Below, one piece after another: positions 1 through 64,000 of a stretch of 64,000 nucleotides of DNA (the first letter of the stretch is position 1; each line of letters begins with the position of its first letter). A program made the translations under genes and the position numbers. Source of the stretch: Filosporella fistucella (lineage: Eukaryota > Ascomycota > Leotiomycetes > Helotiales); the NCBI GenBank assembly GCA_030077755.1, contig JAQJZZ010000005.1, positions 1,922,001-1,986,000 on the forward strand. Direction: 5' to 3'. The notes below the pieces were generated by a model that worked only from the letters and a program-made list of their open reading frames with translations, made no database searches and was not told the DNA's origin.

Positions 1-154
1 AGGCAGACAAATTCCAAATACAGAGGTTCCCAGCATCAACAGTTTTACCATACGGACGACAATAGCAAATGAACGACAAAAGCATACGATACATAAATCT
101 CGGTCTTTGAGCTCACCCATTTCTATCTTTCAACCTTTCTCATTTTTCCACCCA

Positions 155-1345
155 TCACTTCGCACTATCCGAAGCCTCAGCTTGATTGTCACTCTCAGGA
201 ACGCCCCAATTGTGGACGTTGTGATACTCCTTGCGCGGCAGCAACTGGAATCTTGGATGAATTCCCGCGGCTGGCCTCAGGCTTTGTGTTTCCATGTCAA
301 AACATGCTTCTGTAGTACTATCAGTGCAGAGTGGATACAGAGTTTTATCCGACATGTCGCAGAAGTAGCCTTCAACAGTTGAGATGAAATCCGGGCCCCT
401 TGAGGAATTGCTACTGCAAACTTCAATAGCACTATGACCTTCGTAAGAGCTTGCGACGAGAATTCCAGCCATAAATTGGGTCTTTGACTCCTGGCGAGAC
501 TTCCGTAACTTGTTTGACCATTGGCTAGTCAAATCTACCGGTTGAGAGAGTTCTTGAGGAGGCTCGCAATGTTTCATTTTGCCATCCGTGGCGAGGACGG
601 AGAAATTTGGATCGGTGAGGTTGTCCTTCTGATAGCTAAGCGAAGGAGAGAAGTAGGGGATACAGTCGTATATCGTGAGTTTTTCGTACATATGGAACCG
701 AGGTTTACTTTTGCAGACTGTTTCGGGGTGATTGTTGTATTGTCTGGCCCGCTGCTCAGTCCCAGTGAAGTCTGGAACATGAATTCCCATGCCCTGATAT
801 ATGAAGCCATTGTCTTGCTTTCCATCACTGTGGTCTCCGTCTATCCAAACGCAGGCTGACATGTAGTTGTCAGCAGTTGTCTTGGTCTTAGAAGGAAACC
901 ATGGAACGTTGCAAAGCTTTGCAATATCACCGGTCCAAGAGTGCCTTGTCCCATCAGCCCAGGTTATCCCCAAGTACGCAACACAGATTGCACCATTTCC
1001 GCCAGCAGACATAGATAAATATTCCGCCTGCATACCACCGACTTCTTTTGATGCAAGCAGCTTGACGTCGAGGAAACTGTTTGCAGAAATCTTCTCTGCT
1101 TCATTCTGTATCGTGTTACCGCCAGAGTTATAAGAAATCAGGTTCCCGGCGATATCGAATATAGCAATTCCTGGTCTATCTCCCCCAAGACCCGCAATAT
1201 CTGTCATTCCGGAGTCGTCCATGCCGACACCAATCCTCACATTCGTGGTACGTCCCACGGTATCATGGGCAGCAAACAGATCCTCCCACATAGGGAACAT
1301 CACCAAGCCGGCCAATCCGAACCCAAGAGTATTTGCAACAGCCAT
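155..1345 (-). CDS. Conserved fungal protein of unknown function, single-pass or secreted
   Basis: Single exon, 396 residues, read from the ATG at 1345; the frame stays open upstream to 1489 but without a convincing start. The N-terminus has a hydrophobic stretch (residues about 4-18, LGFGLAGLVMFPMW) that could be a signal anchor or a poorly cleaved signal peptide, so the body is probably extracytoplasmic. The body is rich in Cys, Trp and Gly, with a striking segment WADGTRHSWTGDIAKLC followed by VPWFPS near residues 135-160. Spread cysteines suggest disulfides. I recognise no catalytic family. The C-terminal 50 residues are polar and probably disordered. The coherent 1.2 kb frame and absence of introns support a real gene; the start choice is the main uncertainty. 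Confidence 0.72.
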   Translation of the reverse strand: MAVANTLGFGLAGLVMFPMWEDLFAAHDTVGRTTNVRIGVGMDDSGMTDIAGLGGDRPGIAIFDIAGNLISYNSGGNTIQNEAEKISANSFLDVKLLASKEVGGMQAEYLSMSAGGNGAICVAYLGITWADGTRHSWTGDIAKLCNVPWFPSKTKTTADNYMSACVWIDGDHSDGKQDNGFIYQGMGIHVPDFTGTEQRARQYNNHPETVCKSKPRFHMYEKLTIYDCIPYFSPSLSYQKDNLTDPNFSVLATDGKMKHCEPPQELSQPVDLTSQWSNKLRKSRQESKTQFMAGILVASSYEGHSAIEVCSSNSSRGPDFISTVEGYFCDMSDKTLYPLCTDSTTEACFDMETQSLRPAAGIHPRFQLLPRKEYHNVHNWGVPESDNQAEASDSAK

Positions 1346-3358
1346 TTTGGAAGTTGGAGAACAATAGTATCTGGAACGTGTCAGTTGATGCTGGATGGTG
1401 TTACGAAGGAATATCTTACAAGTATCAATCAGCGTGTAGCTGCCTGTCTGATGTGTAAAGAAGAAGACACTGCCGATTCTGAACTGCACCTGGAATAATT
1501 CCCTGTATCTTGTACTTGCTGATTACTATCGAGAGAGGGATATATGTGATGCTTTTAGATTTCTGAAGGTATTGCACGATCACCTTATATAGTATTCTGC
1601 AGTTCATCTCTATCGCGGTTGCCATCATGACACGATCTGATTGCCATGCCTCAGCACACCCCCATCTTGTTCCTTTCTTCTCTCTCTCAAACTTCCTCAA
1701 AGGGATTCTGCCATTCCAACGCGTGCAAAAACAACTCCTGTTGGGTTTATTCACAGTGCGATGCGTGACAACAAATTAAAAAGGATGCGTTGTTGTTTCG
1801 AAAAGTTGATTGAAATAGAAAATGGTGAAGCCCACATGATGCAGTGGGAGTTCTTGTCGACATGTGTTCTTTTCATCTGCTTTACCTGTGTTGAAATAGG
1901 ATTTGTGCGACACAGAAGTGTTAAAATATTTCTTCGAAATGGCCTGATAAGTTGGAACGAGGCAGCTTTGGGTGGCTCGGTCACTAGTTGATGGCTAGAG
2001 GATCTGTTTCAAACTGAGTAGCAGATTCCTCCATGTTGGGATAATGCTGTGATAATGTCGGTCTTTGGCTGTGTTGTTACGGAATTTGGTACAATGAAGG
2101 TCTGGGGATCTAATTCCTTCGCGAATCACAATACCCCTTAATCCTAGTCTCCCCTCCCCAAGCATTGAGAAGCATGCTTTCCGATCTTTGCCGGTGTGTA
2201 CAATTGAATTGCTAAGATATTATACTGTTGGTTACCTCCCACACGGTGCTGCAATAGGAATTCGCGGCTCTAAGCGACCATCGATTATTGGAGTTGGCTT
2301 CAAATTTACCACGGCAACGGGTAAATGTAGATACTAATAATAATACATGTTAGATGTTGTGCTTTATGGTGGTGCTATCGTACCAGTATAGCAGTTTTGG
2401 TCGAAGACACTGATACTGAGCCTGGGTGATGCATCTTGTGGTACAATTACACAAAGTGCTCTGGGATGAAAGCACATGCTATGAGTTTGTTTCTCATCTG
2501 TATCACTGTGCGTTTAATCTATTAGAAGTAAAGCCCTGCCAGGCTGCCTAGGAAGAGATGACAGTCAAGTTGCGGGTTGCTTTTACATATGGTTGCATTC
2601 ACCATCATCTTTCGCTGCATTTGGAAAGAGATAAGAGCAGGATATGATTCAAGTTCCCAACATGCCACTTTTCATTGCTCGGATAGTTGCAAGTAAATAC
2701 ACCAGGTTGTACAAAACCTTCCTACTTATCTCGCCCCCGTGTGAGAAATTAAGACAAAAGCAAGCCCATGCAGCCCTCACTAGATAATTCAGACGCCACA
2801 TACTTTTGGAACTCATCATGCAATAATTTTGTAACTCTCCCAACCTGTTGTTGCTAAAAATCGAAATCTTCCAACACCTGCATACTTACTTTGAAACACA
2901 GCTCAAAACATATGTGGCAAGTTCTAATTGCGTGATACTCCGTCTTCAGTCTAGAAATATGTTTGAAGTAGAAAATATTCGGAGGGCTGAGCTTGCGTTA
3001 AGGGGAACCACCAACCGGGCAAATACTACAAATCCTACTTGAGCGCCCAAGCTGTAATGTCAAAACCATGTCGCCATCGGGACTTGAGCTATCTATAGAA
3101 GTCTGTTGAGAACGACAGAGAGCCAATGATACAGGACAGTAAGAAAATGGAAATGTGTTCAAATGTGTAGAGACGTGAACAACATGTCGCTTGCTCTACT
3201 TTCACTAGGCTGTGCAGAGTGTATATAACACAGCTTCCTCTATGGACGTATTTTCATCCCCAGATCTTGTTCATAAAGAACCGGATGCTTCATACTTCAT
3301 TTGTGAAATCCAAAAAGAGACACCATAGCATTTCAACCGAGGGAAAGCTTTTTCCAAC
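1346..3358. other. Gene-free stretch
   Basis: About 2 kb between two genes, moderately AT-rich. The short ORFs here (up to about 116 codons) lack splice support and protein-like composition. Probably the upstream regions of the flanking divergent genes. No RNA gene or repeat was seen. Confidence 0.5.
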
Positions 3359-4465
3359 ATGCATTTCAAGCTCAGCTATGTCATCTTCCTCATCGCCCTC
3401 TTGCTTTGCTATCCTTACAACATTTCTGCCAGGGCAGTCAATGACCAGCTCTCTAAATATGCTAAGGACTCAGGCTGCAAGGTAGCCAACTGCCAATGTA
3501 AGTTATCCTTCAGAGGAAAGACCAAGCTGACCTGATACAGCTGATGATATCTTGGGGGGGCTCAAAAGTCGTCGGCCAATTCAGCTAAGATCAGGCCTGG
3601 TGTCTCGTGTCGAGCCCCGCCCAGCCAGAGAGCCGGAGCCTCTTCCTCCTCCGGTAGAAACAGTCCCAGGAAGACAACCCGTTGTGAACGCAGATGGCAC
3701 TATAACCACAGCTGAGACTCAGCTCCTTCAAGTATTTGATCAAAGGGCACCGCCCGAAGGTATGGAAACCTGTTTTGATGAAGCATATAAGTGGCTCTCC
3801 CAAAATTCTGAGCATGAGATTGGACGGGACAAAAGTGTGTTCTATTCTGGTACGGATGCGCAGGACGTGATGCAGAGGGCAGAAGATTATGCAAAATTGT
3901 GGGGGGATAAGACATTCGACCAAGTATGGGGGGCGTATAAGCCCAAGACATATGTTGAGCCTATCTGGAAGGATCATGACGCCGGGGGAATGACAGCTGC
4001 AGAAGAGGCCAAGTACTTCTATGAGGTTGATATGCTGAGCGCGGCTATGGCAAGGGCTTCGAGCGGCGACGTGAGAGTCGTTATGCCAAAGACAGGACTC
4101 CTCAACGAAGAGAAAGTTTGGGTGACAACGGAATGGCCAGAACTTGTGAGAAATTCAGAGGTACGTTGGCCGAGAATGTTAACAACGCTCCGCCTAAAAT
4201 AGACTATTGCAAAATCTTCACCTTGCACACTACTCCCACTTCATCAAACCTTGTTCCCCCCCCTCCTTATTAATTGAACCTTGGGTTCGATAATTGAATA
4301 CACACACTAATGCAAAAGTCGCAGATCGAGCGGATTCAATGGATTAATCCTGATGATTTTGGAGATGTTGTGCTTCTCTGGCAAGCCGGGGACAAGGTCG
4401 AACCATTCCCGTTGAACACTCCAGTTTCAGACATTCGAGAGAAAATGATCCATGCTGCGATGTAG
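3359..4465 (+). CDS. Small secreted protein, possible ADP-ribosyl-cyclase-like (NADase) fold
   Basis: Three exons: 3359-3497, 3541-4160, 4325-4465 (phases agree; introns 43 and 164 bp), 299 residues. A clear signal peptide (MHFKLSYVIFLIALLLCYPY) points to secretion. A Pro/Arg-rich linker follows (about residues 60-90). The second half holds VFYSGTDAQDV, then TFDQVWGAY, then SAAMARASSGDVRVVMP, then VWVTTEWPEL and a C-terminal WINPDD. That order and spacing faintly resemble the CD38/ADP-ribosyl cyclase fold (FWS.., TLEDTLLGY, S..FA.. near VHVM). The glutamate expected in the FAEAA motif of CD38 appears to be Arg here. The family assignment is therefore weak inference; signal peptide, exon structure and secretion are well supported. 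It could be an effector-like or NAD-consuming protein, or something unrelated. Confidence 0.65.
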
Positions 4466-4721
4466 AGAATATTGGTTTCACGCGCTGGATTCTGTCCAGC
4501 CTTGATGAAGACTATATCAGTTACTTTGCAGCCTTCCTCTACCTATTTTGAGTTCCAGCACTTAGGGCGTCTCAATTAGATTTGAAATTTGTCTCATTTC
4601 CATTTGTCCATTTAGACGTTTTTTGCAGATCTTGAGGCAGTCATTTCCACAAATTCTCCGACAGTAAATAACAAGACTTGCTGGTACCCAAAATCAGTTC
4701 GTGAATGCAACCAGTAGTTGT

Positions 4722-6390
4722 TCAATCAGATCGCTTTCTATCTTCGGAATTCACTGAAACTCCCAGTCCGTGTAGGATCTCTACAATAGAACTATAGCCG
4801 TGGGCCACCGCAAATGAAAGAGCTTCTGCGCCAATAGCCCCTGTGAAGACAGCACGATTCTGAAGGAGGAGCACGAGACAGTCCAAATGACCGTGTTTGA
4901 CGGCCGCTAATAGAGAAGAGGTTCTGATGGATGTGCCCGAAGGCTCCACTTCGGCACCATGGCTAATCAAGTCCTGGGCAATACCCAGGAAGCCACGTTG
5001 AACCGCGAGCAGGATCGGGCCCCTGGAACCACGGTAGTCTCGTTGGGTTATCGGATGTGCGCCTCGCGTAAGAAGAAGATTCACAATCCCTTGTTTACCA
5101 CTCCTGACCGCGGCGCATAATGGATAAGCGTAGATACGCACGTGGTGGTGATGCCGCCGAATGATCGGATTGGGACTAGCTCCCCTATCCAATGCCCAGC
5201 GTACGATTTGCTCATGGCCCTGATAGGCTGCATACTAGACTTTATTAGATGAGCAGGGAACACGGTAGCGACCTGGCTTACTCTCAAAATCATTGCCACC
5301 AAAAAGCTTTCAGTGTTGCTGCTACAATAGCTACGCTCAATTCGCAATTCCCTTAGTTTCGGACTCGCACTGGGGATAACTTCAAGTGCAGTTGCTCGTT
5401 CCATCAGGAATTCAACTGTGTTTACTGCAAAGAAATGGTTAGGATTAGGTCTATATTTGAATGTGGACAAGGAGATAAAAAGAGGCACCCACAACACCCA
5501 GAGCTTACAGCATAATAGACAAAATCGAAATATGCCACTAATTCATCGCCTTCGTCGGCGAAATTCAGGTGCTTTGCGTCAAGAAGTAGCCGTGCTACAT
5601 TGGTGTGGCCAGCTAAAACCGCACGGCAGAGGTATCCTCGAGCAATCTCGGAAGTGCCCAGACCATTATTGAGGAGAAATTGTGTCATTTCGACCTCACC
5701 TCGGTCTGCCACAATCAAAACAGGCACACCAAAATATGTATAGCAATACTGACTTCCATCTGCCATGAAGTCACGAAAAAGATCCCACCTCCCCAGATAA
5801 GCTGCTGCCGCAAGGGCATTCTCCAGAACGCTCGCTTTGTCCTCAACAATAGTTGTAGATGCTGATCGCTTGTGCCTCAGGATAACATGAATTGATGAAA
5901 TCTCTGGCCGTCCTTGTGGAAACCGTGCGTTAATAGTGGCAGAGCAAAGGATTCTCACAAATTCTTCTCGTGTAATGCCAAGAACAGAAGTCTTCTCCAA
6001 AATGAAGTCAATAGTCTTTTGAACAACAGCCGTAAGATGGTACTCTTGTGCACGATCGGTGAGGGTTTGCAAGACCATATATTCTAAAAGAAGGCGCTTG
6101 CCACTGCTGTAGCGATCTGCGGGTTCTGCTCGTTCGAATGCCTTGGTGACGCAGATCGCATGGATGATTTCAGCATCGAAGAGCCCTAAATCATTAGCAC
6201 AAATCCAAAGCAACAAAAGCAATCACTTACGACAGACAAGCCGATGCATCATAGCCTGGTCTAGCCCATTCATCACCACCGATATTTCCAAGATTTTGCG
6301 AAGGAGCTCAATAGGTATATTCAACAATGGTGACATCGACTGCAATTTTGGTATGGCATCTACAGCCTCGCGAGCCGGGGTTAAATCCAT
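4722..6390 (-). CDS. Ankyrin-repeat protein
   Basis: Four exons on the minus strand: 6231-6390, 5493-6185, 5282-5424, 4722-5234; 502 residues. The N-terminus reads LLNIPIELLRKILEI followed by HRLVCRLFDAEI, an F-box-like opening typical of a large family of fungal ankyrin proteins. Helical pairs typical of ankyrin repeats begin near residue 170 (ALAAAAYLGRWDLFRDFM) and continue through VEMTQFLLNNGL, HTNVARLLLDA, LNTVEFLMERA, YQGHEQIVRWALDRGA, KQGIVNLLLTRGAH and later copies to the end. The second intron uses a weaker GTGGGT donor at 5492; I chose it because it restores the repeat sequence GCLNTVEFLM, whereas the nearby GTAAGC at 5508 would give a stop. Likely a protein-protein interaction scaffold; partner unknown. 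Confidence 0.82.
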
Positions 6391-6668
6391 TGTTGGTTTT
6401 GTTAAGTGACGAGTTCCAAATTAATCGAGTTGTCGAGGACTTTTTGACGACTTTCGAAGATTTCTACACTCTACAGTTGCTCTAAAGATCTTGACCATAT
6501 GGTGTTTTCCACGAGACAGAGTGGAACTTTATATTGGATTTGCCCGCAAAACCAACATCGCCATCCCCGAAGGTATGTGGTGCAGCATCCTACAGGATGG
6601 CGCAGGTGCACATATTAGGCAAATATTCACATGCACACAAAAATATACCTGGTTACCAACCCACCCCC

Positions 6669-7473
6669 TCAGTAAACGCCCGGAAACAATTTATACTGTG
6701 TCCTCGCTTTGTATGCCGTCCAAGACGCCCCGTACTGTTTGACAATTAGTGCTAACTACATGAATGGCAGGTGGGGCCTATACCCTTTTGGTACAATACT
6801 CATCAAGAATTGGCACACCTCTAGTTGCAAAATCATTTCCAAAGAAGGCTGCGACGATACCTCCCCAAATCCAGCCCCCAGACACGAGAGCATATGAAGA
6901 TCTCCAGATTGTATACGCCCTGTAATTGATATGGCGGGCCATACCAAATAGTCCTCCTGTGAATGGCTTCCCTTCATTCTTTGAATCGTCTTTGAACTTG
7001 CGCTGTGTCTCTGCAACTGCTTCCATACCAAGTCCGAGCAAATATGATATTGAGCCAAGCACAAGAAGGGGGGACACCCCGCTTTCGTTCTCAGTGCAGA
7101 GCAACGATGGCATGAAGAGGCCAGCAGCAGTCGTAAGGGAGAGGATCGAGCTCGCAGAATTGAACGCGGTATTGAATAGGGATATGATAATAGCGCTCGA
7201 AGAGACCATCTCTTCTTTCGAGGTAAAACCCATCCAATAGACATGCTTGATGCTGGATCCAACTGCCATTCCCAGGACAACTAGTGATTTGAGAGGCAGA
7301 CCAAGAGCAACAAGAGGAGCTGAAGAAGTAATTGGGGAGATATTGAGGGCGCGTAGAAGAGGATCCGCAATGCATCTGGCAAGAATTCCATACTAAATGA
7401 ATACATCGACACTGCGGAGTCCGATAAATATAGAGGTGCCTATAGGGGAAGACCGTTTGACGCGTGAGACCAT
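6669..7473 (-). pseudogene. DUF1295 / steroid-5-alpha-reductase-like membrane protein with an in-frame TAG
   Basis: Two exons: 6784-7473 and 6669-6734 (intron 49 bp, phase 0). The last exon ends YKLFPGVY, the usual end of this family. The main exon has several hydrophobic segments and the family signatures ARHINYRAYTIWR, GGWIWGGIVAAFF and DFATRGVPILDEYC. Reading from the ATG at 7473, codon 27 (7393-7395) is TAG, where relatives normally have a Gln codon (FIQYG). Sequence on both sides is in the same frame and family-like, so the change looks like one C-to-T substitution, a sequencing error, or read-through. Translation could restart at the ATG at 7269, which would remove the first transmembrane part. 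The family is an integral membrane enzyme-like group of uncertain reaction. Confidence 0.7.
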
Positions 7474-8362
7474 GTCGAATTATTTAGCCATCGTGGCAAT
7501 CGCTGGTCAACAGCTTCGCTGCTTCTTCTTGTTGTATTGAGAGTCGTTCGATGTTATAGTGGAAGTGTCTCGGCATTGCTAGTTGAACATTGTAAGTAGT
7601 GATATCAGCCGAGAGATATCGATACCAAGCCGCCTATTAGTCGTGTCCACTGGAGCATCAACATTAACCACCATACAACACATCAATTCGTATTGGCACC
7701 GCACGTCAATAGAGTCAGAGTGACTGGAACTCTACTATAAAAATACGTCACTGTTAGTCTTGACGGTCTCTCTACCTGCCTTCAGCAGCCACTGAATTCT
7801 TGCTCCCGGACATTCTGAGGGCGGTGCAGAAAAATGCAGCCGTCAACATTCAACCACCTTGGAAGCAATTCCAAGAGAACATCGACTTTTGAGGCGGAAC
7901 CTTCTGTATGATGTGATACTTCATACCATTTCATTTACATGCAGGATTCGGGAGAGCTTTTCACACGCAAGAAAAGCCAATCTACCCACAATTCGCTCCT
8001 CGCGTCGCCGCTCCAGGCCATATCAACATGAACTAGAACCTCGGCTCCGACATAACACATCCGCGAACACTTCACACAGGAATTGGCCGAAGAAAGTTTT
8101 TTGTCTAGACAAAAATAGGTCTGTGTTCAAAAAGGACGGGATTGAGGCTCTAGCTCCTCCCCGAACCCATAATTTATTCCCTGACATCTATCACGGCTCG
8201 GACGGATACCGGATGACAATTTTGCACGAATTGAACAGCCCCAATATCTGTGCTCCACAACCTCAATGAGCCTCTTAGATGTGATTTCCCGAAGATGTCA
8301 GTCCATATCCACGATAACGAAGCGACCAGACCAGAGCCAGCTGTTCTAGGTCCAAACCTTGA
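7474..8362. other. Intergenic region with possible decayed coding sequence
   Basis: From 7834 an ATG opens a short frame with a plausible intron (donor after 7908, acceptor near 7943) leading to a stretch containing IYPQFAPRVAAPGH and later DITHPRTLHTG, but TAG codons interrupt it. Another frame stays open from 7859 to 8269. This could be an old gene broken by stops and frameshifts, or chance. Nothing else was recognised. Confidence 0.25.
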
Positions 8363-8701
8363 ATGCCAACGTCGAGCAATCAAATCCCAGAAACCCCCAA
8401 GGACCCACGAGACGATTTCCGCTGGGAATGGCGGTATCGACCAAAGATCAATGCATTCGAGCACATCACCCGGATGATAATCTCAATCCTGCCGAGCTAT
8501 TCATTGGGTATTTTCCAGTATGATTTCCAAATGAGGAGAAGCCGACCGCAAGTCCCAGCCTGGACAGAGAAAATCCGAGAATGCGTTTCATTGCCCCGCT
8601 ATCTTGAGTATCAGCTGGCAAGTTTCGACGCCAATCCTGTTGGCAGTCTCTATAGAGCTGTAGATGACGCGGACAGAAATCCCCTCCTGTTCATGGAATA
8701 A
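8363..8701 (+). CDS. Small unknown protein (112 aa)
   Basis: Single-exon frame from an ATG at 8363 to TAA at 8701. The composition is protein-like: an early DFRWEWRYRPKINAFEH segment, a hydrophobic helix-like IISILPSYSLGIFQYDF, then VPAWTEKIRECVSLPR and a polar C-terminus. There is no signal peptide and no family I recognise. The opposite strand also has an open frame (8588-8920), so the call rests on composition and on having a proper ATG. It could equally be the last intact exon of the decayed sequence lying just upstream. Confidence 0.4.
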   Translation: MPTSSNQIPETPKDPRDDFRWEWRYRPKINAFEHITRMIISILPSYSLGIFQYDFQMRRSRPQVPAWTEKIRECVSLPRYLEYQLASFDANPVGSLYRAVDDADRNPLLFME

Positions 8702-9421
8702 GAAGTGTCTCTGGTTGTCGCAGTGTTTTTGATGCTCTTTCCACGAGTTGTCAGTCAGAGAATCTAAGCTCGTGGCGTTTGTCCCGTTCACATTGTGCAG
8801 AAGGACAGATGAGGGTCCTTTGTGGTCAAGTACCTCGTGCGCATGCATCTGACTCAAGTCAACTGTGGAATCTCCATATTTGTCGTCAAATATCTCACGG
8901 AATCCACCCACCTGGTGCAATCAACGCCGTCTTGAGCAGAAGCTCTTCGGACCCCACAATATATATTATCCGTGCGTCCATGTGGCGACAACAGTCAATA
9001 GTTTGGATCTGTCGTTCCGTAAGGCGAGACTGCGATCGATATCTGTACTTGGAAATACCCCCGAAGACCTGAGAGCTTGTTGCCCTGTCAAATCAAGCAT
9101 GCAGGTACTATGCTAATTGTTGGTGGGCTGAAAAGTATCGCCCCCAGCAAGAAGGATGTGATTCTGGACGAACGTAGCCTCCAACCACTAGTAAGCAATG
9201 GATCATTTCGTTAAGCTTTCTTGCAAGTCCAAATCAAGGAATTTTAAACTACCGCCCAGTCTTTTGGGACGGCTGTGGCTAGTATAGTGGTCCGTAAGAC
9301 TGGAATCTGCAAGTGCCATATATAGCCAGTATTCCTTCAACCTAGGATTTTTTCCTGTGTTGTCCAAGTATTCTATCTTCATAGGCCGGTTGAGTCAGGC
9401 ACTGTTAAGATATTCATTGTA
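8702..9421. other. Upstream region of the pectinesterase gene
   Basis: About 720 bp with no supported gene. A minus-strand frame at 8588-8920 lacks an ATG start and is bounded by a stop. The last 150 bp probably carry the promoter and leader of the large gene starting at 9422; a TATA-like ATATATAG lies near 9318. Confidence 0.4.
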
Positions 9422-12400
9422 ATGGGGAGAATGCTCTTTGCATTTGTGCTTTGTCACCTGGTGTCTCTGATATGTGTTCAAGCAGTCAAGACAACTACTG
9501 TATACAATTGCGAAAGCACGTCAGCTTCATGTGCAAATTCAAGGCCGACCATTTCTTCTTCTTCATCAACTGAATTAGGAGGCATCTTTGCAGATGTAAT
9601 AACCCCATCTATTTCGATTCCGACGCCTACGTCCTTGACCACCAGTACCACTTCGTCCTTGACCCTCTCATCGTCAAGCAACACCATTTCGGTGACTTCC
9701 TCAACATCAACTCCCTGTAAGTCAATCTCAAAATATCGTCTACCTCTCTCTGATAGAATAAGCTGTTGTGACTGTCGACCAAACTGGAGGAGGCCAATTC
9801 ACGGCGATCAACGCTGCGATTTCTTACGCCCAATCGTATGCTCGACCGACAATCTTGGTGCGCGGAGGCACCTACAACGAAGCAATCAGCGTCTTGGGGG
9901 GATCCTCCGTTACGATTGTTGGAGAATCCGCAAATCCAGATGACTATTCCAAGAACCAAGTCTCAATCGTGTCAAATGCAGCCGGTACAATTCCCATGAG
10001 CATTAGCACAAATAGCGTGCAAGGAATTACGTGGAAGAACATAAATTTTATCACCAATGCAGTAGGAACTGCTGCCGTGGTATCACTACGTGGTGCAAAG
10101 AACGCCTTTTACAATTGCCAATTCGTTTCACAGGGCACAGCCGCCATCACATCAACTTTAGGAACGACTCTCATCGCGAATTCTTACATTGAGGGTACAG
10201 ACAAGTTGCTCTATGGATACCTGGGCATGTACATATTCAATTCAACAATTGCAGCTACTTCAAGCTCTTCGACCATCATCTACAGCCATGGTTATTCGAC
10301 ACCTACTCAATTCTCGCAGACCGTTCTCGATTCCTGCAATATCATGCAAAAACCCGGAACATCGAATTCCTACGTGTACTTTGCGGGACCCAATGGTGAC
10401 GGGGCACAAGCTGTTTTGAAGTACACAAAGATGGCAAGTTTGATAGCCCCAGCTGGTACGAGAGCATTGGGCACAAATGGATTTTACGGAGAATATGCCA
10501 CCACCGGGCTTGGTAGTTACGCATACGGTGTCAATCGAGTAGACACAAAGATGACTTCATCAATGCTTTCAAATTGTTCCATAGACTATGTCTTCGCCAA
10601 CTCCTTCACTGGGTATACCACACCAACATTGTCTTGGATTGACCCCACTGTCTTGAAAGCTATCTACGCGGCCAATATCGGAGACCAAGGCTTGAGCTTA
10701 TCAACATCATCCCTCACTTCAACCGAATCGCTTTCATACTCAAGCATTTCAGGCTCGTCGACCATTTCGTCACTGTCAGTCGCAAGCAGCACCGCAACAA
10801 TTCCAACAGTCATCTCCACTACATCTAGTGCCACTTCGATATCAGCATCCGCCACGTGTATCTTGCCCTCAAGTATTCCATCATCGGCCATCGTTGTGGG
10901 CCCAAGTTCTTCTTGCGCAAAGTATAACACTCTATCCTCTGCTATCGGGGCGTTGCCAGTTGACTCAACGATTCAACACATCTACATTTTAGCAGGCACA
11001 TACACTGAACAAATCCCATCTTTCAGTAGACTCGGACCAACTATTTTTCGAGGAGAATCGACTGATCCCTTGAAGCAGTCATTGAACAACGTGACAATAC
11101 AGTTTTCGGGGAGTGTCTTGAGCAGCGCTGGAGGGGCAGAATCTTACTCTGTATTTCGGTCTACTGCGTACAGCGCGAAGAAGTACGCATTTTACAACAT
11201 CAATTTCGTCAACATTGCCCCAATCTCACCAAATATGATTGCCATTGCAATGGATATCAAAGCGCAGCAAGTTGGATTTTATTCCTGTGGGTTTACTTCT
11301 GGTCAGGGAACTTTCCTTGCGAACTATGGAACATTCTTCTTGTCTGGCTGCCTTATCGAAGGATCTCAGGATTTCGTATGGGGTTATGGACAATTTTTCG
11401 TCAGCAATTCTAAAATAGTGTCAAATACCCCTGGATATTCGATCGCTGCGCAGAGCTGGGTATCGACTTACCCCTCTCAATTTGTTTTCGATCAATGCGC
11501 CTTCGTGCCCAAAACGATTAGCTCGATGAGTGCTTCTACCTACCTCGGACGGGATTATTCCACCTCTGCCAGGGTTGCTGTTACGAACTCCTTTTTGGAT
11601 GGCCACATAGCTCCAGCTGGATGGCTTGTGAAGTCCTCCCCCACCAATGTTACGTTCGTCGAGGCCAACAACACAGGCCCCGGGTATGTTCCAGGATTCA
11701 GAATATCCCAAGCTCAGGTATCGAATACTTCGACATCGTATTCTCTTGCGAGTATCTTTGGTGACGTGAGCTGGATTGATGCTGCAGCCGTCGTCCCTTT
11801 CACGGGATTTCCGGATTCTCTTTTTACCACTGCTTCCTCCACAGCGACGACTACCAGTTCAATGCCAAGTGCTTCTTCCACCTCAACGACTCTTCCAGCC
11901 TCGGCTACTTATATCGTAAGTAAGAATCCTAACGGTACTCAATACGGAACTGTAGAAAGTGCAATCTCCGCTTTACCAAACGACGGAGCAGAAAAGGTCA
12001 TCCTCATCTTGCCGGGGGTATATACGGAACAGATAAATGTCAATCGCACAGGAAAAGTCACACTTCGTGGTACCACCAGCTATGCGAATGATTATTCCCA
12101 GAACACTGTCACCATACAATATAGTTATGGAGTTTCGACAAGCGCGGGTCAAAACGAGCTTACGCCAGTCATCAATAGCAAGAAGAATGACGGAAGTGGT
12201 CTCGCACTCTATAACATTGATTTTGTGAACACTTTTATCCAGACGAGGAATTACGCTGCGCTTGCTGCAGACTTTTATGGGACAAACATGGCTGCTTACG
12301 GATGTTCGTTCATTGGCTTCCAAGATACCTTGTTGGCGAACCAAGGAACTCAATTATTCTCGAATTGCTACATCGAAGGCAGTGGTACGCATCCCCTCCA

Positions 12401-15400
12401 TATCTCCATTGACCTGATATCACCTACTGTGCTAATCTACCATAGTTGACTTCATCTGGGGTTTCTCTCGAGCATACTTTCATGGGTGTTATATCGCTGC
12501 CAATACAGCGGGAACCTCGATTGCGGCCCAAAGCCGAGCGAGCGCATCAGCACTTGGAGGATACATCTTTGACTCTTGTCTCGTAACATACACGAGGACT
12601 TATGGCTCATCATATGGACTTACTTACCTTGGTCGCCCATACTCCAATTTCTCGGTCGCTGTTTACAAAAATTCTTATCTTGACCAAAACATCAACGCAG
12701 CTGGCTGGAGTGTTTGGCAAACCTCCAACCCTCAAACCAGCAATGTGCTTTTCGGAGAGTACAACAATAGTGGACCTGGCAGCTGGCAAGCAGCCACAGC
12801 CCGTGCATCGTTTGCCACTAATCTCACCGCCACACAAGTTGCCGCCTACGAGCTTGGAACTTTCCTCGGGGGCACGTCTTGGATCGACATGTAAGAACCC
12901 CGTAAATATCCCATGCTGTCAATCAATCTAGGTTATCCGGAAGACACGCAATTTTGTATTGAAAAGGCTTTCGTTTATGTCAGCTAACTTATGATTTAAC
13001 GAATAGGGAGGCATATAATTTACCGAAGTCATTCGACTGGACATCAAGCGGAATCATTCTCAATGGCACTTTGACAAATACTACCACCCCAGTCGCTGCA
13101 GGAAATTCGACATCATTACATCCAACCAGTGGGACAGTGCCTCCCTCAGGAGCTGTCCTCGTATCGGTCGGGGCAGCTATCCCGAAATCATTCGCCAACT
13201 TGACATCTGCCCTAGCTTCGTTACCTGCTGATAGTACGTCCCAGGTCATTTTCATCTACCCTGGGACATATGCCGAGCAGGTATCAGTGAGTCGCGCTGG
13301 ATTTGTCACCATCATTGGATACCAAGATGGGAGTGTAGGTAGAAGTTATTCCGGGAACCAGGTTACCATATCGTACGCTCGTGGACTCTCTGTTGTGTCT
13401 CCAATTCCCGCTGGCCACACAGACGCGGAGACTGCAGTAATTTCAACAGCGTCCAGCAATGTCGCGTTTTACAATGTCAACTTCATCAACACAGAAAATC
13501 TTGACGGCGCGACCGCTTCTTATGTTACTCTAGCTGCTTCGGTTTATGGAAGCCAAATTGGATTTTATGGATGTTCGATGATCGGGTGGCAAGACACACT
13601 TTTGACAGGCAACCCATCTGGTTATGCTTATTACGAGAGCTCCTATATTGAAGGCGCAATTGATTTCATTTGGGGTAAGTCCTGTCTCTGCCTCATTCCA
13701 CGCTCGCGAGTCTCATAGCGAAGGGTGTTTAGATGGAAATACTAACGATCTTAGGCTACTCAATGTCATATTTCAAAGGCTGCACCGTGGGCGCCAAGAA
13801 GGCGAAATCAGCCATTACTGCTCAAAGCCGCGCGTCAGCAACAGCTATTGGAGGTTATGTCTTCGACCAGTGTCTCTTCACTGCTGCTTCCTCTGCTACT
13901 GTCGATCTCACAGATTTGGTCTACATCGGCCGTCCGTACTCAAAGTATGCCAAAGTGATCGTTAAGTATTCATATCTCGACAGCATTATCCAGCCAGCAG
14001 GTTGGAAAGCTTGGTCTGCGACCGACCCTCGACTTGACTCTGTCACCTTTGCCGAGTATCAAAATGAAGGGCCGGGAAACTGGGAAAATAATACCGCAGC
14101 CCGAGTCGCTTTTGGAAATGCTACGCTGCTCTCTTCGGATTCATACATGCTAAAAGATGTCATGCCGTCTACCTCCTGGATAGATATGACCTACTGGAAC
14201 TCCATCGTGACTCCCCAGCCTGTCAACACACCAGTTGCAGTCAATGCAGGAAACTCGACCACACCTCCCGCTGGCGCTTGCGTTGTCTCCAAGTCTCCAA
14301 TTGCTAACGTCACGACCTATTCCACGATTATGGGCTGCATAAATGCATTACCAACAGGTACCACAGTCGCAACGATATTTATCTACCCCGGGACATACAA
14401 CGAGCAGCTGACTTTCAACCGTTCTGGTGCGACTGTATTCCAGGGATATACAGAGTCGCCCGGTAACTACTCAGCTAATCAGGTCATCGTCACCAACTCC
14501 GCCGGAGTTGATACTCAAGGTGATCAGAGCAACTCGGACTCAGCAACATTATACTCACGTGGAAAGAATCTAAAATTGTACAATATCGACTTGATCAACA
14601 CTTTTGGTACAACGACTGATTATGCATCCCTCGGCTTCGCTATTGGCAACAATGGAAATGCTTCTTTCTATGGGTGCAAAGTTTTAGGGAACCAAGATAC
14701 GTTTGACGTGAATGCTGGTGAGTGCTTCTCTAATAACCCAAAACCACCTGCTGAACCTATTCAGGGGCGAGCATTTTTGCTTACAATTCGTACATTGAGG
14801 GCAACATTGACTTCATCTGGGGCTCAGGAAGTTTTTACTTTCTAGCATCAATAATTGCTCCCAACAAGGGAGGAATTTCAATCACCGCTGATAAGCGCGC
14901 AACAAACTCATCTATTGGAGGTATTGTGTTCGATCAATGCACTGTTACTCCCGCACCAGGCTCGTCTGTTGTAGCAGGCTCCGTCTCGCTTGGAAGACCG
15001 GTAAGCATTCCTCTCTCGCGCCACACTTTTGCTGTGCTGCTCTCATTTCGTCGCTAAAATAGAATGCTAATATGCGGCTTTATAGTGGAACGCAAATGCC
15101 CGAGTCGCATACATAAAGACATATCTAGACTCCTGTGTATCTGCAGCGGGGTGGTCAATTTGGTCGAAGAGCACCCCGAATACAGATGGTGTCTTCTTTG
15201 GGGAGTATCAAAATTCTGGACCAGGCTCCATCAGCTCTACGAGAGCTACCTTTTCGCATCAAATGACCGATTCGGAAGCTACGGCTTTCTTGATCTCAAA
15301 CTTCTTCTCCAGTACCTCGTGGATAGACTTCACAGCCTTGAGTATTCAACCATTCTCCGTTACACCCGAAGTTCCCACAGTCACTTTAACCTCGACCATA

Positions 15401-16969
15401 CTTCCAACTGGCAGTGTGCCAGTGATTTCTAGCACAATCTACTCTACTTATATCACGACTTTGCCGCTGCTAGTTCAGACTTTCACGAGGAATGTTACGG
15501 AAAAACAAACCACCACCCTCTTGACAACTGAAAGTGATGTCTACAAATACGAGACACAATTCTCGACTGAGACACAATTCTCAACCGTCATCCCCAATCC
15601 GAGGTCAACCACGGTTACCATTAATGAGGCTGTGTCTACGACTTTGACTATCCAAGGCCCCTCAGAAACCTCTACTGAACTAGTCACGTCGAAAATTACA
15701 GGCAGCACAGTCATCACTCCAGCACCGACCACAGTATTTTCGACTGTCCTTGTTTCCTACGTCTCCTTTCAGACGAGCACCCCGAAGACAGTTTCCAACC
15801 TCGTTACAATTATTTCGACTGAATCTTCTCTTATTCTATCGACACCAAAAGGGAAAACTACTACGTCTTTTACTACCGCGACCGTCTCCAGCTTAATCAC
15901 TGCTCAGACGCCAATCACAGAGATCAAAGTAACCACATCGCAAACTGTTACAAATTTGAAGACGATCACACCAAGGCCAGTTACCCAGACATTCGTCTCT
16001 TACACCACGATCCCTGCTGGACCAGCTGTGACAAGTATCGCGAAGAAATCGGTAACTTCTCTCATTTCAAGCACTTCTATTGTGTACAAGACAAGCAAGA
16101 CAACAACCACTTTGACGTGTCTGCCCTCGGCACTCAAGATCAAAGGACGGGCAGTGGATGGACATGAAGAGGTATTCAAGAGAGCAACGTCCTCGAGCAC
16201 TAATTCAATTTCAACTTCAACTGTGACTGTGTACTACACCATTCCACAGTCCACTAGCACGTTTTTAATATCCTCCATTACCTCATCGACCCTAACGGCC
16301 GCATCCTCAAAGTCAACACAGACCGATACTTTAATATCCTTGATCATCAAGTCTTCAACCATCAAAGGCCAGACTTACACCTCAACCATCGCATCCACAG
16401 TCGTCGTCCCCAAAACAATCACACTGCCAGTCTCTACAGCTACGTACACCGTTGATATTCAGGGTACATCCATCAAGACAACTTCCCTGAAAGGTACCAC
16501 ATCGATAGAAACCTCAATTCTATACTCTACTGTGAAAACAAAAACTTCCACTGCTCCAGCAATAACCATAAACGCCTTAACGACAAGCACAACCACCAAA
16601 CTATCCACCCTCACCCTCCCAACACCAACCGTCATCTCCACACTCACAACCACCAAAACAATCCTCTCAACATCCACTCTCCCTACCTCCACAAGCGTCA
16701 TCCTACGCTCTACAACATTGACACTGAAATCCACCACCACGCCTGCATTATCTACAAGCTATATATACAAAACTGTTCTTAGCACTGTGAGCCAAACAAT
16801 CAGTTTGCCTGGCTCTACAATAGTAGTCCAGAAAACTTCAACGCAGAAAGAGACGGCGGAGACAGTGTTGGTTACGAAGACAGTAACTAAGACAACGGTG
16901 CTGAAGAGTACGAGTACGGTTTGGAGTACGAAGACGGTTACGCCGAAGGGGGTGCAGACTTGTGCTTAG
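9422..16969 (+). CDS. Giant secreted five-domain pectinesterase (about 2370 aa)
   Basis: Seven exons: 9422-9716, 9763-12384, 12446-12890, 13007-13674, 13755-14717, 14765-15000, 15086-16969; phases all agree, giving 2370 residues. A signal peptide (MGRMLFAFVLCHLVSLICVQ) is followed by a Ser/Thr-rich linker and then five pectin methylesterase (CE8) domains at about residues 100-410, 460-780, 810-1130, 1170-1490 and 1515-1830, ending in a Thr/Ser-rich tail of about 530 residues. CE8 enzymes de-esterify pectin using two Asp and one Arg. Domain 3 has GFQDTLL, EGSVDFIWG, LGRPY; domain 4 GWQDTLL, EGAIDFIWG, IGRPY; domain 5 GNQDTF, EGNIDFIWG, LGRPW. Domain 2 keeps SQDFVWG and LGRDY but has GQGTF instead of QDT. 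Domain 1 has lost all three sites (SQGTAA, GTDKLLYG, YFAGP). Known CE8 proteins usually have one catalytic domain. Likely secreted and wall-associated, with three active and two non-catalytic modules. Confidence 0.9.
15390..16960 (+). repeat. Thr/Ser-rich low-complexity tail of the pectinesterase
   Basis: The last exon encodes more than 500 residues made mainly of T, S, V, I, K and P, with recurring short motifs such as TSTLPTSTS, TTKLSTLTL and STVxT, probably a heavily O-glycosylated stalk. A less repetitive island around 16120-16190 contains KIKGRAVDGHEEVFKRA; its KR pair is a possible Kex2 processing site. The C-terminus ends GVQTCA and has no hydrophobic GPI signal. Confidence 0.75.
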
Positions 16970-17555
16970 CTCAGGGGGTAAAGTTTAAAGTAAAGGAACT
17001 AGTAAATTTTAATTATAATTTATTTCATTTCAAAATTCATTTTCAGTATTCATTTTCTGTGCCCTCTTGACAGCTTTATAAGATCCCGGTCTATAGAAAA
17101 TCGTAAATTTAACGAAGGGACGGGTAACTTAATCATAGTTCACGTACAGGTGGTCTGTAGCTCCTCCTCTTTTCTCCCCCATTTTGAATCCCGAACACCA
17201 GACGAAGCTCTTCATGCAACGAACTCAATGATCAAATCGGAGAGGATGCTATTGGCACCTAGACTGTGGATCATATTTCGTCTGGAAAGTTAACCTCTAA
17301 GTCTGGAACGACCAGTCACGATAATAAAGTTGATGTTACACAGTTCTCACTCTATTGTTATACAGGCTCAGGTTTTATTTCTTTGTTGCGCAACCGGCGA
17401 GCCACATTTCGACATCGTTGATTTCTACTTGTCAATAAGAGTCACACAGCCTTAATGATTGAACCCTCCAATCCTATAACATAAAAATATAATTAATCTA
17501 CCAATAATCTACCCAATTCCAAACGCCTCTTTCTTTCCCACAATCATTCATCCAT
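16970..17555. other. Convergent intergenic region
   Basis: About 590 AT-rich bases between the 3' ends of the pectinesterase and sedolisin genes. It should hold both polyadenylation regions. No ORF of note. Confidence 0.5.
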
Positions 17556-19837
17556 CTAAGGCAAACTCATAAACAAATCCATCATCTTTGGAAAATTCGG
17601 GGTCCCCAGCCCCGTAACCGGATCCCATCCAACCGTACTATTAAACCCCGGCGTTCCACACCCCTGATTGCCTCCATTCGTAACATCATTAAGCACCTGA
17701 GGATTAGCATACAAAACCGGATTCACGAATCCAATCGGTGCTTTCTTGACATTGATACGTTGCTCGTTAATCATGTTAAGTAAAGCAGCGAAAGTAGGAC
17801 AGCTAGCGCTCGTCCCGAACGCGAGGGAAAATTGTCCGTTCACGGCTGTCACGTAGTTGACTCCGTTGGCAGAGACGTCTGGAAACCCGCGGACTTTCTG
17901 AGAATTGTTGAAGCGGTCTGCGCCGTAGGAGGGAGCGTGTTGAGAGAAGTATGTTGCCATTGCTTTTTCTTGGTATGAGGGCATGGCGAAGACGTTGGAG
18001 AAACCGCCGCCGGAGAAAATGACGCGTTCTGATGCGCTTTCGGGAGAACGAACAGAGGACCCGTTTATTACTTGGGTTGCGCCCACTGAGGTGACGTATG
18101 GGCATGTTCCTGGGAAGGAAGGGTTGAAGATACCGGTTGAGCCGTTATTGTATGCACCTGTTACCGGATCTAGGTGAGTCAGTACAGTGTCCAACGAAAT
18201 GAAAAATGAGGCTTCCAGCTGCCGAGCAAGCTGATCATCTCGATCATCTATGGTGAATAGATAGCAAAATTCAACTTACTGATACACTGCCCACCATTTC
18301 CGGCAACCCCGAAATCTCCAGAAGAATAGAGAATAGAGACACCCTGAAGCCCAAGTTTCATGTACTCCAAACACTGTCTAGTCTCGTATTTGGCAGTCAA
18401 GTCCGCCTCATTGGATCCGTAACTTGTGGAAATCACGTTCGTGTATGAGAATCCTCCGCAATTTTGCTGACCAGTGAAACCTCCAGGTAATATGTCAGGA
18501 TACTGGCCATCGACATTGGGATCTTTTGAATCTCCGCCTTGGAATTGGCAATAGCTTCCATCAATTGCATCCAAGAAGTTGTTGAAACTAGCACCATTAA
18601 CCAAATCACCTACTTGGCTACAACGAATTAGCTCTGTGATTTGCCTTGTAAAAGTTGAGGAAAATCGTCCACGCTAGCAACGCTGGCGGACCGGCCCTAG
18701 AATTGACCCTCCCAGAACATTTTTACTAACATGAGCCGTATCTAAACGTGGCCTCCCAAAGCTGTTCGTGTGACTGGGCGCACCAAGAAGAGAAAAGAGA
18801 AAGGTTACATACTAGAGTGTGACTTGCTGGGGGTAGACGAGGGCCATCGCAAATTCGAGATCCAAAGCTGATTCTCCATTGAAGTTGAAACTCTGATTTT
18901 TGGTCTGAACAGATGCTCCATCAATCAAATTAATATTTGGTCCCACACCATCCAACGGAGGGGCAAATTGCTTGAAATACATGTTGAGATCCGATTGCAA
19001 AAAGGCCTGCGGGGTGTATTCTACCACACCAAGGGTATTATTCTTCATGGCCGTACTTCCAGGCGGAGCATTGTATAGCGCTTGCAAGCACTGTGGAGTG
19101 ATCATGGTATCACAATTTTGCAAACTCATCAAAGCGTTGAGAATCGTAGCACCTTGTTTAGGATTCGATTGGTCATTCGGGGAACCAAGTAGTCCATGTG
19201 GGTTCTCGAGGACTCGCTTGTTCAGTGCTCGAAGTGGTGCGGGTAGAAGGTCTTCATGGTGTAAGGTACGACGAGGTGTACCAATCTGTCGATCGAAATG
19301 AACGGTTGGCGTAACGATATCGATATGCTCCGATAAATGCGAAGGAATGCTGTACTCTGTACAAGCAACATGGTTGTGGCCTGTATCGTGCTTGTAGAGA
19401 TGGTACTCTGTCTGAAATAGCCTCTCCGCTTCCACTACAGTAGCATTGAAAGTTAACCAAGTCCTCGATTGTGTCATTTTCACCCTCCTGAGATCAATTC
19501 CTGAGCTTGACAACCATTCTCTAACAGCATCAATGCTCTCGGAACTTGGGGCGAATGTCTCGACGATTTTCTTGGGCGACCAGTGCTTTCCATAATCTGC
19601 AGACTCTGGATGTGCTACCTGATTGATGAACTCTTCTGCACGATGAAGGTTCTGCTGGGCTAAACCGATTCGAACGGGAAAGACAGCGGCTGGATGAAGA
19701 CGACTGTGTCTCTTCCAGTTAGAGGGAGGGTCTGCACGACGTTCATGAACCACATGCTTCGATTTCGTTGTTATTGGAGATGCAGATATCGCTACCGCCA
19801 GGGTAGCAAGTATCTGGAAAACGAGGTCGATCCGCAT
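17556..19837 (-). CDS. Secreted sedolisin (S53 serine-carboxyl peptidase, tripeptidyl-peptidase type)
   Basis: Three exons: 18813-19837, 18280-18617, 17556-18169; introns 195 and 110 bp, phases agree; 658 residues. The start at 19837 gives a signal peptide (MRIDLVFQILATLAVAISAS). An activation prodomain follows (about residues 30-210, with YGKHWSPKKIVETFAP), then a KR site before the catalytic part. Catalytic signatures are ESALDLEFAM (Glu and Asp), SSGDFGV (oxyanion Asp) and FGTSASCPTFAA (Ser nucleophile). The C-terminal GCGTPGFNSTVGWDPVTGLG belongs to the family's calcium-binding region. The length fits fungal tripeptidyl peptidases (about 600-660). It would remove tripeptides from proteins in acid surroundings outside the cell. 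It lies tail to tail with the pectinesterase. Confidence 0.93.
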
Positions 19838-20569
19838 ATTAACCTTCCCTCCGGATGCTAGGCACGAGCATCTGGCAACAAAAATATATGGTTGGGGATT
19901 TTGATATTTATTAAAAGCTTGGTACTTCGGCCGGTACCTCGTAAAATCCAAATCCTTGCTCTCCTCTACACTAGCCCATGAAGAGAGGCCTCTCAATGGT
20001 CCAGATGGACCAAAATACCAGCATATTTGAATCTACCAAATTGTGACGAGAGCAGAAGCACCCCACATGTTCTCACTGAAACCCGTCCGGGTTAGAATAA
20101 CCGCAAAATGCGACAACCGGAGACATTCAGTTCCATGAGATGTTGCTGTCAATCAATCAGAACTCGTCACCTAAGTGGATGAAGCTGCGCAGTGTTCTGT
20201 CCCTAAAACGGATCGGGTTTGTAAAAACCAGAGGGAAGCTATGCGATCTTTTTCACCCTGGCTAAACCCACCTATTCAAGCACGACTCGAGTTTCAGACA
20301 TTCAGGCAAGCTTTCGCTTCGCACGGATGCGTAGATCTTATGCGACAACTGGAGCCGCAGAGTCAGGTCAGGAATATACCGGTGCACAAAGCACCGGAAA
20401 AGTGCCAACATGTGCCAATTGAGCAGGTTCGATGACAAACTCCGATCTCATCACACAGTGCAATAAAGGAGAATAACTTTGAAAGTCCTGGAGGATGGAA
20501 TTGATTCAGTTCATTGGCATATGTAACACCAACTCGAAATTCAGTCGAATCTGAAACATGAAGCCCCAA
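19838..20569. other. Intergenic region
   Basis: About 730 bases between the 5' side of the sedolisin gene and the 3' end of IPI3. Short frames only (for example 20175-20435) without support. Presumably the sedolisin promoter. Confidence 0.45.
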
Positions 20570-21941
20570 TCAAGCGTCGTTGGACTTGAGCTTGGTATAC
20601 TTATCCCAAGTCTTCTTTTGCAATGCTCTCTGCTCATTAATGACTTTCCACAATTTCTCATTTTCTTTGCGGAGACTCTCATCTTCGCTCGAAGACACAG
20701 CCGCTGGTGAGGTCAATGTAGATAAAGCATCATTGAGCAAATTTGATGGTAGCCCTGGCTTGTTGACGATATCGTCGAACGAATTTGAACTCAGTGAGCC
20801 TATCAATTGAGCAGTGAAGACATAGGGGCCTTCGCCAAGTTTTGGCTTTACCACAACAGCAGCCTTGATTAACCTTTTCTTTGGGAATGGTGACAGCATC
20901 AGTAGGTTAGTGACCGGGGCGTTCAGGTCGGCGATTTCCGCCGAATATGCACGCCGTCCGGTATCCCACTGCGCCACTCTTCCAGAAGTGTGTCCTGACA
21001 GGAGCGTTGTGCCATCATAGCTGAGACCGATGCACAGTGCAGGACCTGCATTATTAGGCGACGTCCAGGGCGGAAGAGTGATCTGGGTCGGAGTGTTTTG
21101 GAGGGCTTCATCGTACAATGGGTGGCGGATGGAATCGGCCTGAAGGAACTCAATCAGCTGCACAGAGCCATCTTCGAACCCGACGTACACAGCCCGATCG
21201 CAGGGATCCAAGGCTAGACAAAGTGGTGTGGACGGAATTAGAAAAGTACGGAGAAGATCACCCGAAATGTAGTTCCAAACCACGACCGTATTGTCCCTAC
21301 TGGATGAAACACAAATGTTCGTGTTGGCCGTACTGTGTCCTAAGACAAGACTTGTCATGGCTGCCCGGTGGTTGGATAGGGTACGGAGAGGCTCGTGCGT
21401 TTCATTTGAAGACATGGACAGAAGTCTTGGTACAGACCAGACGTGTATATTTGAATCTTCTGATCCACTTATCAGATGGATAGAGTTTGCGGCCAGGCAA
21501 GACACGGATTGGAGATGCGCAGTTGGAGTAGATACCTGCCTTCCAGTGCATATCTAGTGTAAAGTTAGTATCCGATATGATGAGGAATGGCAGAATACAC
21601 ACCTCCCATAGTATCACTCTGCCTTCTGCGGTTCCAAGAGCCAGAATACCATCTCCGATCAGGGCCAGACTATGTATCCGCTCTGGGAACGAGATTAAAG
21701 CCTCTTGATTGCCACGTTCGATTGAGTATACGTGAACCACCGCCTTGTCTGCCTGAGCAGCGAAGATATGAGTTGAGTTTGATGCTAGTGAATTTACTGG
21801 TGTCGAGCTTTTCTTGAAGGAGGATCTGATATTAGAAGCGGGTTGCAATTCGTGAACGTATATTCCGACATCTTTTGCAATTGCAGTGTTTGCCGTCCTA
21901 GGCTGGGCTCGAATCGATGTGATGAAGTTTTCAGACAACAT
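20570..21941 (-). CDS. IPI3: Ipi3/WDR18-like WD40 protein, pre-60S ribosome assembly
   Basis: Two exons: 21603-21941 and 20570-21553; the 49 bp intron has a perfect TACTAAC branch site; 440 residues. The opening MLSENFITSIRA and blade sequences such as LALGTAEGRVILWEICTGRQV, SGSEDSNIHVWSVPRLL, SSSRDNTVVVWNY, VYVGFEDGSVQLIEF and SGHTSGRVAQWDT define an Ipi3-type beta propeller. The C-terminal ESLRKENEKLWKVINEQRA is the coiled-coil helix of this family. Ipi3 works with Rix1/Ipi2 and Ipi1 in the nucleus, recruiting Rea1 to pre-60S particles for ITS2 processing. Length matches yeast and human relatives (about 430-560). Intact. Confidence 0.92.
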
Positions 21942-23595
21942 GATAGAAAGCTATTCCCAAATTTCCCCAAAGATTATCTTTTCCACTTCTCGTACGCAAA
22001 GCGGTCCGTATGCTTGTCGCGCAATTAAACTTGTGATTGATCGTCCTTCTAGATTCCTTCTCAATGTTTTCCAAATCAAAACCCCAAAGCGTTCGTATCG
22101 TGTCGGTGGATATTTCGAATTGCAAGGCGGCGCGGCACGGTCAATCCGATCGCGTGGGATCGATCGATGTAACTGCAGGTATTGGATCTGCTCTGGAAAT
22201 AGCTGAGGGCAATGATCTGCAGACAGGATGTACAGCTGGGTGGGTGGATGTTGTTTTGATGGGCAGGGCTGAGCGCTATTTTGGTAATATTGGTGAGAGA
22301 ATTAGGACCGAGAATTTTGGAGAGAACAAAAATTATGATGCTAAAAAGCGTGATGCAGGGCTGGGTTGGGCTGGATTGCCGAGATTTCGGTTTGCTTTTT
22401 TGAAAATCTCGCCAGACTCGCGGAATACATGTGACTTCGGACTAGGGTTGTCCGGGGCTCGGGCCGGAGCTCATTTCCCGAGACCTGGCCTGGTCTGATC
22501 GTCCCCAGAGAAGAGCAGAGGCTGTAGAGCAGACCAGGCCAGGAACTGATCGGCTCGAGACCTTGAATTCACTTTGGACAGAACTTCCTTTGTCTTCCTT
22601 CTTTGCTCTGCATCCTTCCCCTCCCTCTCCCTTTCTCGTTTCTCCTTTTTCCATCACCATCATCACCACATCGCACACTCAGCCCCCTGACTCCGTATAG
22701 TGGTTTTGTTTATTTTCTGCAGCTAAATGTTATGACCATGTGTGTACAGAGGTAGTTTTGTCTGACTGTCTTTGTGTAACCTGGGCTGCAGGTCGTCTGG
22801 CTGTCAGCTCACTCTGCTTCGCTTTGCTGGTGCTTGCATAGCAAAGCAAAGACTAGAGCACAATAGCACAGTATGACAGGACAACCTAACGGCGAGAACG
22901 GGTCTCCTCTCGACGCTAATCATCCTGTCTTCTCCTGTGCTAACACAACTCTATTGCCCCTAGTTTCAACTCCTCTGTTCTCGTTTTTCTGATATATGAC
23001 CGGACAGCGGGCTTTAGCTTCTTCGCTCGTCATGCTATCCCCTTTTGTCTCATGATGCAGCTGCTCATCAGGGACAGATCTGCCCCTTGCATTGTTTTTT
23101 CCGTCTCGGAAGAGTCAGGTTGAACCTATCACAAACATTGTCTTGCACAAGATCTCCCCCGCAATAGAGAGGACATTCGGATTCGTCAACCGAACAATAG
23201 TCCGCCGCCACATATAGCGCCTCCTTTCCTTTTTTCGCTTATAGCACAGCTGAGAGCAGGCTCATGCTGGGCCCCACGACCAAGCAGCTGGACATCAATG
23301 CTTGTAGTGGCTTGTATGAAAGGTCTGCAGGGGAAAATTCCATCTTCAACAGCAGATTGGTGATTGAGGCAATCTTGAATTGGTATCGAAACCCTAAAGT
23401 ATCAAAAAGTCTCAAGGCAATTTCCATGCCCTAGTCTTCTTGGCTGCTATCCCGTCAATTCTCTTGTTCTTTGGGAATATTTATCGACATGCTTTCACAA
23501 GCTATTGTTCAATCGACCACCCCATCGTTCCCGAAGCTTTGGACAGGCGATCGCAAGTGGACCAGATCCTGTGAGACATCGGCCAATCGATTACG
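21942..23595. other. Long divergent upstream region between IPI3 and an unknown gene
   Basis: About 1.65 kb without a supported gene. The frame 22037-22498 lacks an ATG. Around 22600-22680 there is a long pyrimidine tract (ccctccctctccctttctcg). Such CT-rich tracts are common near transcription starts of fungal genes, so much of this may be a long 5' leader of the gene starting at 23596. Confidence 0.45.
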
Positions 23596-25757
23596 ATGGA
23601 CCCATCTCTTGTACTCCCGGATGCACGATCCCCTGGCTCGGGATCATCGAGGTGGCATGGCGAGCATGGGCATGACAGCACATATCATGGCAGCCTCTTC
23701 CCACTGTTTCCTCTGTCTGTTGGTACATCCATTACACCTGCAGCTTCTCATCGAATATCCTTACACCTTTTGCAAGCGCGTGCGAAAATGCATTCTCCAG
23801 AATCACCAAGAACTGAGAGCAGCTGCAGTTCCACATATCGTGCATCTTCGCCTCCAGTACGGAGGTCAGTCACCGTTATGAAGTCTTTGCTTCCTCTTAG
23901 GCTTGTATCACAAACGCTTCCTGAATGGCCATCATCTGCTCCATGTTACCGGACGACATTTGGAACAACAAGTGACGACCTGGATGGTAAACCCAAAAAT
24001 GGATCGCAAAACAAAAGCCGCCCTGATTTTCGGCTCTCTGGAATTCCCTCGCGACAATCATACCGTGATATGCCCATATATACAGAGCCTGGCTCACCAC
24101 TTCCAAGTCCAGCTTATTTCAGCGATCAAGAGATTTATTTTGACTGCCCACCAGAGAGTTCAAGCAATGATGATGCTTGTATTGTCCATGCGTATGGAGG
24201 TGACTCGGAAGATGATATGGAGGATATTACCAGCCAAATCGAAGTACGTTCAATCATCACTCCCCAGATAAACATTCCTGATCATGTATAGTCAATACCG
24301 GAAGAGACCACACATAATGCAGACGACACACCGCGAAGGTCATATGTCGAAGCTACCCCTCGCTGGTCAGAACTATCGTTTCAATGCTCAGGCGAAGGGC
24401 TATCGTCGGACGAGTCAGAGCTACATAACCCACTTGAACAGTCGCAAGGTTTACAACTAACAGCCACTTCCATCAATATCGCAGATAGTCAGCCTGCTGG
24501 GTGTAGCGTGGAAACATGGCTGAAAGATACTAGCGGTTACGAGAATGAGGATGATGTACTGGTAAGATTATTGTATCTGGGTTTCGATTTATGCTAATCC
24601 TGCCACAGGCCTGTGCAACAGTACTCGCGCCGGCGAAGGCGCAAGTAGTAGACTTGAGTAGTAGAGCCTCTACACTCACTGTCAGAATACCGCCCAGAAT
24701 ATCGTCTTTATTCAGCGCTTTCCCAACACCAATCTGGTCAGATGATTGTCGAGTAAAATCAGCCTGCTATGTCGATAGTCCACCTATCACACCATCTGGA
24801 CATCCGCTCCATGATATCAACAATACCGTCAAGGAACCGCAAGCAAACCGTGAAGTCCGAGCTGTCCTTCCCACACGGCGGCTTGACCTTGCAATGACGA
24901 GCCCACCACAATCTCCGAAAGGTCACCCAAAACGCTTCTCAGCCGCAAAAACCCCATCACCTCGAAAACGATTACCTTATAAGGAAATGTTTCCTTTCTC
25001 GTCAAAGCACGTATCGGCAACCATTCAAAAATCAATTGTCAGAGAGCTTGAAACCACTACCAACTCCTTCCCCAGTAAGATGTTGTCACTTGAACACCCT
25101 TGTGCTTCTACCATTCGAGCCCAAACGCAACGCACTCAAACATCGAATCCCAAGCCTCTCCTTTCTCCATTCGCTCGGGAAGAATTGGGACCAGTCCGCT
25201 GGGACTCAGTTTCCAGTTGCACGAGCATCAACTTCTCTCGACACCGTCGACAACGTTCATCATCAGAAGGGAACATCAACGCGATCAACACAGCTCCTTC
25301 CGCACCCGCGGTGCCAGATCTTGAGCCACTGCGCCAAGTCTTCCCACACAGCTCAGATTACCTGCACTCGGCGCTGTATGCTCATGTCCTCGCATACACA
25401 TACACAAAATCTATCACCACTTCCCAACAAGCCTCTCCGCCAAGAAAAAAACCCGATGCACCTCGCTGGAACCCCACACCAGTGTCGCCTAGATCGGGTG
25501 ACCCAATGAACATGTCTAGCAATGATCGAGACTCAGGAGTCTTCAGCATAGACTACGACATCGACCTTGAATTCCGAATCCAATCCCTCGAAGAAAAACT
25601 GCACAAATGTATCCGTCGTCTCATTAGCGTAATGGATTCGAATGGTAGCCCCGATAAAATGATCCAGATGGATGATAATGATAATGGTATTGATAATGGA
25701 TCTCTACTCTTGCGGGCTCTGGAGGAGATTGTCAAAAGCTGTGAATCGAAGTGCTGA
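23596..25757 (+). CDS. Unknown Ser/Pro-rich fungal protein (688 aa)
   Basis: Three exons: 23596-24243, 24292-24561, 24609-25757; introns 48 and 47 bp, all phase 0. The protein is largely low in hydrophobic content, with many S, P, T and basic residues (TSPPQSPKGHPKRF, KTPSPRKRLPYKEMF), suggesting a disordered, phosphorylated regulator. Several SP/TP sites fit proline-directed kinases. Acidic patches lie near residues 200-215 (GGDSEDDMEDITSQIE). A C-terminal amphipathic helix (DLEFRIQSLEEKLHKCIRRL) could be a short coiled coil. No enzyme or DNA-binding domain is visible. The start at 23596 is the first ATG giving the long frame; a long leader is likely. Function unknown. Confidence 0.75.
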
Positions 25758-26077
25758 GCACTTCTGCAGTCAGAATTTATTGGTTGGATAATCATCATTC
25801 GTGTATCTTCTTTTGTATTTCCTGTTTCCTAGCGTAGCGTAGATACCATTCGGGCAGGCGTTCTTTGTATAATTGTGATAGCCTTACATAGACACCCAAA
25901 AGCATTTATTTTTACCCTACTTGTCTGATCCTCTGCTTGGTAAGTGATCTCACCGTCCGAAATAGTACGGAATACAATAATACCGTCCAAACAATTCTGC
26001 CATTTCTCAAGTAATGTGTTTTTTTTTTCAGCAACGTGACATGTTCGTGCACCAAACAAACACATCATCATCATACA

Positions 26078-26488
26078 ATGTCCGGAAACATGTCAACCAA
26101 TACCATGAAGAGAAAGCACGTCGACGAAGACGGAGAAGAGAATGTAAGAGAAACACCATCTCAATTTAAAACAATACAGCTAACGCGATACTCCTTCTAG
26201 CATTCCGATGAATCTGGAGCCTCCAAGAGGAGAAAGAATACTCGTTCATTAGCTGTAGCACTAAAGCACGTAGTAGAAGATAGCAAACCCAAGGTAAAGA
26301 AAACATCATCTCTGCTTGGAACAAAACGGCTGACCAGATTCTTCGTACAACAGGAAGCCGAAAATCCCACCCCTCCCAAACCATCAAAGGAGGGAGAAGA
26401 AGAGCGGCCATCACCGTCGCTACTAGCGTCCCATATCAAAGCAACTTTCTCCACTCCCTCAACATCCATAATAATTGGACGCGGATAA
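26078..26488 (+). CDS. Small basic/acidic protein with a likely nuclear signal
   Basis: Proposed exons 26078-26143 and 26201-26488 (intron 57 bp with a GCTAAC branch), 117 residues. Contains MKRKHVDEDGEEN and a KRRK cluster (SGASKRRKNTRS), which resembles a bipartite nuclear signal. A second possible 44 bp intron (donor 26294, CAG acceptor near 26337) would change the last part to a different frame ending near 26602; I cannot decide between them. A minus-strand frame (26197-26625) also overlaps, so the strand is not certain. No family recognised. Confidence 0.4.
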
Positions 26489-28231
26489 ACCTTATATCCA
26501 TCCAATACCCGCCACTTTGCCAAAGCCATTCCCTTTCTATCCCCCTTCTGCAAGATATAGCCAGACGACGGAAGATAGCCTTTGATGCTCCGGCAATCCA
26601 TTGAACACGGCTCCACAAAGCACACTCCTCATCACTCTTCACGAAGGTGCAGGATGATACAACGATGGCGATAGTAGTAAGGTTGCTAATCCATGTTGGG
26701 CGCGTGTTGCTCCGGAATCTATAGCCAGAGGGTATACTCTTTTTGAGCTGTTACTCATTCGTACTACAGTTTTAGACACTGAGCTGTATCTCTTTGCCAA
26801 CAAAATATGAAATAACAACATCAATAACATTTCCTATGCCCGGCTTCACAACTTCAGGCCAGTCTACAAGCACTGCAAGATAAGCCGCTATTATTACACC
26901 GAAATGTAAAGAGACACCTCTAGCATTTTCAATTCCTGGCTAGCAGCTCAGCAAGAGAGATTGTGCAAATCTGTCTTTCCATTCTTATTCTAAGTTAATA
27001 ATAGAATGGAACAGGGTGGTTTGCCTATTCTAGAAAGAGGCATGATCTTATAATAGTGTTCCAGTGCAGGTTTTCTATCTGATGGAGCAATTTGCAGTGT
27101 CCATATTCCCAGCGAAATAGAAGCGATGAATGACTCGACCCAAATGATTTACTATTACTTTAGGGAAATCATCAAGGGACAATTACTTGTAACTATGAGA
27201 CTCTTCAAAGCATCAAAGCTTAACCTGCTTGAGGATAACATAATATTCTTTTAATATTTCTGATAGCAATATTATACATTACGTCAAGTGAATCTTTGTT
27301 CCCCCCTAACTACTATATTCAGTTAGGGCCTAAATGTTGCGGGAGAGGCTCGCGTATTCACGACCCGGAAGGAGCTCAAAGTCGAAGGTAGAAAAGACAT
27401 GTGAAATTCATATTCGCGTTAATATTTCGGAGGAGAATTCTAGAGCGGCAGGTGAAGTTAATAAGCTCTAGTAAGCTTAGCTAATAATCTATTCCATCTA
27501 TGGAATTGCTGCTTTGAAATCTTGTAGCATGTCAAACGCTTTCTAGGGGCAAAAGTCTGGTGTTTGGCAAAGGAAGCCCAGATCTAGTATCTAAAGCTTG
27601 TAAAAGTTTCAGGCAAACACTTTGAAGCATTTTGCCTAGAGGACTTCCATTCCCAACAATTATCTCCGTACCACGGACCCGGATTTAATCGATATCGCAG
27701 GTGCTTCCCCCGCAAAAGTGTCAGATTGCTTACTGCTCTTGCCACTTTCTTGGCCTGTCACTGCTTACCGTCCGCCAAGACCTCCGTCAACACAAAACAT
27801 GATAATATCACATGTAGCCGCATCAGCCGCATCTAGTACACATATACCCTTTTCATCTAATCTTTCCTCCTTTGGATAATAACATGATAAAAACACAATG
27901 AAAGGATTACCGAGAAGGGAAAACTTTAAATTGCCGGTATGAATTCCTATTTGTACAAAGGTACGAGCTGACCAATCACCATGTAGGCGGGACCTGTCCT
28001 AAGCCGCGAGGGAATGTCAACGCGCAGCTAGACCCCTTGGCTGGAGATCAAACCTCTATTTCTAGTTCACGGCGCAGCATTTATTCAAGCTTACTTGAGC
28101 TGTATTTCTAATCCCCAGATTTCAAAAATCACGATACACAAAGATTTTCACACGTGTCTCACATACCCCTATCCTCGCGTCGTTAATATGTACTTGTACT
28201 TGTACATACAACAAGACATCCCCTCACCCCC
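26489..28231. other. AT-rich intergenic region upstream of a Zn2Cys6 gene
   Basis: About 1.7 kb, AT-rich in its middle (26,880-27,650), with no coding frame. At 27349-27360 the string CTCGCGTATTCA resembles part of the 41 kb tandem repeat read on the opposite strand. Near 28191-28209 ACTTGTACTTGTACAT is a short direct repeat just before the next gene. Confidence 0.45.
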
Positions 28232-29965
28232 ATGCCTCGCACTCCCCCTATCTCAACCAAACCAAAGCGCTCACGCGCCAGAGCCCCAAAGGTCCGCACA
28301 GGCTGTCTAACCTGCAAAACGCGACGCGTGAAATGCGACGAGGGAAAACCATCCTGTGTCCGCTGTCTCACTTTCGGCTGTCCCTGTGACGGCTACTCCC
28401 ACTCCTCCTCCCCCACTCCACCTAGGGACAACACTCAACTCACCTCTTTCAAATGGCGACATCTGGTTCCTAAGTATAGGCCGACTGGTCAGCCATATAC
28501 AGCTCGCTTCACGTCCGAAAATGAGTTTTTGTATTTTCAGAGCTTCTGTCAGGGGGCTGAAGGGGGGAGGAACGGATTTTTCGCGGGCAAAATATGGAAG
28601 ACTATCATTCTGCAAGCGTGTGAGCAGGAAGAAGCTGTTCGATGTGCGGCTATAGCTCTAGGCGCATTAGGGATGAAAAGCCTCACACCTAGAACCCAGA
28701 AGAAAATTTTGGAGGACCGAAAATTTGCGTTTGGAGAGTACAGCAAAGCTATCACCAAACTGCGACGGAAACTTTCTGAAGCAGGAGAAGGGGAAGGACA
28801 GATGCTGTTAAGAACAGCACTAATAGCTTGTCTCCTATTCACTTGTTTCGAGACCCTAAACGGGTTTCTCCACGGAGCCGTGAACCAAATCTACAACGGT
28901 CTCCACATCATCTCCTCATTTCGCACTCAGCATTGCCCCTCTCTCCAAAATCAAACATCAATCACTTCCCCTCGACCCCACATAATCGAAGACGATTTGA
29001 TCCAAGCCTTCGACAGACTAGAAGTCGAAGCCATGACTTTCGCGGATGCAAGACCGCGTGAGATACATCACCAACATCTCCTTTTCGGACAGGTATCTAT
29101 AGATACCATGCCCGCTCTCTTCCGCTCCGTAGCTGAAGCGCGCGCATATGCTACGCTGATCGCTCATCGGGGAATGCATCTCGCAGCCTGGCATAAATCT
29201 TTGCTTCCCGACTCCTCTGGTCTGGATTCCATAAACGCCGTTCTGACGAAAGATAACATGAAACTTTCGGGAGAATATGCACCCCCGCCAGAGGTATTGA
29301 AAAGTAGTCAGGATATCTATGATCGCTGGGATATCGCTTTTGAGCCTGTGTGGCGGATGGCGAGGAACGGTGGGGAAGAGAATATATATAAAGAAGCCGT
29401 GGCTACAAAACTCCACTCCTTAACTGCTGTGTTGTGCAAAAATAGCATGTCAGGCCAAAAAGAGAATCTATACGGCGCATGTACACCTCTTCTAGAGCAA
29501 ATTATGCGTCTCTCTGAAATCCTGCTCGATTCCTCTGAGTCAGATAACGAACAGCGCTTGCAACAGAATCTCGGATTTAACTTCGATAGGAGAATTATCG
29601 TTCCATTGAACATGGTAGGGACAGTATATAGACATCGGGGACTACGTAGAAAAGCGGAGGACTTGTTGTTGAGGAGACCCTGGAGAGAGGGATTATGGGA
29701 TAGTTGGGTAGTAGGGAAGACGATATCGTGGTTGACGGATCTAGAAGAGGAGGGGTTGCCGGGGGTAGAGGAGATGGAACATATTCCTGAAGAGAATGTA
29801 GTGATGGATATACAGATACATCAAGATGACGCGACTAGAACGAGCACGATATCTTGTTTGCAGCCTGTGCAGGGGAAGGAGGGAGAGTATGTGAGGAGGA
29901 AATTGGTTTTACCTACACTAGATACTCAAGATTGTCAAGAGCGAGGAAGTAGTGGAGAGGGATAA
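28232..29965 (+). CDS. Zn(II)2Cys6 fungal transcription factor
   Basis: Single exon, 577 residues, ATG at 28232. The N-terminus carries a basic stretch (KPKRSRARAPKVRTG) and then the binuclear zinc cluster CLTCKTRRVKCDEGKPSCVR with cysteines at 25, 28, 35, 42, 45 and 52, the Cx2Cx6Cx6Cx2Cx6C pattern that binds CGG-type sites. The rest is the helical, loosely conserved regulatory region of the family (for example GALGMKSLTPRTQKKILEDR and LLRTALIACLLFTCFETLNG). Such proteins act in the nucleus as activators or repressors of catabolic or secondary metabolic genes. No gene cluster is adjacent, so the target is unknown. Intact and of normal length. Confidence 0.92.
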   Translation: MPRTPPISTKPKRSRARAPKVRTGCLTCKTRRVKCDEGKPSCVRCLTFGCPCDGYSHSSSPTPPRDNTQLTSFKWRHLVPKYRPTGQPYTARFTSENEFLYFQSFCQGAEGGRNGFFAGKIWKTIILQACEQEEAVRCAAIALGALGMKSLTPRTQKKILEDRKFAFGEYSKAITKLRRKLSEAGEGEGQMLLRTALIACLLFTCFETLNGFLHGAVNQIYNGLHIISSFRTQHCPSLQNQTSITSPRPHIIEDDLIQAFDRLEVEAMTFADARPREIHHQHLLFGQVSIDTMPALFRSVAEARAYATLIAHRGMHLAAWHKSLLPDSSGLDSINAVLTKDNMKLSGEYAPPPEVLKSSQDIYDRWDIAFEPVWRMARNGGEENIYKEAVATKLHSLTAVLCKNSMSGQKENLYGACTPLLEQIMRLSEILLDSSESDNEQRLQQNLGFNFDRRIIVPLNMVGTVYRHRGLRRKAEDLLLRRPWREGLWDSWVVGKTISWLTDLEEEGLPGVEEMEHIPEENVVMDIQIHQDDATRTSTISCLQPVQGKEGEYVRRKLVLPTLDTQDCQERGSSGEG

Positions 29966-30846
29966 TAATAAAATTATTCAATCATCGCTGGAATTTGCAT
30001 TGTGTTGTGGATCTAAATTCGTCTCACTCAATTCTGCAAGCCATTTCCGATGCTGAATGAGCTCGTAGCGTAGCATTCAGCAGTACAGATATTGAGAAAA
30101 AGTGCCACAGAAAAGATGATCCAGGAGAGAGATAAGTGAACTGACTTTCAATCCTTCGTTTGACTGACTCAGTAAGAGGAGTCTACAAGATGACTTCGTT
30201 TTATCAATGGTCGTTGTCACAAGTCACGTGTATACATTTTGCACATTCGACTCAGTTATACGCTAGCTAGCTGGTTGTAGGACTAATTTATGGACCAAGG
30301 TAGAGTGTTCCAGCGGCTTTAGGATCCCATTTTCTATCGCATCTGAAAGGGAAATAATTGTACTGGCCCTCGAAATTTCTTTCCTCAGGATGAAATGCCC
30401 CCACCCTCACATTGCGTACTGGCTAGCTATAGAATTAAGACATATATCTTAAGGATAAGCTAGTTGACGAGTTTCAAGTATATTATCTCAACATTATACT
30501 AGAAGACATATACGAGAAGTGGTTCCTTACTATAAAACCAATATTCATAAACTTGTAATAAAATAAGCACCAGTCATAGAACTCAAGGCATATATACAGA
30601 TTGCATTATTCAAGTATTATATAGACATTATGTAAGAAAGCATAGCGCGTCAAACACCATCTTTCGGGAACGCCCCTCATAATATACAAAAGCCATTCAT
30701 TCCCCTCATAATCTCCCCTAATTCAATTCAACATTTCTAAATAAATACCTACACTATCGGCCGTGAGTAGTTTGATTGTCGTGGGTATTCATATCGCATA
30801 TGCTTTTCTCCATTCTTTATTTCCAGCTGCTTGAATCAGAAGATAT
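29966..30846. other. AT-rich convergent intergenic region
   Basis: About 880 bases, strongly AT-rich from 30440 to 30760, between the 3' ends of the Zn2Cys6 and Sur7-type genes. No ORF or RNA gene seen. Confidence 0.45.
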
Positions 30847-31806
30847 TTAAGCATACTCGTCTTTAACTCGTCGTTGACTCTCCGCGTCGATGAAACTTCC
30901 TCTCGCGGATCGAGTAGTGCGTTGACGGCGGAAGAATCCGACATTTCCGAAGCCACCTCCAGAAGAACGAGTCTTGCGAGTACGGACATTGTCATCACCA
31001 CGACGGTTGGCACCACATCCTACGAAGAGGAAGATGGTAGCGAGAAAAATGGCAGCCCAGGCTCCCCAGGTCCAGCCAAATGCGTAGCGACCGAGACTGG
31101 CATGGATACCAGCAGAACGGAAGCTATTGCGGGCTTGAACGAACTCAGCACTGGGATTGTGTTAGTAATTGAGATGGATGTATGAAGACTGGTATTGGCT
31201 TACGTCATGAGTGATGCTGCGAGTGAGAACATGAAGAGAGAAAGAGTAAGGATCATTCCAGAGATAGCAGAGGCGAGACGACTGCATGGTGCAAGGAGAG
31301 CGGTGAGGAAGGCAAAGGCGGTGACGGCCAAAGATCCAAGGTAGAAAACCCAGCCAAATCTCCAGAGATAGTAGAAGTGACGGCTTGTAGTATTCTTGGC
31401 GTGTGAACTGCATTCGATCAGTATTTCCCTCGAAATATTTGCCTAGTAACATACCCAATAAGATCCGCTGGAGCACCAGATCCACCACCAACCCAAGCAT
31501 ATCCGAATGGCAGAGCAGGTACTGGGTTACCGCAGTCCTTATTATCCAGTCCGCAGACGTAAAAGAATGTCCATTGTGAGACCGGTCGGGCGGCAGAGAT
31601 AGATGAGGTATCGACTCGCAGGAAATATGTTTTATTCAGCGGAGTATGATCTCTCACACCGCTGAGTACGACGAAGAGTTGGAAGAGTAGAGCAGTAGCG
31701 ATAAGGATCAGGGAAATCCATCCCATGATACCGCCTATCCCACAGTTAACACGCATGTTTCTCCCAATCGCAGAATACTGTACGTACGAAGACCACCGCC
31801 AGCCAT
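30847..31806 (-). CDS. Sur7/PalI-family plasma-membrane (eisosome) protein
   Basis: Four exons: 31788-31806, 31455-31734, 31204-31407, 30847-31150; the first exon codes only MAGGGL plus one base; 268 residues. Four hydrophobic segments lie at about residues 8-33, 115-137, 145-165 and 188-212. Between the first and second is an extracellular loop with a Cys pair (YVCGLDNKDCGN), a hallmark of Sur7 proteins. The tail is cytoplasmic, basic and Gly/Arg-rich. Sur7-type proteins sit in furrow-like MCC/eisosome patches of the plasma membrane and affect endocytosis and wall integrity. The tiny first exon makes the start slightly uncertain, but the phase works and the ATG context is good. Confidence 0.85.
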
Positions 31807-34407
31807 TATGATTGAGGACGAGGATTATTAAAGAGGAATTAAGGTGTTTGCGAGGGTGAGGGATGCCGGGCTTTAAGTCAAAGGTTAGCACAAACATTCT
31901 CGAAACAAATGAGACATATGCACAGATGCTGGGTAGAAGCTACTCAGAGCTCAGATGGGACCAGTAAACATACCTTGACTGGGTTGTTTCAAAGAAGCTG
32001 GAGCTCTCAGCTGCGACAACGCTGATACTGAGGCAGGAAGGAGTAGGCTTGTTGATGGAATGATGAGAAGCGAAAGCAGTTGTTTGGAACTGGGGAGGTT
32101 GGGGTAATTAAAGAGATGACTTGTTGCTCTCTAGTTCGTAGAGTTAGCTGATCACCTTGGATTGTAAGTGTGAGCTGTGCTGTGGCTTGTGCAGAGCAAA
32201 CTGTGATGCAGCGATGACGATACATTCCTCGGCTGTTGTCTTTAGCGTCTACTCCAACTTGGCTAGACCACGGCTAGACCCTGGCAATTGTGCTCTTTGT
32301 GCATCGATTTATGCCCAACAAGGCTAAATGGCTTAGGTAGAGATCACGTGTAGAAAGTAAAAGAGGTCCAAGTTTGAGTGGAGATACAATTGGCCAGTTA
32401 GAAAGTGGGAAGAGAAGCCGGATATACGTCATTCGATCTTCCAATTCAAGAAGCGAAATGAATAGGAAGATCATGAGGCTGAGATGAACGCTTTCTGTCA
32501 CTGAAGGTAGAGACTGTTGTTGACTTGACCGAAGATTCCATGTGCACGACTAGATGGGTTCTGATTGGGATGGCGGCCATGTCAGCATTTACTATGTGTA
32601 ACACCATAAGGACGCTGTTTCATGAGGAGTATATTTAAGGTTAAAACGCCAACGTTAAAAGGCATAACAGAGTCTGATATGAAGCCATTGACGATTCATG
32701 GGCCAGAGTTGATGATGCGGAGAAAACATGCTTGTCATGATCTTCATTTTCCTTGTTTTTTCACCTCGAGTTTTAAGAACAAACACGTGTAACAAGTAAT
32801 CGTAACTCAACCACGGTTTTGGGCTCCTGCATTGGATCAATTTGGATAGAATCTGCCCTTCAGCCAATGGGAAGGATGACTACCGTCTGTCCCGATCTGG
32901 CTGTCATCATTCGTGATGCAGACGTGCAACAAATGTTTAATCAAGTGACAGTGAGACTTTTTGTTTTGATTGGGTCAAAATCTGTCTTGACGCGCTGGCA
33001 TTTCGGCGATACGTGGAAACTTGCCGTTGGCACCCAATGATCAGATGAGAAATTCTGGTTCGGATTTGGGTCATATCACAGTAATACCTGAAGCTCCATC
33101 TCTCATATGGAGGGAGACCTTACGTGCCGGAAAATTATAAGCATCTTTCACAAGGCTTAAGAGTTCGAACGCCGCATGAAACTGGACTCAAAAAATTGGT
33201 TTATTCATATGCTACAAATACCTACTTCTTGTCACGCTTGCTTCGCTCCTAGGAAAGCCATGTAATTTTTGTCATCATTGCATCCTGTACGAAAACGTGA
33301 TGTTTGGATGTAAAAGGACATTGTGACCGTTCTGAAGCCATCATCTATTTCACCTTTTGCTGACGTCACATTTCATGATCCATTATCATCCAAAGCTGTA
33401 TATACTTTCGATTACTGGAAAAACCATCACCAGTGATGCGGTTGTAGCGAAAGTTGTGGGCGACCGCCATGAGGATTGGTACCTATAATCAGGCACTGGG
33501 TACCAAATATGAGTTTACAGATCGGAGTCGTGTGCATTATATGTAGTGATATCTTTGCCCCAAGGCATAAACGTAGGTAATTCCTCTCATGATAAAAGTC
33601 ATCATGGGGCTCCTCTAAGTCTAGCTCGGACAATAGCCGGGCGCTGAAAGTGTGACGAGGCCAGTCAGAAGGGAGAGGCTTGCCAAAGTCGAGAGAGTTT
33701 AGGTTGTGTTGTAAAATGATAGCAGAGCTTTGTAGAGATCGCCTGGCACCGGTGATAGACTCGCCGCAATACACTGAAGAAAAGGGACCAATCTGCACGA
33801 TGTTTCATCAACATGCGGAGTAGTGGTTGAGCTTGACCGAATATTGTCCACTGGCCAACCCAGGAATAAATTTCACCAGACCACCCTACCCATGGCTAGC
33901 TAGAAAGGGAGTTAGGTGTGGGATTTTTGGAAGGCTACATGAGAGGAGCTGCCTCGACCCTCTATTTTACCGTGGTGAGTGGCGCCGGAATATGTGAAGA
34001 GGTAAAATCGAGCCAATAATTCAGGCAGCGGAAATCTAGTCAGAGCTTAGTTGGAATTAAACGGCTGAGTGGGTTTCTAGGCTGCAGGTGGCATACAGTA
34101 GCCACAACAGATGCGAAGACTGCAGGTGGTAGGTGAGTGGCTATGAGAGTGAGAATTGCAACATTGAGTAATGAGAGTAGGGATATAAAGAGAATGACCG
34201 GAAAAGCACCATAGAAGTGGAAACAGGAATTTATTGCAGGACATAGGAGGACGACGAACGGCATTGTACTCAGGCTGGACTTTCATTATTGGGATGTGAC
34301 GGCCGCTTGGGCTCTGGGTCTGTCCATCTCTCAGCAAAAATTTCATCGCAGTATGAAAGGAACCAAGCGCTCTGATCGCTAGAGCATACTAGGATTATTT
34401 CTAATGT
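31807..34407. other. Large intergenic region
   Basis: About 2.6 kb upstream of the Sur7-type gene and downstream of TSR3. The longest frame (33427-33798, minus) looks somewhat protein-like (SELDLEEPHDDFYHERN) but has no ATG and is preceded by a TGA, so at most it is a remnant. Pyrimidine/purine-rich blocks lie at 32000-32130. No repeats recognised. Confidence 0.4.
33361..33368. promoter_or_regulatory. CRE-like palindrome TGACGTCA
   Basis: A perfect TGACGTCA, the binding site of ATF/CREB-type bZIP factors (Atf1-like in fungi). It is not close to an annotated start; the nearest gene reading away is the Sur7-type gene about 1.5 kb off. Function is unproven and chance is possible. Confidence 0.3.
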
Positions 34408-35577
34408 CTACCTCTTCTTCGGGGCGCCAACTATTGTTCTGGAAAATACTGCACTAGCAAGAGGTTCCGCCTTTGCTTTCTCCTTTGCTTTGATACCAAT
34501 TCTGTCTGTAACAGGAGTGGCATCGATGATATTGTCAAACTCGTCATCATCCCCGTTATCGGAATCTGGTTCAACATCTGAATCCTCCTTGAGTGCCACA
34601 GGTCGAGCTATCCTTTCTGGCTGTAATTTCTGTCCGGTATCCTTCGGATTCGCAAATGGTTTCGAAGCCAGGACTCGTCGTCGCAATTCTGCCATTTCTT
34701 CCTCGTCATCTTCATCGTCTGAGATATCAAATGGATCGCGTTCTTCTTCTGGCTCTTCGACAGCCTTCTCTTGTGGTTTCTTGCCAAGGTATATCCCATC
34801 AGCTTCCTCGCCGTCATTCCCCTCTCCATCTTCTTCTCCGTCCTCGTCTTCTTCGTCTGAGCTGACTGGCATTCGGTGATTCGAATTGCCGCCCTTCCAC
34901 ATATCCTCTTGTCCATCTTCGCCTTCTGCCCTGCTATCTGCATATTCTTTTTCTAATCTCGTCATCCACGCCTCCTCAGTCTTTTTGATATCTGCCTCAT
35001 CCTTGCACTGCGCATATCTCTTCAAAATGGAGGAATTTATCTCCAAGAATGATGGTCCGTAGGAAAAATGTGATAATACCTCTTCAGCCCACTCAGGATG
35101 TCCGCAGATGTAGAATGCTGCTCCTAATGCCTCGACACAGTTCAACCTCCATGGCTTGCCATAATTGACACTGTTGGCTGCAACCAGATATGGTAACAGT
35201 CTTTCGCATTTCCCTCCTATCTTAGGCCACGGCACCTCCTTCACTCTCGCCCATGAGCATTCTACCACTGCTGCGCCAAATTGTTCCATCAATTCTCGAT
35301 CGGCGGGGGATATTGTTTGCTTCGCATTCGGGCTGATAATGACTCCAGAGTGCTTTTGACCAATATGTAGCTCTCGCATCAGTCCAATCTTCATAAGCTT
35401 CTTCCCAGAACATCGTTTTGGATCGCAATGTCCTAAATCCCAGCAAGCAGCTTTGAAGGAGGGGCGAGATGCGGGGTGTTCTCCTTCTTCACCATCTCTT
35501 GCTCCTCTTGATCGTGGCGGGTTGCTATATTTCTTGCCTCCTCGTGATGAGAAACCATCCTTCTTATGTCGAACCAT
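34408..35577 (-). CDS. TSR3: Tsr3, 18S rRNA aminocarboxypropyltransferase
   Basis: Single exon, 389 residues from the ATG at 35577 (MVRHKKDGFSSRGGKK). The N-terminal half has the Tsr3 signatures WDLGHCDPKRCSGKKL (residues 46-61), GVIISPNAKQTISPAD, ECSWARVKEVPW, RLLPYLVAANSVNYGKPWRL and EALGAAFYICG. Tsr3 transfers the 3-amino-3-carboxypropyl group of S-adenosylmethionine to a hypermodified pseudouridine in 18S rRNA, a late cytoplasmic step of 40S maturation. The C-terminal half is very acidic (SSDEEDEDGEEDGEGND and later blocks), longer than in yeast but usual for filamentous fungi. It is divergent from the GGA gene with only 252 bp between start codons. Confidence 0.95.
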   Translation of the reverse strand: MVRHKKDGFSSRGGKKYSNPPRSRGARDGEEGEHPASRPSFKAACWDLGHCDPKRCSGKKLMKIGLMRELHIGQKHSGVIISPNAKQTISPADRELMEQFGAAVVECSWARVKEVPWPKIGGKCERLLPYLVAANSVNYGKPWRLNCVEALGAAFYICGHPEWAEEVLSHFSYGPSFLEINSSILKRYAQCKDEADIKKTEEAWMTRLEKEYADSRAEGEDGQEDMWKGGNSNHRMPVSSDEEDEDGEEDGEGNDGEEADGIYLGKKPQEKAVEEPEEERDPFDISDDEDDEEEMAELRRRVLASKPFANPKDTGQKLQPERIARPVALKEDSDVEPDSDNGDDDEFDNIIDATPVTDRIGIKAKEKAKAEPLASAVFSRTIVGAPKKR

Positions 35578-35829
35578 CGTAAATATGCAATGTAAGTTTG
35601 TTGCTGGAGGTAAAAAAAAAAAGTTGCAGAAAGTGAACATAATTTCTAAGGCTACGTTCTCGCTTGGGCCTTCCCGCCTCAGCCAAGATTCACATCGTGT
35701 TACGAGGTCAAAGGTTGAATCCCCCCACCATATTGCGCCGCAACATCTCACAGCTGCCTTGTGTGAAGAGCAACCTGTCAACTGCACGCCTCTCCCTCAC
35801 GGTGGTGATACCTCTTCATAGCCCTCCAG
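35578..35829. promoter_or_regulatory. Shared divergent promoter of TSR3 and GGA
   Basis: 252 bases between two outward-facing ATGs. It must contain both promoters and leaders. It has an A-rich run (gtaaaaaaaaaaag) near 35610 and CAACATCTCACAG near 35743, but no clear TATA box. The arrangement is seen directly; co-regulation is inference. Confidence 0.6.
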
Positions 35830-37959
35830 ATGGAGGCAGCGTCTGCGAGAATGGCGGCCAGAGACCGCTTTGGCGCCATGGGAGATTCAGGGCCATCTCC
35901 TCTGCAACGATACATTCAACAAGCCTGCAGTCCGGAGAACTTCGAACCCAATCTAGCAGTAAACCTCGAAATAGCTGATCTGATCAACTCAAAGAAAGGA
36001 AATGCGCCGAGAGAGGCGGCTGTGTCGATCGTCAATTATATCAACCACCGAAACCCCAATGTTTCTCTACTAGCTCTCAGCTTGTTGGACATTTGTGTCA
36101 AGAACTGCGGATACCCATTTCATCTACAAATCAGTACAAAGGAGTTTCTCAATGAGCTCGTGCGAAGATTTCCGGAGAGACCTCCTATCAGACCTACAAG
36201 AGTGCAGATGAAAATCCTAGAGGCAATTGAGGAATGGAGGGGCACAATATGTCAGACTTCACGATACAAAGAGGACCTAGGGTTCATTCGGGATATGCAT
36301 AGACTTTTGAGTTATAAGGGATATGTATTTCCCGAGGTCAGAAGGGAAGATGCAGCGGTGTTAAATCCAAGTGATGTGAGTTCTCCAGGCAGCAATGTTA
36401 GCATTTACTAATGATAGAATACAGAATCTCAAATCCGCGGAAGAGATGGAAGAAGAGGAGAAAGCAGCACAATCTGCCAAATTACAAGAATTGATTCGAC
36501 GTGGCGGCCCTGAAGACCTACAAGAGGCGAATCGTTTGATGAAAATCATGGCAGGATATGATACCCGGCAGAAGACCGATTATCGAGCAAAGGCAGCCGA
36601 GGAAGTCGGAAAAGTTCAGCAAAAAGCTAGGCTGCTGGAAGAGCGATTAGAGTCGTTCAAACCTGGGGATGTAATGACTGAAGGAGACGTTTACGAGGAA
36701 CTGGCTTCAGCACTTCAGAGTGCTCATCCGAAAATCCAGAGAATGTGTGAAGAAGAATCGGATGATCATGAAGCCGTGGCCAAGCTATTGGAAATCAACG
36801 ATAGCATACATCGAACAGTGGAACGATATAAACTCATGAAGAAGGGAGATGTGGATGCTGCATCTAAGATTGCCAAGGGTACTCTTGGGACGAGCACAGG
36901 TGTGAGCAAAAACGCCGATAATGAGCTATCATTGATTGACTTCGATGGCGAAACTGAAGCCAACAACACAAATGGAAGCAGTTCGGCTCCGCCAGCGGGA
37001 AGTCAACCCGGAGGTCTTGAAGATGATCTGCTGGGACTTTCTATGGGTGACAGCACGTTTGGCCAGGGTGGTGGTATTTCACTTGGATTTGGCAGCAATA
37101 CGAGTAAGTAGATTGAATTTTCATCGTATTCTTGCTAATTTTTATAGACTTACCTGGTCCTGCATTAATATCATCAACATCGGAGCACAGTACAGCCAGA
37201 GGGCCAACACCGACTAGATCCCCAGCACCACAACCTCTCTCAAAACCAGACTATTCCTCCTTTTCTGCTTTTGGGTCGAATCACCCCACATCCAAATCCA
37301 CAACACCACAGCCGTCACTATTCCAACAACAGCAGGCTCAACAGCAAGCAGCTGCAGCAAAGCAAGCGCCATCCATTGATCCTTTTGCTGCCCTGAGCTC
37401 ACCTATCAGATCATCAACTCCTCAACAACCTCAACCTTCTATGTTTGATTTTGCCAGTGCCCATACCCCAGCTCCTGCGCCAGCTCCGCCTGCTGCCGAC
37501 GACGATGAGTGGGCTTTCTCATCGGCTTTACCAGAGGGCTTGCCAGCTTCGAATACCATTGCCGTCAGCAATACAGCTCTCAGCATATCTTTACATGCTA
37601 CCCGGGAATCTCCTACGCCCTCGATTATCACGATGTCCATAACCTTTTCAAGCAAATCAGATCAACCAATATCTGAGCTTACATTCATGGCAGCAGTGAC
37701 TAAAGTAAGCATTCATACTAGCGGCGAGTACTAAGGAGCGTTGCTGACCACGATATAGGGATACTCTTTGAAACTACAACCACAAACAGGGCGCAGATTA
37801 CAGCCTCATGAGCAAGCTGGTGTGAAGCAGGTGATCTACTTAAATGGAGTTGAGCAAGGAAAGGGTGATTCAGTGAAGCTTAGATGGAAAGCGAGCTATA
37901 AACTTGGGGCACAGCCAGTGAACGAGCAAGGAGAGATATCATCTCTTGGTATATCATGA
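35830..37959 (+). CDS. GGA-type clathrin adaptor (VHS-GAT-GAE)
   Basis: Four exons: 35830-36375, 36425-37103, 37148-37704, 37759-37959; 660 residues. Residues about 20-165 form the VHS domain (YIQQACSPENFEPNLAVNLE, KNCGYPFHLQISTKEFLNEL). Residues about 200-320 form the GAT domain that binds Arf-GTP and ubiquitin (LIRRGGPEDLQEANRLMKIM, KARLLEERLESFKPGD). A Gln/Pro/Ser-rich hinge follows, holding LIDFD and DLLGL clathrin-box-like motifs. The C-terminus is the gamma-adaptin ear (SITFSSKSDQPISELTFMAA). GGA proteins sort cargo at the trans-Golgi network towards endosomes and vacuole. The first intron's acceptor is the TACAG at 36424; the earlier GATAG would shift the frame. Yeast has two paralogues (GGA1/2); which one this matches cannot be told. 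Confidence 0.94.
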
Positions 37960-39766
<1,807 letters not shown>

Positions 39767-41030
39767 ATGGATGCCATTTGTACAAGAGTCATGTAGCTAG
39801 ACTGGAATCTAATGAAGATTGTCCATGACGCTTTCCATTTGTTCAATGTGATGAGCATATTTCTAGACACGATAACTTGAGCAGGGGAGTACTTGTTGGC
39901 AACTCAGGAACGAGAAAGCTTCTATTGTACCAGTGCCTTCATGGACGGTACATAGTCTTGGGTTCGTAGTTTGACCGCAAGAAGGTTTTCGTTGGCTGCC
40001 ATCTTCCCTCACTTTCCAGCCACAGACACGCTCACTTAACAGCAAGAATCTTCTCCCCATTCTTTTCCTGCAAGGTCAAGGAAATGTCTTTCCAGGATCA
40101 TGCCCAACCTTCGCATATCCGACTCGCAAGAAGAATAGAACTTGCTTAAAACATTCCTTCCTGGCAGCTGCATGCTCCTCCTACAAACCAATGGTAATGC
40201 GCTCCAAACCTGTAAACGATGCTTTGCTAATTCAAGTGAGGTGCAGGAAAAGATTCGAAATTGTGTAATCATCAACACCGCATTTGAATGGAACAGAACA
40301 CCATTAGTCAGAGAAATCGGCCACGATGACAGAGAGTCGATTCATCCTGAGGAGACGGCTGCTTTTGAGGTTGATGTCCCTAGAAATATCAGACATTTGA
40401 TCTACTGGGTGAGTTGTAATATTGGCAGGATGAATCGTCTATGCTCAGTACGCTGGTTTGTGTGAACAGGTTATAGGAACATAAAGAAAAGCAATGAGTC
40501 CTTCATACTTGAGGACAGTTGCACAATCTTGATTGCACCAATACCTAGCCACTGATACTAGTGTTTTGAAACCCTCTCTCTTACTCCATCTAGAACCCAT
40601 GAGTAAGGAGAAAACTTCCCCGTGATACATGAGATCCAAACCCAAGATTTTAATATACTCCTTCGTCTTCATCTTTCTGAATCCCATCTGGCTAGAGGTG
40701 TCGAATACGAACGGAACACTTTCTTAAACTGCTTCGACTTCTCCCAAAGGCTTGTTTAATTATTTCTAGGGGACTTCAAAGCAAGGTGGATATTCAGCTA
40801 TAGCTAAGGCAGTGAAGGTGGAAGGATAATTAGTGAGGATTTTCAGGCGGGTCTTGACGGGCAGAGTCTTGTAGCTTGCGGCTACGGTGGGAGGACTGGA
40901 AAAATGAATTAGTACACTCGTTGCGAAATGAATTCCGGTCTTTGTTTGAGCTCATTTGCTATATATTAGTGAAGAGGATGCGCTGTGAGGTACGTACGCC
41001 AAGGGAGGGTTGATTAGCAGAAGCGGTAGT
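39767..41030. other. Intergenic region
   Basis: About 1.26 kb. The plus-strand frame at 40142-40465 has some protein-like composition (EETAAFEVDVPRNIRHLIYW) but no family, splice or start support; it may be an F-box-family remnant. The right end leads into a tandem repeat. Confidence 0.35.
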
Positions 41031-41385
41031 AGTGAATACGCGCCATCGTCCTAGCATATAGTCAGGGGCTCGCTTATCCTTCGGGCATCGGGATACCTTA
41101 GTACTCTGCCCAGTTGTAATAAAGGATAAAGAGGCTGATAGCAGTGAATATTCGCCTCATCATTCCTGCAAACGGTCAGGGGCTCGCTTATTGTTCGCGC
41201 ATTGGTTATAATGAAGGGCAAAGATGCCTGTATCAGTGAATACGCGCCATCATCCTAGCATATGGCCAGGGGGCTCGCTTCACGCATCGGGACACCATGA
41301 CACTTTCGTTCGCTACAATAAGAGACAAAGTATTAGTGAATACGCGCTATCGTCCTAGCATATGGCCAGGGGCTCGCTTATTTTA
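41031..41385. repeat. Tandem array of about four 92-112 bp units
   Basis: Units begin AGTGAATACGCGCCATC at about 41031, 41143, 41235 and 41335, continue with CCTAGCATATGGCCAGGGG and CTCGCTTAT, and then diverge. Spacing is 112, 92 and 100 bases. Copy 2 is the most diverged. Not coding. The reverse complement contains ATAAGCGAGCCCCTGG. Confidence 0.85.
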
Positions 41386-41532
41386 TGGTAAGCGTTTGAC
41401 GGCTTTTAGAGAGGGGCACTTTGTGATAAAGGACATAGCACGAAGTATAGCAAGTCTGGCAGATATATCTTCTATTTGTAGCCTCCTACTAGAAGATCAT
41501 TAAAAAGGGTGCCGCAAACACGCGTACGCGTT

Positions 41533-42491
41533 TCATTCATCAGCCTTTGACGATATTGGCACCACCCGGACCTCCCAGCTCAAAATCACCTTTCCAGGAA
41601 TATGTTCAGTCACCACTCTACCCAATTGAAGGCGGCGTGCAGCCTCAGTCAAGCACAATCGTCGGCCATCACTATCATCGTCCCGAACAACCACTGAGAG
41701 ATGATATAGTCCAACGAGTGAAGCTCCACTAACCCAGGAAAGGTACTCGAAAAGGTTCTCATAGGAATGGGTAGCGTCTTGCGAACGGGGCTCGTAGTAG
41801 TGCTCAGTGAGATCGATGGTGATGGCGGACAGTCTGCTTATGTATGTGGGGCGGCTTGCCTTGAATGCGATGCCCCTGGGCTGGTTAGTGATGCGTTTTC
41901 ACAGGCGGATGAATGAAATGAGATGCAAGAGCACATGATTACAAGAACGAAAGTGTTAAGGACGGCCAGATCCTCTCATTTGTTGTTCTGAGTACGTGTC
42001 TGAGGGAGGACAACTTACTTTCTGTAGTTGATGCAGAGATATTTGATCTTGAGGTAGTCGCTGATCTTCATCTTCTTGAGGGCAGCCTCGCTGGCGGAGG
42101 TAAGCACAAATGTACTTTCTCGTTGCACGGACTTGGCTTCGATATAGGCTTTGGTGATTTGTCCTTCCTCCTTTAAAGCCTGAAGGAGTGGCGGATCTCG
42201 CTGGGTTGGTGACGGTGCGAGAGACGGACCGCAGTACGAGAGAATCTTGAGGCGAATCTCGGCCGGCATGGTGTTGTAGCTAGTAGGCATTGTGGCTTGA
42301 CTAGGGAAAGGAGGGTCAGTGGATTTCTTTGTCAATTGAACCTTTGCATCTTCTGCTTCAGATTGTAGAGCATACAAAGCAAGAGGGAAAACGTGTTCAA
42401 GGGATTCCCTTTGAGGGGGATGCAAGGCTGGTAGAGGCCTAGGGGATATCTTCTTGATACTAGTCTTCTGAGTGAAAACTAGATTGAGCAT
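41533..42491 (-). CDS. F-box-like domain protein of unknown target
   Basis: Two exons: 42019-42491 and 41533-41875; the intron (143 bp) has a CACTAAC branch site and the phase agrees; 271 residues. A shorter start at 42290 (MPTSYNTMPAEIRLKILSYC) would give 204 residues and places an F-box-like motif at the very N-terminus, which is how many fungal relatives begin; I keep the longer frame as annotated but think the shorter is possible. The middle (TSASEAALKKMKISDYL) is helical. The second exon encodes RPTYISRLSAITIDLTEHYY and ends in LSWEVRVVPISSKADE. No substrate-binding repeats are visible. It may recruit a target to an SCF ubiquitin ligase, but that is inference. A tandem repeat lies about 150 bp beyond its stop. 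Confidence 0.65.
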
Positions 42492-43208
42492 GGCTAAGAG
42501 ACACCGTAGCACATCTTTTCATGGTAGATGATCTCATCATCATTCCGTGTAATGATAGCTGGATGCGTATCGGATAGTGCTCAACCCTACAAGAAGAGTC
42601 CAAAGATAGACGCTGCATTTTTGCCATAGCTACTATGAGCCAAATAGGGGCTGTGTGATAGTTCTGGGTACATACCAGAGCAAGGAAGTTTCTTGTCGTT
42701 GCGTTGTCAAGTTTGAGATGGAAGGAGTTTATCTGCTAGCTACAAGTACACAAAGAAGAGCCCACCATTCACTCTGTGGCAGCCCCGCTGAAATTGACTG
42801 GCCGCCAGAGAGAAAATCTGCGTTTAAAGTAAACAAGTAATCCAATGTGTTTTGTAAAGATGGGTAAACACATAAGTAACTTAGCAGCAGACAGAATGAC
42901 CAGCAGACAAGTCTCCTGTCACTTATAAGCCCTATAATAATTCTTGTTCAGAGATTACTATTGATTGCCTATCCTCCTACCCTAAAGTATGAAAGTCTGC
43001 ATCTACTACAAACAACATGCTGAAAAGATACCACAATTCTTACTCTCTGTCTCCTAGAACCACCACCAGAAAGGAAACTCACTCTTTCCCCAGAACGACT
43101 CATCCTTACTGAATTGATAGCCTTCCCGTTGTCTCCTCTCCTCTGCCAGGTAGTCGATCTCTCCATAATCATCCTGGGCATCATCTCACCCCTTCTAACT
43201 CCTTGCCT
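42492..43208. other. Intergenic region
   Basis: About 720 bases with no supported gene; only short frames on both strands. Confidence 0.4.
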
Positions 43209-44414
43209 CTATCTAAAATACCCCTCTGAATCCCACATTCTTTTCACAGCTTGCAATTTCCTCTAGTTGCCTCCAAAATAAGCTCTTTCATACTCTGTTT
43301 GGCGGAGTGGTTCATGAGGGAAATTTACAAAGGCTGCTCTGTTTAAAATAGAGAAGGGACGGGGTGCTTGTGAGACTGGGTGAGGAAAGAACGCAATTCT
43401 TTCTTTGCATAGGAATCATCCCCTTGGATTTGAATGTAGGCAAGATGAGTATCTTCTCTCCAGCAGAAGGCAGTAGCACGTTTCGCGCGCCGGGAAGCTG
43501 CACCACCGGTGTGAATGAATGTGCAGGAAGCGTGGACTTTCTGATTTATGTAATCTTGACAAAAGAGCTTCAAAAAACGGGACATAACGGAAGTTATGGC
43601 TTCCATTTTCTTGGCATCTGTAAGGTTGAATGCAAAGGAAGAAAAGATGGTCCATGATTTTGCTTCGGGGGCAGAAATTTGTTTATCTTCTTTCCATTGT
43701 TCTGGGATGGACTCCATAAGCCACTGAGATGATTTCTGGACTTTGGTGCAGATTGCGAAGAAGGAGGCTAGTTCCTTGTTCTGGATCTTGGATTTGATTT
43801 CTTGGTCGTAGGCTTCTTTACTGCCGTCATAATAAGCTGTGAACCGACCACCCATCTGGAGATTTGGGAGACGGTGGTCGAAATCCCAGGTACTATCGAT
43901 GGCCATCCGATCTGACCATGTTTGGCGATAGAAGCTTTGCATGGTTGAGATAAGTAGATCATCGGACGAATTTGCATCATTGGATTCAGGATAGCATGCG
44001 AACCGACCAGATACTACTAATCCGTCATCAGTCTTCACCTTCGACACCTTCATTTTCGACCCGACTACAAATCCGAAGTTTCCACTTCCAGCGCCACATA
44101 GCGCCCGGAAGAACTTCCCTTTATCTGAGTCTGGGTCGTCAGTAGCTTTGACCGTGACTACGCAGCCGGCAGCAGTGACTATTGTAGCTTCAAGTAAGTT
44201 ATCACAACCCATACCCAATGCATCCATGTCGAGCTTGACTTTGTTCATTCTCCAAAGATCGAGCAAAAAGCCGCCATAAGCGCTGGATGAGCCGGTGTAA
44301 GAGTGACCGCCATTCTTGATGGTGACAGGTATGCCAACAGGTTCCGCGCTGAATGACTACCTCGACTTGAGCAACATTCTGTGGCTGCACGACATACAAT
44401 TGCCTTGCGAAACG
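43209..44414 (-). pseudogene. Broken FAD-linked (BBE-type) oxidase
   Basis: Family features: RFARQLYVVQPQNVAQVEVV, then in the next frame VTIKNGGHSYTGSSSAYGG (the HSYTG flavinylation region), LACDNL-like GMGCDNLLEATIVTAAG, LCGAGSGNFGFVVG, ATAFCWREDTH and AFVNFPHEPLRQ. Lesions seen directly: a frame change near 44340 (QRGT in one frame, VGIPVTIKN in the next); after KLDMDA the usual segment of about 60 residues before the CDNL motif is missing; another frame change near 43346; and a TAG at 43263-43265 inside AYFGGN/RKLQAVKRMWD. No clear N-terminal exon or signal peptide remains. An intact relative would be a secreted flavin enzyme oxidising alcohols, sugars or alkaloid-like substrates. The long open centre (43343-44266) suggests recent decay. 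Restoration is not attempted. Confidence 0.75.
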
Positions 44415-45103
44415 ATAAATAAGATTATTTTGACGATGGAGCGTTGGTATGGCTCTTCACCAAGGGCGAATACTGGTATGTTCAGTGATTTTGGTTTGTT
44501 GATATTTCGCAGAAAGAGCTGTTTGCTTCCTTCTCGTGCTAGGCCGTTTTATGGTACTGGCTTTTCTACCAGCGCCTTTTCGGAACCCCATTTTTGTTGC
44601 GTTGATTTGTTCGAATACTTCCTGCTACTGCACTGCACTTGCAGGATGGTCTTGATTTACTCACAGCTTATTTTTGCAAATTATTTGTTTATTTGGACAA
44701 GATCGCTGGGAGATTTACGAAGGTATTATGAGCAGGAAAGATGACAAAGGGACTACGTCGAGTTTATTCGTTATCAAAGAAAAAGGATCTACTCTATCTC
44801 GCACCCGAAGACTACACCCACAGAACAAAGAAAATATTTTTATCATCGGAGAATGGATTGGTTACCGGATCCACCTCATGGAGCTTTGCTGCAAACATGA
44901 ATTGATGCTTTCAAACTCAGGAGTCGAGAAATCGCATGAAAAGCACGAGCAGGGGCTGAGAAGTCAAGAAACTCGCTGCTCAACACAGTTTTGATGCTAT
45001 ACTTCTACTCATCTAGTCGAGTATATTATTGTTTTTCAAGGTCGACGGCTAATTTGGAACACGATTACTGGAACGCATGTCTATATATGTGCAATGTGCT
45101 AAC
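44415..45103. other. Intergenic region
   Basis: About 690 bases. It may hold the lost 5' part of the neighbouring oxidase pseudogene, but no reading frame is convincing. Frames on the plus strand (44316-44744) are shadows of non-coding sequence. Confidence 0.35.
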
Positions 45104-46697
45104 TCAAGTAATAAACCATCCAGGTCCGTATAACACACATATTAAGGATGCTATCACACTAAACAATCCCCTAAATTCAAGCGGCCGGACTGAGAACGAA
45201 GCCGCGCTCTTCGGACTTGCTGTGACGGTAACAGTATAACCTGCCACCGAGGCACTTGCCGTAGAACTGTGTCCATTCCCACCAGCGCCAAGAACAGTAG
45301 CCGTCGCAGTACCCCTCGCACTACTTGCTACACCACTGACTTTCGGTATACCTGTAGCACTAGCTTGGAACTCGACGATACTGGTAGTTGAAGAATTGAA
45401 ATTTGTTTGCGCCATTGCGATCAAGTTATTCTGTAAGTCATACACAATATATGCTGATCGGAGGAATGAGTCGCCAAGAACAGTAATTGTGTCGCCCCCA
45501 GCTTCTATTCCAAAGATACATGCTTTGGCGAATGGTAATTTGAGAGCTGCGGTGTAGCTGCTTGTGTAACCGCCGGGCATGTCATATATGAGTTCGCTGA
45601 CTGAGACTCTGATAACGACGCCTAAATCGCTGCCGAAACCATAATCAAAAGTCATTCCCGGTTTATCGTCCCGTATACTACAATCCACAAATGTTCGTCC
45701 GCTCTGGTTGCTGTCATCATACGCATTGATGAATTGGTACAGAGGGTCAATAACCCGTTTCGGGAGATACGAAATGGTAGTGCCAGAATCGAGCACTGCA
45801 GGCTCTTTATATGATGCTGTAGTGAAATTTGTAGTATTTCCTGCTTGATCGGTAATTCCAAGGGAGGTCATTGCCACTGCAAGTTCAGCGTATGCAAGAG
45901 TTCCATTTCTTCTCTTAGATACCACTACAGGTAACTCCACTAGACTCCCGATATATTTGTCCGAATCGAGTCCTCCAAAAATTATCGAGCCAGTGGATGA
46001 CTTCAGATCGTCCAAGTATAAACTATATGCCTTCGAATTGATCAAACCCTGACTGAACATACTGTCGATGATACTAGGATATGTGGTGGGATTTTTTCCC
46101 GAATTCGAAGCTTGGTTGGCAGTGTATCCAATTCCAAGAATACCAGTTTCGAGAGTCAGATTATGTGCTAGACCAATCTGCAATGCCTTTATCGTGGCTC
46201 CACCAATGCTGAATGTCTCCGAAACATAATCCCCAACCGCGGCGCTTTGATCCGCATACAGAATACCAAATTTATTTCGTCCAAGCGTCTTGAAGGTCGA
46301 TGATTTTGTGTAGTCAACTGCAGATTGAATTAGCAGGCATTATGCAAGCAGGGGGAGAATAGTACACACAAGTACTTATACATCCACCATATCGATCTTG
46401 CAGATCAGAATCCACACATAGATCCGCATCAGCAGCAATAACCCAGACATCGCTGCTCCCAGTATCAATTGCCAAAGTAACAGTCTGCTCCGGTGTTCCA
46501 ACCTTGACCTCCGCAATGTAAGCTCCTCCCGTCAAATTATTTGCGAGGATCTCAGTAATTGTCCCCCGGGGGTTGAGATGCCTGGGGAGATGTCGCCCTT
46601 TGATCTTCGTGCTGAGCTCCGAATTTTTCGCGATATTAATAATGACAGTGGCGTATACACAGGAGCCCAACACGGCCCAGACCTTTCCAGGCCTCAT
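45104..46697 (-). CDS. Secreted, probably GPI-anchored aspartic protease (yapsin-like, A1)
   Basis: Two exons: 46370-46697 and 45104-46317; 513 residues. The donor GTGTGT at 46369 was chosen because it gives STFDYTKSSTFK, the expected pepsin-family sequence; a nearby GTACTT donor also keeps the frame. Catalytic motifs are LAIDTGSSDVWV (first Asp) and AVLDSGTTISYLP (second Asp). Further family features are VGTPEQTVTLA, SLYLDD, GSIIFGGLDSDKY and LGDSFLRSAYIVYD. The N-terminus is hydrophobic (VWAVLGSCVYATVIINIA), acting as signal peptide. The C-terminus has a Ser/Thr-rich stretch and a hydrophobic end (GLFSVIASLICVLY), fitting a GPI signal. Such enzymes process wall and secreted proteins at the cell surface. 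Intact. Confidence 0.9.
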
Positions 46698-48125
46698 ACT
46701 CCTGAAAGACTGTTGCAGAATATGTAGCTTATAGTCGCCTCTTTCCGATAACGTTGAGCGAGTAATGCCTACTGCTATTGCTGGTCAATCAACAATGTTA
46801 GAACGACCGGAGTCACCCTTACCATATAGTATTTCCCTGCCCTGTGATGGTGGCTTGGAATTTGGAGGTCTCAGATGAACGAGAACAGAATGAAATTTTT
46901 CACTTACCTGAGTGGCAGCATAAAGGAATGATTTACGACGCGACTCTTGGAATCATATTCGCCATAATACCGAGGAGCAATGTGATATTTGGTTGAGGTT
47001 GACGATCCTGCTCATTTTGCGCTAGCAAGATAAGGGTTAAGTCGAGATTGTCCATGGCTTGGGAATTATTGGCTTTCCGATAATCGAAATCAAGGATTTC
47101 CATATGATCGGTTGCAATTGCGTAGTGGCAGTGGCAAGATACTAAAAAGGGTGTGTGTCTCCATCTGCAATACATCGTCACAGTTGGCACACCAAGCTGC
47201 ATAATATTCCCTGTTAGCTCAAGGGCTTGGATGATTAGATCACATGACCTGGCATCTCAAGGTACTCGTCGAAAAAGAATATAAAAAGGCAATCGCATGT
47301 ATCAGTGTTATCCCTTCTCAAACTTCTACCCGTGGAAATTTAATTAAGCCCGAAAAGGAGAACTATCAGAGTATTTCTGAATCTCATTTACATTAAAAGG
47401 TCGGAGTCGCTATTTCGTGGGATTGATGGATATCACTCTCCCGGCACGGGCTAGACCTTATATTGCTTTCCTACTACGTACAGGGCGGAATAAATGTTAA
47501 AGGGTAAGGGCCAATACCTGGACGAGTTTGATGAATACAGACAGTTGATTCGTAAGTATGCCCCGAAGATACCGCGATGAGGGTGGCAATTACGTGACAT
47601 TTAACATTTATTTCGTCCTGTACGTAGTACCTCATTTTGACAACAGATATTCATGAGCTGATTGCTTCAGACTGGTTGAAAGCAGTAACGTATAAGGTGT
47701 GTAAAAAGAATATCGACTAGTATCATGAACAGAGTGAAACCTCAAATATCCACCACGACAAAAAGCGGAATCAATTATTTTCAAAGACGTAGTGTAAAGA
47801 ATCTAGCATCAATCCTCCAGCCCATTCTGCATCGAAACATACCCCAGCAATCTCTAACGCCATGATGCCGAGCAAGAATCATAAATCTAGACCACCTCCA
47901 TTCTGGTACAACCATAGCCATCATACTCGCTCGGAAAAGAAAAGCAAATGTGTCTGCAGCAATTTTGTAGCAAAGAAGCTACCTGATGAACTCTAGAGAA
48001 AACTAATCGCAACATGGGCGTATTCGTTCCACAGCAAAAGTTCTCCCTTATCTGCACCGAATGTGCCTAAGATGAGATGTGGAAAGAAGTGAAGGACAAT
48101 CATTGCTCAGATACATCCAAACCAT
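46698..48125. other. Intergenic region
   Basis: About 1.4 kb with short unsupported frames (for example 46933-47202). AT-rich in parts. No repeats or RNA genes recognised. Confidence 0.4.
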
Positions 48126-49129
48126 TCAACAACGAGCCGATCTATCCGGATTGTGTAGTCGAACCTCCAGCAGATCGTTGTGGTTGGTTAGTTGCGCCAG
48201 ATTGTACTGTATTTCGTGCATTTCGTGCTCTTCGTTCCTTTTTTGCCTTTCGTGCATTTTGTGCATTTCGGATTTCATCTCTGCTCTGACTTCATCAGCA
48301 TCTCGACGTTGGCGATCATTTTCAACGTGTTGGTGATCAACTTCAACGCTGCGGAGCTCTCTGAGGACTTCTCTGTTCCTCTCAGTGTCTTCTTCGCTTA
48401 TGTGTAGCCCGAGGCTTGGAAGTTCCTTCATTCTCACGATCAGCTTAGGCAGTCCAATTCGGTCCTCTCCAGGTGTCTCGTAGAGTTGTGGGTGCTTCTC
48501 CCAGTATTCATCCCGTAACTCCTCGTAGAGGAGCCTGTCAACGACCTTATGAACACCGTATGTCCCGGCATACAGGCGTGGGAATGCTCCAACACCAGGG
48601 ATGACTCGTTCGATCCTTTCAGGAAGGTTCTAAGCAAGTCATATAAGGTACGACAGCTGTATAGCGATAAGGGCGATAAGAGCCATGATGGCGGTGATGA
48701 CAGTTGTTAGGCGGACTCAGGGCAGACAACCTCAATCGCGGTATCAAGGGGAAGTGTGATTGGACCAACGCTGTTTCAATTCATGATACCAAAGTTCATG
48801 TTGTTGCCGACATTGACCAAGTAGGAAAAGGTGTGATGTCGAGTACGCTTGCAAGCGAGGCTCAAAGCGATGATGTTGATTTCATCCAACTGCTTTGTGA
48901 TACCATCAAAGACTTCGGTAGGCAGGGTTGAAAGATTTGGCCCTGTTTGAATGCTGCCGGACACTGCAAACCATGTTGTCGTAGTGGATGGCGCGGGTAC
49001 GATGAATGGGCTGAAATACTCTACCGGCTTGATAACGAGGAACCTGGCGAGCTTATCCTGCAGCAGCACCTGAGAATCTGAAGGAGATGACTTGGCGGCC
49101 TTGGCTGCCATTGCGATTTTGAAATACAT
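48126..49129 (-). pseudogene. F-box protein gene with a disrupted middle
   Basis: First part, from the ATG at 49129: MYFKIAMAAKAAKSS, then an F-box (LSTLPTEVFDGITKQLDEIN, ALSLACKRT), reaching a TGA after NMNFGIMN near 48779. The same frame then stays open briefly (NSVGPITLPLDTAIEVV) to a TAA. A second long frame starts near 48632 (NLPERIERVIPGVGAFPRLY, YGVHKVVDRLLYEELRDEYW) and runs to 48126, ending in a highly charged coiled coil (EMKSEMHKMHERQKRNEEHE). I found no intron with matching phase that joins the two: the CTTAG acceptor before the second part needs a phase-0 donor, and none suitable exists. So either an unusual splice or a real break. An intact form would be an SCF adaptor. Confidence 0.5.
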
Positions 49130-51274
49130 TATGTGAAGTTGATGCAACGAGTAAGAAGTGACTAAGTGTTTGGAAAGGGAAGAACAGCTATGGAATGGCT
49201 GATTCTATGGCAAGACTCGAGGCCGTATGGTGTCTGATTCGGTAGAAAGTGAGATATCAATGTGCGGTCCTTGGTTGTCTGACTAGTCGAAGTGAGTAAA
49301 AATCTCAAATTTGTATCGAACGATAAGCAAAGCAGGTATGTGAACAACCAAGCTACGACAAATTGCTTCTCGCGTACTCTGAATTAAGTTTTCTCTCCAA
49401 ATACCTACATAATCCTACTTATGCTCCGCCCAAAGTCCATCATGAACATACTTGCGTCAGGTGTCTTAGCCATTGATCATGTCCATATTTATCAAATCGA
49501 TATGAATAACCAAAGCCTCCTATTGTAAAGAGAACCACAAATGGGATGTAATAATATAGGGGTCTTCTGGTGGTCTGCTGTGGTGTAGAGAATGCATTGG
49601 AGTGTGAGCTGCCTATAGGTCTAAGAAGCCAAAAGCTAGATATATATATATAGTAAGTGCCTCAGGCATAAGGCACCCAGAAAAGTCAGAATCCTTTTAC
49701 ACTATCTCCCAAAACGATTCTATAATTTATTATTTATTCTCACACGACAAGGGAATCTCAGACCAGAGTGTTCTTCTTCCGCAGTCCTCAGTGTCTCACC
49801 AGAAAAGGCGATGCCTTACTCCTCGACAAGCTCAGTTCGATAGATTACAACATACTCCCTCGTACATTTCAATCTTTTAATGACATATATTTCCATTCTT
49901 CAAATTAATGTGAAGGTAGCATGGGCTCCATCTGAGTTCAGAGGCTTTCAGAAAATGGTATTCTCTGCCTTGACACACGGCTTTCAATGATCTTCCGAGT
50001 CTTCGTTTGTTGGAGTCATTGGGCGTAATCAATGTCTTCATGACCTCTGCAACTAGTTAGCAGCATCGAAGGAATCGTATCGAGAATCATTCCGTTGCCC
50101 AATCAGGCCAGTCACCTATTACTGCCCTTTGTGCAGTTGAGGTTAGCCAATTAAAAGCGTAATTATCACAAAGACACTTGCAAAAAGAAGAAAATCAAAG
50201 AGCAAAATGCTCCTGGTAATTTCCGCCTTACATACACTACTCATAAAAATAACACTTACGCGCTAGATCACCCGCTACAGGTGGTAGGAAAGATGGAGAA
50301 GTCTATGGTGGACCGCCTCCCCGTGGAATTAGCGAGAACGTAGGCGAGCAGACATGACAGCACAGAAAAGGTCGACCGAGTATAACGGGCTCTAAGCGAA
50401 TAAATGTCTCACATGAAATGGGATGAAGGAAAGTTGCTGTAATCACATTGTTCCCATGTTCCTAAAGAGAACGCTCCAAAAAAGAATTCGCTGTGAGTAT
50501 AGGATAATCAGGGTTCCCTCCACTGAGGGGTAGGGCGGATTGGAATGTGTAATGCTACTGGAAGATTAGGTTTGTGTGGGATGCATCTTAGTAAAAAGGT
50601 CGAGTCGTAGATATTGTAAGTAGTAGGTGCTTGAACCTGGAGAAGAAGCGATGTGTAAGTTATTGTAAGAATGTATTCCATACAGGAGTTACTCTTCTAT
50701 TGTAGTAGGTACCGTTTCTGTGAGCAAGATCCCTGAACTTCTCGTAGGCTACTTGACAGATAGATTCGACTTTGAGACTTATGGAAAAATTCATCGAGTA
50801 CTCATAGGTTACTGTTTGTAGAAGCCGGAATGTAAATATAACCAATTCTTAATACTAAGGTAACTCATTTGTATCCTGTCTATGATAGCCCGGTATAAGG
50901 CAAGATAGAGGAGTGCTGGAAACAAATCAATGGCTAGTCCACCACATGAAATATAGATCAAGAGAGGGTGGAGCTGCTACCTACACAGGATCCCGACCTC
51001 TTGTTGCTCGCGTAAGACCAAATGTCTGACAACCAGGTGGCTCGTTGTCGCAGGAAAGAACTTGCAGCTTGGAGAGCCTGCTTGCTATTTCAGTTTTTGC
51101 TTCCTCGTGGATGTCTTGCTGCTCTGGATCTAGTTTGGCAGGTGAAAGAACTTTGCAGCCCCTTCAAAGGAAACTGCATCTACACTACGAAGCAAAGCAT
51201 GAACGAGGCTGGGCTAGGAAACGCTCATAAAAGTTACTCTGCACTACCCCGGGATTGAGATCATCACTCACACT
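49130..51274. other. Large gene-free stretch
   Basis: About 2.1 kb. Contains a short TA microsatellite near 49640-49652 and no supported ORF. Its right end runs into a tandem repeat. Confidence 0.45.
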
Positions 51275-51643
51275 CCCATTCCTAAGTGGCAACCTCTTGA
51301 CATTCTGTCATTCCGCTTGGACTGTGTTCCCCTTTCCAAGCGATCGCAGAACCTCCGCAAGACACTATCTGTAGCCGTTCCGATTTCGCGAACTATCTCC
51401 CCCTTTTTTAAGCGAGCACAAGGACCTCACAGGAAAGCATTGACGATTGTTTCCTCGGCGCGTGGCGCTTTGCCCATTTATTAGGCGAGAACGGTGAATT
51501 CAAGGTGAGCCCGTATGATTGCTTGACCAGCGTGAATCGTCTCCCCATTTTCTAAGCGAGCACGGTAATTCCATGGCAGATCCTGTACTATTGTTTCTCC
51601 AACGGGACTTACGGCAAGGTAATGTGTTGCCCCTTTCTTGACT
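51275..51643. repeat. Tandem array of five to six 54-87 bp units
   Basis: Units open with a C-run, a T-run and TAAGCGAGCAC (variants) at about 51275, 51329, 51399, 51473, 51543 and a partial unit at 51630. The clearest units continue with ACGGTAATTCCA, then GATCCTGTACTATTG and GTTTCTCC. The core TAAGCGAGC also appears, on the other strand, in the array at 41031-41385. Non-coding. Confidence 0.8.
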
Positions 51644-51900
51644 ATATAATAAGATAAAACACTTCGGCTATTTGGCTGACCTACGTGGTGTCCTCTACAG
51701 CTCTTTCCTTCTCAATGTCAAACGTCTTCCAACACAGCAATAACACGGGTACAACTTTACATCACTCGAGGATTCCTGCACCAATTCAGACATAGAGGAA
51801 ATCAGCGTCGATAAGATAGCACCAATTTGGGATCTAGCTCTATTCATATACAAAGGTATGTATACGAAATGCATTCTGGCTACCCCAAGCAAGCACCTCG

Positions 51901-53840
51901 CTAAAGTTTTGCACGAGCAAGTTCTTTATCACCCACTTCCTCCTTCGCTTTCTCCCTCAAAATCTTTCGGAGGATCTTTCCAGACTACAACACATCAGTA
52001 TACGTGTCTCACACCGGAAGAAACAGGATCACTCACCGGATTCTTCGGAATTACTTCTTCGAATGCCACCCCACCTGCAAGCCTCTTATGCCTACTCACT
52101 CGCTCCGCCAACCAGTCTTGGATCTCCTTCTCTGTTGCTTTCTGCCCAGCTTGAACTACAACATACGCCCTCGGATACTCCTCACCATTAATCGTGACAC
52201 CCACGACACAAGCATCAGATACCTTCGGATTCTCTAGCAAAAGAGCCTCGAGCTCGGCAGGAGCAACTTGGTTGCCTTTAACCTTGATGAGTTCCTTCAT
52301 TCGATCTACGATAAAGAAACGACCTGCTTTATCGACATATGCAATATCTCCAGTTCTCATCCATCGACCATCAGGCCCATCAACAAAGATTTCTTTGGTG
52401 GCTACCTCGTTTCGCCAGTAGCCTTTCATAATACTTGGAATTGTCAGATAATTGGTTTAGTCACGGGAAAACGACGGAAACATACTTTGGAGCTTGTACC
52501 CATATCTCTCCACGCTCTCCGACTGGCACTTCTGTCAACTTCTCGGTATCCATGATTTTGGCATGGCAATTGGCATTTAGCTCTCCAACCGAATTGGATA
52601 TACATTCTTCATTGGGATCCCAGCCGAGGAGGGAACACGTTGCTTCTGTCATACCCCAGCCTTGCTGCTTGGGAGTGAGCAATCTGCTAAAAACACCGTG
52701 GTGGATATCATACCTTTAGTTTCCGATCTCCTTCTGGCCATAGTTTCTCAGCCTCCTCAATGACTTCTCCACCAAGTGGTGCAGCTCCAGACCCGATCTC
52801 AATGATACTACTTAAATCATACTTTTTGGTCAAGGGAGACTTTGCAAGAGCCTGGAACCTGTCAATACAAGAATTATGAAGAGAGAAAAGACAATACTTA
52901 CAACGATGATAGGTGGTACCCCAGTCAGTGTCGTGATTCTAAATCTCTGGATTGAATCAAGCATTTTGACGAAATCAAATTTTTTCATAATATATACTGG
53001 AATTTTGCGTTTTGGTCCTCCAGCTATGAATATTGTTTGCGCCATCGCATGATACATTGGCAAAAAACATAACCATTTTCTATGTCGGTCAATAATCTTC
53101 TGATTGGAAATATGGAGGAGGGTAACCTACGCTTTCTTCGTCCTTTCTTCATTTTCTGGATGCAGCAAAGCAAGATGGCCATACTGTATAGCATTTGCCA
53201 CATACGAGTAATGAGTAATCATCACACCTTTCGGCACCCCAGTCGTTCCAGAGCTATAATTCAAACAACAAGTCTCATCTTTTGGATCCCTTGGCTCAAC
53301 CCACTTAAACCGCTTCCCGGTATCCTCTGACTGTACCAAACTGGCCCAATTACGAACACCAAGTCGTTCTCCTCCTGTGCCTTCAAATAACTCATCGTCA
53401 AATCTAAAAATGCGATCTTTCGACATGCCAATACTCTCAGCAGCTTCAACCCCAATTTCTAAACTTGCATCTGCACAAATCAAGAACTTCGCATCCGAAT
53501 TTTGAAGTTGGTAAGCTAATTCTCTCGCTACGTACCCCGGATTTGCACCCGTGAACACCCCACCAGCCATCAAGATACCCATAAAAACCACAGGATAAAA
53601 CAAACTATTTCCTGAAAATAACAACACACGATCTCCTGGGTTCAATCCAGCTTTCTGGAATCCAGCTGCTAGTCGCTTGGACCATGATCGAAATGTTTCT
53701 TGGGTCAGAAAATGGGTGTCAGGTCTGTCTGCATCGTAAAATGCGACTTTTTCTGGGAGAGGAGCTGTTTCTGCTTCGAAGAGATATTTTTGGAGAGAGC
53801 ATACGGGGAGGGGCAATTGCCAGCGAGAATGGAGAGGCAT
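51901..53840 (-). CDS. Peroxisomal 4-coumarate-CoA-ligase-like acyl-CoA synthetase
   Basis: Six exons: 53131-53840, 52902-53079, 52714-52851, 52486-52664, 52037-52433, 51901-51984; all phases agree; 561 residues. The AMP-binding P-loop is NYSSGTTGVPKG (about residue 195). Others: FLPMYHAMAQT, EIGSGAAPLGGEV, QGWGMTEATC, RTGDIAYVD, FFIVDRMKELIKVKGNQVAP and the C-terminal SGKILRKILRE with the adenylating Lys. The protein ends ARAKL; AKL is a PTS1 peroxisome signal. The family joins a carboxylic acid (hydroxycinnamate, medium or long fatty acid) to CoA through an acyl-AMP. The start at 53840 (MPLHSRWQLPLP) is the usual family N-terminus. The fourth exon's acceptor was placed at 52665 so that the joined sequence reads KLKQGWGMTE. 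Likely feeds aromatic side-chain or fatty-acid beta-oxidation; substrate unknown. Confidence 0.93.
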
Positions 53841-54649
53841 TGTGGGTTTGACTGGTACGGTGATGAATCGAGATGTTAAGCAGCACTTTGTGCGATGGAT
53901 ATCTACATTCCCCAATAATTAAGATTGCAGAATGTGACAAATATGGTGTAAGGATAACAAAACGAAGAAGATGAAGAAGAAGTGTCAAAATATATTGTGA
54001 AATGTACAGTACATGCATGGTAAGGTACCAACAACCAAGCAAAGTGTGGGGTAGCTCTGATAGTCGCCGACAAAGCGGTTAGCCGAGGCGACTCGGGGAG
54101 GAAGCCGTAAGATGTTATGCATATTATGTATCTGATTCATAACTATTTTTGAGTCAGCAGATGATTCTTGTTAGTATTGCAAGAGTGAGGAAGGAAGAGG
54201 ATCCATACAAACACTACTTACTGAGAAGAATTCCGGTTTCAGCTCCAGGAATCTGTATCACGTGATTATAATCAGCTTGTGCAAGAAGCTATACAAAACG
54301 AGAATGCAAAGGCATAATATCGTGTACCAAATTCAAGGGTAAGAAAACCCACTCCAATTTCAATGATCTTGAATATTTTCTGCTATTGTGACCATTGTGA
54401 GCGGTCATCATAGTGGTTGTGATAGCTACCTAAATCAGGGGCTCGGCTCAGTCAGGTGGCGACTACATAGTGTGGGGAACCTAACGACCCAGATACGGCC
54501 AGATCTTGATCAACTCGAATATCTACTGGAGGCTAACACAAGGAGCTGAAATTAAAGGAAGGGGAATTCAGCAGGTCTTGTCTAGTTAACCCTAATCCAG
54601 GTTGTCAATTATTTGATATTGCGCAGAATGCTGCTAAACTGCCTCAATT
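53841..54649. other. Intergenic region
   Basis: About 800 bases; the first part is the promoter of the acyl-CoA ligase gene. The string CAGGGGCTCG at about 54437 echoes the 41 kb array but is short. No gene. Confidence 0.35.
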
Positions 54650-56179
54650 ACCTTTCCAGAAAAAGAACTTCCAAAAGAGCCGGTCCACATTTATCATCTG
54701 TACTTGTGGGAGTACACACACCAAACAAAGGCCTCCAGTTCTTCGATATGGTGCAAGAGCTTCCGAGTCACCGCAATTTCCTGTCATAGGACAGCACTGT
54801 CTAAAAGTCCTCCCAAAGCAGGACGCCTGGGTAGAGGAAGCGGAGCCGCGTTTTCCATGAGTGCCTACAGGTGTACAGGTACCAAATATGGGCTTACACC
54901 CAGCAGCAAGACCACACATAGTCGAACGTCGCGCCACAATCCCCCCTAACAAAGCAATTTTGGCCGATGACTATAGGAATGGAGGTTAGTACTGCCATCT
55001 CCGGCAAGTACGTGGGTGCTTATGCGAGAGGCCAGATATCTCCAAGGCATGAAACTGCGGAAGAAAGAGGGATATGGAAAACCCTCAAACTCCGAGGAAA
55101 GCGCTCAATGACAAAGCTGACAAAATAGCCTGGGAATAATCTACTACTGCCAGAGCGAGTTGCTCGGTTAGCTGATGCTGTACCACACTTGCCATCAAGA
55201 CTTATCAGAGGAGGTTGGGTGCATGTAATCTTACCAAATGGGGCTTGACAGCCGTTGGGAATCCCACAGAAATCTACAACACTACCACAATCGCCTTTGA
55301 CTGAACAACAGTCACCAAAAGTGCTACCTGCACACGTAACCTGGATCGTTGAATCTGCTCCACATTTGCCATCAAGACTGATCGGAGGACACACTGTGCA
55401 TGTTCCGAATTCCTTCATGCAAGTGACTGGTGCACAGAACTCTGAAGTCCATCCGCATTTCCCAGACGTCGAACAGCAATTTCCAAATGTACTTGTAGCG
55501 TAAGTCGCCCTTTTTGGAGAGGAAGGACCTCAAAGTCCGACAATGCTGATTGGGGATGTTGCACTTGGAGTGGCTGCACTAGATGAAGTCTTCGAGGTCG
55601 GTATTGGTATTGTTGAGGAAATGTACTTGTGACTGGTAATACTCCCTCATAGACATTGATACATCCTTGTCCACCGCAAATCTGTGCAGAGTTACCAGCG
55701 CATGGCATATTGCAATCAGTCAAGTTTGCGGGTTCGTTTCCTACGTAACTCCCACACCAAAATTGCGACTTCGCTTCAAGACCAGCGGACATTATGCCAC
55801 TGAAATAACAAGCTTTTTCGCGCTTTTCGATTGTCGTCACGCTACCACCTCCTTCTATGGCTATCCGTACCGATAGAGTGGGCGGTTCAGAGGCAAGGTA
55901 GCAGCCAAGTAGGCTCCACTGAGGTATCGCAGTGCTCAAAGTAGTGATAAGTGAAGTGCTTGAAGTAGTGGGCCTGGTTGTGCTAGTGGGCGTACTCGTC
56001 GGTCTTCTGACTTCAACGCAATAAGATCGCTCCTTCTAGTTGTCGCAAGTCAAATTAAGAGAAGGATTCCAAAGCACCATATCTTCAATACTGACGCGAA
56101 AGGCATTTCTGATGTATTCACAGGTGAGTACTTCATAGTTGTCGTACCACCAAGTGCAATCCGTTGTTGGAGTACTGTC
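54650..56179 (-). pseudogene. Broken LysM - WSC - chitin-binding (ChtBD1) protein gene
   Basis: Modules readable on the minus strand: a LysM-like block (CTWWYDNYEVLTCEYIR, VLWNPSLNLTC) entered after a TTTTAG acceptor at 56180; a Thr-rich linker (RPTSTPTSTTRPTTSSTS); a WSC domain (WSLLGCYLASEPP ... NMPCAGNSAQICGG); and at least four ChtBD1 remnants (TFGNCCSTSGKCG, SLDGKCGADSTIQVTCAG, SLDGKCGTASANRATRSG, FRQCCPMTGNCG). Lesions: TAG at 56036-56038 between LysM and linker; two WSC cysteines replaced (EKREKACYF and KSQFWCGSY); a frame change after PVTSTF; a TGA near 55536; further breaks in repeats 3 and 4, where GKC reads GKR. The intact ancestor would be a secreted chitin-binding protein that may have shielded wall fragments. 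No functional protein can come from this copy. Confidence 0.75.
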
Positions 56180-58268
56180 CTAAAATAGCGTGAGAAAATT
56201 AGTATGCTCTAGTTTGCATTCATTATTGAGCAAAATTCGTAGAAATGAAAGTCGAAAGTACGTTTTCGGCCCCGCAAAATCTTTTACCAATCCTCAAAAC
56301 TGGAGGATATTCTTCCAAAGACAGAATTCCTGGGGGATAGCTGCAATGCGTACATATTGCATGTTCGGTTGCGAGTCTCCAGAAACAATTGCTGGGAGCA
56401 TCCAAAGACAAAGACCATAGTAGGCTAGCCGTGGAGAAGACCATGATTTCCTTTGGGGCATATAGAGGACACAATAAGAACGAAATGTTGCAGCGAAGAT
56501 ACTGCGCGGCGTCCAGCAAAACCATCGTCTAGACTTTTCATCATTTGGAATAACCATGGACTAGGAACGATTAGGGAATATCATTCGGGAAATTTCTTGG
56601 CGTCTAAGTGTTCAATGGCACGAGAAAGCTTACTTTGGTAAGTCATATCTGCGTGCAAAGCAATTCCCCGGGACGATTTGTACGGATTAGATATGAATTT
56701 GACCCAATTAGTCAGGAAAGCCGGACGGCTAGATGCCGAAAATTGAAGCTTACATTCAATGCTACGGGAAACCCTACAAGCGAGCTATTGCGATCACTTA
56801 ATTGTGGTTGTCTCATTTCCTTCCCTGCATGTGCTTATCTTTACCTTGGCGTATTATTTCCTGACAAAACCAACACAAACCAACAGCACCTGCTGCAATG
56901 GGCGAGGATACCAGGAAAATTAGAAGTTGCATTTCATACGGGTGCCAGCATCCCATTGCCTCGTCCCAAACTACCTCCTCCCTTATTTTAGAGTAAGGAA
57001 ACCAGCAGCCGTATCGAGATTCGACTTTATTGGTTTACGCGCCTGCTCTCTTGCTACAGATGCTGAGATGGACGGATCCTGTCGAGTGGCACAAGATATC
57101 TGGTCACAATTCTCTAGGAAATCAGGGAAAGAAGCCTCAGTAGATGTCTTTGGACGTCCCTAACAGGTTGTCAAATGTCAAAACCAACCTCCCACACCTA
57201 GAGGAAGCCCATTGAAGGAAGTTGAATGTAAAGCACAGTAGTAAAGATTCAATAATCACATGAATTAATACGTTCACTCACCGAGAGCACGGTAAAGATT
57301 GGACTGACAGCTTTATTCTAGTGCTGGCTACCTTGGAGCCTTCAACTTGAGGATCTCAAGGAAAGCCGATGGGAGAGGAAAGAACAAATTATGCTCTAAA
57401 ACATCAAACAGATTTAGAAATAATTGTATCGTTACCCGCCCACAGGAAAATGCTCTAGAAGCCATTTCCTACATTCCCGCTGGAACTCTAAAACCAAACC
57501 ATCCAACTTTTGCTAACCCTACACTAGAGAACTCAAAAACTACTGCTTGGTCAGCTCTAAAGGAAGCTAGCAAGAGAACAAAGAGCGAATCGACAATTCG
57601 ATTGTGAATAATTACTTCAGAGGGAATTGGTACCTACTAAGTTTGCACCAAAGTCACGTGCTGAGGACACTCACTCACAATTGATCACAAGTTACTGATC
57701 AACTCCGCTGTTGCAACCGCTGCAGCAATGATTACCGAAGCTGACGTTAAGAAATCTAGTGCATCTCAAAATGAATGCATTGTTACCATTGAGATCGCGC
57801 CCCTCCGGAAGCGCGATGTGGAGCAACGAGCAGGTGCAGCTTGGTTGGAAAGTATGGACCGAACCCATACGGCGGACCGGACAAAGACAACTACCAGGCC
57901 TTTGGGAACGGTAGAGACTATGGAGTAGTCGAGAATGGGCAGGTGGAAGATACTGCAGCTATCAGCAGAGCAATGACTGACGGCAATCGATGCGGTGCCA
58001 AATGTGGAGCCGTTTCTTGGGGCCGTTCTTGGAGCCTTTTCTGTCAACGGATCTGCTGTTTAAATTCTATCTGGTCGGTTGCCGCTTTATAACACCTCTG
58101 GGATTGTCAATTTCAAGCTCCTGTTTGATCCATCATTGAACTAGTGTTCATATGAACATAGGGAGAGTAGTAGGTAAGGAGCATATTCTTTGTACCGGCA
58201 AAGCTACTTGCAACTGTCTACGGTATCTTGATCTGTTGATTTTCTATCATAGGCCTGTGGTCCCATAT
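56180..58268. other. Gene-poor region with possible remnants
   Basis: About 2.1 kb. At 56223-56557 (minus) a hydrophobic run YYGLCLWMLPAIVSGDSQ could be the signal peptide exon of the adjoining LysM pseudogene. At 57728-58059 (plus) protein-like pieces occur (YGPNPYGGPDKDNYQAFGNG) but in shifting frames. Nothing complete. Confidence 0.35.
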
Positions 58269-58985
58269 TCAATACACCTCCAACTTAACCATGACATCCT
58301 TGCACTCTCCCAGACTGTGGTAGTGCTTCCATGCAGCTGCAACATCCGGCTTCTGCATAGCAGCTCCAGCTTCCTATATATGTTGTCAGCAAACCAATCA
58401 TACACGGAATGGTCAAACTCACCTCCAAACTATCCCATCCACAAAGTCCCAACCCGAATTGATCATCTCCTCCGACACTAATGCCACCAAATGTTTTCTT
58501 CCCAAGCAGAGTCATCAGGTCTTCCCAAGCCTTTCTAAGTTCGGGTTTCTTGTCCTCTGAGATCTTTACGCGAGAGAACTGAGCGAAAGCCGGTGGTGTG
58601 TGGTCTTCTGGGAAGTCGCTGACTTTGAACAAAGCATGTGGAGGGGGGCCAGCAGGGGCACCAGCAGCTATAGCATGCTCCTCATACTTCTTCTTACTGG
58701 CTTCAGCCCATGGTGAAGCTTGGAAAGCTTTGAAATCTTCCTCAGTTGCGAATGCTTTGTCCATTAGTGATGTTCCTTCCGCAAGAAGGGAAGAGTCTTA
58801 CCAACGGATTGCAGGAACTTGAAGCTGGAAGCTGCTGCTCCGTCCTCCGCTACGATTGGACCTGCTGATACACCGAGAACCATTGGTTGAGACTTCATCT
58901 CAGCAGCAATTGTTGGCCATGCTGCTAGAAATTGATCCTTGTGGGCCTCAGGGATGGTTGGAACGATGAGTGCGAGGTATGGCAT
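58269..58985 (-). CDS. Two-copy dimeric alpha/beta-barrel (ABM-like) protein
   Basis: Three exons: 58802-58985, 58423-58775, 58269-58373; introns 26 and 49 bp; 213 residues. The 26 bp first intron is unusually short: it joins QSVG to TSLMDKAF and restores the frame, but it could instead be an insertion. The N-terminus MPYLALIVPTIPEAHKDQFL and later FAQFSRVKISEDKKPELRKA resemble two ferredoxin-like halves of the ABM/Dabb type. The end reads AAAWKHYHSLGECKDVMVKL. No signal peptide; likely cytosolic. Related folds act as small monooxygenases or stress-response proteins, but no catalytic residue can be named here. The coding frame itself is well supported. Confidence 0.75.
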
Positions 58986-61547
58986 TTTGAAATTTGATTG
59001 GTGAGAGTAGTGAATATTATTTTCTGGCTATGTATATATTTTATAAGAATGTTATTGGCGATGAATGAAGTTGATGATGGAACTGAATTTGTAGACACAT
59101 CAAGAGGTATATATATTACAAGAACGGAATCGGAACCCCTAATCACCGGTACGGAGTGTACGAATTTCCCGGACCGCCATGTTCGGCGAGTGAGAAGCTG
59201 TTCTGTGATACTTTACCAAGATTATGAGCTGTGCATAAATCTGTATATGGATCTGACGGTTTTGAGTTCTCGGTGAAACAAAATAGAGCTCGGATTCGTA
59301 CTCATCACGGCTCGCCACGTCGGATCAGGAGACTACCCGTCCCGACTCTCCATTTTATGAAAGCTTGTAGTGTATATCGTGAGCCATTTTGCAGCTTTCC
59401 ATCACATTTGTGAATGCTGACTGGTATAACCTGAAATAGAGAGAATGAAGCAGCACAATTGTTTGAATAGATGACAAACATCCAGTCTTTTAGCTGGCAT
59501 GATGAAGGTAGACGAAACTTGTAGTGTCTTCAAGGCATATTTTGAGACTCTTAATAGGTAGTATAAGGTTTGATGCCGACAGTAAATTATGGAAAGTTGA
59601 GTTTATACATTCAGACGACCTTTTGATTTGAAGGCACGCCAAGCGTCTTGGTGTCTCAGAACAATGAGCAAATTCGAATAGCACTGTGGCCTTTGTGATG
59701 TTCTAGAACGCATAGAAGGATTTAAGGTTGGATCCTAGACACTGTTCATAAAACGGAGTGCACAAATGATATTTAGAGCCAGACGAAGGATCCAAAATTC
59801 AGATGATGTTCAAGTCCAGACGTTAGGTGCAAGGAAAGGGTGGAGGAAGCGGGGTTCACCCCACCTTGCAGGTACCAATGTACTTATGCGTTACCTCGGG
59901 CAGGAAGTGAGGCGGTCTGAAATCTATAATCTTGTGGCATGGATGAATTGGTGGAAATGAAGGATTGCGATTTGAGTATTAATTATCTTTTCATAAGCAT
60001 TGCAAAGTTGCTGCTGTTGTTTCGGCTGACGCCAATAAATGTAATGAGCATATACGAGTACGAATGCGAGATTCGAGCTTGGCCCCAGGGGTCTCTAGAG
60101 CCGTTGAGTCCATGATCAATTGCCTGGGTCATCGTGTATATAGAATATTAAGCCCAATGTGTAATGATAAATAGCTGACCATCCCCTTTCACACCTTTCT
60201 TGGGGTTCTGAAGAAATGTGTACCTCTTGCTAGTGCTATTGCTGTTCAAGCTTTGGGGGATAAATTATCTATGCACTCTGCAGAAAAGTCACGCAGCTAA
60301 TATAGGCATGCCCAAAAGTGGTTGGAGCTTGCTGTTATATTAATATCTTTGTGGAATCTGTTCTTTCTTCCTCTATATATAGATATATATATTGACGTCA
60401 CGTCCGCCTGAGAAGTTGAGCTGCTTTTTGGGGTTCTTATCTGGTTCCTTTGGCCTACGGGAGATGCATACGCTAATTTATAGCGCACCGGTCGACTTTT
60501 CTAGGCGAGTATCGCTGGAGCACACTGCTACGATGGGATCATATACGAAAAAGGAGTCGAGAATTATCCAAGTCAACTCTCATCCAAAGTGATGTCTTTT
60601 AATCTCTCACAATTTGGTTCGTTGCAGGATTTGCCCAGTGGACAGTAATTGAAATATTTACTAACAATTGATCGATAATAATTGGTCTTTCATTATACTT
60701 AGCCCTTAAGCAGTCTCTGGACGTTTTTACAGATTCTCCTGCACCAACTGTAACGACACGAGCACCGAGCTGCAGGGCAGTATATGGGAGTACGATGCGG
60801 AGGCAGTTCGGATACTATTAGGTCTACTACGAAGGAAACAAGAAAGATGAGGGCCAAAGTAAGGGACCAGAGCCTCTTATGCATAGGAGCTAGCCCGGAA
60901 CCCTTCCGTGGCTGGGTCTAAGCTTGCCAATATTCATTGATATCACGTGCCATCGTCACACCAACATGCCAAAGAAAATCCGCCACAATTAGGCTACGGC
61001 ATCGGGACGATCTTTGTTACATGTCAAGGTACCCGCTAATTTAGGACCAGGACCACTTCATTTGGGTCAGAAGCAACATGCCCGAGCTTCAGGGAGGTCG
61101 AAGAGATGGAGCGTTTTCCAGCACAATTTTCAAGGATTATTTTCAGCTGCAATCTGCAAGATAGAATCTCTCCAGGATGAAAGCTGGTTTCACACCCAAT
61201 AAATCTCCTGTGCCGCAAGGCCTCGCAAATTTATTGGCTCGGGAGGAAGACAAAATCTAGGACGAGACTCGTTGACTAAAAGTGGTCGACATGTCGTATG
61301 CTTTGAAGATAAAGCAGCGTTGGGTGATGATAAGCCCCCTTTCCACACAAATTTCACCGGGCGTTGACTTGCGTTACAAATCACTGCTTATGATCCAAGC
61401 GTATTGAATTGTTTCCTAGGGCGTAAAAATGATAGGTCATTCTCAAATTTCCCCCCTCTCAATCTTTTCCCTTGAGATCTTCACTCGATACTTTCCCATC
61501 CCAAAGTAAACTTTGACGACTTTTGTTTCATTCACCTGCTCAAGATC
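58986..61547. other. Large AT-rich gene-free stretch
   Basis: About 2.6 kb without a convincing gene on either strand. A TA-rich microsatellite-like tract (TATATATAGATATATATAT) lies at about 60374-60391, next to a CRE palindrome. The right end is the promoter of the gene starting at 61548, pyrimidine-rich near 61440-61500. Confidence 0.45.
60393..60400. promoter_or_regulatory. CRE-like palindrome TGACGTCA
   Basis: Perfect TGACGTCA followed by CG, immediately after a TA-rich tract. It matches bZIP (ATF/CREB) sites. No annotated start lies within 1 kb, so a role is uncertain. Confidence 0.3.
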
Positions 61548-63885
61548 ATGGCCGTCTCAGGGTCATTTAGTCAAATCCTTCTCGACCCAGGGTGCGGAAA
61601 AGTTCAACCTCTCTGCGAAATCCTAGGTTACGGTTCAGAAGCAAAAGAGAACCCCAGGTCCGTGTTCAAGCTGAGCAAGAAAACGATAAACTTTCGAAAG
61701 AAGTTTGTTAGCGAATCCTCGAATCTTTCCCAGTTTCCACTCGATTACACCTCTGAAGTCGTACAGAGGTGTGCTACCGCTTTCCTTCAACATCACAGTA
61801 TGATGTTTACAGATTCGAACAATACGTACTCACCATCTTGGCCCGCCCTTCCAGGAGATAGAGTCTTGTGAGTATAGATGCCAATGCTACAAATGTTTCC
61901 ATCTAACTATATTCAGGCTTCGGAACACGATCGCAAAGTTGATGTGCGCCCAAGAATTTATTTACCGCCGAAATATAATATACGCTGAGTCAAGAAAGGT
62001 ACCACTTCAATCACTCAGTAACGTGATAGTCGTTGACATCTAAAGCAATGCATGACTCGAGAATCAACGCCTGACTCGGACATCGTAGACTCCGACGACG
62101 ACATCATCGAAGTGTTACATGAGGAGATTCAATCGGGGGATGGAAGCAACAATGCACAAGTAAACAGCGGGCTGTAAGCACCACTGATCAGCATTTCTTG
62201 CTTGCGATTTAACATTCTGTAGTACTCGATTTGCTATCCAGAGAAATACACAGATTCACCTGAACTTCTGCTACCCTATGGTCAAGTCTCGACAAGGAGA
62301 GGGAGTCAATACTAGTTGGATACACTTGGTAAGAGCTTCAATTGCCCGTATCCAGTCATGGCTAATAACTTGCATAGAAATCAGAACCTTGGCCTCCTGC
62401 TGTGAAGCAATTCGCATTTCGATATCTTCACGACAGAAATCTTTACTCCGCGAGAAAGAGTGCTTCCGCTGATGTAGATCAGTTTGTAGCCGATCTTACC
62501 GGCTTTCTAGGACTCAAGGAAGTTCAATCAGTGACAGACTCAGAGATACGACGGCGATGTAGAGGCCTGATATCAACTAGCGCTGGCAAATGGGGAAGCA
62601 GCGGCTATGGTTTTCTTGTTGAAAATCCTTCTGGAAAACTGGTCAAGAGTCCTGAGTTTGAAAATACTTGGAAACTCCGGCGAGATGAATGGATCTGGGC
62701 GATACATCGAGGCAACGTGGAAGACGTCTCTGAAATCGTCAACGTTCTTATGAGGGGCCAGCAGGGGGAATCAAACATCCACTCATTGAAGCGTGTATGT
62801 CGGCCACCCTTTAACTTTAGCAACAATCCTGACATTTCAGCAGAGACTTACAGGAGATCAACCTTACACAGCCGCAGATGGAGAAGATTTCGAGCCGAAA
62901 ACAATTGATGGCTCCAAAAGACAGAAGTTCGGAACAACATCTAGTGATCGCCTACCATCTACTGACACAACACCCGAGAATAACTGTGTCAGTGATAGCA
63001 TTGAATGCTTCAACGACATGCAACAGGTAAGAATTTCGACCTTCAGACAGATGCACCACTGACTCGATTCTCTCGTATTAGAAAAGGGCCACTCCCAGTA
63101 CTTCGAACCAGCCTGGATGTGGAGGCATCACGACAGTGGCAACGCCCACATCACATATCTATACTCAGCCCCATACGAATAAAAAGCCGCACGGAAACTA
63201 TCAAAAACACTTTGTGAGCTCAGAGCAAGCCAGCGCGGAGCTTTTTGACCATCCAAGCTTGTCTACCATGGGAGATCTTGCATCGAATGCAAGGTCTGCC
63301 TCTCTCTCTGAGCTGTATCATGCGCAGATGACAACCGGTGCACCACAAAAGAAAACTTCTCCTCAGTCGAACACAGAGATGTCCGAAGCCAATATTATAA
63401 CCTCTCACACGACGCCACTTGATGGCACAGCAACGCCTGTACATCCTATGCCCCAAGCTCCAGCAGCAATATCTGCTCCTGTAGCAATGGCGCCTGGAAG
63501 GTCCATGCTAGAGTTCGTGCTTGAGGACTCTGATGGGATACCAGACTATGAGTTAAGCAGCATTGTCTCTTCGGCTGTCTTCAAAGCTTCGACTCATGCC
63601 AGCTTCTTCAGTTTGATTGCTGCCAGAAGGGCTGTACCCTTAGAGACTATTCAGTCTATCCTTCTGCGATGCAGTTGGGGAGATAGAATTTCTTTTGTTG
63701 TTGGTCACAACGACGAGGAAGATACCTGGAGGAACGTTCAACGTAGGGTTGGCAGAAAGTTTCTGTGGGACAAAGAAAATCTTGCGAATGTGAGGGAATG
63801 GAGAGTGACAACTAGAGCCATCTTTGTCACTAATTATGTCGGCGTTACAGAGCAACAGGCATTGGATGGTGAGGATGCTTGGTGA
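61548..63885 (+). CDS. Unknown seven-exon protein (680 aa)
   Basis: Exons 61548-61867, 61917-61998, 62046-62173, 62223-62328, 62378-62794, 62841-63026, 63082-63885; six introns of 46-55 bp, all with GT..AG ends and matching phases. The N-terminal third (LDPGCGKVQPLCEILGYG, AKLMCAQEFIYRRNIIYAES) is followed by an acidic stretch (DSDIVDSDDDIIEVLHEE). A central globular part (residues about 210-350) holds PAVKQFAFRYLHDRNLY, GKWGSSGYGFLVENPSG and DEWIWAIHRGNVEDV. A disordered Ser/Thr/Pro region follows. The C-terminal domain (SMLEFVLEDSDGIPDYEL, RISFVVGHNDEEDTW) is compact again. No known family, signal peptide or membrane segment. The regular intron pattern strongly supports a real gene; function unknown. 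Confidence 0.8.
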
Positions 63886-64000
63886 TTATAGGGTATTCTC
63901 GTTACCATGTAGCAGAAATTTGATTCGGAGATAGGCAGTCAAAATTCGCATAATACAGTATCTTAACAATGATTTTTATATATAATGTGCTTGGAAAACC

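Follow-up and report, generated by a model that had tools for sequence, protein, structure and literature searches.

A gene of Filosporella fistucella predicted to encode a single protein with five tandem CE8-type modules

Does one fungal gene encode five pectinesterase (PME, family CE8) modules in a chain, or do several genes lie end to end, and what could such a chain do? The locus lies in a 64,000-nucleotide stretch of Filosporella fistucella DNA (assembly GCA_030077755.1, contig JAQJZZ010000005.1, positions 1,922,001 to 1,986,000), hereafter the window, to which all coordinates refer unless a locus is named. The source assembly consists of 19 contigs for a 45.8 Mb genome. A preliminary description of the window had proposed a spliced frame of seven exons on the + strand (9422-16969). 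This open model was reproduced and gives 2,370 residues behind the ATG at 9422 (about 249 kDa). Of 5,184 combinations of GT/AG sites tried, eight were open from this ATG to the stop, giving 2,368-2,373 amino acids. Introns 1, 3 and 6 were identical in all eight; introns 2, 4 and 5 varied by one to three codons. The introns are as follows:

Intron 1, 9717-9762, + strand: 46 nt, GT-AG, phase 1
Intron 2, 12385-12445, + strand: 61 nt, phase 1; the alternative donor 12382 removes one codon
Intron 3, 12891-13006, + strand: 116 nt, phase 2; its removal connects D3 with D4
Intron 4, 13675-13754, + strand: 80 nt, phase 1; the alternative donor 13684 adds three codons
Intron 5, 14718-14764, + strand: 47 nt, phase 1; the alternative sites 14722/14771 remove one codon
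Intron 6, 15001-15085, + strand: 85 nt, phase 0

The introns are canonical, and splicing of introns 2, 4, 5 and 6, all inside modules, restores conserved CE8 stretches. In the predicted protein, a signal-like N-terminus is followed by five consecutive CE8-type modules (D1-D5) joined by linkers and by a 544-residue basic Thr/Ser tail:

9422-9715, + strand: N-terminus, residues 1-98 (exon 1), with a signal-peptide-like start and a Ser/Thr-rich (43%) stretch
9716-10682, + strand: D1, residues 99-405, a diverged CE8 module, predicted inactive
10683-10868, + strand: linker 1-2, residues 406-467, 55% Ser/Thr
10869-11792, + strand: D2, residues 468-775, a CE8 module, probably inactive or weak
11793-11900, + strand: linker 2-3, residues 776-811, 53% Ser/Thr
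11901-13013, + strand: D3, residues 812-1123, a CE8 module holding introns 2 and 3
13014-13142, + strand: linker 3-4, residues 1124-1166, similar to linker 4-5
13143-14191, + strand: D4, residues 1167-1489, a CE8 module holding intron 4
14192-14263, + strand: linker 4-5, residues 1490-1513
14264-15334, + strand: D5, residues 1514-1826, a CE8 module holding introns 5 and 6
15335-16969, + strand: Thr/Ser tail, residues 1827-2370 and stop, assigned by composition

Modules D2, D3, D4 and D5 were recognized by the PF01095 profile with 74.7, 130.8, 127 and 120.4 bits, respectively (curated cut-off 27). D1 matched no Pfam family at E<=1 and so falls below the PF01095 cut-off; for this reason it is named CE8-derived and not a CE8 member by profile. 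Its best solved match in a sequence search was PDB 5C1C (E 4.6e-12). The predicted structure of D1 was a right-handed beta-helix, as in solved PMEs, in a model of middling quality (mean pLDDT 63.9, below 50 over residues 226-289) built from a seven-row alignment that included PMEs. Judged by this match and model, D1 is a diverged CE8 fold. The five tandem pectinesterase domains originally proposed were thus found as five modules in order, of which Pfam sees D2-D5 only and D1 is placed by its PDB match and fold.

Separate genes for D1-D5 are unlikely, because the frame from D1 into the middle of D3 has no stop and no start codon was found for D4-D5 alone. An 895-codon ORF (9762-12449) needs no splicing to take in D1, D2 and half of D3. 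Four ATGs lie in 12891-13143 as possible starts for D4-D5, each giving at most 24 codons unspliced, and the earliest ATG in the exon-4 frame (13578) lies within D4. A 370-codon ORF (13733-14845) connects part of D4 with part of D5. Two products could be made if intron 3 were retained: an in-frame TAA (12892-12894) would then end a D1-D3 protein at 1,121 amino acids after SWIDM, near the usual end of single-domain PMEs, and D4-D5 with the tail would belong to another gene or to a spliced isoform only. Two single-domain paralogue ORFs of the same genome likewise stop soon after SWVD (SWVDTSYM in L015, SWVDTTYLA in L019). We consider this arrangement improbable. The TAA is unsurprising, because a phase-2 GTAAG donor, if retained, always gives one in frame, and intron 3 has a GTAAGA donor, a CTAAC branch and a TAG acceptor. 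The lack of a usable ATG for D4-D5 also stands against it. Moreover, once intron 3 is spliced out, the sequences at the D3-D4 joint (SWIDM-EAYN...AGNST...PPSGAVLVS) and at the D4-D5 joint (SWIDM-TYWN...AGNST...PPAGACVVS) can be aligned, and the two linkers align with E 6e-6 in a single comparison.

The preliminary description had named assembly collapse as one of the cases that would speak against it. An assembly or collapse artefact fusing adjacent paralogues was found to have no support and is very improbable: the modules share 24-43% protein identity, the repeats within the gene (>=20 nt, ungapped) are just 20-38 nt long at 61-90% identity, and the 895-codon ORF spans the first modules in an assembly of few contigs. 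Collapse of near-identical paralogues is not credible given the same divergence, and no long DNA repeat was found in the gene. One polymeric CE8 protein, as predicted from the sequence, is well supported.

Four other ORFs or genes of the window, all on the - strand, were noted. A sedolisin-like protease gene (17556-20032) adjoins the CE8 gene and is convergent with it; its pro-kumamolisin activation domain matches PF09286 (E 5.9e-44), and the ORF next to it matches the subtilase family weakly. An ORF at 45104-46339 matches eukaryotic aspartyl proteases (PF00026, E 1e-46), an ORF at 55415-56035 has a WSC domain (PF01822, E 1.9e-10), and a 455-codon ORF at 155-1522 matches no Pfam family at E<=0.001.

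The two ends of the protein were examined by simple criteria. In a hydrophobicity count, only the N-terminal Met residues precede a strong hydrophobic stretch (10/12 after M1/M4; 8/12 for M590 in D2). The tail, put at about 530 residues in the preliminary description, is present and comprises 544 residues by composition, with 150 Thr, 84 Ser and 34 Lys and with 40 Lys/Arg against 19 Asp/Glu. It is basic (pI 9.8), whereas D3-D5 are acidic (pI 4.8-4.9). By eye, the hydrophobic C-terminal end of a GPI signal is absent from the tail, and a Lys-Arg pair at 2108-2109 offers a possible site of Kex2 cleavage. When exon 7 was searched against the own genome, five matches were obtained. One was exon 7 itself and the other four were CE8 stretches; among these four, one extends to query residue 129, about 45 residues into the tail. 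No separate relative of the tail was found in this search at E<=1e-3.

Catalytic residues were compared using the PemA numbering, with the triad D178/D199/R267 plus Gln177 (PMC10530356). In the part of that source available, the Asp-Asp-Arg triad is described as strictly conserved among the structures compared and Gln153 as a subsite -1 residue (PMC10530356). Two sets of single-domain enzymes were used. The own genome contains at least five other CE8 genes (L015, L016, L017, L018 and L019), each with PF01095 and a single module in the 3.5-5 kb read. The bacterial set consisted of the 80 loci of 8 kb (L020-L099) listed of 101 matching stretches; 71 of them contained 73 PME ORFs, and residues were counted in the 64 ORFs whose PME match spans >=230 residues. 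The bacterial search pattern requires GYQDT, and the bacterial Gln177 and Asp178 counts are therefore not independent. By alignment, the active-site residues of the modules are:

D1: Lys246 at the nucleophile, Gly307 at the Arg; general-acid Asp absent
D2: Gly614 in place of the general-acid Asp; Asp635 and Arg695 retained
D3: Gln952-Asp953, Asp974, Arg1036
D4: Gln1316-Asp1317, Asp1340, Arg1403
D5: Gln1657-Asp1658, Asp1680, Arg1742, with the usual LGRPW

D3, D4 and D5 keep the triad, as do 5C1C and the five own paralogues. D3-D5 retain Gln-Asp, Asp and Arg at 12/12 positions despite a mutual identity of 37-43%, which suggests selection for catalysis. In D1 none of the three triad residues is present; alignments disagree on G or T at D178, and on Gln177. 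D1 and D2 are probable pseudo-enzyme modules. The Gln153-equivalent (the Gln of QAVAL) is missing in all five modules (T/N/N/S/D in D1-D5, its exact partner depending on gap placement), whereas it is Gln in 5C1C, in four of the five own paralogues and in 60/64 bacterial PMEs. The single-domain PMEs that lack it are one own paralogue and four bacterial enzymes, three of the latter beside a nearby Gln, and we know of no activity for any of them. The Trp269 position (LGRPW Trp) holds N/Y/Y/Y/W in D1-D5. From these alignments, D3, D4 and D5 are probably active esterases, perhaps with altered subsites; even these modules may have little or no activity or a changed specificity, since the Gln153-equivalent is missing in all and Tyr replaces the LGRPW Trp in D3 and D4.

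Two of the paralogues deserve mention in their own right. L016 (G000:C16:1683000-1686500) is a very diverged single-domain CE8 paralogue on a long branch; it has Pro for the QAVAL Gln, absent here as in the five modules, and retains the Asp-Asp-Arg triad. L015 (G000:C16, L015 1984-3111) is a single-domain CE8 paralogue with a C-terminal SYM, which is reported as a non-canonical peroxisomal tripeptide in pectinesterases that are orthologous across Leotiomycetes, Sordariomycetes and Agaricomycetes (PMC12316961).

The origin of the modules was approached through a shared residue and a tree. The Trp of DF[IV]WG is common to D2-D5 and occurs in 0/64 bacterial PMEs (58 F, 6 Y) and in none of the five own paralogues (4 F, 1 Y). 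In a 19-row tree, which included 8 of the 64 bacterial rows, hand-picked, and in which D1 is a long branch, the five modules lie on one side of one branch (support 75/64, 80% of 200 bootstrap trees). The tree is weak; the best reading overall is an internal multiplication of one PME module. The multiplication would be old, because identity from module to module (24-43%) is about as low as that between the modules and the single-domain paralogues (19-39%).

The explanation that we regard as probable is one secreted five-module protein arising from this multiplication, in which D3-D5 are active, D1 and D2 are non-catalytic and the tail extends or anchors the protein. D3-D5 would most likely demethylesterify pectin through an Asp nucleophile, Asp acid and Arg mechanism. 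D1, and probably D2, would most likely be pectin-binding or spacing units. The basic and presumably O-glycosylated tail would lengthen the protein, could bind acidic pectin and may hold the protein to it or to the fungal wall. The initial proposal that five linked modules act repeatedly on one pectin chain is not supported: D1 is without the triad, D2 has Gly at the general acid and the QAVAL Gln is missing five times. In the available part of one study, fungal PMEs are described as not processive, and where PMEs are processive this is ascribed to the groove of a single module (PMC3913658). To act repeatedly along a chain, the protein would thus be predicted to need linkage and dead modules that hold the chain. 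A polyvalent patterning of pectin is a tentative possibility, in which the dead modules and the mucin-like tail dock on homogalacturonan and three linked non-processive esterases demethylate neighbouring stretches to give blocks. If true, these block-wise patterns would match those otherwise produced by processive plant or bacterial PMEs.

Long Thr/Ser tails occur in cell-wall proteins, and the tail found here resembles them. Together with the five missing Gln153-equivalents, the loss of the triad in D1 and its break in D2, this would fit a PME-derived wall or pectin adhesin, with polyvalent pectin binding and no module that is still an efficient esterase. We hold such an adhesin to be unlikely: the 12/12 catalytic positions kept by D3-D5 at about 40% identity point to selection for catalysis. 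The partly active secreted chain remains the reading preferred here. PMEs have mostly been studied as single modules, and a chain of five with two broken would be a natural test case for block-wise action by a fungal esterase that is not itself processive, brought about by linkage and by dead modules that bind. Such a chain would also exemplify pseudo-enzyme modules arising within one pectin-active enzyme. The interest of the layout would be less if it were common across fungal genomes.

How usual chained CE8 modules are was estimated from several samples. None of the 73 bacterial ORFs contains two complete modules, and four had one module in two pieces; many of these ORFs end at the edge of the 8-kb locus, where a further module would be missed. 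A second survey, of 198 genomes around G003, gave 87 matches in 44 genomes among the best candidates scored. Among these candidates, no open frame had two modules, and each of three pairs of matches covered two parts of a single module. Five genomes (G011, G037, G112, G170, G191) have two adjacent yet separate CE8 frames, which may correspond to the tandem in an unfused state. Conserved-peptide scans found 37 stretches fitting a pattern in genome_contigs and 46 in viral_contigs, with no confirmed relative in either. In the titles and abstract starts of the literature searched, no fungal protein with several CE8 domains was recognized, a weak negative. In the part available, one study examined 5,250 fungal pectinesterases, though its screen concerned C-terminal signals and not the number of domains (PMC12316961), and in the passages available from four others 'two CE8' refers to separate enzymes or genes and not to a pair of domains (PMC7679414, PMC7981871, PMC8398502, PMC7267012). 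The single-module norm stated here is that of the own genome and of the bacterial and surveyed genomes.

The preliminary description had taken one catalytic domain as the rule for CE8 proteins. The own genome and the bacterial ORFs agree with this, but four flax PMEs (LuPME8, 22, 51 and 97) are annotated with two PME domains (PMC4008260). By annotation alone, these are like the present protein in having more than one PME domain per predicted protein, but they have two and not five. The own single-domain paralogues resemble D3-D5 in their intact triad (5/5) and differ from D2-D5 in having F or Y instead of W in DF[IV]WG and, in 4/5, the QAVAL Gln. Escherichia coli YbhC (PDB 3GRH), a single-module bacterial lipoprotein, differs by its one module against five. 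Among solved structures, the Aspergillus niger PME (PDB 5C1C/5C1E, CE8/PF01095) matched best in the searches, which were made with D1 and D3; it shares the beta-helix with the modules and the Asp-Asp-Arg triad and QD with D3-D5, but it has a single module, both the QAVAL Gln and the LGRPW Trp, and a solved chain without such a tail.
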